Assembly: GCF_009696315.1 (NCBI RefSeq)
Contig: NZ_VUMG01000003.1
Coordinates: 372,001 to 436,000 of the forward strand
DNA length: 64,000 bases
Direction: 5' to 3'
Origin: Cutibacterium porci
GTDB taxonomy: Bacteria; Actinomycetota; Actinomycetes; Propionibacteriales; Propionibacteriaceae
Shown: one piece after another, positions 1 through 64,000 of the stretch
How positions within the stretch are numbered: position 1 is the stretch's first letter
How the letters are laid out: each line of letters opens with the position of its first letter
Notes under the pieces: generated by a model
What the model was told of the DNA's origin: nothing
The model's input: only the letters and a program-made list of their open reading frames with translations
Databases searched by the model: none
Made by a program: the position numbers and the translations under genes

Positions 1-1525
1 CATAGTCCGGGCGTAGTAATTTCTGCATTCGGTAGGGAAAGTTAATACCGATCAGAATGATGATCACCGCCGTGAAGGCAAACGACAAAGCGAACAGCGT
101 CCATCCCAAACCCCAATTCGAAGGCAACGCACCACCAACTCCAGTTGCAGGATCTCCGGCTAGAGCAATGCCGAGGACCGGAGCAATAGCCCCACCAAGA
201 GCACCAACGTTGTACGAGAAACCAAGACCAGCAGCACGCTTCTCAACTGGGAAGTAATTTGAGATGAATTTCGGAAGCAGGCCTGCGATTCCCTGGCCAA
301 ACATTTGCTGGATAAAGATGAAGACGCCAAGTAAAACGATCCACATCACTGAGGAGTGCACCATATCACGATCAACGAGGAACACCGGAAGCACGAGGAA
401 TTCTGATATAACGAGAGACACCCAGTACGCCTTACGGGTGCCAAACCTGTCGCCGATAAACCCGGCCATGATGCAACCAGCTGCAGCACCGAACGAAGTT
501 GCGGTCACGAGGTTCGAAGCGGTGTCGCTAGCCAACCCTAAAGTCTGGCGATAGTACGTGGGCAGAAGAGCCTGGAGCGGCCACGAGTATAGAAAAGCGA
601 CAAAGACCGTAATCATCACGGCTACACCAGTTGGCCACCGTGGACCCTCAAACTGCACCATGAAACACACCATGACGGCTGCAACAATGATCCATAGTAG
701 GGCGAGGACGAAGTCAGAAACACCGCTCTTGAACAAGTAGATAACGATGAGACACCCGAACGCCGACAGAGCAAGAATGATATTAATGACGCTGCGCATT
801 GCGGTGCGAGCGAAGAGCATCGTGAACATATCTGTCTTCTCGACGACTTCACCAGCAGCAACGCGAGCGTCCTGTTCTTCGCGCATTTTCGCGAAATCGG
901 CCGTCTCGGGCAAGGCACGTCGCAGCCACAGCGCCAGCGCGATCGGGATAATACCTAGAGCGAAGAGAATCCTCCACGTATACGGTTCAGCCGTTGTGCC
1001 CCGAGTGACGCGTTCAATGAGAGCGTAAATTTGGGCTGTCATTCCAGCACCGATGGAAAACCCAGAAATAAGGAATCCCGAAGCCTTATTACGCAGTCGG
1101 ACCGGCCACGACTCGATGACGTAGGTCGCTGACGATCCGTACTCACCGGCCATCCCCATGCCAATGCAGACCCGAGCAACGAAGATAACCCAGAATGATG
1201 GAGCAACGGCGCAGACGACCGATCCACCAGCGTAAAGCAAGATCGAAATGACCATTGCCTCTTTGCGACCAGCACGGTCTCCAATTGCCCCCAGAAGCAG
1301 GCCACCAAACCACCGTGCGATAAAGGCAGCAGACACCAATGTTGCAGTGGCAGCCGCCCCGACGTGAAAAGTACGCCCGATCTCGGCGAGGACCAAGGTA
1401 ATCATGACGAAGTCAAATCCGTCTAACAGATACCCAATCCATGCTGCCCAAAATGATTTCCATTGCGTGCTGGTCAGCTCGTCACGCCATGTTCTCTTGC
1501 CCACAGTGGCATCGACGCTATTCAT
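1..1525 (-). CDS. nanT: NanT-type sialic acid MFS transporter (3' end cut by window edge)
   Basis: About 508 codons are visible, read from an ATG at 1525 down to the edge without a stop. The protein is a twelve-helix major facilitator. The first helix carries LLDGFDF, followed by VSAAFIARWFGGL, GAIGDRAGRKEAM and GMGMAGEYGSSATYVIESWP, the order typical of NanT/JhaG-type N-acetylneuraminate:H+ symporters. Near the C-terminus FGQGIAG and GFSYNVGALGGAIAP also match the family. NanT proteins are about 500 residues long, so only a few C-terminal residues should be missing. The role is import of sialic acid released from host glycans; this is inferred from family resemblance. A propionibacterial skin organism would use it together with secreted sialidase and nan catabolic genes, which would lie beyond the left edge. 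Confidence 0.85.
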   Translation of the reverse strand, partial: MNSVDATVGKRTWRDELTSTQWKSFWAAWIGYLLDGFDFVMITLVLAEIGRTFHVGAAATATLVSAAFIARWFGGLLLGAIGDRAGRKEAMVISILLYAGGSVVCAVAPSFWVIFVARVCIGMGMAGEYGSSATYVIESWPVRLRNKASGFLISGFSIGAGMTAQIYALIERVTRGTTAEPYTWRILFALGIIPIALALWLRRALPETADFAKMREEQDARVAAGEVVEKTDMFTMLFARTAMRSVINIILALSAFGCLIVIYLFKSGVSDFVLALLWIIVAAVMVCFMVQFEGPRWPTGVAVMITVFVAFLYSWPLQALLPTYYRQTLGLASDTASNLVTATSFGAAAGCIMAGFIGDRFGTRKAYWVSLVISEFLVLPVFLVDRDMVHSSVMWIVLLGVFIFIQQMFGQGIAGLLPKFISNYFPVEKRAAGLGFSYNVGALGGAIAPVLGIALAGDPATGVGGALPSNWGLGWTLFALSFAFTAVIIILIGINFPYRMQKLLRPDY

Positions 1526-1566
1526 ACGCCCATCTCCGTTGATTGGTCGGGGATAACCCGTCGCGA

Positions 1567-1595
1567 TACATTGGACCTTGGATGTCCTATGTCAA
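1567..1595 (-). promoter_or_regulatory. possible promoter of the nanT-like gene
   Basis: On the minus strand a perfect TTGACA (1595-1590) is followed after 17 bases by AATGTA (1572-1567), about 40 bases upstream of the nanT ATG. The -35 is excellent and the -10 is weak, so this is a tentative call. Confidence 0.35.
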
Positions 1596-1637
1596 GGATG
1601 AGCCGACGAGATCCTGTTGTCAACTTAATGGCGTCGA

Positions 1638-1657
1638 AGTGACGGAAAACCGTCACT
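1638..1657 (-). terminator. short hairpin at the 3' end of the DUF3151 gene
   Basis: An 8-bp perfect stem, AGTGACGG with CCGTCACT, closes a 4-base loop and lies directly after the stop codon of the DUF3151 gene on the minus strand. There is no long T tract, so it may be a weak terminator or simply a 3' stabiliser. Confidence 0.45.
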
Positions 1658-1658
1658 C

Positions 1659-2180
1659 CTAATGATCAGACGTCTGCTCGTCCCCAAACCCCTCATCCAC
1701 CTCAACATCGACAGCGCCATCAGATGGCACCTCGTCGCCACGCAGTGCGTGCCAAGCTTCGTCGCTCAATTCCCGCAAAAGGGTGTCGGCGTCGTCAGAC
1801 TCATCCCCAAATCCAAGCCGCTCGGCTGCCATAGCCAGCGCATGAAGGCAACGGAATACGCCCTGGTTAGGAAGGTAGCCCCAGTCAACTGGCCCGTCAC
1901 CGTCCCATCCGGCATCGCGAAGTTGCTCAAACCCAAGGTCGCGACCGGTGCGAGCATAGGCGTATGCGGCGATGTCGGCGGCATCCGTGCCGGTCAGCAA
2001 TGACCCCTCAGCCAGCAGCGCCCAGCACAGGGTCGACGATGGATGTTCTTTGACGACCGCCATGAACTCGCCACGTCCACGCTTGGCAAGTTTGCGAATG
2101 GCCGGGTCGGGCGGCAACCGCACGCCGTGGTCCTGCCCCTCGATCTCTGCGGTCGGATCGGTGTTTTGCTCCTCAGCCAT
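1659..2180 (-). CDS. DUF3151 family protein
   Basis: A 173-residue protein. The reading frame is open further upstream, but the ATG at 2180 gives the normal family start, a short leader followed by LPPDPAIRKL. The family pattern is clear: HPSSTLCWALLAEG, then AAYAYARTGRDLGFEQLRDAGW and PVDWGYLPNQGVFRCLHAL. DUF3151 proteins are small cytosolic actinobacterial proteins of unknown function. The C-terminal 35 residues are very acidic (many Asp and Glu), which is common at the end of this family. It stands alone on its strand between nanT and a divergent Cys-rich small gene, so the neighbourhood gives no functional hint. Confidence 0.8.
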   Translation of the reverse strand: MAEEQNTDPTAEIEGQDHGVRLPPDPAIRKLAKRGRGEFMAVVKEHPSSTLCWALLAEGSLLTGTDAADIAAYAYARTGRDLGFEQLRDAGWDGDGPVDWGYLPNQGVFRCLHALAMAAERLGFGDESDDADTLLRELSDEAWHALRGDEVPSDGAVDVEVDEGFGDEQTSDH

Positions 2181-2279
2181 GCGTCCCAGCCTAGGGCGAA
2201 ACGCTTCACAGCGCTTACTCAGACAGTCAATAAGGCCATATGACATAAACTTGTGACAGCCAAAGAAAGGATGATCACC

Positions 2280-2444
2280 ATGTGCCGACCCGTCAGATGT
2301 GACGTTTGTGGCAAGACGACGTGGGCCGGATGCGGCGAACACATCGACCAAGTCAAGGCACAGGTACCGCCTTCTCAGTGGTGCGACGGAACCCACACGC
2401 CTGCTGAAAAAGCTACGCATCAGGCAGAGCATTCGCGCTCCTGA
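2280..2444 (+). CDS. small Cys-rich (zinc-ribbon-like) protein
   Basis: A 54-residue protein opening MCRPVRCDVCGKTTWAGCG, with CxxC and a later Cys pair followed by HID and WCDGTH. The spacing suggests one bound metal ion. Very short proteins with this CDVCGKxTWAGCG opening recur in actinobacteria and have no assigned function. I chose the ATG at 2280 because AAAGAAAGG ends nine bases upstream; an in-frame ATG at 2271 abuts that ribosome site and is too close. It lies divergent from the DUF3151 gene and upstream of typA, so the Cys-rich protein could share a promoter region with the former. Confidence 0.65.
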   Translation: MCRPVRCDVCGKTTWAGCGEHIDQVKAQVPPSQWCDGTHTPAEKATHQAEHSRS

Positions 2445-2578
2445 AAGGGGCGCTGACCCGCCCATTCGTGGCGCAACCCTGCCCTGACCTAGACTTTGCG
2501 GTGGCGTGTTATTGCCCGCCAATCACCCGTGACCCCCGTCGCGGTATCCCATCCTCGATCTATAAACCGGAGTTCTGC

Positions 2579-4441
2579 ATGCCCGTACGCAAGGATCTGC
2601 GCAACATTGCCATCGTGGCTCACGTTGACCACGGAAAGACTACCTTGGTTGACGCGATGTTGTGGCAGTCGGGAGCCTTCCGCGAGGGCGCCGAGGTCGA
2701 AAAACGCGTCATGGACTCGATGGATCTTGAGCGCGAAAAGGGCATCACGATCCTCGCCAAGAACACCGCCGTCAAGCACGTCATGAGTGATGGCGAGGAA
2801 ATCACCCTCAACATCATCGACACCCCTGGTCACGCAGACTTCGGCGGCGAGGTCGAACGCGGCTTGGAGATGGTTGACGGCGTCATCCTGCTCGTCGACG
2901 CCTCTGAGGGGCCCTTACCGCAGACCCGCTTCGTCCTACGCAAGGCATTAGCAAAGAAGCTGCCACTCATCCTCGTGCTCAACAAGGTTGACCGCTCCGA
3001 CGCCCGCATTGATGAGGTCGTCGAGGAAACCTACGACCTCTTCATGGACCTTTCCGACGACGACGATGCCTCCCTGCTTGACGTGCCGGTCGTCTATGCC
3101 TCAGCTAAAGCTGGCCGGGCCTCCCTTAACAAGCCCGAGGACGGCGGGTTGCCCGATTCCCCCGACCTCCAGCCACTGTTCGATTGCATCCTCGAGAACA
3201 TTCCGGCCCCCTCCTACGAGGAAGGCGGGGTGCTGCGCGCCCACGTCACCAACCTTGACGCCTCCCCCTACCTAGGCCGACTAGCTCTGTGCCGCATCGT
3301 CTCCGGTGAGCTCACCAAGGGTCAGACGGTGGCTTGGTGTAAGCGTGACGGCTCGGTACAAAACGTCAAGCTCTCCGAACTACTCATTACCGAGGCGCTT
3401 GAGCGCGTCCCCGCAGAAAAAGCTGGCCCCGGCGATATCGTCGCCATAGCTGGTATCCCCGACATCACCATCGGTGAGACTCTCTCAGATCCCGAGAATC
3501 CAGACCCTCTCCCCCTCATCCACGTCGATGAGCCTTCCATGTCAATGACGATCGGCATCAACACATCGCCGCTATCGGGCCGCTCCGGGGACAAGCTCAC
3601 CGCTCGTCTGCTCAAGGCGCGCCTCGATCAAGAGCTCATCGGAAATGTGTCGATCAAGGTCGCCGACACCAACCGTCCCGACATGTGGGAGGTGCAAGGC
3701 CGGGGCGAATTGCAGCTGGCCGTGCTCGTCGAGCAGATGCGTCGTGAGGGATTCGAGCTCACCGTCGGCAAACCACAGGTTGTCACCAAAACCATTGACG
3801 GCAAGCTGCACGAGCCTTTCGAACGCGTCACGATTGACGCCCCCGAAGAGTTCATGGGAGCTGTTACGCAGATGATGGGACTGCGCAAGGGCCAGATGAT
3901 GCATATGGTCAACCATGGCTCCGGCTGGGTGCGCATGGAGTTCGTCGTCCCAGCCCGTGGTCTCATCGGCTTCCGCACCGAGTTTCTCACTCAGACCCGC
4001 GGTCAGGGCATCATGAACCAGATTTTCGAAAACTACCAGCCGTGGGTGGGCGAATTGCGCACCCGTCAGACCGGCTCGATGGTCGCCGACCGCCAGGGAG
4101 TCGTCACCTCTTATGCCTTGTTTAACCTGCAGGAGCGCGGCACGATGTTTGTCTCGCCCGGCGAGGATACCTACGAAGGCATGGTCGTTGGCGAAAACTC
4201 CCGCCCCGACGATATGGACGTCAATCCCACCAAGGAAAAGCATCTTACCAACGTGCGGTCCTCTACCGGTGACGAGTTGGAGCGTCTCATCCCGGCAACC
4301 AAGCTGTCGATGGAGCAGCAGCTCGAGTTTTGTCGCGAGGATGAGTGCTTGGAAGTCACTCCGGACGTCGTGCGTATCCGCAAAACCGAACTCAATGCTC
4401 ACGAGCGGGCGAAGGCCCGCACACGCGCAAAAAATAGCTGA
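2579..4441 (+). CDS. typA: translational GTPase TypA/BipA
   Basis: A 620-residue ribosome-associated GTPase, the usual length. The G1 motif AHVDHGKTT is at about residues 15-23, the switch region [11 protein letters not shown] near 50, G3 DTPGHADF near 80 and G4 NKVD near 135, followed by EF-G-like domains and the BipA-specific C-terminal domain ([10 protein letters not shown], then TRGQGI). TypA assists 50S assembly and growth under stress or cold. The ATG at 2579 is preceded by CCGGAG at suitable distance, and the frame upstream lacks any family similarity, so the longer open frame is not used. A strong hairpin follows the stop codon, making this a single-gene unit. Confidence 0.95.
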
Positions 4442-4449
4442 CCACGCAC

Positions 4450-4492
4450 AAGGCGCTGCAATTCCCGCTGGCGAGGGGTGCTGCAGCGCCTT
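4450..4492 (+). terminator. intrinsic terminator of typA
   Basis: An 11-bp perfect stem (AAGGCGCTGCA with TGCAGCGCCTT) encloses a 21-base loop, begins nine bases after the typA stop and ends in a short T run. Confidence 0.75.
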
Positions 4493-4597
4493 TGTCATGT
4501 CGAGATACCGTCGCGAGCTCAGGAACAGAGGCTAGATCAACGTTGTCGACGAAAGGGCGTAGCATCATGTCGTCCACGTCCTGAAAGGTATTGATTC

Positions 4598-6100
4598 ATG
4601 CACTCCTCCCGCGCTGCCAGCCTGGCAGCCGTACTGGCGATGTCGCTATCTGCCGGGGTCGTCGGCGTTGCGAATGCAGAGCCGACTACCTCGACCGACC
4701 CAGCATCGTCAACCACTGCCACTACCAGCGCATCCGCAGCCTCCGACCCCACGGCAGACTCTTCTACGGAGGCTACCCAGGCACCCAAGCCGACTACCCA
4801 CGCACCTGAGTCGGCTGTTCAGCAAACCGAGTCGGCAGCCATCAGCTCACGGCCAGCACCGAAGGCTTCAACGTCGACGCCGTCGGCCTCCGCTCCGATT
4901 AAGGCCACGACGCAATCTGTTAATCCAAGCGCACCACTGTGGATGTACATCGCCACCGATCTGCGCACTGGCGCTGGAACTACTTTCCGATCCATGGGGA
5001 AGGTACCGGCTACCGCTCAGGTGAGTCGTCGCGGCCCAAACTACAAGGGTTGGGCTCCGATCCTCTACAAGACCACCAAGGCCTGGGTGCCCGCGAATAC
5101 CCTCACCACGTCGCGCCCTCATACCCAGTGGGTCTACCTTTCCTCTGACCTACGCACTGGTGCTGGAACGTCTTTCCGGTCCATGGGAAAGACCGCCACC
5201 ACTCATGCATTGGTACGCCGCGGCCCGAATTACAAGGGCTGGGCACCGGTGCTCTACAAGAACAAGCAAGGCTGGGTCCCCGGAAACACCCTCACCAGCT
5301 GGCACCCTCAAACCCAGTGGGTCTACCTTTCCTCTGACCTACGCACCGGCGCTGGAACGTCTTTCCGGTCCATGGGAAAGACCCATGCCACAACAATCCT
5401 GGTACGCCGCGGCCCGAACTACAAAGGCTGGGCACCGGTGTACTACCAAAATAAGCAAGCCTGGCTGCCCGGGAACACCCTCACGTCTACTCGTCCCCAA
5501 ACCTACTGGGTAAAGACAAATCAGACGATACGCACCGGCGCTTCGGCATCGGCGCGATCAATGGGTACCGCACACCAAGGCGATCGTGTCGTGCGCCGCG
5601 GCCCGAACTACAAAGGTTGGGCACCAGTCCTATTCAACAATAGGCAGACGTGGATCCCCGCGTCATCATTGTCGTCTAAGCGTGTCGCCGCCCCGCCAAC
5701 CACGCTGCCGATCTCGAATTCTGGTGTTCGCCTCGATCGCCGCTGCATGACCGGCACCGTTATTTGCGCATCCAAGAATCAGCGCAAGCTCTGGATGGTG
5801 CAAAACGGCCGCATTCTCATCACCCTTGATGCCCGATTTGGGCGGCCCAGCATGCCGACCGCCGAGGGCGTCCACTCGGTGTATTGGAAGGACAAGAACC
5901 ACATCTCGAGCAGCTACGGCTCTCCCATGCCGTACTCGATGTTCTTCTACAAGGGTCAGGCCATCCACTACTCGTCGGACTTCTCCCGCAACGGGTGGAA
6001 TGGCGCGTCCCACGGTTGCATCAACATTCGCAACATGACTGGTCTGAAGTGGCTGTGGGATCACACCCCAACTGGCCGCAAGATCATCGTGTTTAAGTGA
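4598..6100 (+). CDS. secreted L,D-transpeptidase with four SH3-like repeats
   Basis: A 500-residue exported cell-wall enzyme. Residues 1-28 form a Sec signal peptide ending VANA-E. Residues 29-112 are a Ser/Thr/Pro/Ala-rich linker. Residues 114-365 hold four tandem 63-residue SH3-type repeats, each built around RTGAGTSFRSMG, then RRGPNYKGWAPV and a final W-P-NTL. The C-terminal domain (about 390-500) is YkuD-type, with IHYSSD and the catalytic SHGCINIRN (His472, Cys474). Such enzymes cross-link peptidoglycan between two diamino-acid residues or attach molecules to it; the repeats probably bind the wall. A GAAAGG ribosome site precedes the ATG, and a strong hairpin follows the stop. The substrate is not deducible from the sequence. 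Confidence 0.9.
   Translation: MHSSRAASLAAVLAMSLSAGVVGVANAEPTTSTDPASSTTATTSASAASDPTADSSTEATQAPKPTTHAPESAVQQTESAAISSRPAPKASTSTPSASAPIKATTQSVNPSAPLWMYIATDLRTGAGTTFRSMGKVPATAQVSRRGPNYKGWAPILYKTTKAWVPANTLTTSRPHTQWVYLSSDLRTGAGTSFRSMGKTATTHALVRRGPNYKGWAPVLYKNKQGWVPGNTLTSWHPQTQWVYLSSDLRTGAGTSFRSMGKTHATTILVRRGPNYKGWAPVYYQNKQAWLPGNTLTSTRPQTYWVKTNQTIRTGASASARSMGTAHQGDRVVRRGPNYKGWAPVLFNNRQTWIPASSLSSKRVAAPPTTLPISNSGVRLDRRCMTGTVICASKNQRKLWMVQNGRILITLDARFGRPSMPTAEGVHSVYWKDKNHISSSYGSPMPYSMFFYKGQAIHYSSDFSRNGWNGASHGCINIRNMTGLKWLWDHTPTGRKIIVFK
4937..5692 (+). repeat. four in-frame 189-bp tandem repeats coding SH3-like units
   Basis: The first Trp codon of each unit lies at 4940, 5129, 5318 and 5507, an exact 189-base (63-codon) period. 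Units 2 and 3 are almost identical over their first 80 bases; unit 4 is the most diverged. Being in frame, recombination between units would change repeat number without breaking the gene. Confidence 0.9.
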
Positions 6101-6107
6101 CGACGAC

Positions 6108-6139
6108 GTATGGCCCGCATCCTTGGATGCGGGCCATAC
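6108..6139 (+). terminator. strong hairpin after the L,D-transpeptidase gene
   Basis: A 15-bp perfect inverted repeat (GTATGGCCCGCATCC and its complement) separated by two bases starts seven bases after the stop codon. The tip must open to leave a usable loop. There is no long T tract, but position and strength support a terminator. Confidence 0.75.
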
Positions 6140-6220
6140 TCATGCCCACTCCACCGCTGGCGATGGTCCCGCACTCGCCAGCGGCGAAGGCCTAGATACG
6201 ACGATCTACCTATGACATAG

Positions 6221-6252
6221 CACCGGCGCCGTACCGAGGTACGGCGCCGGTG
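6221..6252 (-). terminator. terminator of the transcarboxylase operon
   Basis: A 15-bp perfect inverted repeat (CACCGGCGCCGTACC with its complement, two bases between) lies 17 bases beyond the stop codon of the 1.3S gene on the minus strand. With the hairpin at 6108-6139 it separates the two convergent units. Confidence 0.7.
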
Positions 6253-6269
6253 TGGTCTTGATCCGAGGA

Positions 6270-6632
6270 TCAGCCCAGGGCCACCAGGCCCTGACCGCCC
6301 TGAACGGCGTCACCAACGGCCACCAAGATGCCCTTGACGGTTCCATCCGCCGGAGCATTGATCTCGGTCTCCATCTTCATGGCCTCGAGGGTCAGAAGCA
6401 CCTGACCGGCCTTAACGGCGTCACCCTCGGCCACGAGGATCTTGGCAACGGTACCGGCCAGCGGCGCGGGAACTTCACCCTCGCCAGCCTTACCAGCGCC
6501 ACCACCAGATGCCTTCATCGGGCCACCGGAGCCGCCGCCAAAAAGGATCGGCGCCATCGGCGCATTAGGGGTCTTATCAACGTCAACGTCCACGTCGTAT
6601 GCGACGTCATTGACGGTCACCTTGAGCTTCAT
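6270..6632 (-). CDS. methylmalonyl-CoA carboxyltransferase 1.3S subunit (biotin carrier)
   Basis: A 120-residue biotinyl carrier. The N-terminal 30 residues form a beta-rich start ([14 protein letters not shown]), a Gly/Ala-rich flexible linker covers about 31-52, and the biotinyl domain fills the rest, with the biotin-accepting Lys86 in EAMKMET. Size and design match the 1.3S subunit of propionibacterial transcarboxylase, where it carries the carboxyl group between the 12S and 5S active sites. Last gene of the four-gene minus-strand operon, 15 bases after the 80-aa gene and just before a strong hairpin. Biotin attachment needs a ligase encoded elsewhere. Confidence 0.95.
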
Positions 6633-6647
6633 GTCAGTTTCTCCAGG

Positions 6648-6890
6648 TCAACGAATCGAATGGTTCTGCTGAGCCCTGCGCCCCTGACGGACCCAGGTCT
6701 CACTCGGGGCGAAACGGACGGCCTGAACCTTTCCGTCGTTGCCCAGGTAAGCCGAAACGGCGGCGCAGATGGCGGCAAGCACGTCCTCAGGAACGTCCTT
6801 ACTCGTCTTCTTCAGCCGGGAAACTTCAGCCTCTAGCGCCGCGAGTCGCTTGTTCAGCGTCTCGATGACGAGTTCATTATTTTCACTCAT
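6648..6890 (-). CDS. small transcarboxylase-operon protein, OadG/epsilon-like
   Basis: An 80-residue protein set between the 12S and 1.3S genes. Residues 5-28 (ETLNKRLAALEAEVSRLKK) have heptad spacing and should form a coiled coil. The second half, VLAAICAAVSAYLG followed by VRFAPSETWVRQGR, resembles the C-terminal part of the small gamma/delta subunits of sodium-pumping decarboxylases and the small epsilon-type proteins of acyl-CoA carboxylases. It lacks their N-terminal membrane helix. The classical purified transcarboxylase has only 12S, 5S and 1.3S subunits, so this would be an accessory or assembly factor; that role is inference. Tight spacing on both sides (26 and 15 bases) argues for co-expression. 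Confidence 0.7.
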   Translation of the reverse strand: MSENNELVIETLNKRLAALEAEVSRLKKTSKDVPEDVLAAICAAVSAYLGNDGKVQAVRFAPSETWVRQGRRAQQNHSIR

Positions 6891-6916
6891 CTTGTCCTCC
6901 CATCAGCCTTATTCGC

Positions 6917-8491
6917 TCAGCACGGCATGACGCCGTGCTTCTTGGCCGGACGGGACTGACGCTTCGTGGCGTACGTCTCCAGAGCGGCAGTGATCTTGCG
7001 ACGGGTGTCGGCGGGATCGATCACGTCATCAACCTGCCCGCGGGCGGCAGCCACGTAGGGCGTGTTGAAGGCGTTGCGGTACTCCTCGATCTTCGCAGCA
7101 CGGGTGGCTACGGGATCCTCGGATTCCTTGATCTGACGACGGAAGATGACGTTGGCAGCGCCATCTGCACCCATCACCGCAATCTCCGCGCTCGGCCATG
7201 CATAGACGGCGTCAGCACCTAGGTCACGGTTACACATGGCCAGGTAGGAGCCGCCGTAGGCCTTACGCAGCACCACAGTGATCTTCGGGACGGTGGCCTC
7301 GGAGTAGGCGTACAGCATCTTCGCGCCGTGGCGGATGATGCCGCCGTACTCCTGCTGGACACCGGGCAGGAAGCCGGGAACGTCAACCAGCTGCACCAAC
7401 GGAATGTTGAACGAGTCACAGAAAGTGATGAACTCGGCAGCCTTGTCGGAGGCGTTGATGTCGAGGCAACCCGACATGACCTTCGGCTGGTTGGCGACGA
7501 TCCCGACGGTGCGACCATTGACCCGAGCAAAGGCAGTGACGATATTGGTCGCCCAACCAGCCTTGACCTCGAGGTAATCACCCCAGTCGACGATCTTGGC
7601 GATGACGTCACGAACGTCATAACCCTTCTTGCCGTCCAACGGAACGATGTCACGCAGCTCGGGCTGCGGTGAAACGTCATTATTGGGGTTGTAGATCTGG
7701 GCATCCTCAGTGTTGTTTTGCGGCAGGAAGCTCAGCAGCTTCTGCGCAATGAGCACTGCGGCGTCGTCATCTTCAGCAACGAAGTGGATGTTGCCCGAGG
7801 TGGACATGTGGGCATCCGCGCCGCCTAGATCGTCAGCGGTGACCTCCTCACCGGTGACCGACTTAATGACTCCAGGGCCCGTGATGAACATGTGGGCCTT
7901 CTTCGTCATGATGATGAAGTCGGTCAGCGCCGGAGAGTAAGAGGCACCACCGGCGCAGGGGCCAGCAATGATGGCGATCTGCGGCACAACGCCTGACAGC
8001 TTGACGTTCGCATAGAACATCTTGCCGTACCCGGACAGCGAGTCGATGCCCTCCTGGATTCGGGCGCCGCCCGAGTCGTAGAAGAACAGGAACGGGGTGC
8101 CAGTCAGCAGGGCCTGATCCATCGTCTCGACGACCTTGGTTGACTGAGTCTCGCCAGCCGACCCACCCATGACGGTGAAGTCCTGGGACGCGACATGCAC
8201 CGGACGACCATGAATGGTCGCACGACCGGTGACGACACCGTCGGCGGGAACCTCGGCCTTGTCCATGCCGAACAGAGTGGTGCGATGCTTGCGGAAGGCA
8301 CCGACCTCGTCAAAGGAGTAGGCGTCAACGAGATTGTCGATGCGCTCACGGGCAGTTTGCTTGCCCTTGGCGCGCTGCTTCTCGAGTCGAGCCTCGCCGC
8401 CGCCAAGTTCCACAGTGTGACGCTCGTCAGCAAGCTGCTCGATCCGGCCGGCCATGGTGTCGGCCAGCTTGATTGGTTTCTTTTCAGCCAT
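6917..8491 (-). CDS. mmdA: methylmalonyl-CoA carboxyltransferase 12S subunit
   Basis: A 524-residue carboxyltransferase of the crotonase-like acyl-CoA carboxylase beta family. It transfers the carboxyl group from methylmalonyl-CoA to biotin on the 1.3S subunit, giving propionyl-CoA. The N-terminal half has RERIDNLVD and FMGGSAG-type segments (FTVMGGSAGE), and the oxyanion-hole glycines in GPCAGGASYSPALTDF. The C-terminal half has the second set in KAYGGSYLAMCNRDLGAD, plus VDVPGFLPG. The C-terminus ends in a basic tail (KRQSRPAKKHG). It follows the 5S gene by 15 bases. Length and order are as in other propionibacteria. Confidence 0.95.
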   Translation of the reverse strand: MAEKKPIKLADTMAGRIEQLADERHTVELGGGEARLEKQRAKGKQTARERIDNLVDAYSFDEVGAFRKHRTTLFGMDKAEVPADGVVTGRATIHGRPVHVASQDFTVMGGSAGETQSTKVVETMDQALLTGTPFLFFYDSGGARIQEGIDSLSGYGKMFYANVKLSGVVPQIAIIAGPCAGGASYSPALTDFIIMTKKAHMFITGPGVIKSVTGEEVTADDLGGADAHMSTSGNIHFVAEDDDAAVLIAQKLLSFLPQNNTEDAQIYNPNNDVSPQPELRDIVPLDGKKGYDVRDVIAKIVDWGDYLEVKAGWATNIVTAFARVNGRTVGIVANQPKVMSGCLDINASDKAAEFITFCDSFNIPLVQLVDVPGFLPGVQQEYGGIIRHGAKMLYAYSEATVPKITVVLRKAYGGSYLAMCNRDLGADAVYAWPSAEIAVMGADGAANVIFRRQIKESEDPVATRAAKIEEYRNAFNTPYVAAARGQVDDVIDPADTRRKITAALETYATKRQSRPAKKHGVMPC

Positions 8492-8506
8492 AGTTGGCGA
8501 TCATCC

Positions 8507-10000
8507 TCACGCAGGCTCGACGGTCACCTGATGGCTGTTGCCACCGACCGTCACGTTGTAGTTGACCGGTCCGGCGATGCCAGCAGCGCCGGTGCCTTCC
8601 TTTTCGGCCTTCAGCTGTGCTTCGGTCATCGCGACGCTCTTCGGGCCCTGCGAGCGCTCCTTGAAGAACTTAGGAGCAACTCCCGGGAACAGGGCGTTGG
8701 TCAGAACATCTTCGTCGGAGCCATCGAAGCCCTCAAGGCTCTTGGCCTGCTCAACCAGCTGATCCCACTCGGGCTCAAGCAAGTCAGCAGGACGGCAATC
8801 GATCGGCTCCTTGCCGGTCTGCTTCTTAGCCATCTCGACGATCTCGGGGTTGAGCTCACCAATCGGCTTGCCGTAGTAGCCAAGCATGAGGTCAGCGAAC
8901 TCGGCAGTGAGGTTCTTGTAGGAACCGTTGCCCATGAGGACGTTGAACACGGCCTGAGTTCCGACAATCTGAGAAGACGGGGTGACCAGCGGCGGGTATC
9001 CGGCGTCCTTACGAACGCGCGGCACCTCCTTCATGACCTCATCCATGCGGTCGCCAGCCCCTTGAGCCTCGAGCTGGGACTCCATATTGGAGAGCATTCC
9101 GCCCGGGATCTGGGACTGGAAGATGTTGGTGTTCACCAGCGTCTTCGACTCGAACTTCTTGTACTTCGGGCGGACCTTCTTGAAGTGATCGCGGATCTTG
9201 AGCAGGCGATCCATGTCAAGCCCGGTGGTGTACTCGGTGCCCTCGAGCATTTCGACCAGCGACTCAGTCGGGTTGTGGCCAGGGCCAAGCGACATCGACG
9301 AAATGGCGGTATCGACGACATCGACGCCCGCCTCAATGGCCTTTTGCAGCGTAACCAGGGTGACGCCCGTGGTGGAGTGGCAGTGCAGGTTAATCTGCAC
9401 ATCCGGGTGGTTTTCCTTAATGCCCTTGATGATGTCGAATGCGGGCTGAGGCTTCAGCAGGGCAGCCATGTCCTTGAAGGCGATCGAGTCAGCGCCCATG
9501 TCGATGAGGCGATCGGCTTGCTTGACGAAGCTCTCAGGAGTGTGAATCGGGGAGGTGGTGTAGCAAATGGTGCCCTGGGCATGCTTGCCCGTCTTCTTGA
9601 CGGCGGCCATCGCGTGCTCAAGGTTACGAGGATCGTTGAGGGCGTCGAACACGCGGAACACGTCCATACCGTTCTCAGCCGACTTCTCGACGAACTTGTC
9701 GACGACCTCGTCGTTGTAGTGGCGGTAACCCAGGAGGTTCTGGCCGCGCAGCAACATCTGCAGACGCGAGTTCGGCAGCAGCTTACGGAAGGTACGCAGA
9801 CGCTCCCAGGGGTCTTCGTTGAGGAATCGGATGCAGGAATCGAAGGTAGCTCCACCCCAGCACTCAACGGACCAGAAGCCTGCTGCATCAATGTCAGCAC
9901 AGGCATCGACCATGTCCTCCATGGCCATGCGGGTGGCAAGCAGGCTCTGATGCGCGTCGCGGAGCACGAGCTCGGTAACGCCAATCTTTCGCGGACTCAT
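8507..10000 (-). CDS. methylmalonyl-CoA carboxyltransferase 5S subunit
   Basis: A 497-residue subunit related to the carboxyltransferase domain of pyruvate carboxylase. It moves the carboxyl group from carboxybiotin to pyruvate, making oxaloacetate. The HMGL-like barrel opens with TELVLRDAHQSL. The metal-site residues are visible: Asp15, Lys176 in DSIAFKDMA (carbamylated in the family) and the two histidines of NLHCHSTTG near 206-208. GGATFDSCIRFL and LLRGQNLLGYRHY are pyruvate carboxylase hallmarks. First gene of the operon, so the promoter should lie in 10001-10130, where a 13-bp palindrome sits. The last 25 residues are a short tail resembling the start of a biotinyl linker region but lack a biotin site. 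Confidence 0.95.
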   Translation of the reverse strand: MSPRKIGVTELVLRDAHQSLLATRMAMEDMVDACADIDAAGFWSVECWGGATFDSCIRFLNEDPWERLRTFRKLLPNSRLQMLLRGQNLLGYRHYNDEVVDKFVEKSAENGMDVFRVFDALNDPRNLEHAMAAVKKTGKHAQGTICYTTSPIHTPESFVKQADRLIDMGADSIAFKDMAALLKPQPAFDIIKGIKENHPDVQINLHCHSTTGVTLVTLQKAIEAGVDVVDTAISSMSLGPGHNPTESLVEMLEGTEYTTGLDMDRLLKIRDHFKKVRPKYKKFESKTLVNTNIFQSQIPGGMLSNMESQLEAQGAGDRMDEVMKEVPRVRKDAGYPPLVTPSSQIVGTQAVFNVLMGNGSYKNLTAEFADLMLGYYGKPIGELNPEIVEMAKKQTGKEPIDCRPADLLEPEWDQLVEQAKSLEGFDGSDEDVLTNALFPGVAPKFFKERSQGPKSVAMTEAQLKAEKEGTGAAGIAGPVNYNVTVGGNSHQVTVEPA

Positions 10001-10058
10001 GGGTCCATGATTCCACGAGACGAACGCACAGGGGCCACGTGGGTCCGTTTTTCATATC

Positions 10059-10071
10059 TGAACAATGTTCA
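10059..10071. promoter_or_regulatory. 13-bp palindrome between the transcarboxylase operon and sseA
   Basis: TGAACAATGTTCA is a perfect inverted repeat around one central base, 59 bases upstream of the 5S start codon and 60 upstream of sseA. An overlapping second inverted pair, TTCA-AC-TGAA, follows directly. The surrounding 40 bases are AT-rich. This looks like an operator for a dimeric repressor or activator, but no regulator gene is adjacent. Confidence 0.45.
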
Positions 10072-10130
10072 ACTGAATAATCACCCATCGCGAGAGTTCC
10101 AGGTCCTCGCTGCGGTGACATGATGCGACC

Positions 10131-10976
10131 ATGGCTGAGACCTTATGCCCTACCCCGGTAGTTGACCCAAAGACTCTGGCAGAACTGGTCGACGGCCCCG
10201 ACGCCGACCGCATCATCATCGTCGACGTATCCCCATGTCGGCCCGGAGTGCCTCACATTCCGCACGCCTTACCCTTCGACCTTGATGGCTCGATGAGTGA
10301 CCAGTCATCGAGCCTTCCGCACACCATGCCGTCACTGCTGCAATTTCAGAACCGATTACGAAAATTGGGAGTAAACAATGACTCCCACGTCATTGTTACC
10401 GAAGACGATTTTCTCTTCGCCTCGGCCCGGCCATGGTGGATGATGCACGCCTGTGGTTTTAACAACGCGTCCGTCCTCGAAGGCGGAAACGCCGGCTGGG
10501 TCGCCGCCGGCGGACGACTCACGACTGACATCACTCCAGCCCCAGAGCCCGGCACCGTCACCCTCACAGCGCTACCAGGGGCGATCATTGATCGAGATGA
10601 GGTACTGCGCATCATCGCCGCTAACGACGACCCAACTACTCCTCGCATCGTCGACGCCCGGTCAGCCGAACGGTTTGCGGGCAAGGTTGCGGAGCCTCGC
10701 ACTGGACTGCGATCGGGCCACATGCCGACTGCCACAAATCTGCCTTACACCGACATCATTGCTGATGGACGAATTCGCCCAGTTGAGGAACTGCGGCAGT
10801 TGATTGACGGAGCCGCCGGAGATCGCCCGATCGTTGCCACCTGTGGCTCGGGCGTGACGGCCTGCATTATTGCTCTGGCGGCCACCTTGGTCGGCCGCGA
10901 GGACATCGGCATATACGACGGTTCATGGAGCGAGTGGGCGCGACCTGGTAATACCCCAGTCGTCACCGACGCGTGA
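10131..10976 (+). CDS. sseA: 3-mercaptopyruvate/thiosulfate sulfurtransferase
   Basis: A 281-residue two-domain rhodanese. The N-terminal inactive domain covers about 1-140 (RPWWMMHACGF, LEGGNAGWVAAGG) and the catalytic domain about 150-281. The active-site Cys238 lies in CGSGVTA, the loop typical of 3-mercaptopyruvate sulfurtransferases rather than thiosulfate ones, which usually have basic residues there. IVDARSAERFAGK and GHMPTATNLPY are standard family segments. It moves sulfur from mercaptopyruvate to thiols or cyanide and takes part in cysteine breakdown and H2S chemistry. No clear ribosome site precedes the ATG, so translation may be leaderless. It diverges from the transcarboxylase operon. 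Confidence 0.9.
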   Translation: MAETLCPTPVVDPKTLAELVDGPDADRIIIVDVSPCRPGVPHIPHALPFDLDGSMSDQSSSLPHTMPSLLQFQNRLRKLGVNNDSHVIVTEDDFLFASARPWWMMHACGFNNASVLEGGNAGWVAAGGRLTTDITPAPEPGTVTLTALPGAIIDRDEVLRIIAANDDPTTPRIVDARSAERFAGKVAEPRTGLRSGHMPTATNLPYTDIIADGRIRPVEELRQLIDGAAGDRPIVATCGSGVTACIIALAATLVGREDIGIYDGSWSEWARPGNTPVVTDA

Positions 10977-11228
10977 GTCACCGCCACGGTTGCTTCGGGC
11001 ACCACCCTCATCGAGATGACGGCTCACCAGTCAACCGCAATCGCGGAGCGCCACGCACTGACGTTCACCACCCGACGTCTCATCAGGCTGGAAAGTGTGA
11101 TCGCACACCCCCAAATCCTCATATCAATAACACCACGCAGCACCCGATATGCAGCACACGTTAGTCTTTCCTTGTATACTACTAATACCCATCATGGGAT
11201 ACACTCCGACTCCAGAGGGGAGAATGCA

Positions 11229-11393
11229 GTGGCCATCCACAGAAGAACCTTCCTCGCCCTCACGGTAGCCACCTCAATAGCTACTGCTCATGCCGCCAAC
11301 GCTGACGCTAGCCCCATTCCCCCGACACCCACAACATACCATTCTTTGCGCTTCAATAGAAAGTTAATTCAGCTGGGAAAAAGAAGCACCTAG
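11229..11393 (+). CDS. short exported peptide, unrecognised; possibly truncated
   Basis: A 54-residue frame starting at GTG with GAGGGGA upstream. The first 27 residues look like a Sec or Tat signal (HRRTFLALTVATSIATAHA, then ANADA), leaving a mature part of only about 27 residues that ends in a basic tail (FNRKLIQLGKRST). The stop is TAG, and the frame stays open beyond it: GHFTWHEFSYNLDRS can be read before the next gene starts in the same frame. So it may be a genuine small secreted peptide, or the remains of a longer exported protein cut by a nonsense mutation or deletion. I do not recognise a family. The surrounding DNA is more AT-rich than the neighbouring genes. Confidence 0.4.
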   Translation: MAIHRRTFLALTVATSIATAHAANADASPIPPTPTTYHSLRFNRKLIQLGKRST

Positions 11394-11450
11394 GACGGGC
11401 AACATGGACACTTCACTTGGCATGAATTCAGCTACAACTTGGACAGATCA

Positions 11451-11921
11451 ATGAACATGAAATCTGTTTTAACGCATCTTCTATGTGCCATCCTGGCCGC
11501 TGCCGCCGGGATTGGAGGCACGCTTCTAGTGCAGCATCATGATGACGAACTTCAGCCAAATGACGTCGCCATAGCGGCCTACTTCGCCGAGGCCATATCA
11601 ACCCCTGACACCATTGACAACAACCGCATTCAGGGCCTCATCGCACCCAATACCGGCTGGGATGATCATTCCAAGAAAGCCGAGCAGTGGGGCCAAGCCA
11701 TTTTCAAGGCCTACCACGATGACAAAGCCGGACCAAACGAAGGAATCCTTATTTCCGCGGGGCCTCTTCCAACACGATCAGCGGACATCTATTCACGTTC
11801 GACAGCAGAACCAATCATGACCGTCATCATGACCCCTGTTGATGAAAAGTGGCTCGTCGACTGGAACGCAACAGTGCGGGCCAACAGCACTCCACCCCCA
11901 CCACTGCCATCGCACCGATGA
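11451..11921 (+). CDS. membrane-anchored extracytoplasmic protein of unknown function
   Basis: A 156-residue protein. One hydrophobic segment near the N-terminus ([22 protein letters not shown]) could be an uncleaved anchor or signal peptide; the Cys in it is not in a proper lipobox. The rest is soluble and mixed alpha/beta, with a Pro-rich end (PPPPLPSHR). The length and the single N-terminal helix resemble small anchored NTF2-like proteins of actinobacteria, but no motif confirms that. The ribosome site is weak (GGACAGA), so translation may couple to the preceding short gene, which shares its reading frame. ATG codons at 11451 and 11457 are both possible starts. A strong hairpin follows the stop. 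Confidence 0.6.
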
Positions 11922-11922
11922 A

Positions 11923-11962
11923 GAATCCCGGCCAATCCTCACCATAGGACTGGCCGGGATTC
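11923..11962. terminator. bidirectional terminator between convergent genes
   Basis: A 12-bp perfect stem (GAATCCCGGCCA with TGGCCGGGATTC) around a 16-base loop lies between the anchored-protein gene and fba, which run toward each other. It can serve both. Confidence 0.8.
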
Positions 11963-11975
11963 TGCACAGGCATAC

Positions 11976-13001
11976 TCAGGCGCTGACCGAGGTGCCCTTC
12001 GAGCCAAGCTGCTCGCATGCCTCAACGATACGGGCAGCCATGCCGGCCTCAGCCTTCTTGCCCCATGAACGCGGGTCGTACATCTTCTTGTTGCCGACCT
12101 CGCCGTCGATCTTGAGCATGCCGTCATAGTTCTTGAACATGTGCTCGACAACCTGGCGCGAGAACACATACTGGGTATCAGTGTCAATATTCATCTTAAT
12201 GACGCCATAGGACACTGCATCGGCAATCTCTTGGGCAGTTGAGCCCGACCCACCATGGAAGACCAGATCGAACGGCTTCTCCTTGCCGTACTTTTTGCCG
12301 CACTCGTCCTGGATTTCCTTGAGGATTTCCGGACGCAGCTTGACGTAACCCGGCTTATAAGCACCATGGACATTCCCGAAAGTCAGGGCGGTGGTGTAAC
12401 GCCCCTTTTCACCTAGACCCAGCACTTCAAGGGTACGCATACCGTCGGCAACGGTGGTGTACAACTTCTCGTTGATTTCGCCGGTAACGCCATCTTCCTC
12501 ACCACCAACAGCACCAACCTCAATCTCGAGGATGAGCTTGGCTTTCGAGGTACGCGTCAACAACTCCTCGGCAATCTGCAGGTTTTCCTCGACCTCAATA
12601 GCCGAACCGTCCCACATATGAGAGTTGAATAGCGGATCCTGGCCTTTGTCGACGCGCTCTTGCGAAATAGCAATGAGCGGGTTGACGTACTTATCCAGCT
12701 TCTCCTTCTGGCAATGGTCGGTGTGCAAAGCCACATTGATTGGGTACTTCTTAGCAACGACGTGGGCGTATTCCGCGAGGGCAACCGCGCCGGTCACCAT
12801 GTCCTTCACCGTCTGCCCGGACGCGTACTCAGCGCCACCGGTAGAGATCTGGACGATACCGTCGGAACCCGCCTCAGTGAACCCCTGCAGAGCAGCATTG
12901 AGGGTCTGGGAGGAGGTCACATTGATGGCCGGGTACGCGAAGCCCTGTTTCTTCGCGCGGTCAATCATCTCGCCGTAGACCTCGGGTGTTGCGATGGGCA
13001 T
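11976..13001 (-). CDS. fba: fructose-bisphosphate aldolase, class II
   Basis: A 341-residue zinc-dependent aldolase that splits fructose 1,6-bisphosphate to dihydroxyacetone phosphate and glyceraldehyde 3-phosphate. Family landmarks are [15 protein letters not shown] at the N-terminus, ALHTDHCQK with the catalytic Asp and a zinc His, [26 protein letters not shown] and VFHGGSGS with the other phosphate and metal ligands, and [10 protein letters not shown]. The open frame runs further upstream, but the ATG at 13001 gives the family start ([12 protein letters not shown]) and has GAGGAAAGG in front. A second, unrelated class I aldolase is encoded at 28.9 kb. Confidence 0.95.
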
Positions 13002-13093
13002 GTTTGGCCTTTCCTCTATGAACTCGCGCTGACAAGAACCATTGTTCCGCAGACACCTCTCGATGTCAGTCTCAGCGCCGAGCACGCTCATAG

Positions 13094-13107
13094 GTGCTGC
13101 GCAGCAC
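13094..13107. other. 14-bp perfect palindrome upstream of fba
   Basis: GTGCTGCGCAGCAC is self-complementary without a loop, about 95 bases upstream of the fba start and just past the stop of the next minus-strand gene. It could be an operator or the tip of a weak terminator. Confidence 0.35.
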
Positions 13108-13110
13108 ACC

Positions 13111-13701
13111 TCAGTCGGCGATTTCAGAACCGTCCTGTTCCACCCGAATGCGACCGCCCGACGCTGCTGCAATGGCGGAGTCGATATCAGTTTGCCGGCT
13201 ATCGAGCCACGACAGTGGAACATCCCACTGACGGCCATCCTGGGCATTGACGACCAAGCTGGGGCCAGACCCAATCGACGAGCCCCCCACCTTGACCTCG
13301 GATAACGCGTCCCAGTGAACCTCATCCATGGTCGTCGTCGTGGACTGTTTCGACCCCGAACGCAATGCTCGTCTCAGGTACAAACCACTCGAACACACCA
13401 TGAGCGCTGGGCCTTCCCCAACATCGAGAAGATCCTTTCGGGCAGCGTGCAGCCGTACATTCTGGATGACGAAAAGCACGACGAACAGCACCACCCACGC
13501 CCCTAGCATCCACATCACCGTCGACACCTTGAAAGCGTCTGCCGTCAGTGCCCACAGCAGGCCACCAATGATGACGACGATGAGAGTCTGCACCGCCAAG
13601 CGAAATCTCGTGGCGTGGTGATGGGCAACCCGAGAGGCGCTAGGCACTGGATTGAAGGCCACGACTAGTTGCGGTGGTTCCTCGCTGGGTTGTGTGCTCA
13701 T
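13111..13701 (-). CDS. two-helix membrane protein of unknown function
   Basis: A 196-residue protein. A hydrophilic N-terminus is followed by two close membrane helices at about 37-55 and 62-81 (LIVVIIGGLLWALTA and MLGAWVVLFVVLFVI). A cytosolic or external beta-rich domain of about 110 residues comes next (LMVCSSGLYLR, SEVKVGGSSIGSGPSLVV, WDVPLSWLDSRQ). The plan, two helices and then a small beta domain, resembles bacterial PH-like domain membrane proteins, but no decisive motif is visible. It lies 33 bases after the SpoU-type methyltransferase on the same strand, so the two may be co-transcribed. Confidence 0.7.
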   Translation of the reverse strand: MSTQPSEEPPQLVVAFNPVPSASRVAHHHATRFRLAVQTLIVVIIGGLLWALTADAFKVSTVMWMLGAWVVLFVVLFVIQNVRLHAARKDLLDVGEGPALMVCSSGLYLRRALRSGSKQSTTTTMDEVHWDALSEVKVGGSSIGSGPSLVVNAQDGRQWDVPLSWLDSRQTDIDSAIAAASGGRIRVEQDGSEIAD

Positions 13702-13734
13702 AGCACGAGCCTAGGGGGTCCCGGTTCTTCCCAC

Positions 13735-14412
13735 TCAGGCAGTGGGTGACCTTCGCCACTGTGTCGTCCAGGCGTACATCGCAATCGCGGCAGCTGCGCC
13801 GGCATTCATGGAGCGCGTCGACCCGTACTGAGTAATTGCTACCAACTGCTGGCACCCCTCGACGACCTCGTCGGTGAGACCGGGGCCTTCTGACCCGAAC
13901 ACGAGGCAGCAATCTTGCGGCAGCTCAGCTGTCTCAAGTGGCACCGATCCGGGCAAATTATCTACTCCCACGGGTGTGACGCCGTGCTCGTCAAGCCACT
14001 GCAGGAAGGTGGGGACGTCAGGGTGGTGGTACACGTGCAGGTAGCGGTCGGTTACCATCGCTCCACGTCTATTCCAGCGACGCCGCCCCAAGATATGAAC
14101 GGCTGACACGTTAAAGGCATTAGCGGTACGCACCACCGACCCAATGTTGAAGTCGTGTTCCCAATTCTGGATCGCCACATGCAACCGGCACCGCTGCGCG
14201 TCAAGGTCGGCGACGATCGCCTCCATCGTCCAGTACCGATACCGATCAATGACATTGCGCCGGTCCCCTGAGGCCAACAGTTCAGGATCGAGTCTCGGAT
14301 CATCGGGCCACGGTTTGGGCATCGGCCCGACACCTACGACCGTAGTCCCTAAATGGCTGGGAATCTGCAGTGAAGGGGCGTCAGCGAGTTCATCAGGGGA
14401 CGGATCACACAC
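13735..14412 (-). CDS. SpoU/TrmH-family RNA 2'-O-methyltransferase
   Basis: A 225-residue SPOUT-class enzyme using S-adenosylmethionine to methylate a ribose in tRNA or rRNA. The three knot motifs are clear: HDFNIGSVVRTANAF near 85-100, LVFGSEGPGLTDEVV near 170, and STRSMNAGAAAAIAMY near 200. The first 60 residues (VVGVGPMPKPWPDDPR, GDRRNVIDRYRYW) are the conserved extension seen in actinobacterial members, which supports the GTG start at 14412 over internal ATGs. The exact RNA target cannot be told from the sequence. It diverges from the DedA gene, with only 23 bases between start codons. Confidence 0.85.
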   Translation of the reverse strand: MCDPSPDELADAPSLQIPSHLGTTVVGVGPMPKPWPDDPRLDPELLASGDRRNVIDRYRYWTMEAIVADLDAQRCRLHVAIQNWEHDFNIGSVVRTANAFNVSAVHILGRRRWNRRGAMVTDRYLHVYHHPDVPTFLQWLDEHGVTPVGVDNLPGSVPLETAELPQDCCLVFGSEGPGLTDEVVEGCQQLVAITQYGSTRSMNAGAAAAIAMYAWTTQWRRSPTA

Positions 14413-14435
14413 AGATCAAAGATAGTCTTGGCCCC

Positions 14436-15164
14436 ATGCCGAGTCTCCTCATGACCCTCCCCGCCCTGCTTACCCCCGCCTGGATGGACCCTCAGGCCAT
14501 CATCCAAGGCGCCGGCGCTGCGGCATTGTGGATCGTCGCGCTCATCGTCTTTGCCGAGTGCGGCCTGGCCGTGTTCTTCATGCCCGGAGACTCTCTGCTA
14601 TTTGCGCTGGGAATGTTTGCGGCCGTTGGCGTCAACTCAACCGTCCCTTTGATCCATTACGGGTCTACAGCGACGACCCTCATCATCGTCAATCTAGTCC
14701 TCATTATCTGCGCTGTGGCGGGAAATATCTGTGGCTACTGGATTGGATATCTGGTTGGTCCGAAGCTTTTCCGGGAGCGGGACGGATTCATGGGTAAGGT
14801 GTTCTCCCCCAAACACGTGGACACCACTCACGAATTCTTCCGCAAGCATGGTTCCGTCGCCCTCATCTTGGCCCGTTTCGTACCCATCGTGCGTACCTTC
14901 GTCACCATGATCGCTGGAGTTGGGCGGATGACATTCCGGAAGTTCATCACTTACACCGCCATCGGCGGCGTCTTGTGGGTGCTCATCGCTGTCCAGGCCG
15001 GCTATTTCCTTGGCCAGGTCCCCGTCGTTCGGAACAACTTCGAGGCAGCTCTGATTCTCATCATCGTCGTGTCGGTGCTTCCGATGGGTGTCGAATGGCT
15101 GAAGGCACGACGCAAAGGTCAGGCAAGCCAGCCACAAGCCGCTCGACGGTCTCGCGCCGAGTGA
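14436..15164 (+). CDS. DedA-family membrane protein
   Basis: A 242-residue inner-membrane protein of the DedA (SNARE-associated/VTT) family, which includes lipid-carrier flippases and proteins needed for membrane potential. The family core is present: FFMPGDSLLFALG, then GNICGYWIGYLVGPKLF, the ARFVPIVRTFVTMIAGVGRMTFRKF region split over two helices, and GGVLWV. About five hydrophobic segments are visible. The C-terminus is strongly basic (KARRKGQASQPQAARRSRAE). The ATG at 14436 matches family starts; the frame open upstream overlaps the divergent methyltransferase and is not used. Recent work links some DedA proteins to undecaprenyl phosphate recycling; which substrate applies here is unknown. 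Confidence 0.88.
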   Translation: MPSLLMTLPALLTPAWMDPQAIIQGAGAAALWIVALIVFAECGLAVFFMPGDSLLFALGMFAAVGVNSTVPLIHYGSTATTLIIVNLVLIICAVAGNICGYWIGYLVGPKLFRERDGFMGKVFSPKHVDTTHEFFRKHGSVALILARFVPIVRTFVTMIAGVGRMTFRKFITYTAIGGVLWVLIAVQAGYFLGQVPVVRNNFEAALILIIVVSVLPMGVEWLKARRKGQASQPQAARRSRAE

Positions 15165-15190
15165 AACCCAAACCGCCTCGAGGAATCAAT

Positions 15191-15742
15191 TCACTGCGGA
15201 CGGCTTACAGCTTGCCATGGCTGGGCCTGACCCGGCTCCAGCCAGCCCTCCTCTGGTGGGCTGGCGATGACGATGTCGCGTTCAGCAATCGCCTTGATCC
15301 ACTTGTTAACAGGGGCGCTCCAGACGGTCGTTAATACCGCAGCGACCGCCATAATCCCAACGACACCAAGCCCTCCCATAAGCTCTGAGCCACGAGAAAG
15401 CCACCACATCCACCCGAGGGAGAGCACCGTGAACAGATAGCGGTCGATAGCGTGGCCACGACCCATCGTCATCGTCAAGACACAACCCGCCACCGGCATA
15501 AGCACATGACCGGCCCAGCTTCCCGAATCCATCCCCAGCGTGAACGAGGTAAGGATAGGCCCAAGTGTCGATTGGCTCTCGCTGCGCCCAGCCGCCCACA
15601 ATGCGCAGACGACCACGACCCACATCGCCGATAAACCGATGACGATAACCCGTACCGCGACGATAGATTTAGGCATGTCGGGCAGCGGCGGCAGGTGGCG
15701 ATAGCTAGCTGTGTCCTCAGAAGCCGAATGGGTCATGGTCAC
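15191..15742 (-). CDS. four-helix membrane protein of unknown function
   Basis: A 183-residue protein with a polar N-terminus (about 28 residues) and hydrophobic segments near 29-52, 75-95, 103-118 and 124-142. The C-terminal 40 residues are polar and Pro-rich. No catalytic motif is visible. It is convergent with the DedA gene, 26 bases apart. Two start codons (15742 and 15736) are possible. I do not recognise the family. Confidence 0.65.
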   Translation of the reverse strand: MTMTHSASEDTASYRHLPPLPDMPKSIVAVRVIVIGLSAMWVVVVCALWAAGRSESQSTLGPILTSFTLGMDSGSWAGHVLMPVAGCVLTMTMGRGHAIDRYLFTVLSLGWMWWLSRGSELMGGLGVVGIMAVAAVLTTVWSAPVNKWIKAIAERDIVIASPPEEGWLEPGQAQPWQAVSRPQ

Positions 15743-15845
15743 ATCATGTCACCTGACGACAACCGCGACGACGACAACCGACGATGACGACAGCAGGGGT
15801 CTGGCTAGCTCGCAACGTAGATCAACACCGCTCACCAGTTGACGG

Positions 15846-16643
15846 TCAGGAGAAGAATGTCGCCCCTCCCGGCGGACCCGGCGAGGACTCGGTGTCGTCG
15901 TCGCAGAAGGGACGAGCACCTGCTAACAGCTTCGCCAGCGCATCACCAGTAATAAGCCGAAATGGGAAAGCCGCGCCGCTATAGCGTCGCACCAACTCCT
16001 CATCGTGGAGTGGCCCGTGAGATGCTGCCAGGATGATATTTCCGTAACGACGGCCCTTGAGAGTCGACGACTCTGCCGCCAAACACACGCTGGAAAAGAC
16101 CGTTTCAGCAGATCGCACGACTCGTTTAGTCCATGTGAGGGGTGCGGAATCAGCCAGGTTCGCCACCACCAGGCCATCAGAGTGCAGAATACGAGATACA
16201 TCGGCAAAGAATTCGACAGTGACGAGGTCACCAGGAACCTGAGCACCCTTGAAAGCGTCAAGGATGACGACGTCAGCGAAGTCCTCGCGCATAGCCGCGA
16301 CCCCTGACCGGCCATCTACCGGGCGCACTTTGATGCCGGAACGCGCCGGTAGCGGAGCCTTGAGGCGGACCTCTGCCGTCAGCTCAGTATCAGGCTCACA
16401 GACGATCTGCGGGCTGGTCGGACGGGTAGCCGCAACATATCTGGCTAAGCACATACCAGCCCCGCCTACATGGATGACGCGCATCCTTTCACCCGCTGGA
16501 CGGTGAACGTCGAGATGGTCGGCAATACGCTTCATGTAGTCGAATTCCAAGCGAGTGGGATCGTCCAGATCGATCCACGATTGATCCGCGCCATCAACGC
16601 GCACGATCCATGCCCCGTCGGCGTCGGGGAAAAGCCGATTCAT
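15846..16643 (-). CDS. spermidine-synthase-like methyltransferase-fold protein
   Basis: A 265-residue Rossmann-fold protein. Motif I is VIHVGGAGMCLARY, followed by CEPDTELTAEVR and VRPVDGRSG, and motif IV VVILDAFKGAQVPGDL, the layout of the spermidine synthase-like group common in actinobacteria. The GGG(D/E)G acidic residue of true aminopropyltransferases is replaced by GGAGM, so polyamine synthase activity is doubtful. There is no membrane part. Its start codon overlaps the stop of the upstream betaine-type binding protein by four bases (ATGA), so the two are translationally coupled. Function unknown; substrate prediction is not safe. Confidence 0.75.
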   Translation of the reverse strand: MNRLFPDADGAWIVRVDGADQSWIDLDDPTRLEFDYMKRIADHLDVHRPAGERMRVIHVGGAGMCLARYVAATRPTSPQIVCEPDTELTAEVRLKAPLPARSGIKVRPVDGRSGVAAMREDFADVVILDAFKGAQVPGDLVTVEFFADVSRILHSDGLVVANLADSAPLTWTKRVVRSAETVFSSVCLAAESSTLKGRRYGNIILAASHGPLHDEELVRRYSGAAFPFRLITGDALAKLLAGARPFCDDDTESSPGPPGGATFFS

Positions 16644-17680
16644 CGAGACCTCAGTTTTCCGGACAGCCAGCCTTTAACCCAGTCCGGATTGTCAGCCATC
16701 CATGTCGATATGGCAGTGTCGGTCTGGCCACCGCGCTTAGTGGTATCGACCATAAGATGCTCAAGACTCGATAGGTGGGCGTCGTCGATTGCGAGATTCT
16801 GGACGAGCTGGGCAGCTTTAGGATGGTCCTTCTCAAATCCGGGCCGACCAAAGCTGTAAATGAGTTCGGCATTAGAGATAGCATTCTTGGGATCATCAAG
16901 ATCACGTACCGGGTAGGCATCGTAGGCCCAGTGAGGCCGCCACAGTGTAACCGCGACGTTACTGCCCGCCTTGGTCGATTTTTGAAGTTGGGCAAGCATT
17001 GCCGGCGTCGATGAGGTCTTGAGGCTAATATTCGATAACCCGTACATCGGCAGTGTTTGGTTAGCTATAGTTTTCGTCATCTCAGCGCCTGGTTCGATGC
17101 TATAAATGACATTTCCATAAGCACTACCAGTTTTCTTTAGATCCGCGATAGAATGCGCTGGCGAATCCTTATTCACAGCAATGGTGAGTTTCGCGTTATC
17201 GTACCAACATCCAAGATTCTCCAACTGCGGTCCATATTTGCGAATGTAACCAGCCTGGGTTACTGGAAGCCAAGAATCAGTGATGATGTCGATGTCGCCG
17301 TCAGCAGTTGCTTGATACCCAACTCCGGCGTCGAATCCTTTGATAGTGACGGTGTATCCATCTTTTGTAAGAACTTGTTTAATGAGCCCTGCCGTCGCCC
17401 ACGACTCGTCCCAGCCGTTGAACGCACCGATCGTCAGCGTGGTGTTGGTATCGGGCTTCATCGCCGTGATGTCCTTGGAACGCGCGCCCGGGGCGCAGTG
17501 GGTCCATTTCTGGTCAGGCGTAGCTCCAGCATGGGCTACCGGAGTCGACTCAGCCCCCGGCTTCGATGCGTTGGCCGCCTCCTCGCTGCTGTTGTAAGCC
17601 CCAGCAGCACCGGAACACCCAGCAATCCCCAGCCCAATCAGGCCTGCCATAAGCACCTTAGCTACCGCACTACGCATCAT
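16640..17680 (-). CDS. glycine betaine/choline-type ABC binding lipoprotein (orphan)
   Basis: A 346-residue lipoprotein of the OpuAC/ProX family. The signal ends GLGIAGC with a lipid-accepting Cys near residue 20. A linker of about 30 residues precedes the binding domain: TLTIGAFNGWDESWATAGL, DIITDSWLPVT, GCWYDNAKLTIAVNK, then TLWRPHWAYDAYPVRDL. The Trp residues in these segments are where such proteins cage a quaternary amine. No permease or ATPase gene is nearby, so it is either an orphan or works with a system elsewhere. I chose the first of two adjacent ATG codons at 17680, downstream of GGGAGATGG. It overlaps the spermidine-synthase-like gene. Confidence 0.88.
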   Translation of the reverse strand: MMRSAVAKVLMAGLIGLGIAGCSGAAGAYNSSEEAANASKPGAESTPVAHAGATPDQKWTHCAPGARSKDITAMKPDTNTTLTIGAFNGWDESWATAGLIKQVLTKDGYTVTIKGFDAGVGYQATADGDIDIITDSWLPVTQAGYIRKYGPQLENLGCWYDNAKLTIAVNKDSPAHSIADLKKTGSAYGNVIYSIEPGAEMTKTIANQTLPMYGLSNISLKTSSTPAMLAQLQKSTKAGSNVAVTLWRPHWAYDAYPVRDLDDPKNAISNAELIYSFGRPGFEKDHPKAAQLVQNLAIDDAHLSSLEHLMVDTTKRGGQTDTAISTWMADNPDWVKGWLSGKLRSR

Positions 17681-17783
17681 CCATCTCCCATCCTCCCGCG
17701 ACACGGGCCCACCGAGCTGCCCCGGAAGGCCCGTCCTGACTGTAGTCCGCACCCCTCGACGCCCGGCCTGGGATGCTTGAGTC

Positions 17784-18161
17784 ATGACCACATTGTGTCC
17801 CTGCGGATCAGGACGAAATTATGACCAATGCTGCGGACCGATCCTCGACGACCCTCGTCGCGCCGAGACCGCTGAAGCGCTCATGAGGTCGCGCTACACC
17901 GCAAACGCTCTGGGACGGTGGAACCACCTGTGGGCTACGTGGCACCCGAGAACCCGCCCTGATGTCGTTGACGCACAGGGCCTGAAATGGACGAAGCTAC
18001 AAATCCTATCCACCACACAAGGCCAGCCAGGCGATACCACAGGAGTAGTGGAATATCGCGCCTCATATCAAGTAGGTAAACGCCACGAGGTCCTCCATGA
18101 AGTGTCCCGTTTCCAGCGTCGCGCAGGCCGCTGGATGTACGTCGACGGAGATATTGACTAG
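17784..18161 (+). CDS. YchJ family (UPF0225) SEC-C protein
   Basis: A 125-residue protein. The N-terminal SEC-C zinc motif is complete: CPCGSGRNYDQCC. An NTF2-like domain follows (AEALMRSRYTANALG, LWATWHPRTRP, VEYRASYQVG, VSRFQRRAGRWMYVDGDI). This is the YchJ/UPF0225 pattern; the family is cytosolic and of unknown biochemical role, and its zinc motif resembles the SecA C-terminus. The length is slightly below the Escherichia coli relative because the C-terminal second zinc motif is absent, which is usual in actinobacteria. Divergent from the betaine-type binding protein. Confidence 0.85.
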   Translation: MTTLCPCGSGRNYDQCCGPILDDPRRAETAEALMRSRYTANALGRWNHLWATWHPRTRPDVVDAQGLKWTKLQILSTTQGQPGDTTGVVEYRASYQVGKRHEVLHEVSRFQRRAGRWMYVDGDID

Positions 18162-18352
18162 ACGCTCACGTCCCGGGGTTTTTCTCTACCGCTTTTTCAT
18201 GGGCCACACCTGGACCGAACTAGTCCCCCAACTGTTCGTCCTTTCGCCATCCAGCGTTCATGGATCTGTGGCGTCACCGTCCTGTGGCACCGCTGTGATG
18301 GCGATCGAAGGTACAAAGAAACGTCTAGCTACCAGCGTCAAGGAGCCCTACA

Positions 18353-20473
18353 GTGCCGTCACTCAGTCGTCGCCGCCTCATCTTGGGTGGAGCTTTCATT
18401 ACCCTGACCGGAGTGGCCGCCGTCAAGGGATGGCCAGCCGGCGCGGCCCCGTACACAACCACCGGCAGCGTCGACGGGCGGCTTGGAGCCCGCGGATGCA
18501 TCGCTGTGCTGCCCGACACACAGTTCTATTCCCGTTACGGCGTCGCCGGCGCCGACCTATTCGCCAAGCAATACCCCGGCCTACCGAACCCCTACGACTG
18601 CCAGACCGCGTGGATCGTTGACAACACTGAGAAGTATCGGATCGCAATGACTCACCACCTTGGTGACGTGGCTGACCAATCTGGCAAGGGTCACGAGGAC
18701 CAGTACGTCGTCGCCTCCCGCGCTATGAAGATCATGGACGACGCCCGAACGCCGTACTCAATTATTCCCGGCAACCACGACGTCGCTGACGACTTCACCT
18801 ACTACCGTGCCTGGTTTCCGCCGTCTCGCCAGAAGACGTCACCGAGCTTCCGGGGAATGGGACCCAGCGGATTATCAAACTGGCACCAGTTCGACGTCGC
18901 CGGTGTGCCGATGATGGCCGTCAACCTGCCATGGGGGTCCGATTCCGCCGACCTAGACTGGGCCGAAAGCGTGCTGCAGGCCCATCGCACCGTGCCGACA
19001 ATCATCACGACTCACCAGATCATCGACATCTCTGCCGACGGTACCGCCTTGTCGACCGACTTTGGCCAGCGGATCTGGGACCGTCTCATACGCTCCTACG
19101 ACCAGGTCTTTCTCACCATCAACGGCCACCACCACGGAGCCACAAACCGGATCCTCACCAATGACGCAGGTCACCCAGTGTTCCAGCAGCTCCTCGACTA
19201 CCAGATGGCTTACCAGGGTGGCAACGGCCTCATGGCACTCATGGAGTTCGACTTCACCCACAACCAGTTGTCGCAGACAGCCTTCTCTCCGTGGGTACCA
19301 CTCAAGGGCTCCAAAGCGAACTCCCTGGACCGCGCCTTACTGGAAGGGCCAGGCGACACATGGACGACGACCTTCGACTTCGCGTCCCGATTCGCCAGCT
19401 TCGGAGCCGACTTCCACCCCCAAGGCTCAGTGCCCTCAGCCACCACGGCCCTTCGCGAGCACCTACGCAGCAGCTTCACCCCTGTCGCCGCCCTACCACT
19501 GATCGAGCCAGCCAACGAGGAGGACTACCCCACGGTGCCAGGGACCGTCGCCCACTGGCGGCCAATGGTCATTGACGGTCGACTCATCGAGAAGGACATC
19601 TCCGGCAACCACAACGACATGCACCTCGTCGTGGCCGGACATGCCCCCAACTCTGCGTCCCTGGTCGACAGCCACATGAAATACAGCTCCGGGGGTTACG
19701 CAGTGAAACTCACCCCGGCGTCGAAGGGAAATTTCTCGTACTTCGCCACAGCCGCCGATGCCCCCGTCAATAAGGAGCGTCTGGCGCACGGGTATACCTT
19801 CGAAACCTTCGTCATGATCGACAAAAAGTACAGCTCAGACAACTATTGGTGCGCCTTTGTATGTCGTGGGGGCAGGCGTGAAGAGCTGCCCAACTTCAAC
19901 GTGCCTGGGACTGATACCGACGACCGTGACGAGCCACCGATGGCCGGAGCCGTCTCGAGTCTTAAAGAGTTCCAGTGGGCGTTCACCACCATCAGCCCGA
20001 TTGGGTTCGGTTACTCTAATTGGTCCGGTGATGTCGACCTCGGCAAGTGGTACCACATCGCCATCGTCGACGATCCGACCGAGGGCTCGGTCGTCATGTA
20101 TGTCAACGGCGTACCGATGCTACGCAATACCTACGGCACACAAGGGTCGGCACACGGCATCAACGGATTCGACGACAAGCCATGGATCATCGGCGGCAGT
20201 GTTTACGCGGGCACGATGGACAAGGGATTCCTTGGACTTATCGGGGAGACCCGTCTCATCGACCACCCAACCACCCCGACGCAGTGGCTGACGGCCCGCG
20301 CAGTGAAGAGCACACCGGCCCCCTCAACATCGGCGACCTCGATCCCGTCCAAAACAGCCCCGGCGGCAACTGCAACCGCTCCCTCGGATTCCGCGGGCGC
20401 AGCCTCGGCCCACCGCGGGCGCACCGTACACCGCCGACATCGACCCACCGCATTGCCGCACACCGGCCGCTGA
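18353..20473 (+). CDS. Tat-exported calcineurin-like phosphoesterase with LamG-type domain
   Basis: A 706-residue exported enzyme. SRRRLILGG opens a twin-arginine signal ending near residue 32. The metallophosphoesterase domain (about 45-310) has all metal-site motifs: LPDTQFY, HLGDVADQ, IPGNHDV, TTHQI and NGHHHG. A concanavalin/LamG-like domain follows (about 400-640; DISGNHNDMHL, YTFETFV, WYHIAIV, VMYVNGVPM). The last 60 residues are Ala/Thr/Pro-rich and end LPHTGR, a sortase-like LPXTG motif with no membrane helix after it. The GTG start has AAGGAG seven bases upstream. Substrates of such secreted enzymes vary (nucleotides, phospholipids); none can be assigned. Confidence 0.88.
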   Translation: MPSLSRRRLILGGAFITLTGVAAVKGWPAGAAPYTTTGSVDGRLGARGCIAVLPDTQFYSRYGVAGADLFAKQYPGLPNPYDCQTAWIVDNTEKYRIAMTHHLGDVADQSGKGHEDQYVVASRAMKIMDDARTPYSIIPGNHDVADDFTYYRAWFPPSRQKTSPSFRGMGPSGLSNWHQFDVAGVPMMAVNLPWGSDSADLDWAESVLQAHRTVPTIITTHQIIDISADGTALSTDFGQRIWDRLIRSYDQVFLTINGHHHGATNRILTNDAGHPVFQQLLDYQMAYQGGNGLMALMEFDFTHNQLSQTAFSPWVPLKGSKANSLDRALLEGPGDTWTTTFDFASRFASFGADFHPQGSVPSATTALREHLRSSFTPVAALPLIEPANEEDYPTVPGTVAHWRPMVIDGRLIEKDISGNHNDMHLVVAGHAPNSASLVDSHMKYSSGGYAVKLTPASKGNFSYFATAADAPVNKERLAHGYTFETFVMIDKKYSSDNYWCAFVCRGGRREELPNFNVPGTDTDDRDEPPMAGAVSSLKEFQWAFTTISPIGFGYSNWSGDVDLGKWYHIAIVDDPTEGSVVMYVNGVPMLRNTYGTQGSAHGINGFDDKPWIIGGSVYAGTMDKGFLGLIGETRLIDHPTTPTQWLTARAVKSTPAPSTSATSIPSKTAPAATATAPSDSAGAASAHRGRTVHRRHRPTALPHTGR

Positions 20474-20513
20474 GCCGGTGCAGCGATGGGTCGAGCCGGG
20501 GCGGACTCGCACC

Positions 20514-23087
<2,574 letters not shown>

Positions 23088-23103
23088 TACATGCCTCACT
23101 GAA

Positions 23104-23124
23104 GTTGAGTTGCTATGACTCAAG
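23104..23124. promoter_or_regulatory. HAIR operator (HspR site) overlapping the clpB -10
   Basis: GTTGAGT-N7-ACTCAAG, one mismatch from the known HspR consensus CTTGAGT-N7-ACTCAAG. It covers the -10 and start region of clpB. Confidence 0.88.
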
Positions 23125-23150
23125 TATGAACCCTAACGGGATACAGTCAA
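23122..23150 (-). promoter_or_regulatory. clpB promoter
   Basis: On the minus strand TTGACT (23150-23145) and ATACTT (23127-23122) are 17 bases apart, 35 bases above the start codon. They lie between two HAIR repeats. Confidence 0.6.
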
Positions 23151-23155
23151 GTGAA

Positions 23156-23176
23156 GTTGAGTGACTGCGACTCAAC
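23156..23176. promoter_or_regulatory. second HAIR operator, upstream of the clpB -35
   Basis: GTTGAGT-N7-ACTCAAC, a perfect inverted repeat that differs from the HspR consensus only at the outer bases. It begins five bases above the -35 of clpB. Confidence 0.85.
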
Positions 23177-23269
23177 TATCCCAGCGAGGCTGTTCCACTC
23201 CCACCGCAAAGTCACCGAAGAGTCCAGTCACGTCAACCAAGACGGGCACATGGCTGGACTCCCGGTGAC

Positions 23270-24628
23270 TCACACGTGCGGCTTAACTTGACTCGTGTAG
23301 ATCCCTTCTAGGGTCGCTCGCAGCTTCGACATCGTCGGTTTGAGCTCTCCACCCTGCTGGATCACCGAGGCGACGGCTTTGGCGATTTCCTGGTCTCCTC
23401 CGGGCACAAAGACGCGGGCGTAATCCTGCGGCCGGGTAGCGTCGAGCTGCTTAATGGCTTGGCCAATAAGCGGGTTCTCCTTAAGCAGCTTCGACGTGTC
23501 AGAGGTGGTGCACACCGGCATATAGCCAGTTGCAGCGGAAAGATCAATAGTGTTCTCAGCGTTGGTGAGGAAGCCAATGAACTTCGCGGCGGCAAGCTGC
23601 TTGTCTTTACTGGAGCGAGAGCAGATCGCTACGCCGGCACCGCCGGTCGGGCAGACCGAATGAGTCGTGACAGGGCCACCGGGCAAAAAGCCCACACCCA
23701 CCTCGAACTTGTTGCCTACGGCTTTCTGCACTCCGACTAACGATCCTGTGGAGCCGATGGTGGCAGAGCACGCACCGGCTGCCATGTCATCGGTGGACTC
23801 GTTAGAGGAGACGCCGGCCCACTTGTCGGTGAGGACAGCGTCACGCACGAAGGTTAGGGCCTGGATGGAGTTGTCAGAATCGCAGGTGATGTCAAACGAA
23901 TCTTTCTTGGACCATCCACCACCGTAGCCCCACAAAATGTTCTGCAAGGTCCAACCGGCGTAATCGGTCACCGATGGGAACTGATAGGCGTACTGAGCAC
24001 CCGTCTTGGCGTTTTGGAGCTTGCCAGCCCAGGTCCTCCACTCATCCCACGTTCGGGGAGCACGATCAGGCAGACCAGCAGCCTTGAAATGGCTCTTGTT
24101 GTAGTAGAACAACGGCGTTGAGCGTGCGAAAGGTAGAGCGTACAGATGGTCCTTGTACCGGTAGTCGTCAATCAGCCCTTTGCGGTAGGCCGTGACATCA
24201 ACCTTGGCGGCTTTTAGCACATCGTCGAGAGGGATGATGGCATCTTGCATGTAGTAGCGAAACCACCACACATCTGATCCGATGATGACGTCTGGGGTGT
24301 CCTGGCCGGTGAGGGCAGTCTGGAATTTCTGCGCGACCTCCTCATATGAGGAACCAGCCGGCACGATCCTGACGGCGATGCCCTCCTTAGCCTTGAAGTC
24401 GGTGCAGATCTTCGATGTGACGTCACCGGATCCGCCAGGGTTATTCGTCCAGAACGTAATCTCGGAAGCCGGTTTGACACCCGAAAAGTCAATCGCGGAA
24501 GCGCCCGTACTGCTCCCCTGAGAATTGACAGATGAAGGCCCCGAACAGGCTGCCAGACCAAGGGCCCCGACTCCAAGGGCCGCCATGGTCATCAGCCGAC
24601 GCCGGCTGATGGGGTTGAGATCAGACAC
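23270..24628 (-). CDS. sugar ABC transporter substrate-binding lipoprotein
   Basis: A 452-residue cluster-1 (MalE/UgpB-like) binding protein. The N-terminus has both a twin-arginine-like segment (ISRRRLM) and a lipobox (LGLAACSG), so it is probably a Tat-exported lipoprotein. The body shows ITFWTNNPGGSGDV, FQTALTGQDTPDVI and WRTWAGKLQNAKTGAQYAY, normal for glycerol-phosphate/disaccharide binders; the sugar is not predictable. The GTG at 24628 follows GGAGAG; the open frame further upstream runs into the intergenic region. It is the last of three genes, after two permeases, the reverse of the common order. No ATPase gene is present, so a shared MsiK-type ATPase elsewhere is likely. Confidence 0.9.
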   Translation of the reverse strand: MSDLNPISRRRLMTMAALGVGALGLAACSGPSSVNSQGSSTGASAIDFSGVKPASEITFWTNNPGGSGDVTSKICTDFKAKEGIAVRIVPAGSSYEEVAQKFQTALTGQDTPDVIIGSDVWWFRYYMQDAIIPLDDVLKAAKVDVTAYRKGLIDDYRYKDHLYALPFARSTPLFYYNKSHFKAAGLPDRAPRTWDEWRTWAGKLQNAKTGAQYAYQFPSVTDYAGWTLQNILWGYGGGWSKKDSFDITCDSDNSIQALTFVRDAVLTDKWAGVSSNESTDDMAAGACSATIGSTGSLVGVQKAVGNKFEVGVGFLPGGPVTTHSVCPTGGAGVAICSRSSKDKQLAAAKFIGFLTNAENTIDLSAATGYMPVCTTSDTSKLLKENPLIGQAIKQLDATRPQDYARVFVPGGDQEIAKAVASVIQQGGELKPTMSKLRATLEGIYTSQVKPHV

Positions 24629-24710
24629 AGTAATGCTCTCCTTGCACGGATCGGTTTGTGTGAATCGGTTAGATCGATCTAGGTGTGACGAGTCGGATGT
24701 GATTGAGGGA

Positions 24711-25610
24711 TTACTTGACTGCCCCCTGGGTAAGACCGGCGACGAGATATCGCTGGAGTAAGACAAAAACGACCAAAATCGGCACAATCACGAACACCGC
24801 ACCTGCCATGAGAACGGGGTAGACACCAGCGTCGGAGTCAACCGCTTGTAGCGCAGTTAACCCCACCGGCAACACCATTCGTGAGGTATCAGAGGTGATA
24901 ACGAGCGGCCAAATGTAGTTGTTCCACTCATCAACAATCGTCACCAGCGCGACGGTGGCAATCGCCGGAGTAGACATCGGAATCACCATCCGACATAGGC
25001 GGGTGAGGTGCCCAGCACCGTCCATCTCGGCTGCCTCCATCACGTCGACGGGCAGCGACAGAAAATGCTGCCTCAATAAAAACGTGCCGAACGCCGTGCC
25101 AAGCCCGGGCACGATGATGCCCCAATAGCTGTTGACGCCGCCCAGCTGGGAAATGAGCACGTAATTAGGGACCAACGAGACCTGTGCAGGAACCATAAGG
25201 GCCACCAGAACCAGAACGAAGATGATGTTGCGTCCTGGGAAGCGCAGGAAGGCAAACGCATAGGCACTAGTGCAGGCAAGGACTAGTTTCACCGTCGCAC
25301 CAATGACTGTGACAATGACGGTATTGAGGAATAACCGTGGAAAGTTGATCGCGCGCGACGCCTGACGATAAGCATCAAAAGCCCAATGGTGAGGCCACCA
25401 AACGACATCTTGAGCCACAATCTCGGAAGGGGTTTTGAACGATCCCAACACCATCCACAACAGCGGAAGCACCACGATAAGGGTTGCAACAGTCATTGGA
25501 AGATATCCGGTAAATACCTTGGCGACGCCACTCTGCGTCCCAACAACAGACTCGTCGACGCGGCGTGGTCGAGTGATCGCCGCGCGACGAACAGCAGCGT
25601 TTAGGCTCAT
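24711..25610 (-). CDS. sugar ABC transporter permease (MalG/UgpE type)
   Basis: A 299-residue inner-membrane permease with six predicted helices. The EAA loop that contacts the ATPase is clear: EAAEMDGAGHLTRLCRMVIPM, with the typical VALVTIVDEWNNYIWPLV after it. The N-terminal 30 residues are polar and basic. The ATG at 25610 overlaps the stop of the preceding permease by four bases (ATGA), so the two are coupled in translation. It pairs with the other permease to form the channel for the substrate-binding lipoprotein encoded next. Confidence 0.92.
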   Translation of the reverse strand: MSLNAAVRRAAITRPRRVDESVVGTQSGVAKVFTGYLPMTVATLIVVLPLLWMVLGSFKTPSEIVAQDVVWWPHHWAFDAYRQASRAINFPRLFLNTVIVTVIGATVKLVLACTSAYAFAFLRFPGRNIIFVLVLVALMVPAQVSLVPNYVLISQLGGVNSYWGIIVPGLGTAFGTFLLRQHFLSLPVDVMEAAEMDGAGHLTRLCRMVIPMSTPAIATVALVTIVDEWNNYIWPLVITSDTSRMVLPVGLTALQAVDSDAGVYPVLMAGAVFVIVPILVVFVLLQRYLVAGLTQGAVK

Positions 25611-26587
25611 GAGTAGTGGACCCGCCTTTCGAGAAAACGCATCTGGATGACGGTCAAGATGAGCAAAATGACGACGAGGATTGTCGACTGGGCAGCCGAA
25701 TATCCGGCACGGTTGTACGTCCCGAAGGCCTGAATGTACGAGGAATACATCAGAGTTGAGGTGCCCTGCCCCAACGGAGTCATGATCTTGATGATGTCGA
25801 AGGCTTGCAGGGACGACAGCATCGTCGTCAAGGTGAGGAAGAAGGTCGTCGGGGACAGCAGCGGCCACACCACCGACGTGAACGTGCGATGACGGGAGGC
25901 ACCATCGAGGGCGGCCGCTTCAAGCAGGTCACGCGGCACCCCTTGTAATGCTGCCAGGTAGATGACAGCGCAGTAGCCGAGGTTCTTCCAGACGTAGACG
26001 ATGATGACCATCACAAGGGCCAGCCGCGGGCTGTTAAACCACTGGGGAACTGGCAGCCGTGCATCCCGCAGAATCGCTGACAGCACGCCAGTGACCGGGT
26101 CAAAGATGAACGTCCACACCATGCCGATGCCGACACCCGAAAGCACGTACGGGGCGAAGACGATCGCCCGAGCGGCATTGCGTCCCACTAGCTGACGGTT
26201 GAGGACGACGGCTAATCCCAGGCCGATGAGCATTGATAGCCCCACAGTGGCGACCGTGAAGATAGCAGTCGTCGTCAGGACCGTCCCTGCGTCTCGGGTG
26301 AGAAACTCCTTGTAATTCTGGAGGCCTACCCACGTCGCGTTGGCAGAACCAAGGGTCCAGTCAAGGGCGGAATAGTAGATATTGAGAAAGAATGGCCGGT
26401 AGACGAATAGCGCAATAAGAATCGCGTTTGGAGCCACAAAAGCCACGAACAGGAGAGCTTCCCGCCGCGTTCTTGACCGCCGGGTTGAGGGCGGAATGGC
26501 AGCTGTGTGGTCTGACGCCCGACGTGTGGCCGAAGCCGTCGCGGTGTACGAAATTGCCGGTACGGCATCGTCAACTCCGATATTCAC
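25607..26587 (-). CDS. sugar ABC transporter permease (MalF/UgpA type)
   Basis: A 326-residue permease. A polar start of about 45 residues precedes helix one (LLFVAFVAPNAILIALFV), then FFLNIYYSALDWTLG and a binding-protein-dependent permease domain with the EAA motif EAAALDGASRHRTFTSVVWPL. The GTG at 26587 is chosen because GGAGG lies seven bases upstream; the longer open frame overlaps the divergent brnQ promoter. First gene of the permease-permease-binding protein operon. Substrate unknown. Confidence 0.9.
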   Translation of the reverse strand: MNIGVDDAVPAISYTATASATRRASDHTAAIPPSTRRSRTRREALLFVAFVAPNAILIALFVYRPFFLNIYYSALDWTLGSANATWVGLQNYKEFLTRDAGTVLTTTAIFTVATVGLSMLIGLGLAVVLNRQLVGRNAARAIVFAPYVLSGVGIGMVWTFIFDPVTGVLSAILRDARLPVPQWFNSPRLALVMVIIVYVWKNLGYCAVIYLAALQGVPRDLLEAAALDGASRHRTFTSVVWPLLSPTTFFLTLTTMLSSLQAFDIIKIMTPLGQGTSTLMYSSYIQAFGTYNRAGYSAAQSTILVVILLILTVIQMRFLERRVHYS

Positions 26588-26749
26588 CCCAGTCCCTCCA
26601 TGTGGGCAACACGAGGAGGTTAGGAGGGCGACATGACCCCGTTCCGAGTGCGAGATGACGCGAATCGGTCGGCCAGATGAACTCTCATCCGCATGTGTGG
26701 GAAAGGCCACCGCGACAGCGATGTGCACCACCCTGGCAAGATATTGCCT

Positions 26750-28105
26750 ATGTCCGATCTGCGAACCGCACCCACACATACGGCCCTCCTCATCGGGCTG
26801 ATGACATTCGGGCTGTTTTTCGGTGCGGGAAACCTCATCTTCCCCGTCGAGCTCGGGCGTCTCGCTGGCCCCAACGCCACCGTGACTGGCGCAGGATTCC
26901 TCGTCACCGCAGTCGGAATCCCCATCGTGGCCATCATCTCCTCTGCGGTGTCGGGATGCTCAAGTGTCCATGACATGACCTCGCGGGTGTCCCCTACATA
27001 TGCCACGATTTTCACCTGCCTGCTGTATTTGACGATTGGTCCAGCATTCGCCATCCCGAGGACGGCCACCGTCTCTTACGAAGTCGGTGTGGCTCCCGTC
27101 CTCCACAGCGACGGCGTGGCACTGCCCATCTTCACCGTCGCGTTCTTCACCCTCGCTCTAGTCGCCGCGCTCAAACCCGGAAAGCTGATGGACTGGGTAG
27201 GGCGCTACCTGACGCCACTCTTTCTAGCCCTACTGGCTATCCTCATCGCGGCAACCCTGATCTACCCCATGCCAACCACCGCGCGCCCTCCCGAGCCGCC
27301 GTACGATCACCAGGTCTTCATGCGGGGATTTCTGGACGGCTACAACACCATGGACGCGCTAGCATCCCTAGCATTCGCCATCGTCATCGTTGAGGCGATC
27401 AATCGACGTGGCTTGACGAGCCGCCACGACGTCACCCGCATGACAATCCGTGCCGGGCTCATCGCCGCCATCCCGCTCACCCTCGTCTATGTGTCCCTGG
27501 CTTGGCTTGGTCGCACATCCACCGTCGCTGTTCCGCACGCCGACAATGGCGGTGCCGTTTTAGCCGGGGTCTCACGTCACTATTACGGAGCGGCAGGTCA
27601 AGCTCTCATAGCTGCAATTGTGCTGGTCGCCTGTCTCAAGACAGCGATCGGCTTGATCGTGGCGTGTGCCGAGATTTTTCGCCGCATGTTCCCGGCCGGG
27701 CCATCGGTTCGACTCTGGGTGGTTATCTTTAGCGTGGGGTCGGCTGTCATCGCCAATGCCGGCCTGACGACGATTATCGCCTGGTCCACCCCGGTCCTCA
27801 TGTTCCTTTATCCGTTAGCGATCACGACGATTATTTTGGGGTTGCTTGATCCGTGGCTAGGCAGCAGCCGCATTCCCCACCGCGTCATGACTGGATGTGT
27901 CGTCTTGGCCGCCCTGCCCGATCTTGCGCGCTCCTTGCCCGTCCAGGGGGCGGCAACCCGCGCCATGACCCGTGCCGCCGACGCGATCCTGCCCTGGGCC
28001 TCCGACGGTCTCGGTTGGGCCCTTCCCGCCATTATTGGTCTTGCCGTCGGGTGGGCAGTCAGCCTCGTTTCGGGACGCTCGCGCCGTTGGGGTACCAGCA
28101 GCTGA
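26750..28105 (+). CDS. brnQ: branched-chain amino acid carrier, BrnQ/LIVCS family
   Basis: A 451-residue permease with about twelve helices that takes up Leu, Ile and Val with Na+ or H+. LIVCS hallmarks are FGLFFGAGNLIFP at residues 20-33, TIGPAFAIPRTATVSYEVG near 95-112 and GYNTMDALASLAFAIVIVEA near 205. The ATG at 26750 gives a standard N-terminus (MSDLRTAPTHTALL); the frame remains open upstream but without similarity. The ribosome site is poor. It diverges from the sugar ABC operon and converges on the HAD hydrolase with six bases between stops. Confidence 0.92.
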   Translation: MSDLRTAPTHTALLIGLMTFGLFFGAGNLIFPVELGRLAGPNATVTGAGFLVTAVGIPIVAIISSAVSGCSSVHDMTSRVSPTYATIFTCLLYLTIGPAFAIPRTATVSYEVGVAPVLHSDGVALPIFTVAFFTLALVAALKPGKLMDWVGRYLTPLFLALLAILIAATLIYPMPTTARPPEPPYDHQVFMRGFLDGYNTMDALASLAFAIVIVEAINRRGLTSRHDVTRMTIRAGLIAAIPLTLVYVSLAWLGRTSTVAVPHADNGGAVLAGVSRHYYGAAGQALIAAIVLVACLKTAIGLIVACAEIFRRMFPAGPSVRLWVVIFSVGSAVIANAGLTTIIAWSTPVLMFLYPLAITTIILGLLDPWLGSSRIPHRVMTGCVVLAALPDLARSLPVQGAATRAMTRAADAILPWASDGLGWALPAIIGLAVGWAVSLVSGRSRRWGTSS

Positions 28106-28111
28106 GGAGCT

Positions 28112-28864
28112 TTAGGCGTGCGAGAGCAGATCTTCGAGCTTGGCCAGGGTGTCGTGCCAGTCGGTGACCGCGACGCACGGAACCCCCATCGCCTTGACGG
28201 GGTAATCGTTGCCGTGCTCGTCTAGCCGATCGCCGTAGAACACCACGTCCGCCTTGGAAAGGCCCGTCATTTCAAGCAGCTTGGCGATGCCGAACGATTT
28301 GTCACGACCGACTCGGGTGATGTCCACAGAGGTCGATCCCCCGGCACGCACTTCGAGGTCGGGGAGCTTCGCAGCAACCGCTTCACGCAATCTGAGTTTC
28401 TTCTCGCCGCTGGGATCCCACGCCCTCTTCGCCTCAACCGGTGCCTGCTGCCCTAGCGCGGAAAAAGTGATCTGCGACTCGCGGTCTTCCAGCACCGGGC
28501 CCCAGGTGTGTTCCTCCCACAACCCGAGGGCGCGGGCGCACGTCTCAACGGCATCCGTGGCGCGGGACTTTTCATCGTCAGTCAAGGCCTCGATGTAAAT
28601 GCGCTGCCACTCACCGTCACCATAGCGGTAGTACTGGGTGCCACAGGCGGGCAGTAGGTGCAGTCGGTCCAGCCGGGAGGCGTTGACGTCGTCGAGAGCT
28701 TCGACGACCTGGGTCCGAAATTGCCCGAATTGGCCACCCGAGATGACGCACACGCTCGTATGGTCAAGGAGGCGAGCTACGGTGCGGGCCATCTGCTCGG
28801 GAAGGCGAGATTTTGAGGGAGCTAAAGTGTCGTCGAGATCAAACGCGACAAGTTCGGAGATCAC
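28112..28864 (-). CDS. HAD-superfamily phosphatase, subfamily IIB
   Basis: A 250-residue hydrolase. Motif I FDLDDTLAPSK (nucleophile Asp8 with Asp10), motif II VISGGQF, motif III with Lys in GRDKSFGIAKLL and motif IV YGDRLDEHGND are all present. The C2-type cap and the ending (VKAMGVPCVAVTDW) resemble the phosphomannomutase/sucrose-phosphatase group. It could act on a sugar phosphate; the genuine substrate is not clear. The GTG at 28864 is the start that places motif I normally. It lies beyond a hairpin downstream of the class I aldolase, on the same strand. Confidence 0.82.
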   Translation of the reverse strand: MISELVAFDLDDTLAPSKSRLPEQMARTVARLLDHTSVCVISGGQFGQFRTQVVEALDDVNASRLDRLHLLPACGTQYYRYGDGEWQRIYIEALTDDEKSRATDAVETCARALGLWEEHTWGPVLEDRESQITFSALGQQAPVEAKRAWDPSGEKKLRLREAVAAKLPDLEVRAGGSTSVDITRVGRDKSFGIAKLLEMTGLSKADVVFYGDRLDEHGNDYPVKAMGVPCVAVTDWHDTLAKLEDLLSHA

Positions 28865-28888
28865 GCCTGAACTGTACACGCACGACAG

Positions 28889-28916
28889 CGGGCCCGTGAG
28901 TTTCCTCGCGGGCCCG
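28889..28916 (-). terminator. GC-rich hairpin after the class I aldolase gene
   Basis: A 12-bp stem with one G-T pair (CGGGCCCGTGAG with CTCGCGGGCCCG) and a 4-base loop sits between the aldolase stop and the HAD gene start. There is no T tract, so it may attenuate rather than stop transcription. Confidence 0.5.
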
Positions 28917-28939
28917 TTAAGGATCAAGTTGTCCAAGGA

Positions 28940-29848
28940 TCAGGACACCGACGCAGCGTAAATCGAATCGATCGAATTGCGCAGGGTCTGGTCGAACTCC
29001 CCCTGAGACTGATCGTGGCTCAACCCTTCAGCGAGAGCACGTGAGAAACTCGCGATGAGCCCCTTATTACGGGCCAGTTTCATGTTGGCCTCGTCGCGGG
29101 AGTATCCGCCAGATAGGGCGACCACGCGAAGAACCTTCGGATCCGCGATGAAGTCGGCGTACAGATCGTCGGCGCTTGGGATCGTCAATTTGAGCATGAT
29201 CTTGGCGTCGATCGGCAGAGAGTCAATATGGTCACGGATAAGGCTGTGCAGCCTCTCCTCGGCCTTTTCTTTATTCGGAGCGTGGATGTCTACCTCGGGC
29301 TCAAGGATAGGCACAAGGCCTGCGGCGCGAACCTGCTCACCAAGCTCGAATTGCTGGTCAACAATTTTCTCGATGCCGGCCTTATCGTCATCAAGAATGA
29401 CGGAGCGCTCCTTGGTGCCAAAGATATGTTTCTCCTCGACGGCACGCGCCAGTAATTCGTCAAGGCCGGGGATCGGTTTCATGAGGCGTACGTGGGAATC
29501 CCCATCAGCCAAGCCCTTATCAATCTTGAGGAAGGGAACGATGCCTTTCTTCTCCCACAAATAGTCACCTGTAGGGGTGCCCTCAATTTCGCGATCCATC
29601 GTCATCTCGAACAGAATCGCTGCAAGAATGTGGTCGCTGGTAAATGATGGGCTGGTGATAATTCTGGTGCGCATCTCATGGACGAGATCAAACATTGCGG
29701 CCTTATCGTCTCCGTAGACCTCAGGTTCGACCCCATACGCTTTGAGGGCTTTCGGCGTCGAACCGCCGGATTGGTCCAGAGCGGCAATGAATCCGGGAGC
29801 AGTGCCCATGCGTTCAGTCTGCTGGGCGCGCACGTCAGTAGCTGTCAT
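28940..29848 (-). CDS. fda: fructose-bisphosphate aldolase, class I
   Basis: A 302-residue Schiff-base aldolase of the short bacterial class I type. LDQSGGSTPKALKAYG at the N-terminus, KGIVPFLKIDKGLA and GLVPILEPEVDI in the middle, MLKLTIPSADDLY with the Schiff-base Lys, and VVALSGGYSRDEA with the phosphate site all match. It works without metal, unlike the class II enzyme at 12-13 kb. GGAG lies before the ATG at 29848, which gives the family start MTATDVRAQQ. Having both classes is known in several Gram-positive bacteria and may separate glycolytic from gluconeogenic use. Confidence 0.93.
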   Translation of the reverse strand: MTATDVRAQQTERMGTAPGFIAALDQSGGSTPKALKAYGVEPEVYGDDKAAMFDLVHEMRTRIITSPSFTSDHILAAILFEMTMDREIEGTPTGDYLWEKKGIVPFLKIDKGLADGDSHVRLMKPIPGLDELLARAVEEKHIFGTKERSVILDDDKAGIEKIVDQQFELGEQVRAAGLVPILEPEVDIHAPNKEKAEERLHSLIRDHIDSLPIDAKIMLKLTIPSADDLYADFIADPKVLRVVALSGGYSRDEANMKLARNKGLIASFSRALAEGLSHDQSQGEFDQTLRNSIDSIYAASVS

Positions 29849-30004
29849 GACGACATCTCCTTCGACTTCGATGGCATAATCCAACGTACCTGAAAACGTG
29901 GGTCATGAAAGGTTTTGCGAGGAATCTCGTACCAACCCCGAACAATCCTCATCTATCCCGACGCATGACAATTCTGGGCCTCGAGTGCCGCTAGATAATG
30001 TCAT

Positions 30005-31219
30005 TTAGAGATCGGCCATGACCGTCTCGACGACGAGAACCACGTTGAGAGCCGAGATTGCTGCCACGACGGTCCACGCTACGACAACCATGACGCGCCC
30101 ATTCACCCACCGGCCCATCAGACGCCGATTGGCAGTAAACCGGGCCAACGGGACCAAAGCGAACGGCAACCCCATACTCAACAACACCTGGCTCCAGAGA
30201 AGAGCCTGAGTCGGATTTGCCCCTGATGCCAAAATGATCAACGCAGGCATAATCGTCACGAGTCGCCGGGCCAGCATCGGCACCCTCATGTGGAGAAGTC
30301 CGGCCATGATCTCGGCTCCGGCATAGGCACCGACAGAGGTGGAGGCCAAACCCGACGCGAACAGCCCGACCGCGAAAATAAGCCCCACCGCCGGCCCCAG
30401 AGAGTCACTCAAAGCGGCATGGGCCTCAGCTATGCCGTCAATACCCTCGGCACCTTGCAGACTTGCCGCAGCCAACAGCAGCATCGCGATATTCACCGAT
30501 CCAGCCAACACCAGGGAAACCGCAACATCCCATCGCGTTGCCCGCAGCAGCGTGGCGATCCGTCGCGGCCTGCCGTCAGCCCCATGGCGATCGCGCACCA
30601 GAGACGAGTGCATGTACACCGCGTGCGGCATGACGGTAGCACCTAACATCGACGTGGCGAGCATGACAGTTTCGGTGCCCTCGAACCGGGGAATTAGGCC
30701 TGACGCTACCCCGCTCCACGACAGCGGCGACAAGGCAAGACCGGCGGTAAACCCTATGGTGATGACGACAAGCATCCCAATAATGACGATCTCGAAGGCG
30801 CGTTGACCATGACGTGACGGGATTGCCAGAATCGCTAGCGACAACACCCCGGTAATCACTCCGCCGACGAGCAGCGGAAGTCCGAACAGCAGTTGCAGGG
30901 CCACGGCCCCACCGATGATCTCTGCCACATCGGTGGCAGCGGCAACGAGCTCAGCCTGAAACCAGTAAGCCAGACGGCCACCACGCCGAGGCAGTGCCTC
31001 ACCGACAAGTTCCGGTAGGGAATGGCCGGTAACCAGCCCTAGCTTGGCAGACAAAAACTGCACCAGCATCGCCATAATGTTGGCAGCGACGAGCACCCAC
31101 ACCAGCAGATAGCCATAGCCAGCTCCTGCGGCGAGGTTCGCGGCGACGTTCCCCGGGTCGACGTACGCCACAGCAGCAACGAAAGCTGGCCCCATAAGGC
31201 GTATCACCCGACTGCTCAC
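30005..31219 (-). CDS. mntH: NRAMP divalent metal (Mn2+) transporter
   Basis: A 404-residue proton-coupled metal importer with eleven predicted helices. The metal-site motif DPGN is in AYVDPGNVAANLAAGAGYGY near residues 19-38, and the second, MPH, is in GATVMPHAVYMHSSLV near 200. The family transport signature region follows in helix 8. The call favours Mn2+ over Fe2+ on general grounds. The GTG at 31219 is used, with AAGGAGA about twelve bases upstream, slightly far. It diverges from the histidine kinase gene; no MntR-like box could be recognised with certainty in the 91-base gap. Confidence 0.92.
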   Translation of the reverse strand: MSSRVIRLMGPAFVAAVAYVDPGNVAANLAAGAGYGYLLVWVLVAANIMAMLVQFLSAKLGLVTGHSLPELVGEALPRRGGRLAYWFQAELVAAATDVAEIIGGAVALQLLFGLPLLVGGVITGVLSLAILAIPSRHGQRAFEIVIIGMLVVITIGFTAGLALSPLSWSGVASGLIPRFEGTETVMLATSMLGATVMPHAVYMHSSLVRDRHGADGRPRRIATLLRATRWDVAVSLVLAGSVNIAMLLLAAASLQGAEGIDGIAEAHAALSDSLGPAVGLIFAVGLFASGLASTSVGAYAGAEIMAGLLHMRVPMLARRLVTIMPALIILASGANPTQALLWSQVLLSMGLPFALVPLARFTANRRLMGRWVNGRVMVVVAWTVVAAISALNVVLVVETVMADL

Positions 31220-31310
31220 AACGCCATCATGTCTCCTTCACACAAAGGCGTCACATCTGTCAGCTGCCCCGAGACTGGGCTGAGCCGTCGAAAAATCCAC
31301 CGATGGAAGG

Positions 31311-32627
31311 ATGCTCCGCACCACGAGCAGCCGTAGGGTCGGGGAGGTGAGCAGCATCTCAACACCCACCCGACGCACTCCGGGGCGTCTGCGCCGTGGT
31401 TATCGGTGGCTGCACACCCGTCCGATGATCCTCGACTCAGTGATGGCCTTTCTTGTGCTCGTCGTCGCGTTCACGTCATCAGATCACGACACCATATTCA
31501 GCACCGCTCACCAGGTGCGGATAGCGCTATGGGTGATAGCTGTGTGCGTATCCTGGATATGGGCACGCACCAAACCGGACGTGACCGCAGCAGTACTCGT
31601 CGCCTCTCACATTCTGCAACTAGCGGTGTACCCGTCCCCATCACCGCAAAACCTCCTGGTACCTCTCATCCTGTACCAAGTGTCACTGAAAACTGGCCCA
31701 CCGCGGCGCACATTGTGGCTAGCTATGTGTGTCGTCAGTCCCATTGCTGCCGGGGTTAGTTGGGGATTCTCCCCATCCGCCCAGCTCGCTGACACTAGCT
31801 TCCGAGGCCACCTCATCTACTTCTGTGTCATCACCATCGTGTGCATGGCCTGCTGCTTAGCAGCATGGTTTGCTGGTAGCGCCGCACGAGGCAGGCATCA
31901 AACCATGGATGCGTTGCGCCAACGCGCCATCGACCTGGAGCGCGAACGCGATCAGAGCATCAGGCTGGCAACCCAAGAGGAACGAGCCAAGATCGCCCGG
32001 GATATGCACGACATCGTCGCCCACTCGTTGTCGGTCATTGTGGTGCAGGCCGACGGCGGCTCCTACCTGGCTCACCATGACGAGACCGGAGACGTCGAGA
32101 CCCGCCTGGCGGCCAGCGGGCAAGCTCTAGACACGATCGCCACGACGGCCCGTCACGCCCTTGATGAGACCCGTCGCCTCGTCGGTGTGCTGCGTGACAA
32201 CGACTCCGGCCCAGAGCTCGCCCCCACCCGAGGCCTTGATGACATCCCCGGCCTTATCAAGGAGATGACCGGGACGCTAGACACCACCTTGACGATCGAG
32301 GGCAGCCCGGACTGCCACGAACCGCTCTCTCAGGGTGCCGAACTTGTCTGCTACCGCGTCGTGCAGGAAGCCCTCACTAATGTTCTGAAGCACGGCGGCC
32401 CAGCGGCGACCGCCCAGGTCACCATCAGCCATCACTGCGATGACGTCACTGTGGAGATTGTCGACGACGGGCGCGGTGCTGGCGTCGCCGGCATCGAGCG
32501 CGCCGACGGGGCAGGACACGGCTTGGTGGGGATGCGCGAACGGGTGTCCGCCTGGGGTGGCACTCTGGAGGTAGGGAGTCTCCCGGACCACGGGTTCCGT
32601 GTCCACGCCGTCATCCCTGTCCATTAA
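31311..32627 (+). CDS. sensor histidine kinase, NarL/HisKA_3 type
   Basis: A 438-residue membrane kinase. About five or six hydrophobic segments cover residues 40-190. The dimerisation domain carries the phospho-accepting His233 in RDMHDIVAHSL, and the ATPase domain has YRVVQEALTNVLKHGG (N box), VDDGRGAG (G1) and GHGLVGMRERV (G2). No large external loop is visible, so this is an intramembrane-sensing kinase of the LiaS/DesK sort that usually reports on cell-envelope stress. The ATG at 31311 directly follows GGAAGG, so the true start may be a little further in. It is followed by the response regulator with 30 bases between and then by an ABC transporter. Confidence 0.88.
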   Translation: MLRTTSSRRVGEVSSISTPTRRTPGRLRRGYRWLHTRPMILDSVMAFLVLVVAFTSSDHDTIFSTAHQVRIALWVIAVCVSWIWARTKPDVTAAVLVASHILQLAVYPSPSPQNLLVPLILYQVSLKTGPPRRTLWLAMCVVSPIAAGVSWGFSPSAQLADTSFRGHLIYFCVITIVCMACCLAAWFAGSAARGRHQTMDALRQRAIDLERERDQSIRLATQEERAKIARDMHDIVAHSLSVIVVQADGGSYLAHHDETGDVETRLAASGQALDTIATTARHALDETRRLVGVLRDNDSGPELAPTRGLDDIPGLIKEMTGTLDTTLTIEGSPDCHEPLSQGAELVCYRVVQEALTNVLKHGGPAATAQVTISHHCDDVTVEIVDDGRGAGVAGIERADGAGHGLVGMRERVSAWGGTLEVGSLPDHGFRVHAVIPVH

Positions 32628-32657
32628 TCATCGCTTTGAGCCCCGAAGGACCACGCC

Positions 32658-33332
32658 ATGACCGACCCGATTCGACTCCTTCTGGCCGACGACCAGCAGA
32701 TGGTGCGCGCCGGGTTCCGCCTTGTCCTCGACGCCCAGCCAGACATGTCCGTCGTCGGGGAAGCCAATGACGGTGCCGAAGCCGTACAGCTCGTCGATCA
32801 ATTGGCCCCTGACGTCATCCTCATGGACATTCGGATGCCCGTCCTCGACGGTTTGGGCGCCACCGAGAAGATCATGACGAGCCATCCCGAGGCCAAGATC
32901 CTTGTCCTGACAACCTTCGACCTTGACGAGTACGTCCATTCTGCGCTGCGAGCCGGCGCGTCGGGGTTCATGCTCAAAGACGCCGGGCCGACCGAACTCC
33001 TAGCCGGTATCCGCGCCGTCCACGACGGTGACTCCATCATCGCCCCGTCGGCCACCCGCCGATTGATTGAGAGGTTCATTCCTCGCCAGGGTGCGGGGAG
33101 CCCTGCCATGACCGACCCGAAGCTCGTCGAGACCCTCTCGGACCGGGAGCGCGAAGTGCTCACCTACGTTGGAGAAGGGTTGACGAATGCTGAAATAGCC
33201 GAACGCCTGTATCTGGCCGAGACGACTATCAAGACCCACGTTGGCCACATCTTGTCGAAGCTTGGTCTGCGCGACCGCGTCTCCATGGTCATCACAGCCT
33301 ACGACGCCGGTTTAGTGCGTCCAGGCCGGTAA
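32658..33332 (+). CDS. response regulator, NarL/LuxR type
   Basis: A 224-residue regulator. The receiver domain covers 1-120, with acidic pocket Asp11/Asp12, phospho-accepting Asp57 in VILMDIRMP, and Lys near 107 in FMLKDAG. The LuxR-type helix-turn-helix fills the last 65 residues (LSDREREVLTYVGEGLTNAEIAERL, split by the usual turn). It is the cognate partner of the upstream kinase. Such pairs often control the neighbouring ABC transporter genes; the 139-base gap before the ATPase gene is the likely target promoter. Confidence 0.92.
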   Translation: MTDPIRLLLADDQQMVRAGFRLVLDAQPDMSVVGEANDGAEAVQLVDQLAPDVILMDIRMPVLDGLGATEKIMTSHPEAKILVLTTFDLDEYVHSALRAGASGFMLKDAGPTELLAGIRAVHDGDSIIAPSATRRLIERFIPRQGAGSPAMTDPKLVETLSDREREVLTYVGEGLTNAEIAERLYLAETTIKTHVGHILSKLGLRDRVSMVITAYDAGLVRPGR

Positions 33333-33471
33333 ATCCTCGGGGCGATCCGCCCGCGAACCGGCAATATCCTCCTGCAGTAGTAGGGCCGCAACCACTCTCC
33401 GGTCCGATGTGTGACGAGGGACAACACTCCTAGTGTCGAGGCCGTTGTAAAACCTCGATTCAGGAGTTCCC

Positions 33472-34212
33472 ATGTCTGCCTCAGCGACGTCTGCCTCAGC
33501 GACGGCCGCGGTCACCACGGCGTCCCCCGCGGTACGCACTCTCGATCTCACGAAAACGTACGGGTCTGGAGCGACTCTTGTGAGAGCCCTGCGCTCGGTG
33601 ACCCTCACCATCCCGGCTGGGCGATTCACCGCGATCATGGGAGCGTCAGGGTCGGGAAAATCAACCCTGTTGCACTGCATTACCGGGCTCGACTCCCCCA
33701 CCTCAGGCCGAGTATGGATTGGCGACACCGAAATCACCCACCTCGATGACGATGCCCTCACCAAACTGCGTCGTCAACACGTCGGGTTTGTTTTTCAATC
33801 CTTCAACCTCATGCCAACCCTCAGCGCCGCCGACAACATCACCCTGCCGCTGCGCCTATCACGCACCAAGGTCGACAATGCGTGGTTCGACCACATCACC
33901 GAAATGCTAGGCATCACCGAACGCTTGAGCCACAAGCCGTCGGAACTCTCCGGCGGGCAACAGCAGCGCGTCGCTGTCGCCCGAGCTCTGGTAACTCATC
34001 CCGACGTCATCGTCGCTGACGAGCCAACCGGTGCCCTCGACTCCGAGGCGAGTGACGATTTACTCACCTTTTTGCGTCACTGCGTTGATGACCTCGGTCA
34101 GACCGTCGTCATGGTCACCCACGATCGTGACGCCGCCGCCAGGGCCGACGACATCGTCACCGTCGCCGACGGCCAGGTCTCGACGACCCGCAGTCAGGAG
34201 ACCCTGGCATGA
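33472..34212 (+). CDS. ABC transporter ATP-binding protein (MacB/LolD type)
   Basis: A 246-residue ATPase. Walker A is GASGSGKST (57-65), the Q-loop is VGFVFQSFNL, the signature is LSGGQQQRVAVARAL, and Walker B is VIVADEPTGALD, with the H-loop in VMVTHDRD. DEPTGALDSE and FVFQSFNLMPTL are typical of ATPases that pair with FtsX-like permeases. The first 20 residues are an Ala/Ser/Thr-rich lead encoded partly by a 15-bp tandem duplication. AGGAG lies eight bases before the ATG. The stop overlaps the permease start by four bases, so the two proteins are made together. Confidence 0.93.
   Translation: MSASATSASATAAVTTASPAVRTLDLTKTYGSGATLVRALRSVTLTIPAGRFTAIMGASGSGKSTLLHCITGLDSPTSGRVWIGDTEITHLDDDALTKLRRQHVGFVFQSFNLMPTLSAADNITLPLRLSRTKVDNAWFDHITEMLGITERLSHKPSELSGGQQQRVAVARALVTHPDVIVADEPTGALDSEASDDLLTFLRHCVDDLGQTVVMVTHDRDAAARADDIVTVADGQVSTTRSQETLA
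33475..33504 (+). repeat. 15-bp perfect tandem duplication at the start of the ATPase gene
   Basis: TCTGCCTCAGCGACG occurs twice head to tail, coding SASAT twice just after the start Met. Loss or gain of a copy keeps the frame. Confidence 0.85.
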
Positions 34213-36626
34213 TTCACGAACACCGTCGTCTCGTACCCACGATGATCGCCATCATTATCGGTGTGGCATTCGCAGCTAGCACGCTAATGTTGATGGACTC
34301 GGTGAAAGCATTCACGCTACGCACCCAAGCGGCAGCTGTCGGAGACGCCACCGCCGTGGTGACCTCGAAGAACGCGTCGAAGCCTATTGCGCCAGCAACC
34401 GTCAACACCATTGCCACCATATCCGGTATCACCACAGTCGAACAGACCCGCGACGTTTCCCTGCAGCGCACCGACAACGGTCGGGCTAACTATGTCAATG
34501 GTCACCTACTTCCGGCCCATCCCCGACTCATTAAGGGTCGCGCGCCCCTCAAACCCAACGAGGTGGCCGTCAACCAAACCACTGCCGATAACAACGCCGG
34601 GATCGGAGCGCGAATTACCGTCAATGCCCTGTCTCGCGACAATGCGAAGCCGGTTACCCTCACCGTCGTCGGTGTGCTCAACCCGGACGCCCGCACGACG
34701 ACGAACCCCACCTCTGCGGAAATCTACCTGCCCGCCACATCGCTGGGGCTCATTAGCGGCCGGCCCGGTGCCGATACTGTGTACGTAAACTCTGACCGTC
34801 CCGCTCAGCAGGTCGTGCAGGATGTCTCGAAGGTTGTCGGCACCACGGCAACCGTGCGCACCGCCGACGACGAACGAACCCACCAAGCCGAGCAGGCCTC
34901 CCAGGGATTCACAGTCATGACGGCTTTCATGGGCGCCTTCGCCGTGATTGCCCTAGCTGTAGCCGCAATGGTGATCGTCAACACCTTTACGATCCTCGTC
35001 GCGCAGCGCACCCGCGCCCTCGCCCTGGCACGATGCATCGGTGCTACCCGAAAGCAAGTGCGACGTTCGGTTCTCGGGGAGGCCCTCGTTGCCGGTCTCA
35101 TCGGATCGGCCATCGGGACTGCCCTAGGCATCGGCGTCACCCAGCTCATGCTTATGGGTCTCAAGGCTGCCGGATCGCCAATTGACACCTCAATCAGTAT
35201 TACCGTGAGGTCCTGCATCATTCCGATCCTCGTGGGTGTTGTCGTCACAGCCTTGGCCGCCCTGCGTCCAGCGCTACGAGCGACCAAGGTTGCCCCCGTG
35301 GCAGCCCTGCAGCCAGTTATCGAGCCTCCCACCCGCAGGATCGGACGGATCCGCATCGTGCTCGGGGCGCTGCTATTCGGCGTCGGCACTGCCCTCGTCA
35401 TCATCGCCGCCACCGGCGACATGACAACGAAGAATGCTGTGATGTGCGGCACCGGCGGCGGTTTCATCAGCTTCGCGGGAGTACTCGTCCTCGCTCCTGT
35501 CCTCATCGGTAGCCTCAGCCGTGCCATCGGCAGCGCTCGCTTCGGCGGAGTCCCTGGGGAACTAGCCGTCGAAAACATCCAACGCAACCCGCGTGCTACG
35601 ACGGCATCTGCCCTACTCATTGGGGTCACCCTTATCGCGACTGTGGCCACCGGAGCAGCCACTGGTCGGGCCTCCATCGACACGATGATGAATGGACACT
35701 TCCCTGTCGACGCCACCGTTAGTGCCCAAGGTCCACTTGACGCAGCGACGATTCACGACGTCGAAAAGTCTGACGGCGTGTCTCGGGTCGCCACCGTGAC
35801 GACAATTCCAGGAATCGTTGAGGCCGGCGGCGATGCCACCAAGGTCGATATCCAGAGTGTGTCTGCCACATTTCGCGACGTCGTCCGCGACGACTCAGCT
35901 GTGCAGGGACTCGACGATAACCATGCTGTCGGTGCCCTACCGGGGGTCGACGACGGCAGCACAATAACCATCACTGTGGGCAGGAAAAAGACTAACCTGA
36001 CGCTGGTGCGCCACGGCGAGGATGGACAAGGTCTCATAGTCACCCAGAAGGTCGGTGCCACGCTAGCTCCCCACGCCAAACCCACCCAGGTACAGGTGCG
36101 CTACAAAGACGGTACCGACCAATCCACCGTCACCCAGACCCTCTCGCGATCAATATCAACCCATCCGGGAGTAACGGTGGCCTCAACGGCTGACCAGAAG
36201 GCCCAGCTGGACAAGGTCATCGGCATCATGCTTGGGATGGTCGTCGGTTTACTCGTGATTTCAGTCATCATCGCGATGGTCGGCGTCGCAAATACCTTGG
36301 GCCTATCGGTCGTGGAGCGCACCCGCGAAATTGGGCTATTGCGTGCTCTCGGACTGACCCGCAGACAGGTGCAATCCATGTTTGGCATGGAGGCGCTCAT
36401 CCTCTCCGGCATCTCAGCGATCGTGGGTATCGCCTTAGGCATTGGCTACGGCATCGCAGGATCCCACGCCCTCTATGGGCCCCTCATGGCCGTTCAGACA
36501 TCCGTACCGTGGTTGCAGATGCTCATCATCGCTGTTATCGCCATGCTGTCTGGGTGGCTGGCATCTGTGATCCCAGGCCGTCGAGGAGCCACCATAAAAC
36601 CAGCCGTCGCACTCGCTGAGGAATGA
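34209..36626 (+). CDS. FtsX-like ABC transporter permease
   Basis: An 805-residue permease of the double-FtsX type. It has an N-terminal helix (about 12-30), an extracytoplasmic domain, three helices with FtsX fold (about 240-370: FMGAFAVIALAVAAMVIVNTF, split below twenty by the reader, and LARCIGATRKQVRRSVLGEAL), an additional pair near 390-440, a second external domain, and three C-terminal helices with VGVANTLGLSVVERTREIGLLRALG. Such permeases export or sense lipids, peptides or antibiotics in the envelope. With the two-component system before it, an antimicrobial-peptide or envelope-stress role is a fair inference. A nested hairpin follows the stop. Confidence 0.9.
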   Translation: MIHEHRRLVPTMIAIIIGVAFAASTLMLMDSVKAFTLRTQAAAVGDATAVVTSKNASKPIAPATVNTIATISGITTVEQTRDVSLQRTDNGRANYVNGHLLPAHPRLIKGRAPLKPNEVAVNQTTADNNAGIGARITVNALSRDNAKPVTLTVVGVLNPDARTTTNPTSAEIYLPATSLGLISGRPGADTVYVNSDRPAQQVVQDVSKVVGTTATVRTADDERTHQAEQASQGFTVMTAFMGAFAVIALAVAAMVIVNTFTILVAQRTRALALARCIGATRKQVRRSVLGEALVAGLIGSAIGTALGIGVTQLMLMGLKAAGSPIDTSISITVRSCIIPILVGVVVTALAALRPALRATKVAPVAALQPVIEPPTRRIGRIRIVLGALLFGVGTALVIIAATGDMTTKNAVMCGTGGGFISFAGVLVLAPVLIGSLSRAIGSARFGGVPGELAVENIQRNPRATTASALLIGVTLIATVATGAATGRASIDTMMNGHFPVDATVSAQGPLDAATIHDVEKSDGVSRVATVTTIPGIVEAGGDATKVDIQSVSATFRDVVRDDSAVQGLDDNHAVGALPGVDDGSTITITVGRKKTNLTLVRHGEDGQGLIVTQKVGATLAPHAKPTQVQVRYKDGTDQSTVTQTLSRSISTHPGVTVASTADQKAQLDKVIGIMLGMVVGLLVISVIIAMVGVANTLGLSVVERTREIGLLRALGLTRRQVQSMFGMEALILSGISAIVGIALGIGYGIAGSHALYGPLMAVQTSVPWLQMLIIAVIAMLSGWLASVIPGRRGATIKPAVALAEE

Positions 36627-36655
36627 GCTGACACCGTTCGGGACTGACGGCGAGC

Positions 36656-36701
36656 CCCCGCTACTGCAAGGCCGGGATAACCCGGTCACGCAGCAGCGGG
36701 G
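36656..36701 (+). terminator. nested hairpin after the ABC transporter operon
   Basis: An outer 12-bp stem with one mismatch (CCCCGCTACTGC with GCAGCAGCGGGG) contains an inner 5-bp hairpin (CCGGG-ATAA-CCCGG). No T tract follows. Position after the operon supports termination. Confidence 0.5.
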
Positions 36702-36711
36702 TCTGGCCGGT

Positions 36712-36796
36712 GATCGGCTCGCGCTGTGTGGGCGGGAACCACGAGGCGGTTACCGCTGTTTCCGTCAAAGGGATCGGCTCGCGTTGTGTGGGCGGG
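36712..36796. repeat. 25-bp direct repeat, two copies 60 bases apart, upstream of the amino-acid permease
   Basis: Copies at 36712-36736 and 36772-36796 share 24 of 25 bases, starting GATCGGCTCGCG and ending TGTGTGGGCGGG with a single C/T difference. The spacing is exactly 60 bases. Neither copy is found elsewhere in the window by eye. They could be binding sites on the same face of the helix or remnants of a repeat element. Confidence 0.7.
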
Positions 36797-36877
36797 GAGG
36801 CCAGTCTCACATCAGGAGGCGCTCACCCCTCGATCAGCGCCGGTTCCCTGCGACGTTTACCTCTAAACTCACAGGTC

Positions 36878-38242
36878 GTGACTGAACCCGACCAGCAATT
36901 GCATCGCAGTTTGCGCAACCGACACATCCAGCTCATAGCGTTGGGTGGCGCAATCGGGACTGGCCTGTTCTACGGAGCAGCCGACTCTATCGCCGCCGCC
37001 GGACCAGCGGTCATCGTCAGCTACCTTGTGGGTGGCATCGTGATTTACCTCATCATGCGAGCCCTCGGTGAGATGAGCGTCCACAATCCGACGTCGGGCG
37101 CCTTCAGTGAATACGCACACCGATGGTGGGGAGACCTCCCCGGGTTTATCTCCGGCTGGAATTACTGGTTCAACTACATCTTCGTGTCGATGGCCGAGCT
37201 ATCGGTGGTCGGAATCTACATCAACTACTGGTTCCCAGCCGTCCCACGATGGGTGTCAGCGGCGGTATTGCTTGTCATCGTCACCACCGTCAACCTTCTG
37301 CACGTCCGCGCCTACGGCGAGGTGGAATTCTGGTTCGCTATCGTCAAGGTCATCGCGATCATTGCCATGATCGTTTTGGGCTTGTGGATCATGGTCTTCG
37401 GCACCCACTCCACCCCGGCAACCGGCATCGGCAACTTGTGGCGCAACGGCGGGTTCTTGCCTCACGGCCTCACCGGCATGCTCGCTGGGATTATCGTCGT
37501 CATGTTCTCGTTTGGTGGCACCGAGCTCATCGGCATCACTGCCGGTGAGGCTGAGGACCCGCAGCACTCCATTCCCAAAGCCATCAACCGGGTGGTTGGA
37601 CGCATTCTGCTGTTCTACGTCGGTGCTCTCGTCGTCATGGTGGCGATCGTCCCGTGGACAAAGATCGACGGCGAGGCCAGCCCCTTCGTCCAGATTTTCG
37701 ACCTCGTCGGGATCCCGGGAGCGGCGGCTATCTTGAACCTCGTCGTCCTCACCGCAGCGATCTCGGCGTATAACTCTGGCCTCTACGCCAACGGACGGAT
37801 GCTTCATGCCTTAGCCCATCAGGGGGACGCCCCGGCCTTCCTCGGGAAAGTCAACAAGGCCGGATCGCCGTGGGCTGGGGTGTTGCTATCGAGCGCCGTG
37901 ACCGCTATTGCGGTGGTCGTCGTCGGGCTGCTGCCCGAGCAGGCGTTCATGTACATCATGTCGATCGCCATGATCGCCGCCATCATCAACTGGGCGACCA
38001 TCATCATCACTCAGATGTTCTTCCGCCGCCGACTCGACGCCGACTCCCGAGCCCAGCTGGCATTCACGATGCCAGGCGCCCCAGTAACCAACTGGATCGT
38101 GTTGGCCTTCCTGGTGCTCATGGTCGTCGTGATGATGGTCATGCCGCCTTACCGGATCGCCGTAGCTATCGGTCCGATCTGGCTGGCTGTGCTAGCCCTC
38201 GGGTGGTGGCTGTCACGGCGTCGGCAACCCTCGAGCCACTAG
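36878..38242 (+). CDS. amino acid permease, AAT/APC family
   Basis: A 454-residue carrier with twelve predicted helices. The N-terminus has the AAT signature RHIQLIALGGAIGTGLFYG, followed by GPAVIVSYLVGGIVIY and MRALGEMSVHNPTSGAFSEY, as in GABA, proline, aromatic amino acid and asparagine permeases. The substrate cannot be told apart from sequence alone. I use the GTG at 36878. It has no convincing ribosome site; a TAAACT-like -10 lies about ten bases upstream, so the message may be leaderless. The frame upstream includes the duplicated element and has no family similarity. Its stop is three bases from that of the convergent antiporter gene. Confidence 0.88.
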   Translation: MTEPDQQLHRSLRNRHIQLIALGGAIGTGLFYGAADSIAAAGPAVIVSYLVGGIVIYLIMRALGEMSVHNPTSGAFSEYAHRWWGDLPGFISGWNYWFNYIFVSMAELSVVGIYINYWFPAVPRWVSAAVLLVIVTTVNLLHVRAYGEVEFWFAIVKVIAIIAMIVLGLWIMVFGTHSTPATGIGNLWRNGGFLPHGLTGMLAGIIVVMFSFGGTELIGITAGEAEDPQHSIPKAINRVVGRILLFYVGALVVMVAIVPWTKIDGEASPFVQIFDLVGIPGAAAILNLVVLTAAISAYNSGLYANGRMLHALAHQGDAPAFLGKVNKAGSPWAGVLLSSAVTAIAVVVVGLLPEQAFMYIMSIAMIAAIINWATIIITQMFFRRRLDADSRAQLAFTMPGAPVTNWIVLAFLVLMVVVMMVMPPYRIAVAIGPIWLAVLALGWWLSRRRQPSSH

Positions 38243-38245
38243 GGC

Positions 38246-39823
38246 TCACACCAGTACGATCACCTGCACTAGCAGAATCTTGACGACGGTCCCCAGCGCG
38301 AAGAGCGCACCGTAGGCTGACTCGATTCGCTCGTCGTTCACCAGAGAGTTGGCGTAGCTAAGTATGGCTGGCTGGCCAACGAAGCCTGCAAAAGCGCCTG
38401 TCGCCCGCTGGGCCGATAGTTTCATGAACCAGGCCGCCGCAATGACGATCACACCACCGAGGACCAGCGTCACTGCCGAGACGCCGATCACCGCTAGTCC
38501 CGTCCAGCTCACTGCCTGAGATAGGAATGCCGGCCCAGAAGCCAACCCGACACACGCCAGGAAGATCATAAGACCGAGCTGACGCAAGATCGCGTTCGTC
38601 GCATGTGGCAGGTGCCAGCGGATGGGCCCGGTGCGGTGAATCGAGCCCAAGATCATGCCCATGACGAGAGGCCCAGCAGCAGTTCCCAGCTCAAACTGCA
38701 AGCCCCCTGGCAGAGCCACCATGAGGGCACCGAGCAGCAGACCGAGTGCGGCACCTAGTCCTAAAGACAAAGCATCTACTTGGGAGACGCGGGCTTCAGA
38801 ATCACCGAAGAGGTCTGCGGCATCGGATAGCCGGTTAGCGGGCACGACGCACAGCACCCGATCTCCCGGTCTCAAGATGATGTCGTCGCGGGCGAGCATA
38901 TCTAGGTCCCCGCGACGCACTCGCGTCACCTTGCCGCTGATGCGTCCGCGCACATCAATGCTGCCGAGAGTCCGACCCACCAGAGCGGGGTTGGATATCA
39001 GAAAGCGTCGGAAATCAATCTCGTGTCGCTCGCTGGTAAGGGTGCGCTCGGAGACGTGCCCGAGATGCTCGACGGCACGGCTAACGTCGTCAGGGTTTCC
39101 GACCACGAGCACCTGGTCGCCAATGTGAAGGTCGTCTTCTGGGGCGGCTAACCGCATCTCACCGTCGCGCAGTAGATATGACATCCGAATGTGGTCGTCG
39201 TTAAAGCCAGGAGTTTCCCGGATCGACGTTTCGCGGTCGACGACCGTGGACACCGAGGTCAACCCAGCCTCGGCCATCGACGTGTTGTCCTTGCGGGCCG
39301 GCCAGCGTCGTTGAGCGATAAAGGCGACCATGATGAGCCCGACGACGACGCCCACCGGGTAGGACAACGCATACCCCACCAGAGTGTCGCCAGCTCCGTG
39401 GGTGGCCGTCGATGCAGCGTCAATCGCCGGCGAGGTGAGGACACCGGCGTACAGACCCGCGACATGGGCCGGGGTTAAGCCGAATAGCCGCCCCAAGCCA
39501 AGCCCCGCTGCGGCCATCGCCGCTAACCCGACGACTCCGGCAAGCATGAGACCCCACTGGCGTTTGAGGTCAGACAGGAATGTTGACCCAGCGGCCAATC
39601 CGACGGTGTAGCAGAACAGCACGACGCCCAGGCCTTTAATCATCCCGAGATTTTGGCCAAAACGGGGGTCACAGGCCCCGACGACCAGCCCCATGAACAG
39701 GGCACCGGCGGCACCGAATCTCAGCGGGCCGAACTTGATTTGGCCTAGCAGAGCGCCTGAGGCCAAGACGATAAGGATCGTCAGTAGTTGATGCGTGGCG
39801 AGGAAGTCGGTCAGTACTGTCAT
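38246..39823 (-). CDS. AspT/YidE/YbjL-type antiporter with two TrkA-C domains
   Basis: A 525-residue membrane protein in two homologous halves. Each half has five or six helices with the duplication motif (KGLGVVLFCYTVGLAAG in the first, LRQLGLMIFLACVGLASG in the second). In the middle are two TrkA-C (RCK-C) regulatory domains, about 205-355, seen as DDLHIGDQVLVVGNPDDVSR and RPGDRVLCVVPANRL. The aspartate:alanine exchanger AspT is the best-known relative, but most members are uncharacterised. GGAG precedes the ATG at 39823. The C-terminus ends inside the last helix (LVQVIVLV). Confidence 0.85.
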   Translation of the reverse strand: MTVLTDFLATHQLLTILIVLASGALLGQIKFGPLRFGAAGALFMGLVVGACDPRFGQNLGMIKGLGVVLFCYTVGLAAGSTFLSDLKRQWGLMLAGVVGLAAMAAAGLGLGRLFGLTPAHVAGLYAGVLTSPAIDAASTATHGAGDTLVGYALSYPVGVVVGLIMVAFIAQRRWPARKDNTSMAEAGLTSVSTVVDRETSIRETPGFNDDHIRMSYLLRDGEMRLAAPEDDLHIGDQVLVVGNPDDVSRAVEHLGHVSERTLTSERHEIDFRRFLISNPALVGRTLGSIDVRGRISGKVTRVRRGDLDMLARDDIILRPGDRVLCVVPANRLSDAADLFGDSEARVSQVDALSLGLGAALGLLLGALMVALPGGLQFELGTAAGPLVMGMILGSIHRTGPIRWHLPHATNAILRQLGLMIFLACVGLASGPAFLSQAVSWTGLAVIGVSAVTLVLGGVIVIAAAWFMKLSAQRATGAFAGFVGQPAILSYANSLVNDERIESAYGALFALGTVVKILLVQVIVLV

Positions 39824-39962
39824 GAAGCTCCTGGCATTGTGCCGCCGCTCCCGCCACGACGGCAGGATGCGTCGTCGCAGCAATCCCGGTTAGTCCGGGG
39901 CCTTACTGGCAGATTGTAAGCCTGAACTCCGACGCCACGCGACCACTTCGACCTAACGCGAG

Positions 39963-39987
39963 GGTGCCGCCGACGTGCGGCGGCACC
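39963..39987 (-). terminator. terminator of the alcohol dehydrogenase gene
   Basis: A 9-bp perfect stem (GGTGCCGCC with GGCGGCACC) around a 7-base loop lies 11 bases beyond the stop codon. Confidence 0.65.
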
Positions 39988-39998
39988 TGCCTGAAACG

Positions 39999-41042
39999 TC
40001 AGGGCTTGACGAGAATGCGAATCGGGTTACCCTTATGCGACTCAAGCTCTTCGATACCGCTCTCGACGTCGCTCAACGGGACCACCTTAGAAATCGACTC
40101 GGTGAGGTCGAGACGGTGGTACGACAGCATTTCGGCAAGCATTGCGATGTCTTGAGACTTGTAGCCGAGATGGCCGAGAACCTGCTTGCGATGCAGGTTA
40201 AAGTCAAGGAACGGCCCGGCATCAATATCTTGGGCAGACAGCCCGACCGACACTGCCTTGCCATCGACGTCAAGGGAATCGACGCAGGCGCGCAGAGTCG
40301 GCTTAATGCCGACGGCGTCGAAGGCGACGTCGATCATGCGGCCATTCGTGATGTCCTCGATCTTCTGCATGAGCTCGGGGTCATCGCTACGCAAGGTGTA
40401 ATCGGCACCGAGTCGTTTGGCACGCTCAAGGACAGCGTCGTTGAGATCAATAGCGATGACGGGAACGCCACCGGCGAGTTTGGCTAGCTGGACGAGATGC
40501 GTTCCGACACCACCGACTCCCCAGACGGCCACCGCGTTACCCATATGGACTTTGCCGGTGCGAACGACGGCGGCATACGGGGTAGATACAGCGTCGGCAA
40601 GTAGAGCGGCCTGATCCAACGGCACATTGTCGGGAATCTTCGTCATACCAGACGCCTGAGCAACGTGGTATTCAGCCCATGCACCGTCGTAGGCGAACGC
40701 CATTAAGTTGAGATCCAAGCAGTCGGTAAAAGCACCACGACGGCACTTGCGACACTTGAGGCAGGGGCGACCGGCGGATGGGATGACTCGGTCGCCCTCC
40801 TTCCACCCGGTGACGCCAGCCCCAAGCTCAACGATGGTTCCAGAAGCTTCGTGTCCCTGGGTCACGACGGGCAGAGAAGCGGGAAACGCACCACTAATGA
40901 GGCTCAAGTCAGAGTGGCAGATTCCGCAATACGCGACCTTAATAAGCACCTCGCCGGGTCCCGGATGCGGAATGGGGATGTCCTCAAGGGTGATGGAGCG
41001 ATCTGCAGCGTGGAACCGTTCAGCAAGCATAGTTTCTGTCAT
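39999..41042 (-). CDS. zinc-dependent alcohol dehydrogenase
   Basis: A 347-residue medium-chain dehydrogenase. Catalytic zinc ligands are Cys39 in CGICHSDL, the GHEASG His-Glu pair near 64-65, and a later Cys-containing loop. The structural zinc site is CLKCRKCRRGAFTDC near 94-108. The NAD(P) fold has VWGVGGVGTHLVQLAKLAG, followed by IDLNDAVLERAKRLGADY. It oxidises an alcohol or reduces an aldehyde in fermentation; substrate range is unknown. It is followed by a hairpin and preceded by a promoter region with a palindrome, so it forms a single-gene unit. Confidence 0.92.
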   Translation of the reverse strand: MTETMLAERFHAADRSITLEDIPIPHPGPGEVLIKVAYCGICHSDLSLISGAFPASLPVVTQGHEASGTIVELGAGVTGWKEGDRVIPSAGRPCLKCRKCRRGAFTDCLDLNLMAFAYDGAWAEYHVAQASGMTKIPDNVPLDQAALLADAVSTPYAAVVRTGKVHMGNAVAVWGVGGVGTHLVQLAKLAGGVPVIAIDLNDAVLERAKRLGADYTLRSDDPELMQKIEDITNGRMIDVAFDAVGIKPTLRACVDSLDVDGKAVSVGLSAQDIDAGPFLDFNLHRKQVLGHLGYKSQDIAMLAEMLSYHRLDLTESISKVVPLSDVESGIEELESHKGNPIRILVKP

Positions 41043-41372
41043 CGTTGATCCCTTGTCAGCGCGCCGACCTCCTTGCCGACGCTACTGTTACTGAGAGTAA
41101 TACGAATAGTGCAATCCATCACATAAACGTCAGGTGAAAGTTCAACGACGGCGTGATGTTCGGTATGGGCGCAACTCGCTCCTGCGCGCCGTTCCCGCCT
41201 ACCCCATCGGCCGAGTGACGGCAGTGCCACGACACGGGGCCGCCATGGGAACGCGGGTTTGTCATGAAGCGCACGTGGCACCGATATGCCCTACTCATAT
41301 GTCCTGCCGATATGCTGGCATTGAGCGCGAAAACGAACCCCGTCGCGTCAGGGCCAGTGGGCCTCACACCGG
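41043..41372. other. 330-base intergenic region between adh and the SGNH hydrolase gene
   Basis: Apart from the palindrome at 41088-41100 I see little here. The frames that cross it are low in similarity to any protein and overlap the hydrolase gene on the other strand. The adh end is AT-rich and probably carries its promoter (TTGCAC on the minus strand at about 41116-41111). Confidence 0.4.
41088..41100. promoter_or_regulatory. palindrome in the adh promoter region
   Basis: TTACT-GAG-AGTAA is a perfect 5-base inverted repeat 46-58 bases upstream of the adh start codon, within or next to the likely promoter. A small dimeric regulator could bind it. Confidence 0.4.
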
Positions 41373-42311
41373 TCAAGACAGCTGGGCCTCCACGGCCTCA
41401 GCCAACACTTTGTGCCCCTCATCGGATGGGTGATCGCCATCGTCTGTGAGCAGTGCGGTGTCATCACGGCGGCCGTCCGCGCCCTTGAATGGGGTACGGA
41501 CGTCGACGTATACCGCTCCAACATCGTTGGCGATCTTCTTGACGTTAGCGTTGAACGCCTCGGTAACCATGGTGGACACCTTGACGTAGTCAGCCCCCAT
41601 GTCACGGCCAACCTTGCCGTCAAGCCCGACATTCCAATACCCGGTGACGGCAATGGTTGCTCCCGGCGTGGTCATCCCGGCCTTGATGCGCTCCAGAATC
41701 GTGCGCACCCGATCGGTCACATCGTTGACATCGCCAGCTACGCACGACTCCTCTGAATCGGCACACTGACTCACGAGTGCGTCTAAGTCAAAGTCGTTTG
41801 CCCCGATCGTCACGATGGCTAGGTCAGACGTCTTTAACAGGGATTGCGCACTCGTGGACTCAAGCTGGGTCAACACATCCGCAGTTTTGTATCCGCTTAC
41901 CGACTCGTTACGCACTGCAGCCTTCACCCCGGCGTGACGCGCCATATCCGTGCCGACCCTCTCGACGAACGTCGTGCAGTTCGTGCATGGACCACCCTGT
42001 GGCACCGAATCACCCAGACCAAGCGTCGTGAGTGTCCCACCATGGCCTGTCACTCGCCCGACCTCCGATACCGCGCGTGTCGTCGTCACCGTCGGGGAAT
42101 CAGCAGACGATGCCGACGCGTCCGGAGACCATGTCGGCGCGCCCGCAGGCGATGCGGGAGTGCCGGGATCCGCTACGCTCGCGGAGCGGGATGTATGTCG
42201 AACCCGAAAAACCGACCCGAAAGCATGGGAATTGGGCCGCAATCCGATCGCGACTCCTGCCACGACCACCACGACGACCACAACACTGAGAATCCTGAGA
42301 ATTCTCTTCAT
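41373..42311 (-). CDS. secreted SGNH/GDSL esterase
   Basis: A 312-residue exported hydrolase. The N-terminus is a helix rich in Val (LRILSVVVVVVVVAGVAIG), acting as signal or anchor, then a Ser/Ala/Thr/Pro linker to about residue 90. The catalytic domain has the nucleophile Ser in LGLGDSVPQG (block I), Gly in block II, IGANDFD (block III Asn) and the Asp-His pair in DGDHPSDEGH near the end. CTNC and CADSEESC suggest disulfides. Lipases and acyl-esterases of this fold are common exoproducts of skin propionibacteria, but the substrate is open. The ATG at 42311 is preferred; the frame extends 13 codons upstream. Confidence 0.87.
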   Translation of the reverse strand: MKRILRILSVVVVVVVVAGVAIGLRPNSHAFGSVFRVRHTSRSASVADPGTPASPAGAPTWSPDASASSADSPTVTTTRAVSEVGRVTGHGGTLTTLGLGDSVPQGGPCTNCTTFVERVGTDMARHAGVKAAVRNESVSGYKTADVLTQLESTSAQSLLKTSDLAIVTIGANDFDLDALVSQCADSEESCVAGDVNDVTDRVRTILERIKAGMTTPGATIAVTGYWNVGLDGKVGRDMGADYVKVSTMVTEAFNANVKKIANDVGAVYVDVRTPFKGADGRRDDTALLTDDGDHPSDEGHKVLAEAVEAQLS

Positions 42312-42410
42312 ACATTCATGATGCCTTGTCCGCCCCTCAGCTGTCTGCACCTAGGGTCTAGAATCCCGTTTGCTTTCAGCAAATTCACGGCACGTCTACG
42401 CAGTCAAAGA

Positions 42411-42872
42411 TCAGCCGTGGTGGGCAGGTAAGGCCAGTTGGGCGCGGACGACGGTTCGGCCCATATGGACACGGCCAGTCGACTCCGCAGTGAAGATCCT
42501 TGGATCCTCGCTGCCCTCATAACGCGCCGCTTGCATCCCCCGCACGGTGTCGCTGAGCTGATCCACCTGCTCCGACAGCTGCTCAATCTGACGCTCCATC
42601 TGGAGGATCCGTCGGATCCCGTTGAGGTTAATTCCCTCGTCCTGGGACAGATGCTGGACCATCCGCAACGCAGCGACGTCACGCATCGAGTAACGACGTC
42701 CACGACCTCGGGTGCGCTCAGGCACCACAAGTCCCAGCCGGTCATAGGTGCGCAAGGTCTGAGGATGCATCCCGGCAAGCTCCGCAGCCACCGAGATGGC
42801 GAAGATCGCAGCGTCCTTGTCAATCACGGCAAGGTCAACGGCGTCAGAGAGATTCCTGTTACGCCGCACCAT
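42411..42872 (-). CDS. hspR: heat-shock repressor HspR (MerR family)
   Basis: A 153-residue DNA-binding protein. The MerR helix-turn-helix covers about 25-95, with FAISVAAELAGMHPQTLRTY, then YDRLGLVVPERTRGRGRRYS and DEGINLNGIRRIL. A coiled coil follows (QMERQIEQLSEQVDQLSDTV) and a short C-terminal tail. HspR represses chaperone genes by binding HAIR repeats and uses DnaK as co-repressor. It starts one base after the dnaJ stop, with GGAGG inside dnaJ, so it is the last gene of the dnaK-grpE-dnaJ-hspR operon. The HAIR sites before dnaK and clpB are its natural targets. Confidence 0.95.
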   Translation of the reverse strand: MVRRNRNLSDAVDLAVIDKDAAIFAISVAAELAGMHPQTLRTYDRLGLVVPERTRGRGRRYSMRDVAALRMVQHLSQDEGINLNGIRRILQMERQIEQLSEQVDQLSDTVRGMQAARYEGSEDPRIFTAESTGRVHMGRTVVRAQLALPAHHG

Positions 42873-42873
42873 C

Positions 42874-44016
42874 TCACTTCACCTCCCATGGTCGCGGAAT
42901 AGGCTGTCCGATAGCGTCGCGAAGCTTCTCCACTGCCCGACGCGAATTGCTGTCAAGGTTGTCTGGAACAGCGATCTCGACAGTTGCTAACAGGTCGCCC
43001 TTACTCCCGTCAGAACGCGGCACACCGCGTCCTCGCACTCGGAAGGTGCGACCGTTCGGCGTGCCAGCCGGAATCCGCAACCGAACCGTCGTCCCAGCCA
43101 GAGTCGGCACCTCTACGTCGGCTCCCAACGTGGCCTCTGGGAACGTCACCGGTACGGTGACAGTGAGGTTATGGCCATCGCGGCCAAAGATCTTATGCGG
43201 ACGCACCGAGACCTTCACGTACAGGTCACCGGCCTTCCCGCCGTTCTCGCCTGGAGACCCCTTGCCTTTGATACGGATGCGCTGGCCATCCTCTACTCCG
43301 GCAGGGATGCGGATCTGCATAGATTTAGCGGACTTAGCCCGCCCCGATCCATGACAAACCTGGCAGGGGTCCTCAACGACCATGCCGCGACCGTGGCAAT
43401 CCGGGCAGGGCTCAGTCATCTCGAACACGCCGCCCGCCGAACTGGCATGCATACCCGATCCCTGGCAGGTCGAGCACACGCGTGGCACGGTGCCAGCTCT
43501 AGCTCCAGTCCCCCGACATGCCTGGCAGGGCGCCTGAGAGACCGTATCCATAGTGACGGTGGTGCCTGCCACGGCGTCGTTGAAGGAGATCGTCGTCTCC
43601 CCCTCAACGTCGGCACCCCGACGTGGCGATCGGGACGCGGTACGCCGTCCCCCGGTCGCTCCAAAAAGGTTCCCGAACAGGTCACCGAATCCGTCCCCGT
43701 TTGAGGCAGTGCGCAAGATGTCCTCGACGTTAACGTTGGCTTGCGCGCCGCCTCGCGGAAACCGGAATCCACCTGCCGATCCGAACAGGCTCCGAGCCTG
43801 GTCATACTCCTTGCGCTTCTTGGCATTCGACAGCACGTCGTTGGCCTCTGAGGCTTCTTTGAAGCGAGCCTCAGCCGCCTTGTCACCAGGATGGGAGTCG
43901 GGATGGTTGTCCCGGGCAATCTTACGGAACGCCTTCTTAATCTCTTCGGGCTTCGCGTCCTTAGAGACACCGAGGATCTTGTAATAGTCCTTTTCGGCCC
44001 AGTCCTTGGTACTCAT
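42874..44016 (-). CDS. dnaJ: co-chaperone DnaJ
   Basis: A 380-residue Hsp40. The J domain has DYYKILGVSKDAKPEE and the essential HPD in NHPDSHPGDK. A Gly/Phe-type linker is shortened and partly replaced by basic residues. The zinc domain (about 150-230) keeps the four CxxCxGxG repeats: CQACRGTG, CSTCQGSG, CPDCHGRG and CQVCHGSG. The C-terminal substrate domains follow (RIRIKGKGSPGENGG, DVEVPTL). Member of the HspR-controlled operon, 76 bases after grpE. Confidence 0.95.
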   Translation of the reverse strand: MSTKDWAEKDYYKILGVSKDAKPEEIKKAFRKIARDNHPDSHPGDKAAEARFKEASEANDVLSNAKKRKEYDQARSLFGSAGGFRFPRGGAQANVNVEDILRTASNGDGFGDLFGNLFGATGGRRTASRSPRRGADVEGETTISFNDAVAGTTVTMDTVSQAPCQACRGTGARAGTVPRVCSTCQGSGMHASSAGGVFEMTEPCPDCHGRGMVVEDPCQVCHGSGRAKSAKSMQIRIPAGVEDGQRIRIKGKGSPGENGGKAGDLYVKVSVRPHKIFGRDGHNLTVTVPVTFPEATLGADVEVPTLAGTTVRLRIPAGTPNGRTFRVRGRGVPRSDGSKGDLLATVEIAVPDNLDSNSRRAVEKLRDAIGQPIPRPWEVK

Positions 44017-44092
44017 CTAATTCCTCCCTCCCTGGTCATTGTCGGGTTTTACAGTCGCGGCCACCTCATCTGGCCTCAGCCATTGTCAGTTG

Positions 44093-44725
44093 TTATTCCT
44101 CGTCACCGGATTCATCGTCCGGCTGGCCGGGCTCATTAGTCGCGGTGGCGTTAGGATCGGGATCCGAAACGGCAACGCGAGCCGGTCGCAAGACGCGATC
44201 GCCGAGCTTGTAGCCGGGTTGCATCACCTGGCTCACAGAGGTGACGGAGACTCCCTCCATCGGCATCTGCATGAGTGCCTCGTGAAGGTTGGGGTCAAAG
44301 GCGTCGCCAACCTCACCAAAGCTGGTCAGCCCGTGATTATCGGCAACTTTCTCCAGCTCGTCGACGACGAGTTTGAATCCGCCTTCCACCTCGCCGTGCT
44401 GACGAGCCATGGCAATGGAGTCGAGCACCGGCATGAGGTCAGTAATAACCTTGTCGACGCCAGACTGACGCGACAGCGCACGGTCACGATCGACGCGCCT
44501 CTTGTAGTTGACGTATTCGGCCTGTAGCCGCTGCAAGTCTTCGGTGCGTTCGGCTAGCAGAGCTTCCAGCTGGGACTCTCGGGACAGCTCCTCGGGAGCC
44601 TGCGAATCAGTAGCCGACTGATCAGCGTCGATGTCGACGTCATCAACGATGTCGGCAAAGCGCTCGTCGACATTGTCGTCGCGGTTCTCGTCGCTGTCGT
44701 CGGGATTGACGTTCTTATCAGTCAT
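44093..44725 (-). CDS. grpE: nucleotide exchange factor GrpE
   Basis: A 210-residue protein. The first 50 residues are very acidic. A long coiled coil with [12 protein letters not shown] follows, and the GrpE signature is near the end ([39 protein letters not shown]). It releases ADP from DnaK. It lies 84 bases after dnaK and 76 before dnaJ. Confidence 0.95.
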
Positions 44726-44809
44726 CTGTGTTCCTCCACGTGAGTGCCGACCGCCGGGCCGTCGTCATGGCGACCCGGCGGTGGGATTGGGGTCAGGCCC
44801 GAGCCCCAG

Positions 44810-46663
44810 TCACTTCTTCTCGTCTTCGTCGTCCACAATCTCCGCATCTACGACGGTGTCATCGCCGGACTCTGACGTGGCCGACTCCCCGCCCTGGTCC
44901 TGTGGGTTCTCGGCCTGAGCCTGCTGAGCGGCAGCGTAGATCGCCTGACCCATGGCGGACGCCTTCTGGTTGAGGTCATCCATGGCAGCCTTAACCTCGT
45001 CGTCGTTGTCGGTGCCCTTGAGGGTCTCCTTCAACTTGGCGATGGCCTCGGTCACCGGCGCCTTGGTGTCCTCGGGGATCTTGTCGGCGTTCTCGTCGAG
45101 CAGCTTCTCAGTGCGGAAGGCCAAGGCGTCGGCCTCGTTACGCATCTCGACAGCTTCGCGACGCTTCTTATCAGCCTCAGCGTTGGCCTCGGCCTCCTTA
45201 ACCATCCGGTCGATCTCGTCCTTACCCAGGGCGGATCCACCGGTGACAGTCATGGACTGCTCCTTGCCAGTGGCCATGTCCTTAGCGTGGACATGGACAA
45301 TGCCATTGGCGTCGATGTCGAAGGACACCTCGATCTGGGGGATGCCGCGCGGAGCCGGCATCAGACCGGTCAGCTCAAAGTTGCCGAGCGACTTGTTGTC
45401 GCGGACGAACTCGCGCTCGCCCTGGAAGACCTGGATCATCACCGATGGCTGATTATCTTCAGCGGTGGTGAACACCTCTGAACGCTTCGTCGGGATGGTG
45501 GTGTTGCGCTCGATGATCTTCGTCATGACACCGCCCTTGGTCTCGATACCAAGGCTCAGCGGGGTGACGTCGAGCAGCAGCACATCCTTGACTTCGCCCT
45601 TCAGCACACCAGCCTGCAGGGAAGCACCGAGAGCCACAACCTCGTCGGGGTTAACGCCCTTGTGTGGCTCCTTGCCAGCCAGCTCCTTGACGAGATCGGT
45701 GACGGCGGGCATACGAGTCGAGCCACCAACGAGGATGACTTCATCAATCTGTGAAACGTTGAGACCGGCGTCCTTCATGACCGCGTTGAACGGGGTGCGG
45801 CAACGCTCGAGGAGGTCAGAGGTCATGCGCTGGAACTCGGCACGAGTCAACTTCTCATCAAGGTGGAGCGGTCCGGCGGCGCCAGCGGTGATGTAGGGCA
45901 GGTTGATGTGGGTCTCGGAAGCCTGCGACAGCTCGATCTTGGCACGCTCGGCGGCCTCTTGCAGACGCTGCTTAGCCATCTTGTCGGCGGCGAGGTCGAT
46001 GCCGTTAGCGTTCTTGAACTGAGTGACGAGCCAGTCGACGATGCGCTGGTCCCAATCGTCACCACCGAGGTGGTTATCGCCATTAGTGGCCTTGACCTCG
46101 AAGACACCGTCAGAAATATCGAGCAAAGAAACGTCGAAGGTGCCACCACCAAGGTCAAAGACCAGAACAGTCTGCTCTTTGTCAGCCTTGTCGAGTCCGT
46201 AGGCCAGAGCAGCCGCAGTGGGCTCGTTGACGATGCGATCGACAGTCAAGCCGGCAATCTCGCCAGCCTCCTTGGTGGCCTGACGCTGAGCGTCGGAGAA
46301 GTAGGCCGGGACGGTGATGACCGCGTTGGTGACCGATTCACCCAGGTAAGCCTCAGCATCCCTCTTGAGCTTTTGCAGAATGAACGCGCTGATCTGCTGG
46401 GGCTTGTAGGTCTTGTCGTCGACGCCCATGGTCCACGTCTCGCCCATATGGCGCTTGACGGAACGGACGGTACGGTCAACGTTGGTCACAGCCTGACGCT
46501 TGGCAACCTCGCCGACGAGGGTCTCACCGGAGTTAGTGAAAGCGACCACCGACGGGGTAGTACGAGCACCCTCAGCGTTCGGGATGACGGTTGGCTCGCC
46601 GCCCTCGAGGACGGCGACGCACGAGTTGGTGGTTCCGAGGTCGATACCGACTGAACGGGCCAT
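44810..46663 (-). CDS. dnaK: chaperone DnaK (Hsp70)
   Basis: A 617-residue Hsp70. The ATPase domain has [17 protein letters not shown] at the N-terminus, [14 protein letters not shown] near 175 and [12 protein letters not shown]-type [10 protein letters not shown] near 325. The substrate-binding domain begins after [17 protein letters not shown], and the lid ends in an acidic tail ([12 protein letters not shown]). Reading from the ATG at 46663, AGGAGG is nine bases upstream; the frame open further up is promoter sequence. It is the first gene of the operon, under three HAIR operators. Some Cutibacterium DnaK proteins are reported as surface antigens; nothing in the sequence shows export. Confidence 0.97.
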
Positions 46664-46706
46664 TGTTGATTTCCTCCTGATGGACAAACGGTCTGGGGAA
46701 TGTCCC

Positions 46707-46727
46707 CTTGAGCGACTTCGACTCAAC
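46707..46727. promoter_or_regulatory. HAIR operator 1 at the dnaK -10
   Basis: CTTGAGC-N7-ACTCAAC, close to the HspR consensus. It overlaps the -10 box by two bases and covers the transcription start region. Confidence 0.85.
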
Positions 46728-46754
46728 TCTAGACCCTGAGTCCTCAACACTCAA
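46726..46754 (-). promoter_or_regulatory. dnaK operon promoter
   Basis: Minus-strand TTGAGT (46754-46749) and TAGAGT (46731-46726) lie 17 bases apart, 63 bases above the start codon. Both boxes overlap HspR operators. Confidence 0.6.
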
Positions 46755-46755
46755 G
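46735..46755. promoter_or_regulatory. HAIR operator 2 at the dnaK -35
   Basis: CCTGAGT-N7-ACTCAAG: one half-site is perfect, the other has one mismatch. It includes the -35 box, so bound HspR would block polymerase. Confidence 0.8.
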
Positions 46756-46780
46756 TTGACGTTGGCCAATTTTTGCCGAA

Positions 46781-46801
46781 ATTGAGTTAGCTAGACTCAA
46801 T
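46781..46801. promoter_or_regulatory. HAIR operator 3, upstream of the dnaK promoter
   Basis: ATTGAGT-N7-ACTCAAT, a perfect inverted repeat. Its centre is 46 bases above that of operator 2. Confidence 0.85.
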
Positions 46802-46860
46802 CAGCGGCCTGCTGGATGTATTCCGAGCCCTGGGTATCACCGCACAACCCCGTCGCGCCA

Positions 46861-46890
46861 TGAAAAATGCCGGACGGTTCACCGTCCGGC
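46861..46890 (-). terminator. intrinsic terminator of the pit operon
   Basis: A 10-bp perfect stem (GCCGGACGGT with ACCGTCCGGC, two bases between) is followed on the minus strand by a run of T (ATTTTTC). It ends 17 bases past the stop of the small membrane protein gene. Confidence 0.85.
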
Positions 46891-46907
46891 ACCTTCTGCG
46901 CTTCACC

Positions 46908-47141
46908 TCAATGGAAGTACGGGATGAGCAGGTACAACCCATACAAGACGATGACGCCTGCTACACCAATAGCCGTCCACCCCAGAGCCACGAGCCCGGC
47001 GGCACCGTCACTGCCAGCTTCCGTGCGCGCATGCGCGCGATCCAGCATCAACGCCCCGCCTGAAACAATGGAGACGATGAGGACGGTGGCCGCGACGGTG
47101 ACGATGGATACCAGGCCTAACGAAGTCCAGTCGATATTCAT
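46908..47141 (-). CDS. small two-helix membrane protein linked to pit
   Basis: A 77-residue protein with two hydrophobic segments, about 9-32 (LVSIVTVAATVLIVSIVSGG) and 48-74. The loop between them is polar and charged (DRAHARTEAGSDGA). Its start codon overlaps the pit stop by four bases (ATGA), so it is translated together with the phosphate permease. A comparable short membrane gene after pit occurs in other actinobacteria and may be an accessory subunit. I do not recognise a named family. Confidence 0.75.
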   Translation of the reverse strand: MNIDWTSLGLVSIVTVAATVLIVSIVSGGALMLDRAHARTEAGSDGAAGLVALGWTAIGVAGVIVLYGLYLLIPYFH

Positions 47142-48283
47142 GCTGCAGTCCCTCGAGCAACGGCGGAGCCCTTGCGGACACCCACCTGGGTGGAATCGTT
47201 AACGTTTCTGTGGTCAACCTTGTGCTGGTTGGCCTGACGGACGATCAGTGCGGCCATGATAGCTAGCAAGGCGAGATCGACAATGACGCCCCAGATACCG
47301 ACACCAGCAATGGCTGAGGTGACGGCACCAACCAAAGCGGCAGCCGGCAAGGTGACAAGCCACGCGATGACCATCTTCCCGGCAGTCGACCAGCGAACCT
47401 CGGTACGACGACCAATTCCCGAACCCAGGATCGAACCCGAGCAAACGTGAGTAGTAGACAGCGCGAAGCCCAGGTGCGAAGAAGCCAGGATTGCGGCTGT
47501 GGAGGCCGTCTCCGCAGCGAAACCTTGCGGAGACTCGATGTCGCACAGCCCCTTACCCATTGTTCGCATGATGCGCCAACCACCCGAATAAGTACCTAGG
47601 CCGATGGCGCAACCTGCGGCCAGAATGACCCACCATGCCGGGCCAGTACCCGAAGCCTGATACCCAGCGGAAATGAGGACCAGAGTAATAATGCCCATCG
47701 TCTTTTGACCGTCAGAGGTGCCGTGGGCAAGAGCAACCATAGAAGCTGAGACCCGCTGACCGTTGAGGAACATCCGCGAGGAGTGATGAGCCGTGTGGTC
47801 GGTAATGCGGTAAGCCAGCCAGGTGGCCACCAACGCTGCAATACCAGCGACGAATGGGGCAACCAAAGCCGGCAGGATGATCTTGCTCATGATCTTGCCG
47901 GCATTGATGCCGCTCATACCGGCCTCAACTAACACAGCACCGATAAGACCACCAAACAGAGCGTGGGAAGAGCTGGACGGCAGACCGAATAGCCATGTCG
48001 CTAAGTTCCAGATGATGGCACCGATAAGGCCAGCAAAGACCATAGAAGCGGTAACGAGGCGGTCGTTGACGATACCGCCCGAGATTGTCTTGGCGACTTC
48101 AGTCGACAAACATGCGCCAATGACGTTAAGCACGGCAGCGATAACGACGGCCACCTTAGGCTTGAGCGCTCCTGTTGCCACCGACGTCGCCATGGCGTTG
48201 GCTGAGTCGTGGAAACCATTAGTGAAGTCGAACGCCAACGCCGTCACAACGACGATAACCACGATTAACAGAGTCGAACTCAT
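47138..48283 (-). CDS. pit: inorganic phosphate transporter, Pit family
   Basis: A 381-residue H+- or metal-coupled phosphate importer with about ten helices. The duplicated Pit signature is present: DFTNGFHDSANAMATSVATGAL at residues 19-40 and VALAHGTSDGQKTMGIITL near 190. LPSSSSHALFGGLIGA and LSTTHVCSGSILGSG are the other landmarks. The C-terminal tail is polar and basic. It is followed by a coupled small membrane protein and a terminator, and lies opposite a PhoP-like two-component system across a 411-base gap, which suggests phosphate-linked control. Confidence 0.94.
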   Translation of the reverse strand: MSSTLLIVVIVVVTALAFDFTNGFHDSANAMATSVATGALKPKVAVVIAAVLNVIGACLSTEVAKTISGGIVNDRLVTASMVFAGLIGAIIWNLATWLFGLPSSSSHALFGGLIGAVLVEAGMSGINAGKIMSKIILPALVAPFVAGIAALVATWLAYRITDHTAHHSSRMFLNGQRVSASMVALAHGTSDGQKTMGIITLVLISAGYQASGTGPAWWVILAAGCAIGLGTYSGGWRIMRTMGKGLCDIESPQGFAAETASTAAILASSHLGFALSTTHVCSGSILGSGIGRRTEVRWSTAGKMVIAWLVTLPAAALVGAVTSAIAGVGIWGVIVDLALLAIMAALIVRQANQHKVDHRNVNDSTQVGVRKGSAVARGTAA

Positions 48284-48694
48284 GCAAGATCCTTCGTGCG
48301 GGTCGTAACGCCCCCGGATGGCGAACGGAGATCCACCGCCCCCTCACAGGACGGCCAACCAGAACCCGGGAGCAATTCCGGCCGGCTGACACGTTACGCC
48401 CAATGGCCCCCTCTTCGCGCGCCGGGATCAGTCCGAGTGACATCGAAGTAAACAGTTCGCCCGCTTCTCTACCATCTGTCGTAAGGCTCCACAGCGCATG
48501 TATGGACTTCACAAGCTATTTGACACCACAGCGTGCGCGTCACCGCCACATTGCTCGCTCTCCCGCTCGCCGAGAGTTCACCGTGACTTCGCATCGACCC
48601 TGACCATAGCGCGTATCCCCTCTCTTTATCTTCACAGGAAGCACACAGGTACATCACGAAGCAAAGTGGCCTTTTCGCGTGGAACCCTTAGCTC
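48284..48694. other. 411-base intergenic region between pit and the response regulator gene
   Basis: Holds the divergent promoters of pit and the two-component genes. There is one GTTCACC (48576-48582), which matches a half Pho box of streptomycetes, but no second copy at the right spacing. No coding frame here looks real, and I see no hairpin strong enough to name. Confidence 0.5.
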
Positions 48695-49426
48695 ATGGCA
48701 ATCCCCCTGCAACCTCCCAGACTGACGCGCGCCGACGGATCCCCTATCCGTGTCCTTGCCGTTGACGATGAGCCGAGCCTTACTGAGCTGCTATCGATGG
48801 CCATGCGCTACGAAGGGTGGGACGTCACCACCGCAGACTGCGGCGCGCAGGCAGTTCGCGAGGCAAAAGCCATCCATCCTGACGTCATCGTCCTCGACAT
48901 GATGCTTCCTGATTTCGACGGGCTCGAGGTCATGAGGAGGATAAGAACCAATCAACCCAATGTCCCGGTGATTTTCCTTACTGCCAAGGACGCGGTGAGT
49001 GACCGCATTGCTGGCCTCACCGCTGGCGGCGACGACTACGTCACTAAACCATTCTCCCTCGAAGAAGTCATCGCCCGATTGCGTTCCCTTTTGCGCCGTT
49101 CGGGAGCCACCGAGCCCAAGTTCGACTCTCTGCTGATCGTTGGAGACCTCGTCCTCGACGAAGACTCTCACGAGGTGCGCCGCGCTGGTGAGGAAATCCA
49201 ACTCACAGCCACCGAATTCGAGCTACTGCGTTACCTCATGCGCAATCCCAGGCGCGTGCTATCCAAGGCCCAAATTCTCGACCGAGTGTGGAATTACGAT
49301 TTCGGGGGCCAGGCTAATGTCGTTGAGCTGTATATCTCCTACTTACGCAAGAAGATTGACAAGGGACGCAAACCGATGATCCACACCATGCGCGGAGCAG
49401 GTTACGTCCTGAAACCCACGAGATGA
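48695..49426 (+). CDS. response regulator, OmpR family (PhoP/TcrX-like)
   Basis: A 243-residue regulator. The receiver domain follows a 17-residue lead: Asp24/Asp25 acidic pocket in LAVDDEPSL, phospho-accepting Asp68 in VIVLDMMLPD, and Lys in DYVTKPFSLEE. The winged-helix domain has LTATEFELLRYLMRN, VLSKAQILDRVWNYDFGG and the final HTMRGAGYVLKP. The string YDFGGQANVVELYISYLRKK closely follows mycobacterial PhoP and TcrX. Paired with the kinase ten bases downstream. Target genes are unknown; pit is a candidate by position. Confidence 0.92.
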   Translation: MAIPLQPPRLTRADGSPIRVLAVDDEPSLTELLSMAMRYEGWDVTTADCGAQAVREAKAIHPDVIVLDMMLPDFDGLEVMRRIRTNQPNVPVIFLTAKDAVSDRIAGLTAGGDDYVTKPFSLEEVIARLRSLLRRSGATEPKFDSLLIVGDLVLDEDSHEVRRAGEEIQLTATEFELLRYLMRNPRRVLSKAQILDRVWNYDFGGQANVVELYISYLRKKIDKGRKPMIHTMRGAGYVLKPTR

Positions 49427-49436
49427 AAATGTCCAC

Positions 49437-50945
49437 GTGATCACTCCGAACTCACCCACAGGTAACCACCCCCTGGAACCGTGCTGCGACGAATCTTCTG
49501 AGCTGAGGTCGGCAATCTGGCTCGAGCACCCCTTAGGCCCTCATACTTTGGGACGCCAGCTCGTCATCCGAGTACTCGCGATTATCAGTCTGCTAGCTGT
49601 TGCAGTTGGCGGATTGACGATTTGGGGCACTCATCAAATCCTCACCGACGATCTTGACGAACAGGTGACAGCAGCATTTGAGCGTCAGGCCAAGCACCCT
49701 TTTGGGCTAATAGGGCCACGTGCCAATGATGTGATTGGCATCCAGGCAGGCACCGTTTTGGTCATCAAGACAGGCGAGGCCTGTTTTCAGTCAACAATCA
49801 CCGAAGGTGCCGTCATCACCAAGAACTGCAGTACCGAAGCACACATACTTCTCGACGTCCGCTGCGACCAACGCCCCCACAACTTTGATGTCGACGGCGG
49901 CGGACAGTACCGGGCCATGGCCTCGACCAGCCATAACGTCACTCATGTCGTCGCGCTACCGCGCACAAGGCTCATCCATGCCATCGAACGATTGTTGATC
50001 CTCGAAGCCACCATCACTGCACTGGCCCTAGTCGTCAGTTTTTTCGCCACAAGAGCAGTGGTCACGAAGTCGCTGCGGCCCCTCAATCGACTTGCCTCAA
50101 CAGCGACGATAGTTTCCCAAATGGACCTTGGCAGTGGCGAGGTCGACCTGCCGATTCGAGTCGATCCACCACTCGCCGACCCTCGCAGCGAAGTCGGCCA
50201 AGTCGGGCACGCGCTCAACCACATGCTCAACAACGTTGAGGACGCCCTGACATCACGCCAGGAATCAGAGGTCAAAATACGCCGGTTCATGGCCGACGCA
50301 TCTCACGAGCTGCGCAACCCGCTGGCATCTATCCGTGGCTACGCCGAGCTGACGAGGCGACGCCGCGACGAGATGTCCCCGGAAGGACAATTCGCGATAG
50401 ATCGCATTGAAGCCGAAGCAACCCGAATGAGTGCTCTCGTCGAGGATATGTTGCTGCTGACCCGGCTGGGTAACAACCAGAAACTCGAGTTGACACCGGT
50501 CGATCTTGTAGAAATCGTCCTCAATGCAGTCTCAGATTCACGAGCTGCCGGTATGGATCACACCTGGACTCTCGATCTTCCCAACGAGGAAATCACGGTG
50601 CTGGCGGATCCCGACCGCCTCATGCAAGTCGTCGTCAATGTGCTATCGAATGCCCGCAAGCACACACCAGCGGGGGTCACCGTCCACACCACCGTCTCCA
50701 CCCAGAAAGGGCAAGCCATCGTCGTCGTCGCCGATAACGGCCCAGGGATCCCCGAATCGGTACGCCCCGTCATCTTCGAACGATTCTCACGGGCAGACAC
50801 GGCCCGAACCAGCTCGAAAGAAGGCTCAACGGGATTGGGAATGTCCATTGTCGCGGCCGTCATGGCTGCCCATCACGGCACCGCAAGAGTTGACTCATCC
50901 ATGGCCGGAACAACCGTCACGTTAACCCTGCCGTTGGCACGTTAA
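49437..50945 (+). CDS. sensor histidine kinase, HisKA type (TcrY/PhoR-like)
   Basis: A 502-residue kinase. Helix one is at about 43-64 and helix two at about 184-206, enclosing a sensor loop of about 120 residues with three or four Cys (EACFQS, KNCSTE, DVRCDQ) that could form disulfides. A HAMP domain follows, then His290 in DASHELRNPLASIRGY, the N box VVNVLSNARKHTP, and G boxes VADNGPGIPE and GSTGLGMSIV. The GTG at 49437 gives a 40-residue polar lead; later starts are possible. Partner of the preceding PhoP/TcrX-like regulator. Confidence 0.9.
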   Translation: MITPNSPTGNHPLEPCCDESSELRSAIWLEHPLGPHTLGRQLVIRVLAIISLLAVAVGGLTIWGTHQILTDDLDEQVTAAFERQAKHPFGLIGPRANDVIGIQAGTVLVIKTGEACFQSTITEGAVITKNCSTEAHILLDVRCDQRPHNFDVDGGGQYRAMASTSHNVTHVVALPRTRLIHAIERLLILEATITALALVVSFFATRAVVTKSLRPLNRLASTATIVSQMDLGSGEVDLPIRVDPPLADPRSEVGQVGHALNHMLNNVEDALTSRQESEVKIRRFMADASHELRNPLASIRGYAELTRRRRDEMSPEGQFAIDRIEAEATRMSALVEDMLLLTRLGNNQKLELTPVDLVEIVLNAVSDSRAAGMDHTWTLDLPNEEITVLADPDRLMQVVVNVLSNARKHTPAGVTVHTTVSTQKGQAIVVVADNGPGIPESVRPVIFERFSRADTARTSSKEGSTGLGMSIVAAVMAAHHGTARVDSSMAGTTVTLTLPLAR

Positions 50946-50999
50946 GGCCAAGGCATCACCGGTAAGGTGGATGCACTCAATCAGGATTAGGAGTTTGGC

Positions 51000-51674
51000 A
51001 TGTCCCGTGCCCCGCTATCTGCCACTGAGCTGGCTGCCATGATCGATCACACCCTGCTGAGGCCCGAGGCGACCCACGACGACGTTGCCACGCTCATTGC
51101 CGAAGCTCAACAGTACGGTACGTGGTCGGTGTGTGTGTCGCCAGTGATGCTGCCGTTAGACCTCGACATGGGCAACGTCCACCTGGCGGTCGTGTGCGGG
51201 TTCCCGTCAGGACAGCACACCAGCACCGTCAAAGCTACTGAGGCTCGCGAAGCTATCGCCGCTGGGGCTGACGAAGTCGACATGGTGATTAACCTCGGGC
51301 TCGTGAAGGAGGGCCGCTGGGGCGACGTCACCGCTGACATCGCTGCCGTCAAGCAGGCTGTTCCCGATCCAAAGATCCTCAAGGTCATCATCGAGTCGGC
51401 AGTATTGACCAACGACGAAATCGTACGGGCGTGCAAGGCCGCTGAGGGCGCTGGAGCTGACTTCGTCAAAACCTCGACGGGGTTCCATCCGAAAGGCGGG
51501 GCAAGTGTCGAGGCCGTCACCATCATGGCAAACACGGTTGGTGGGCGCTTGGGGATCAAAGCGTCAGGGGGCATCCGCGACTACCAGACGGCATGTGCGA
51601 TGGTCGATGCTGGGGCGACACGGCTGGGAGTGTCCTCGACCGCCACGATCCTTGCCGGAGCGCCTCAGGCCTGA
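51000..51674 (+). CDS. deoC: deoxyribose-phosphate aldolase
   Basis: A 224-residue class I aldolase that splits 2-deoxyribose 5-phosphate to glyceraldehyde 3-phosphate and acetaldehyde, in nucleoside breakdown. The Schiff-base Lys157 is in [11 protein letters not shown]; other landmarks are [20 protein letters not shown] and [23 protein letters not shown] near 195 carries the second catalytic Lys. AGGAG lies before the ATG. It follows the histidine kinase gene by 54 bases and may be read through from it. It converges on the ThuA-domain gene, eight bases apart. Confidence 0.94.
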
Positions 51675-51682
51675 CGTCGGCC

Positions 51683-52399
51683 TCAGGCCTGCTGTGATTC
51701 CGGGTTGACCCGAGCCGCACTAGACGCCTCGCGACGCTTCCAGTTGAGCAGCCACGAGACCTCGTTGCACAACAGTTGGCGTCGCGACGCCGAATAATAC
51801 GACCGCGACGAATGCCCCAGACCGTCATAGACAACACTGTTGCCCATCACCCAGCACATGGTGTGAAATTCTTCGCCGGTCTCGTGGAACAGCAGCGGCG
51901 TCGCAAGTGGGCTGATTTCCAAGTCGCAGTAGCGCTCATCATAGACCATGACCTGCTCGACACCACGCAGAATGGGGTGATCCGCTGCCTCCGGCATAGG
52001 TTCAAAAACGGCGTAGGACCTTTCTGGATGTCCGCTCACTCCCAGTACCCATTTACCGCCCAGAATAGACGGCCACAAGTCCCAGTCACAGAAGGTGTTA
52101 CACGCGGTATGTAGCCCGAGAATCGGCTTACCAGCCTCATGGTGCTCCAAGATCTTGTTGTGAGCACGAGACCATTGTGGAATGTAGTCCCACTCCTCTT
52201 CCGGATCACCACCACCGGTATTGACGATGAGCAGATCCGCGTCAGCGAGGTGGTCTAAAGCTTCTGGCTCCGAACGTCTTACTTCCACCTGGTGTCCCCG
52301 CTCGGTCAAGATCTGAGAAACAGCCTCGGAGGTCGCGTCGAAATCGTGGATGCCGTCTGCGTAACGCCCAGCTCCCGACAAAACGAGAATGTGTCCCAT
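51683..52399 (-). CDS. ThuA-domain (trehalose-utilisation-like) protein
   Basis: A 238-residue protein of the ThuA/class I glutamine-amidotransferase-like fold. HILVLSGAGRYADGIHDF opens the fold, then LLIVNTGGGDPEEEW, KPILGLHTACNTFCDWDLW with the Cys and His typical of the family, and SGHPERSYAVF and GLGHSSRSYY near the end. In rhizobia ThuA takes part in trehalose or maltitol use; elsewhere the domain occurs in carbohydrate-related proteins with no confirmed activity. Single gene, convergent with deoC. Confidence 0.82.
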   Translation of the reverse strand: MGHILVLSGAGRYADGIHDFDATSEAVSQILTERGHQVEVRRSEPEALDHLADADLLIVNTGGGDPEEEWDYIPQWSRAHNKILEHHEAGKPILGLHTACNTFCDWDLWPSILGGKWVLGVSGHPERSYAVFEPMPEAADHPILRGVEQVMVYDERYCDLEISPLATPLLFHETGEEFHTMCWVMGNSVVYDGLGHSSRSYYSASRRQLLCNEVSWLLNWKRREASSAARVNPESQQA

Positions 52400-52554
52400 C
52401 GGATGTCCTTCCTGGTCCCCGGTGAACCCTAAGGATCACACTAGGAGACTAACCCCGTAAAGGGCGAACCAGCTGGCATCACAGCTTGTTGGTGAAAGCT
52501 CCTCCTGAGACCAGGGCAGAGACGTTTCTAAGTACTCTCGTCCCGAATGCACCA

Positions 52555-53946
52555 TCACCCCTGATAAGCCTCAATGGTGATAACAACACCGTCACCAAGA
52601 TCAACGGAATCACCAATCGACAGGTCGATAGTCTGTCCGCTCTCCAACCGCAGCGGCTCTTGACCGCCGCGATGAACGACTGTGCCGTTTGTCGAATGCA
52701 TGTCCGTGACCTCGATACCCCACTGTCCAGGAGCGATCATGACATGAGTACGGCTGATGTCTTGCCCCGGAGATGGCACCCGCATGGTGTCCTCGCCATT
52801 CTCGCCTCGCGGAGCGCGCCCAATGAGAACAGGACGCTGAAGGTGCGTCACCTCGCCAGTGCTAGAGACCAGGGTAGCGACGGCGGCATCCGACCGCGTC
52901 GACAGCTGGCTGATCGCTGAACCCGACGAGACGCGCCAATCACGGAGGCGGGAATCGGACTGCTCGAATTGGCGGGGCATATCGGGCTGGCCAGCGGCGG
53001 TACCAGGCGCGAGGGCTGCAACGACGTCCGCGGATTCCGGCTGCACTCCCACGGGCTCAACACCAGTATGAATATCACCGTCACCGCGCGCTGATTCGTT
53101 GCGGGACTCGTCGACGCCGACCTCATCTTGCGCACGAACCGGGGCTATATCATCCCCGGCAGCAGCGGTCTCCACGGATTCCGGTTCGGCAGCACGCGCC
53201 GGCACGGGACTGACGGGCTCGTCTGCGCCAACCCCATCACCGCCGTCAGACTCCCAGCCGCCGTCAGTGGTGGGCTCGGTGGACGACTCGGTGACCTCGC
53301 CCGGTGCCGGAACCTCCACGAACCCGAGACTGTGGTCCTCATCGTCGGAAATCTCGCCTGATTCGGCCTCCCCGCCAGCCTCAGCGACGTCGTCAGCGTC
53401 ATGACCCGCCAAAGTCCACGGCTTAGCCGCATCGTCGCTGCCCAGGTGTGGGCGATGGATCTCGTCGGCTTCTGGCACGACGAAAGGCTCAACGTTTCCG
53501 GTGGCATCAATGATGAGCTTGCTCGCCTGAGCAACCCCCAGCAACAGCGGCATCGACAACCTCTGCTCGGCCTGCTCCATCTCGACGACGACAGTTGCCG
53601 GATTGAGCTTCTTCTCGCTCCAGGTCAGCAAGCCGTCGTCACAGTTGACGACCTCGCCGGTAGATGCATCCTTGACGACGACCTGGCCACGCGCCATGGA
53701 GTACATCTGTCCGTCCACCCAGAAGAACAGTCCCAGACTTGGCATCTTTGCTAGTCCGATCGCCGCGAGGGTTTCAACAAGCGACTCGGGATCCTCAGCC
53801 TCGGCTACCTGCCGCCAGATAGACGACACCAGTCCGGAGTGGCGTGGCGCGGCCGGTTGCATGACGACGAGGCTACTCGGCCCGGCCAATACCACCCAGG
53901 AGCCAGGGGTGTAGGTGGCACGCCAGGCACCGAAAGTCTGGGACAT
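52555..53946 (-). CDS. FHA-domain protein with long acidic linker
   Basis: A 463-residue cytosolic protein in three parts. Residues 1-165 form a folded domain of unknown kind (TPGSWVVLAGPSSLVVM, GLFFWVDGQMYSMARGQ). Residues 165-345 are low-complexity and rich in Asp, Glu, Ala and Pro. Residues 365-460 are a forkhead-associated domain: VLIGRAPRG, SRTHVMI, TDMHSTNGTVV and GDSVDLGDGV, with the phospho-threonine-binding Arg, Ser and His in place. FHA domains dock proteins phosphorylated by Ser/Thr kinases, so this is probably a scaffold in such signalling. GGAGG precedes the ATG. No kinase gene is adjacent. Confidence 0.85.
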   Translation of the reverse strand: MSQTFGAWRATYTPGSWVVLAGPSSLVVMQPAAPRHSGLVSSIWRQVAEAEDPESLVETLAAIGLAKMPSLGLFFWVDGQMYSMARGQVVVKDASTGEVVNCDDGLLTWSEKKLNPATVVVEMEQAEQRLSMPLLLGVAQASKLIIDATGNVEPFVVPEADEIHRPHLGSDDAAKPWTLAGHDADDVAEAGGEAESGEISDDEDHSLGFVEVPAPGEVTESSTEPTTDGGWESDGGDGVGADEPVSPVPARAAEPESVETAAAGDDIAPVRAQDEVGVDESRNESARGDGDIHTGVEPVGVQPESADVVAALAPGTAAGQPDMPRQFEQSDSRLRDWRVSSGSAISQLSTRSDAAVATLVSSTGEVTHLQRPVLIGRAPRGENGEDTMRVPSPGQDISRTHVMIAPGQWGIEVTDMHSTNGTVVHRGGQEPLRLESGQTIDLSIGDSVDLGDGVVITIEAYQG

Positions 53947-54055
53947 TGATCCTCCAGAAGTCGGGGCACGATTGGGGCCATTATTCCGCGATCATGGGCC
54001 CCACGTCGACCGAACCCCCAATCGGACACGAATTAGCGATACGCCATCGACGCAA

Positions 54056-54087
54056 TGCGGCCTCTCCATCGCAGTGAAGAGGCCGCA
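54056..54087 (-). terminator. terminator of ppdK
   Basis: A 10-bp perfect stem (TGCGGCCTCT with AGAGGCCGCA) around a 12-base loop starts 29 bases beyond the ppdK stop on the minus strand. Confidence 0.7.
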
Positions 54088-54116
54088 ACGTCGCGTCAGA
54101 CGCGATCTGACTCAGA

Positions 54117-56768
54117 TCACTTTTCCTGCTGGGAGATCACAGCCTGAGCCGCAGCGAACCGAGCAATCGGTACGCGGAACGGGGAGCAAGACACATAGTC
54201 GAGCCCGGTCTTGTTGAAGAAGTGAATCGAGTCCGGATCGCCACCGTGTTCACCACAGACGCCCAGGGACAGCTCTGGGTTAGTCTTGCGGCCCTTCTCA
54301 ACCGCCCCGGCGACGAGCTGGCCAACGCCTTCCTGGTCGATCGACGCGAACGGATTATTCTTAAGGACCTTGGTGCGCAAGTACTCGGTAAGGAAGCCAT
54401 TCTCGGCGTCGTCACGGCTGATACCCAGGGTGGTCTGAGTCAGGTCGTTGGTGCCGAAGCTGAAGAAGTCGGCAACCTCGGCGATCTTGTCGGCGATGAG
54501 GGCGGCGCGTGGCAACTCAATCATGGTGCCGATCTTGACGTCGACCTTGGTACCGGCAGCCTCGAATTCCTCGTCGATGGCCTGCTGGACGATCCGACGA
54601 TGAGTCTCCAGCTCGACAGGGGTGAAGACCAGAGGGATCATGATGTGGATCTGAACAGTCTCTCCCTCTTTCTTGAGCACTGACAGGACGGCGCGAATGA
54701 TCGCGCGAGCCTGCATATCGGGGATCTCCGGGTAGAGCATGCCGAGACGGCAACCGCGAGTACCGAGCATCGGGTTCTGCTCGTGCAGCTTCTTGACCTG
54801 GGCTAGCAGACGACGCTCCTTGTCAAGCTCACCGGCGTCAGCACCCTGATCCTCCATCTTCTGGACCTTCAGAGACTGCTCGACGAGGTTCGGCAGGAAC
54901 TCGTGGAGCGGCGGGTCAAGCAGACGGACCGTAACAGGCAGGCCCTTCATCGCGGTAAAAATGCCCTCAAAGTCATCCTGCTGCATGGGCAGGATCTTGT
55001 CGACGGCAGCCTGACGCTCCTCCGGAGTTTCGGCGGTAATCATCTCGTGCATCGCCGGTAGACGATCAGCTCCGAAGAACATGTGCTCGGTGCGGCACAG
55101 ACCAATGCCCTCGGCACCCAATTCACGAGCCTTGGCAGCGTCGGTAGCGTTGTCAGCATTGGCCTCAACACCCAGACGACGAACCTCGTCAGCCCACGAG
55201 AGCACCTCCTGGAAGTCCTCATTGATCTGCGGCGGGATGAGCTTAAGGCCGCTAGCAAAGACCTCGCCGGTGGATCCGTCGAGGGTGATCATGTCCCCCT
55301 CGTGAATGACAATGTCGCCGATGGTCAGGGTGGCCGCCTTGGCGTCAATCTTGATGCCGCGGGCACCGGCAACACACGGCTTGCCCATACCACGAGCGAC
55401 GACGGCGGCGTGAGATGTCATACCACCGTGGGCGGTCAGGACGCCCTGGCTAACGATGACGCCGTGAATGTCGTCAGGAGTGGTCTCGAACCGGATGAGA
55501 ACGACCTTTTCACCCTTAGCGCCACGCTCGGCGGCGACGTCGGCGTCAAAGACAGCCTCACCGACGGCAGCACCCGGAGAGGCCGGAAGACCTTCAGCGA
55601 CGGGCTCTTCAGTGTGGTCGGGGTCAATAGCCTCATGCAATAGCTGATCGAGCTGAGCAGGCTCGATCCGCATGAGGGCCTCTTCCTTGGTGATAACACC
55701 CTCATCAACGAGATCACGAGCTACTTTGAGGGCCGCAGCCGCAGTACGTTTACCGTTTCGGGTCTGCAACAGGTAGAGCTTGCCGTTTTCGACAGTGAAC
55801 TCCATGTCCTGCATGTCGCGGTAATGCGACTCCATCTTCTTCATGGTGTTGATGAGGTCGTGGTAGGCCTCTGGCAGCACTTCTTCCATCTCGGCAAGGG
55901 AGCGCGGGGTACGAATACCAGCGACGACGTCCTCACCCTGAGCATTGACGAGGAACTCACCGTAGAGCTCCTTGGCTCCGGTGGCGGGGTTACGGGTGAA
56001 ACAAACGCCAGTCGCGGAGGTGTCACCACGGTTACCAAACACCATCTGCATCACGTTGACGGCGGTGCCCAAGTCATCGGGAATCTTGTTGGCCTTGCGG
56101 TAGACGAAGGCACGCGGGTTAAGCCAGGAACGGAAGACGGCGTCGACGGCACGCATCAACTGCTCACGCGGATCGGTCGTCCAGTTGCCGCCAAGCTGCT
56201 CGTTCGAGAGCCTCTTGAAGGTATCAACCAGACCCTTGAGGTCGTCGGCACTCAGATCGGTGTCGGACTCGACACCTTTTTGCTCCTTGAGAGCAGTCAG
56301 AGCATCCTCATAGACGTGAGCGTCGATCCCTTCGACGACCTCACCGTACATCTGGATGAAACGGCGGTAGCAGTCCCACGCAAACCGCTCATTGTCAGCT
56401 TCCTTGGCGATGGCCTCAACAGTGTCATCAGAGATGCCAAGGTTCAAAATGGTGTCCATCATGCCGGGCATCGAGATCACTGCGCCCGACCGCACAGAGA
56501 CCAACAGCGGTTTTGTGCTGTCGCCGAGGGCGCGTCCGGTGCGCTCTTCGAGTCGCTTAAGGCCCTCCCACACCTGGGACTCCAGACCTTCGGGCCACTC
56601 ACCCTTCCTCGTCATAGTGTCCACGCAGGCTTCGGTGGTGACGGTAAACCCGTCGGGCACCGGGACGCCGAGACGCTTCATCTCGGCAACTCCTGCGCCT
56701 TTGCCGCCGAGCAGCGGCTTCATTTCCGCACTGCCCTCGGACAAGTCGTACACGTAACGGTCAGTCAT
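54117..56768 (-). CDS. ppdK: pyruvate, phosphate dikinase
   Basis: An 883-residue enzyme interconverting pyruvate, ATP and phosphate with PEP, AMP and pyrophosphate. The nucleotide domain is N-terminal (LGGKGAGVAEMKRLGVPVPDGF; RSGAVISMPGMMDTILNLG). The phospho-carrying His is in GGMTSHAAVVARGMGKP near residue 455, next to the regulatory Thr. The PEP domain is C-terminal, with GIGLCRTEHMFF, LPVTVRLLDPPLHEF, GTNDLTQTTLG and LGVCGEHGGDP. Propionibacteria use PPDK for PEP supply and pyrophosphate use. Its regulator lies upstream on the same strand. AAGGAG stands before the ATG. Confidence 0.97.
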   Translation of the reverse strand: MTDRYVYDLSEGSAEMKPLLGGKGAGVAEMKRLGVPVPDGFTVTTEACVDTMTRKGEWPEGLESQVWEGLKRLEERTGRALGDSTKPLLVSVRSGAVISMPGMMDTILNLGISDDTVEAIAKEADNERFAWDCYRRFIQMYGEVVEGIDAHVYEDALTALKEQKGVESDTDLSADDLKGLVDTFKRLSNEQLGGNWTTDPREQLMRAVDAVFRSWLNPRAFVYRKANKIPDDLGTAVNVMQMVFGNRGDTSATGVCFTRNPATGAKELYGEFLVNAQGEDVVAGIRTPRSLAEMEEVLPEAYHDLINTMKKMESHYRDMQDMEFTVENGKLYLLQTRNGKRTAAAALKVARDLVDEGVITKEEALMRIEPAQLDQLLHEAIDPDHTEEPVAEGLPASPGAAVGEAVFDADVAAERGAKGEKVVLIRFETTPDDIHGVIVSQGVLTAHGGMTSHAAVVARGMGKPCVAGARGIKIDAKAATLTIGDIVIHEGDMITLDGSTGEVFASGLKLIPPQINEDFQEVLSWADEVRRLGVEANADNATDAAKARELGAEGIGLCRTEHMFFGADRLPAMHEMITAETPEERQAAVDKILPMQQDDFEGIFTAMKGLPVTVRLLDPPLHEFLPNLVEQSLKVQKMEDQGADAGELDKERRLLAQVKKLHEQNPMLGTRGCRLGMLYPEIPDMQARAIIRAVLSVLKKEGETVQIHIMIPLVFTPVELETHRRIVQQAIDEEFEAAGTKVDVKIGTMIELPRAALIADKIAEVADFFSFGTNDLTQTTLGISRDDAENGFLTEYLRTKVLKNNPFASIDQEGVGQLVAGAVEKGRKTNPELSLGVCGEHGGDPDSIHFFNKTGLDYVSCSPFRVPIARFAAAQAVISQQEK

Positions 56769-57051
56769 GACTGATCTCCTTCGATCTGTGTCAGCCTGTT
56801 CATCAAATCACGGCGTTCGGACCCGTGCGACTACGCCGCGAGCCCAAGGCCCGGCCCCTAACTGGGTCGGCGTGGCCATTCTTTCACGCTCGCGGCGCAT
56901 TTTCATGAGGAGAACGGCTAAGAGTGACGAGTAACACTAAACCGTCGTCGCATTGCACCAATCGTTCGCCCTATGGCGACATTTTTGGACACTTGCGGGA
57001 ATATCGTCGCGTGCCACACCGCTACCGCGGCCTCACCGGATCCAGCTGTCA

Positions 57052-57936
57052 TCACGGGCGCATGCGATATGAACCGGCCGGCCTGCGCAGCCTAGTTCCA
57101 GCCGTCTTAGCTCGCTGATCGACCACGTCAATAACCTTCGTCGCCGATTCCTCCAACGCCAAACCGGTCGTATCAATGATGGGGCAGCCCAGCCGGCGCT
57201 GAATTTTGCCGACCTCGTCTAGCTCGTCATAAATTGCAGCCAGGTCAGCGTACCCGTCCTCATTACCGAAACCGCCCAGTCCGCGCACACGACGTCCACG
57301 AATCTCCAGCAGTCGCTGCGCGTCGATCGTCAAGCCGACGATTCGCCACCGATCCACCGCAGCAAGCTCGGCTGGCGGCGCAATACCGGGAACCAGTGGA
57401 ACGTTGACCGTCTTGTAGCCCAAATATCCTAGGTAGATCGACAGTGGGGTTTTCCCAGAACGACTCACACCCACCAGGCAAATATCTGCTTCTGTCAAAC
57501 GATCCGGAATAGCACCATCGTCATTGCGGACTGCGAATTCCATCGCCGAGATCCGGGTGAAATAGTCGGCTTCAACCCCCACTGGGCGACGCGGAACCGC
57601 GTCAGCATCTAAGCCCGACGCCTCCTCCATTGCGTCAAGCATCGGGCCCATGAGGTTGACCTCACGAATCCCCATCTCCTCGCAGGCATCAGAGACCATT
57701 CGGCGCATATCAGGTAGTACCAAGGTATGCACGACACATACCCATTGCCCTGCCTCGTGAGCCTCAGAAATAGCCTCAAGAGCTGAAACCATATCCGGAA
57801 CAGTGCCAATCATCGGATGGCGCACGATATGCCAATGGACCCCCTCGAACTGGCTACGGGCAGCCCGAGCCAGACGAACGGCGGTCTCACCCGTCGAATC
57901 GGCGATGACGTGAATTTCCAGGGGCGACTCTGCCAT
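57052..57936 (-). CDS. PPDK regulatory kinase/phosphotransferase
   Basis: A 294-residue member of the DUF299 family of bifunctional regulators that phosphorylate and dephosphorylate PPDK or PEP synthase on a Thr next to the catalytic His. It opens HVIADSTGETAVRLARAARSQF, and the P-loop is GVSRSGKTPLSIYLG near 155-169. GYKTVNVPLVPG and GLTIDAQRLLEIR follow, and the tail is basic. ADP inhibits the target through this enzyme in studied cases. The gene is 283 bases upstream of ppdK on the same strand; a separate promoter for ppdK in that gap is likely. Confidence 0.92.
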   Translation of the reverse strand: MAESPLEIHVIADSTGETAVRLARAARSQFEGVHWHIVRHPMIGTVPDMVSALEAISEAHEAGQWVCVVHTLVLPDMRRMVSDACEEMGIREVNLMGPMLDAMEEASGLDADAVPRRPVGVEADYFTRISAMEFAVRNDDGAIPDRLTEADICLVGVSRSGKTPLSIYLGYLGYKTVNVPLVPGIAPPAELAAVDRWRIVGLTIDAQRLLEIRGRRVRGLGGFGNEDGYADLAAIYDELDEVGKIQRRLGCPIIDTTGLALEESATKVIDVVDQRAKTAGTRLRRPAGSYRMRP

Positions 57937-58210
57937 GTCGCCATCCTAGAGCTGCCGCTGCGCTAGACACCTTTCCCCACCCTATTCGGGCGTCACCCGC
58001 CGCGTTGAGTCACCCGTTGGCGGCAGTGAGAGCATGACGACCACCGCGTCGGGTCACCGCACCGCCGGCTGCTGTAGCCGTGCTATTTCTACCCACACCT
58101 GCCCACATGTGCCCTAAAACTGCACTGGGAGCGCCATAACCGACATTTTTCGCACCGACGACGTTGTTGACCACCCAGCATCGTCAACCCCCATCTGCGA
58201 GACTGCCGCC

Positions 58211-59215
58211 ATGGACGCTGCCCCCCAGAACGCTGTAGACGAGCTCATCACCGCTGAATCGCCGCACACTGACTCGGTGTGGGTGTTGGGACGTCCGTCC
58301 CTGGTGCCAGTGGCTGGGACAAGGTGCAGGGCGTGGGTCGATGATTGCCGTGATCTTGCCGATATTCCTGAAAACATCCGCCTCAACCCCCTGACCGCAA
58401 ACGAAGCTGCCGGTGGTCCCGTCGTGTGGATGGGACTGCCGACAAGCCTTGACGAGCTGGATGAATTGCTAGGGAACCTGTGGCGCGTCCTCGGACCCGA
58501 GACCCACATCGTCGCTGGTGGGCGTATCAAGCACATGACCCGGTCCATGAATGACGTCGCAGGCCGGTGGTTTGACGACGTCCACGCCAGTCTCGGGGTG
58601 CGCAAAGCGCGCGTATTACACATCTCGTCACCTCGGGAACGTCCGGCCATTAGCGGGCAATGGCCGCGCACCAGCACTGTCAACGGACTGATAATCCGGG
58701 CCCACGGCGGGGTCTTCCATACTGCCGGGCTCGACGCCGGAACGTCTCTGCTGCTCGATCACCTCGACGCCATCGCAGCCGACGTCGGCTCGCAGGCCGT
58801 CGATTTAGGCTCCGGGAATGGTGTTATTGCTGCTCATCTAGCGCGACGGCTCCCCCACGCCACGATCCACGCCACCGACGTGTCGTGGCAGGCCGTCGAT
58901 TCCACTGCCCTCACCGCACAGGCAAACCGGCTCAACGTCGTCACTCATTGGTGTGACGGACTAGCCGACATCCCCGATGAGAGCGTCGACGTCGTCGTCA
59001 CCAACCCTCCCTTTCACAGAGGCACCGCTCAAGATCACGCACCCACGCTGGCCATGCTGGCCGACACAGCGCGAGTGTTGCGCCCCGCGGGAACACTGTG
59101 GTGCGTATATAACAACCACTTACCATGGGCGTCGCACATACAGCGCACTGTGGGGCCAATTAGCCGCGTTGGGCGGAATCGTCGCTATACCGTCGTAAGG
59201 GCAGTGCGTCGATGA
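58211..59215 (+). CDS. RsmC/RlmG-like rRNA guanine-N2 methyltransferase
   Basis: A 334-residue two-domain methyltransferase. The N-terminal domain (1-165) is a degenerate copy, seen in LDELLGNLWRVLGPETHIVAGGRIKHM. The C-terminal domain has motif I AVDLGSGNGVIAAHLAR near 195-211, ATDVSWQAV, and the catalytic VVTNPPFHRG near 260, the N2-guanine signature. The target would be a guanine in 16S or 23S rRNA. No good ribosome site precedes the ATG at 58211. Confidence 0.87.
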   Translation: MDAAPQNAVDELITAESPHTDSVWVLGRPSLVPVAGTRCRAWVDDCRDLADIPENIRLNPLTANEAAGGPVVWMGLPTSLDELDELLGNLWRVLGPETHIVAGGRIKHMTRSMNDVAGRWFDDVHASLGVRKARVLHISSPRERPAISGQWPRTSTVNGLIIRAHGGVFHTAGLDAGTSLLLDHLDAIAADVGSQAVDLGSGNGVIAAHLARRLPHATIHATDVSWQAVDSTALTAQANRLNVVTHWCDGLADIPDESVDVVVTNPPFHRGTAQDHAPTLAMLADTARVLRPAGTLWCVYNNHLPWASHIQRTVGPISRVGRNRRYTVVRAVRR

Positions 59216-59317
59216 GCCACAGACACGACGACTGTCACAACTCGCCTTTTACGATTCGCACCGGGCCGAGGACCGGGACTTCCACCGAAACCGGTCAAAC
59301 ACACCTACCGTGGTCTC

Positions 59318-60175
59318 ATGAACTCTCGCGTCATCCTCGTCAGCGACGATCGCTCCAGCCTCCGCGCCCCCGGCAGCCTGCTGTGGCCCGATGCCGCCTG
59401 TATGCGCGGCATGCACACTGGTGAATGGGCTGCCCACATTTTCGAATACGCCATGTCTTTTGAGGGCAATATGACGCAGGTGCGTGACATAGCCGCCGCG
59501 AACGGGGTCGGCGTGCTGCATCCCCACGGTGCACTGGCCACCGAGCCACCTAGTCTCATCGTCTGTGACGTTGACTCCACCATCACGCGCACTGAGGCCA
59601 TTGACCTGCTCGCCGAATGTGCCGGGAAGGCCAACGAAGTGCACGAGATCACCGCCCGCGCCATGGCTGGCGAACTGGATTTCACGGAATCGCTGCACGC
59701 CCGGGTGAGGTGTCTGGAAGGGCTGCATATCGGGGCGCTAGAGGAGGCGCGCAAGGCCACCATCGTCACACCGGGAGCGGCTGAGCTTGTAGCCGCCGCG
59801 CATGAGGTTGGAGCCGCCGTCGGATTGGTGTCTGGCGGGTTCACAGCCTTCGTTAACCCGTTGCTCGACCACATCGGGGCTGATTTCGCGGCCTCCAATG
59901 AACTTGAGGTCGTTGACGATCACCTCACCGGGCGAGTAGCGGGTAACGTTATCGACCGGGCCGCGAAGGCAACCTGGCTGCGCCGCTGGGTCTCAGAGCG
60001 CGGAACCGATCTTGAGCGAACGATCGCCGTCGGTGACGGCGCTAATGACCTTGACATGTTCGCGATCGCTGGGTTACCAATCGCATTCTGCGCGAAACCG
60101 GTAGCCGTCGAGGCTGCACGAAACACCATCAGGTGTGAGCGGATAGACGCAGTCCGCGCCGTATGGACTCACTAA
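59318..60175 (+). CDS. serB: phosphoserine phosphatase
   Basis: A 285-residue HAD phosphatase that completes serine synthesis. The catalytic Asp84 and Asp86 are in VCDVDSTITRTEAIDLLAE; motif II is GLVSGGFTAF, motif III Lys is in DRAAKATWLRRW, and motif IV is VGDGANDLDMFAIAGLPIAFCAKP. The first 75 residues are an extra domain, as in several bacterial SerB proteins, here without an obvious ACT pattern. It is followed after 16 bases by the mutarotase gene, so the two may be co-transcribed. Confidence 0.93.
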   Translation: MNSRVILVSDDRSSLRAPGSLLWPDAACMRGMHTGEWAAHIFEYAMSFEGNMTQVRDIAAANGVGVLHPHGALATEPPSLIVCDVDSTITRTEAIDLLAECAGKANEVHEITARAMAGELDFTESLHARVRCLEGLHIGALEEARKATIVTPGAAELVAAAHEVGAAVGLVSGGFTAFVNPLLDHIGADFAASNELEVVDDHLTGRVAGNVIDRAAKATWLRRWVSERGTDLERTIAVGDGANDLDMFAIAGLPIAFCAKPVAVEAARNTIRCERIDAVRAVWTH

Positions 60176-60191
60176 CCATGATCATGGACAT

Positions 60192-60980
60192 ATGAGCACC
60201 GGAATCATTCATACAGCGCGTGATGGCGCTTGGCAGGTGGCAGAACATGGTTGTCAGGTCCTCTCCTGGCAACCTGCAGACACGCCCGTGATCTGGTTCG
60301 ACCCCGAGCACGCCGATGAATCCGAAGCCGTGATCCGAGGAGGGATCCCGCTGTGTGCCCCGTGGTTTGGTCACGGGCCCAACAATGATCAAGACCCTCA
60401 GCATGGCTTGGCCCGCCGGGCCACCTTCGAGGTGACAGTCACGGAGCCGTTCCGCGTCACCGGAGTTGCTGAGACAGCGTCGATCGGGATTCGTCACGAC
60501 GTCGTCATGACCGACGCAGCCTTAGAGATGACGCTCACCCTCACCAACCATGATCACACACCGCGCACCGTCGAGGGAATGTGGCATAGCTATTTTCGCG
60601 TCGCAGACGCTACGCAGGCGCGAGTCAGGGGAATTCAAGGCACCGAGTGGCACAATTTCGCAACCGGTGAGCGGGGATCTTTCGACTGCGACGAACTGGC
60701 CATCGCCCCCGACACCGACACCGTCATCCAAGGAGTGGGCACAGCCATAGACCTCGTCGATCCGGTGTGGGACCGCCGAATCCATCTGGAGACCACGCGG
60801 TGTCCCAGCGCCGTAGTGTGGAACCCACGCTCCTCGTCGGCACACAGCGATAACCCAACGGCCAGCGCATGGCGCGATTTTGTATGCGTTGAGACCGGGA
60901 TGTGCAAGGAGAATGCGGTGAGCCTCCTGCCAGGAAGCAGCCTCACGTTGTCCACACAGATCAGCGTCGAGACATTGTGA
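60192..60980 (+). CDS. D-hexose-6-phosphate mutarotase (YeaD-like)
   Basis: A 262-residue aldose-epimerase-fold protein. VLSWQPADTPVIWFDP, RGGIPLCAPWFGHGP, QHGLARRATFEV with the catalytic His, and VWNPRSSSA near 215 follow the YeaD/YMR099c layout; the second His lies in EGMWHSYFRVAD and the Glu in CVETGMCKEN. It would equilibrate alpha and beta forms of glucose 6-phosphate and related sugars. Immediately after serB. Confidence 0.85.
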   Translation: MSTGIIHTARDGAWQVAEHGCQVLSWQPADTPVIWFDPEHADESEAVIRGGIPLCAPWFGHGPNNDQDPQHGLARRATFEVTVTEPFRVTGVAETASIGIRHDVVMTDAALEMTLTLTNHDHTPRTVEGMWHSYFRVADATQARVRGIQGTEWHNFATGERGSFDCDELAIAPDTDTVIQGVGTAIDLVDPVWDRRIHLETTRCPSAVVWNPRSSSAHSDNPTASAWRDFVCVETGMCKENAVSLLPGSSLTLSTQISVETL

Positions 60981-61082
60981 TCATGGTCATGGCCCGGCAA
61001 CAGTAAGGAAGCGCCCGACGAACGTCGAGTCGTGCACGCACCTTGATGACGAGCAACAGTGCTCTCTTGATCCCAAATAGCA

Positions 61083-61097
61083 GGGGTGGCCCACCCC
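61083..61097. other. 15-base palindrome before the CoA transferase gene
   Basis: GGGGTGG-C-CCACCCC is a perfect inverted repeat about 140 bases above the CoA transferase start and 100 past the mutarotase stop. It could end the serB unit or be an operator; TATAAA follows at 61114-61119 as a possible -10 of the CoA transferase. Confidence 0.35.
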
Positions 61098-61235
61098 GTC
61101 TGGCAAGTCGCCATATAAAGTAATGTTACGGTTTCGGACCGCCTTCGACGGGAACGAGACAGTGTTTCTTCGACGGCTCACGGGTAGCGCTGTGTGCCGT
61201 CACCGACAACCAGCCGCACGGCGGCAGGAGGACAG

Positions 61236-62750
61236 ATGTCAGAGCGGATTGCCAACGCAGCCCTGCGTCAGAAAGTGATGAGTGCAGACGACGCAGCTGC
61301 CCTCATCCATGACGGTGACCAGATCGGATTCGGTGGATTCACTGGGTCGGGCTACCCGAAGGCGCTTCCGGGTGCACTGGCCAAGCGCATCCAGGAATCT
61401 CACGACCGTGGAGAGAAGTTCACCGTCAACGTTTTCACTGGAGCCTCGACCGCTCCTGAACTCGACGGCGCCCTTGCCGCCGTTGACGGCATCGGCTGGC
61501 GCATGCCGTACCAGTCCGATCCGCAGATGCGAAACAAGATCAACGACGGCACCTCCTTCTACACCGACATTCATCTGTCGGAGTCGGGCATGATGGTGCG
61601 TCAGGGATTCTTTGGCAACGTCGACTTCGCGGTCATCGAGGCCACCCGGATCACCGAAGACGGGGACGTCGTCCTCACATCATCGGTTGGCAACAACGCG
61701 GTTTACTGCGAGGTCGCTGACAAGATCATCATCGAGGTCAACTCGTGGCAGTCCGAGGACCTCGAAGGAATGCACGACATCTACGGTGGTTTCGCACTGC
61801 CCCCGAACCGCGTGCCCATCCCGATCACCCACCCCGGTGACCGGATTGGTGACAAGTTCCTCCACATCCCCCAGAACAAGGTTGTGGCCATCATCGAGAC
61901 CGATGGCCCTGACCGCAACACCCCGTTCAAGCCGATCGACGACGACTCCCGCAAGATTGCCGGATTCCTACTCGACTTCTACGACAACGAGGTCAAGCAG
62001 GGCCGTATACCCAAGAACCTTTTGCCCCTACAGTCGGGTGTCGGCAACATCCCGAATGCCGTTCTTGACGGCCTGCTGCATTCCGATCTGGAGCACCTGA
62101 CCTCATACACCGAGGTTATTCAGGATGGCATGATCGACCTCATTGACGCCGGCAAGCTCGACGTCGCGTCCGCCACAGCCTTCTCGCTGTCGCCTGATTA
62201 CGCCCACAAGATGAACGAGAACGCGGCCTTCTACCGCGACCACATCATCTTGCGCCCGCAGGAGATCTCGAACCACCCCGAGGTCATTCGCCGCCTCGGT
62301 GTCATCGGTGCCAACGGCATGATCGAGGCCGACATTTATGGCAACGTCAACTCGACCCACGTCATGGGCTCGCGGATGATGAATGGCATCGGCGGATCTG
62401 GCGACTTCACCCGCAATGCCTACATCTCGGCCTTCGTGTCCCCGTCGACGGCCAAGGGCGGTGCCATTTCAGCGATCGTCCCGATGGTTTCCCACGTCGA
62501 CCACACTGAGCACGACGGCATGGTTATCATTACCGAACAGGGCATCGCTGATCTGCGCGGCCTGGCCCCCCGCCAGCGCGCGCCGAAGATCATTGAGAAC
62601 TGCGCCCACCCGGATTTCCGGCCGATGCTGCTCGACTACTACGAGCGTGCGCTGCGTGATTGCAAGTTCAAGCACACCCCGCATTTGCTGAATGAGGCAT
62701 ATTCGTGGCACACCCGGTTCTTGGAGACCGGCACCATGAAGCTCTCCTGA
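61236..62750 (+). CDS. acetyl-CoA hydrolase/CoA transferase (succinyl-CoA:acetate/propionate type)
   Basis: A 504-residue enzyme of the type I acetyl-CoA hydrolase/transferase family. The N-terminal half has IGFGGFTGSGYPKALP and NVFTGASTAPELDGAL; the C-terminal half has the catalytic Glu in VIITEQGIADLRGLAPRQRA, preceded by GIGGSGDFTRNAYIS. In propionibacteria a CoA transferase passes CoA from propionyl-CoA to succinate, closing the Wood-Werkman cycle; this protein is the candidate in the window, though acetate could also be its partner. GGAGGA lies seven bases before the ATG at 61236, which I prefer to the longer frame. A strong hairpin follows. Confidence 0.92.
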   Translation: MSERIANAALRQKVMSADDAAALIHDGDQIGFGGFTGSGYPKALPGALAKRIQESHDRGEKFTVNVFTGASTAPELDGALAAVDGIGWRMPYQSDPQMRNKINDGTSFYTDIHLSESGMMVRQGFFGNVDFAVIEATRITEDGDVVLTSSVGNNAVYCEVADKIIIEVNSWQSEDLEGMHDIYGGFALPPNRVPIPITHPGDRIGDKFLHIPQNKVVAIIETDGPDRNTPFKPIDDDSRKIAGFLLDFYDNEVKQGRIPKNLLPLQSGVGNIPNAVLDGLLHSDLEHLTSYTEVIQDGMIDLIDAGKLDVASATAFSLSPDYAHKMNENAAFYRDHIILRPQEISNHPEVIRRLGVIGANGMIEADIYGNVNSTHVMGSRMMNGIGGSGDFTRNAYISAFVSPSTAKGGAISAIVPMVSHVDHTEHDGMVIITEQGIADLRGLAPRQRAPKIIENCAHPDFRPMLLDYYERALRDCKFKHTPHLLNEAYSWHTRFLETGTMKLS

Positions 62751-62766
62751 GCTATCACCATCCTGC

Positions 62767-62805
62767 ATGATCGCTCCAGGGCCGTTTCGGTTCTGGAGCG
62801 ATCAT
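62767..62805 (+). terminator. terminator of the CoA transferase gene
   Basis: A 13-bp perfect stem (ATGATCGCTCCAG with its complement) around a 13-base loop begins 17 bases after the stop codon. Confidence 0.8.
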
Positions 62806-62884
62806 TATGTGCGGTAACCGCGCGAGGTGACGATTTTCGTCACGCCATGTAGTCACAGCCATGACTGCGCGCCGGTAGGCATGC

Positions 62885-62947
62885 AAAAAATCCCGCCCCG
62901 CCCCGGAGACAGGCACGTCAGTGCTGCCACCGTAGGCGAGTCGGGAT
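62885..62947 (-). terminator. long-loop terminator of the amidase gene
   Basis: On the minus strand a 13-bp stem with one mismatch and one G-T pair (ATCCCGACTCGCC with GGCGGGGCGGGAT) ends in six T. The 32-base loop holds a smaller hairpin (GCAC-TGAC-GTGC). It starts seven bases after the amidase stop. Confidence 0.75.
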
Positions 62948-62953
62948 TTTTGG

Positions 62954-64000
62954 TTATCGGAAACTGCGCTCATGCCCCCGAGCGCTTTCGAGGGCACAAC
63001 CGAGTGCCAGCAGAGTGGCCTCGCCGTACAGCCGACCGCCAAGCATGATGCCGATGGGCAGTTCTACGCCGTCAATAATCGTTGTGTGCAATGGCAGGCT
63101 CATTGCTGGGCGCCCGGTAATGTTCCATAGGCTGGTCCACGGTGTGAAACGGCATTGCGCGTCGAAATCAGCCGCCGGATCGTCATCATTCCGCAGCGCT
63201 CCTATCGGCAAGGGAGGCTGGGCTAGGGTCGGGCTGACGATGACGTCGAAGCTGTGCCAATGCTGCCCGACTCGGCGGGTCACCATCTGGATACCGGCCA
63301 AGGCGTCGGCTAGCTCGACTCCGCTGCGACGTCGGCCCTGGTCGCGCAGCCACCTGGACATGGGTGTGCAGAATTCTTCACGGTCGGGCGGAACCGGAAT
63401 CGCGGCGGCCCCGACTTCCCACACGCATCGGAAAGATTCCCACTCGGGAGGGCCAAAGGGGGCACTCGTCTGCTCGACGATGTGGCCCATCGACTCCAAG
63501 GTGGCTGCCGTCCGGTCGAGCGCCGTCAGGGCATCCGGATGTACCTGGGTATCGGCGATGACCGGATCGCGCAGTATTCCGATGTGTAGCGGTCTCAGGT
63601 CACGGTCACAGACCGACAGAAAGGTCCCTGTCGACGACGGGGCGTAGTAAGGGTCGCCCGGCCACGGCCCGGATAGTACGTCGAGGGCAGCTGCGGTGTC
63701 GCGCACTGTGCGGGTCAGCACCCCGCTGCTCACCAGCCCCGGGCCGTCAATCCCGTAAGGCCCTGACGAGACCCGGCCCCTACTGGGCTTAAGGCCGACG
63801 ACCCCGCAGCATGACGCCGGAATGCGTATTGATCCTCCGCCATCGGATCCCTGGGCGATCGGCACTTCCCCGGCCCCGACGGCGGCCGCTGCACCACCGG
63901 ATGACCCTCCCGCCATCCGGGTGTGGTCCCACGGGGTGACGGTAGCCGCCCGCCCGTCCGGCTCGGTATAGCAGGGGAGCCCGAATTCGGGTGCGGCCGT
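62954..64000 (-). CDS. amidase-signature hydrolase (5' end cut by window edge)
   Basis: At least 348 codons are visible and the frame is open to the right edge. The amidase signature is clear: [19 protein letters not shown] contains the cis-Ser, and [28 protein letters not shown] contains the nucleophile Ser. The catalytic Lys should be in the missing first 90 or so residues; [12 protein letters not shown] just before is the usual segment leading to the signature. The enzyme cleaves an amide (family members include GatA, fatty-acid amide and nicotinamide amidases), and nothing here narrows the substrate. No gatB or gatC is next to it, which argues against GatA. Confidence 0.88.

Follow-up and report, generated by a model that had tools for sequence, protein, structure and literature searches.

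The transcarboxylase operon of Cutibacterium porci holds, between the genes for the 12S and 1.3S subunits, a small gene that is protein-coding and under purifying selection, looser than that on 12S, and that tracks the gene for the 5S subunit across 57 Propionibacteriaceae genomes. Its 80-residue product is best read as a delta-like subunit or assembly factor that is soluble and perhaps trimeric. We consider it probable that this product is a fourth component of transcarboxylase, non-catalytic and soluble, a connector of the OadG/MmdD kind that would bind 12S as a trimer and aid assembly of the complex. Transcarboxylase is a textbook multienzyme complex with three described subunits that makes propionic acid, and a fourth conserved part would tie it directly to the sodium pumps. 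Our search of the open-licence literature found no description of the small protein as a delta-like subunit, and on that literature the reading is not known from print.

The small gene and its operon

Positions below refer to the window, the whole stretch of 64,000 nucleotides of the C. porci contig that was analysed. The features of the operon are as follows.

8507 to 10000, minus strand: 5S subunit of transcarboxylase, 497 aa, first gene of the operon (NF008984, 986.7 bits against a cut-off of 827)
6917 to 8491, minus strand: 12S subunit, 524 aa, homologue of MmdA of the Na+-pump methylmalonyl-CoA decarboxylase (Carboxyl_trans, E 5.2e-197)
6896 to 6901, minus strand: Shine-Dalgarno-like GGGAGG, 5 nt before the ATG of the small gene (read from the sequence)
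6648 to 6890, minus strand: small gene, putative delta-like protein of 80 aa, ATG start, stop included (open reading frame and conservation)
6804 to 6884, minus strand: predicted N-terminal coiled-coil helix, residues 3-29 (AlphaFold helix and hydrophobic heptad core columns)
6831 to 6848, minus strand: R-h-x-x-h-E trimerisation motif, RLAALE, residues 15-20 (15 of 20 members)
6651 to 6794, minus strand: C-terminal domain, residues 33-80, OadG/MmdD-tail-like (hhalign against 44 delta tails)
6270 to 6632, minus strand: 1.3S biotin carrier subunit, 120 aa (Biotin_lipoyl PF00364, E 5e-21)

An 80-residue protein between 12S and 1.3S had been predicted from the sequence, and the open reading frame is found there, its neighbours confirmed by NCBIfam and Pfam. 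The gaps around it are tight, 26 nt from 12S and 15 nt to 1.3S. The 5S protein carries a PYC_OADA domain at residues 293-488 (PF02436, E 7.5e-57), and residues 2-524 of 12S match the full length of chain A of PDB entry 1on3 (residues 1-523 of 523). A longer open reading frame on the opposite strand (6252-6836, 194 aa) spans 1.3S and most of the small gene, and an Rfam scan of 5500-11000 gave no match. On the plus strand, a convergent open reading frame of 500 aa (4598-6100) contains near-identical repeats of the WVYLSSDLRTGAGTSFRSMGK type and, read by eye, a SHGCINIRN stretch near its end; it resembles a repeat-bearing L,D-transpeptidase.

A search with the single small protein found matches in 25 of 57 related genomes: in all 9 of the genus (own genome included), in 16 of 24 from the rest of the family and in none of the 24 from other families of the order. 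Over the same 10 pairs among five close orthologues, dN/dS was 0.07-0.35 for the small gene against 0.03-0.19 for 12S. Because of these values we call the small open reading frame protein-coding and under purifying selection, and together with the matches across genus and family they rule out a chance open reading frame.

Of the 24 other genomes with a single-protein match, 20 supplied longer stretches (G002, G004, G005 and G006 were left out). As far as the contigs reach, the order 5S-12S-small-1.3S was found in all 20 propionibacterial loci, 17 of which are whole, while two have 5S cut by the contig end and one starts inside 12S. From the window and 19 of these loci (all but L041, which is identical to the window) we built a profile of 20 members, A1, which found the small gene in 43 of 57 Propionibacteriaceae genomes; 5S exceeded the NF008984 cut-off in 42 of the same 57. 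Cross-tabulated by eye, 41 of the 43 small-gene genomes have 5S over the cut-off and two (G018, G076) have a partial 5S, whereas 11 genomes have neither gene; weaker matches to the 5S model in those 11, on long open frames, are read as probable pyruvate carboxylase. The remaining three, G015, G062 and G079, are drafts from a single genus; they lack the small gene but show 5S matches, two of which are partial. Across this family the small gene thus tracks transcarboxylase 5S.

Among 396 sampled genomes from the phylum, the A1 profile matched 15 at E<=0.01. Three of these matches were strong: the own genome, a genome of the same class and another family (G224, E 4.9e-25) and a genome of another class of the phylum (G124, E 1.1e-15), and both of the latter loci have the complete 5S-12S-small-1.3S order. 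The other 12 matches (E 7e-4 to 9e-3) were treated as chance; in the one inspected, G396, none of the four operon proteins was matched within 14 kb. A search with 12S in viral contigs found no relative. The claim of a conserved fourth protein in the operon, with its proposed check in orthologous operons, is thus borne out by the order in 20 of 20 loci, by the two loci outside the family and by the tracking of 5S in 43 of 57 family genomes.

In three genomes (G020, G057 and G063, at loci L040, L206 and L207) the gene ends early, so that the tail with its W and R is missing while the rest is conserved; G020 and G057 share the ending GRSGTxSLASA, and the three may for that reason represent two losses. 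These missing tails, like the tight spacing, would suit an open reading frame that is translated but functionally minor and kept for translational coupling of 12S to 1.3S. We regard that as very improbable, against conservation at the protein level across families, purifying selection and profile similarity to a pump subunit.

The open reading frame has been interpreted before. Classical transcarboxylase is described with three subunits in the operon account of PMC2909200, a genome paper of 2010 that lists four coding sequences in the operon and calls the small one the C-terminal part of 12S. According to that account, Swiss-Prot entry Q8GBW6 is longer than the 524-residue 12S product, and its C-terminal part matches PFREUD_18850 with 98% similarity; strain dependence is suggested there, and the short 12S is said to disagree with crystallographic data (PMC2909200). 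The original suggestion, that the protein could be an assembly or stability factor missed because of its size, therefore holds only in part, since the open reading frame itself was already in print as a part of 12S in the account of PMC2909200.

Could the small protein be a piece of 12S, split or fused by strain, through read-through of the stop or a sequence variant? The longer Swiss-Prot 12S with its PFREUD_18850-like C-terminus, as given in PMC2909200, speaks for it, and in 7 of 20 loci the small gene continues the frame of 12S beyond its stop; that count is near the third expected by chance, and in the window the 26-nt gap puts the two out of phase. In locus L022, reading through the stop yields 610 residues, the length at which the proteomics table of PMC6107788 names 12S, although the 56.3 kDa in the same row fits about 524 residues. 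Similarly, the 12S spots listed in PMC4537189 run at 63.7-64.3 kDa, near a protein of 610 residues, but 5S is listed there at 61.8-61.9 kDa against 55.5 kDa in the table of PMC6107788; because the 5S values are high too, we take these as gel masses that run high for both subunits. Against a fused protein stand the own stop of 12S in 20 of 20 loci, the separate stop, Shine-Dalgarno sequence and start in the window, and the solved 12S (1on3, 523 residues), which stops at the same place as the window 12S and lacks the small protein; moreover, the sodium-pump counterpart is a separate protein. We consider a C-terminal part of 12S improbable and read the long 12S entry, which like the W52 sequence is known here by description, as two proteins run together, an outcome that a fourth protein would explain.

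Resemblance to the small subunits of sodium pumps

The annotated operons of Ilyobacter polytropus, Monoglobus and Persicobacter run from a 12S-type subunit through OadG and a biotin carrier to beta, and the same order occurs, unannotated, in Acetoanaerobium; in Parabacteroides the biotin carrier directly follows the 12S homologue, with no annotated OadG. We scanned bacterial genomes with three OadG proteins and used the best 80 of 211 confirmed loci. Among these 80, a 12S homologue lies within 200 nt upstream in 73 and a biotin carrier within 500 nt downstream in 73, with both neighbours present in 69, and therefore OadG occupies the slot that the small gene has in transcarboxylase operons. 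The 12S homologues range from ~33 to 64% identity, and so the set mixes pump types. As a separate observation, a 5S homologue accompanies the 12S homologue, OadG and the biotin carrier in 47 of these best 80 loci (L127, L131 and L132 among them), which looks like a mixture of transcarboxylase and pump parts. Between a 12S homologue and a biotin carrier of Prevotella sp. oral taxon 299 lies a short open reading frame without a membrane helix (L094 6537-6722); weak scores of this one sequence (E 0.016 with the delta profile, 0.14 with the small-protein profile) make it a possible bare version of the domain.

The predicted likeness of the C-terminus to the small subunits of decarboxylase pumps was upheld by profile comparison. 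We compared 19 small-protein C-termini (L040, whose tail is missing, was left out) with 44 delta C-termini drawn from the best 80 loci, each with a 12S homologue within 200 nt upstream, the motif EL[IV]AV[IL] and at least 45 residues. Over 45 columns hhalign gave a probability of 95.8 and a score of 42.4 (E 7.9e-9; hhalign E-values here refer to one comparison each), whereas column shuffles reached at most 15.6 and 17.2 (100 each) and a reversed alignment 14.5. Against three full OadG proteins the value was 61.8 (E 7.6e-5), and against eight propionibacterial delta tails the probability was 77.8 (E 1.9e-5, score 28.6, shuffle maximum 20.45). On both sides an acidic cap comes first, then an A-I-x-A-A-V/I helix and, after a variable loop, W-x-x-x-G-R. 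In HMMER searches at E<=0.01, 26 of 82 delta proteins matched the small-protein profile (best 1.8e-6) and 16 of 20 small proteins matched the delta profile (best 1e-5), E-values in both cases being those for a small set; the delta profile scored the deltas of G015 and G079 at only E 0.18 and 0.22.

It should be said that hhalign is a blunt tool on ~50 alanine-rich columns, because the two genuine delta sets miss each other (probability 5.6, score 16.45) while the acyl-CoA carboxylase epsilon proteins match the propionibacterial deltas (probability 41.5, score 23.1). Membership of OadG/MmdD as such is ruled out by curated cut-offs: the window protein scores 13.5 bits with OAD_gamma PF04277 (E 0.12), below the cut-off of 27, and that model matches 4 of 20 members at E<=1 (best 0.02). 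Taking the profile comparisons together, the C-terminus of the small protein is very likely homologous to the delta tails.

The epsilon family had also been named as a likeness, and here the comparison gave little. AccE/PccE is a small protein that works with a 12S-type carboxyltransferase. Using an epsilon set of 16 rows (a misframed row, L111, was dropped before the comparisons), hhalign scored 20.7 against the small protein, with a probability of 21.7 and a shuffle maximum of 15.75, and 17.35 against the 44-tail delta set, with a probability of 9.2. That the small protein belongs to the AccE/PccE family (PF13822) and serves 12S as epsilon serves other carboxylases would agree with its similar size, with a score above the shuffle maximum and with the score of epsilon against propionibacterial deltas, from which it follows that epsilon, delta and the small protein may all be distant relatives. 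Set against this are the low probability, the absence of PF13822 from the Pfam listing of the small protein (where filters drop most weak matches) and a clear PF13822 epsilon gene elsewhere in the window's own genome (E 5.1e-13). We find such an assignment quite improbable, and membership of AccE as such is ruled out by curated cut-offs.

Curated cut-offs likewise rule out membership of MmdE as such. With NF047904 the window protein scores 12.9 bits, far below the cut-off of 65; its residues 29-71 align to 10-52 of the 57 model positions (E 0.074), and 4 of 20 members match at E<=1 (best 2.4e-4). A hand-written consensus searched against NCBIfam and Pfam brought no gain (MmdE E 0.08), and the MmdE model matched none of the 396 genomes of the phylum sample.

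The genus that has 5S matches without the small gene is an informative exception. No close 12S was found in G015, G062 or G079 by the 12S search. In G015, the sequence after 5S is not 12S, and the only 12S match (50% identical) lies within an operon of MmdA, OadG, biotin carrier and OAD beta (L215 1621-5390; OAD_gamma E 1.8e-11, OAD_beta E 3.5e-142). G079 has 12S fragments at 49-56% identity, an OadG like that of G015 and a biotin carrier, and G062 gave neither a 12S nor an OAD_gamma match; OAD beta is present in all three. This genus thus appears to use a sodium-pump type operon instead of transcarboxylase, the evidence for G062 being beta alone. The window's genome gave no match to OAD beta (PF03977) or OAD gamma. 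OAD beta exceeds its cut-off in 11 of the 43 small-gene genomes, and therefore both systems can coexist. Six propionibacterial transcarboxylase genomes (loci L224-L227, L230 and L231) carry a second, pump-type operon with a 12S homologue of 52-53% identity and an OAD_gamma gene.

The coiled coil and a possible role in the complex

The small protein has no transmembrane segment. Its maximum hydropathy over 19 residues is 1.18 in the window; a value of at least 1.6 is reached in 1 of 20 members against 79 of 80 delta proteins, and the first 34 residues do not exceed 1.14 in any member. At this end of the protein a coiled coil had been proposed, and the hydrophobic heptad columns and the predicted helix agree with it. 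All 20 members have I, L, V, M, F or A at positions 9, 12, 16, 19 and 23, and 19 of 20 have one of these at position 26; AlphaFold of the small protein alone (mean pLDDT 69, pTM 0.33) gave a single helix at residues 3-29 with pLDDT 73-84 in blocks of ten. R-h-x-x-h-E, which is named as a trimerisation motif in the coiled-coil discussion of PMC6173795, occurs in the a/d heptad frame in 15 of 20 members, a number reached by 21 of 2000 permutations of the non-core coil columns. The motif may point to a trimer, as a lead and not as proof. Heptads with V or I at a and L at d fit a dimer too. A PDB search with the single small protein gave 6 matches and one with the A1 profile 170; the 60 listed among these are coiled coils or have no evident connection with carboxylases.

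The pump literature provides the model for a role. In the parts of PMC7274780 that bear on it, beta and gamma of oxaloacetate decarboxylase form beta3-gamma3, the gamma tail binds alpha, deletion of the tail lowers co-purification of alpha, and delta of methylmalonyl-CoA decarboxylase is given as a gamma homologue; GcdD is proposed as part of the linker in glutaconyl-CoA decarboxylase in the corresponding part of PMC7145394. By analogy with the OadG tail, which binds the carboxyltransferase, the C-terminal domain of the small protein (acidic cap, alanine-rich helix A-I-x-A-A-V-x-A-Y-L-G and W-x-x-x-G-R tail) would attach to the 12S hexamer. The coiled coil at the N-terminus would take the place of the membrane helix and linker, holding three copies together where the pump has its beta3-gamma3 membrane trimer. 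The small protein would in this way help to assemble or stabilise the 12S/1.3S/5S complex, and such an assembly or stability role, though putative, is our best inference. Entries 1on3 and 1on9 together hold 12 chains of 12S (two entries, 12S hexamer), and a hexamer would have room for two putative trimers of the small protein. We infer binding to 12S, trimer state, stoichiometry and assembly role alike. A joint AlphaFold model, made from the natural in-frame L022 reading through the 12S stop (610 residues), had a pTM of 0.72 for the whole; pLDDT in the small part was about 42-82, with no confident docking.

The partner of a delta-like subunit might instead be 5S, through its association domain, so that 5S dimers would be held on the complex. 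5S is a candidate because the proposed binding site of the gamma tail of oxaloacetate decarboxylase is the association domain of alpha, which has its homologue on 5S; the small gene tracks 5S, and the 47 of the best 80 OadG loci that join all four homologues point the same way. On the other side, the delta slot comes immediately behind the 12S homologue, even in those 22 of the 69 two-neighbour loci where no 5S homologue was found within up to about 4 kb on each side; in addition, the 12S homologue of the one pump operon scanned, that of G015, gave no PYC_OADA match. Partnership with 5S in place of 12S seems to us unlikely.

With 12S as the preferred partner, a bolder reading can be offered tentatively, and we hold it as somewhat doubtful. 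Transcarboxylase might be a methylmalonyl-CoA decarboxylase of the Na+-pump type that has abandoned the membrane, with a connector that kept the carboxyltransferase-binding tail and exchanged the anchor for a trimeric coil, so that six copies, as two trimers, would cap both faces of 12S and organise the docking of 5S and 1.3S. If this were true, a long-studied enzyme would gain a fourth structural subunit. A conserved fourth component resembling the pump connector would also be a concrete target for reconstitution, for cryo-EM and for work on propionate production.

Comparison with known systems

A published counterpart is the C-terminal part of Q8GBW6, or PFREUD_18850, of Propionibacterium freudenreichii, which belongs to the same operon and is known here from the description in PMC2909200 rather than from its sequence. 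In that description it is read as a piece of 12S, whereas we treat the small protein as separate and probably delta-like.

Two families of small carboxylase proteins also belong in the comparison. MmdE, the epsilon subunit of methylmalonyl-CoA decarboxylase, is also small and aligns to residues 29-71, but unlike MmdE the small protein has a predicted coiled coil and would be part of the soluble transcarboxylase rather than of a pump. AccE/PccE (PF13822) shares a weak profile similarity with the small protein and is a separate gene in the same genome.

The pump-type delta of G015 (L215 3374-3793) occupies the same operon slot and, like the small protein, has the C-terminal DDLAAIAAAVHFALG...W-V-x-x-G-R-x-x-x-N-H; in contrast to the small protein, it qualifies as a genuine OAD_gamma (E 1.8e-11), has a membrane helix and shares its operon with OAD beta. 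Beta (PF03977), the partner of OadG/MmdD in the Na+ pump, has no match in the window's genome. OadG/MmdD (PF04277) and the small protein have in common the C-terminal alanine-rich helix, the W..GR tail and the slot between carboxyltransferase and biotin carrier; the small protein, which falls below the Pfam cut-off, differs in having no transmembrane helix and, in its place, a predicted coiled coil.
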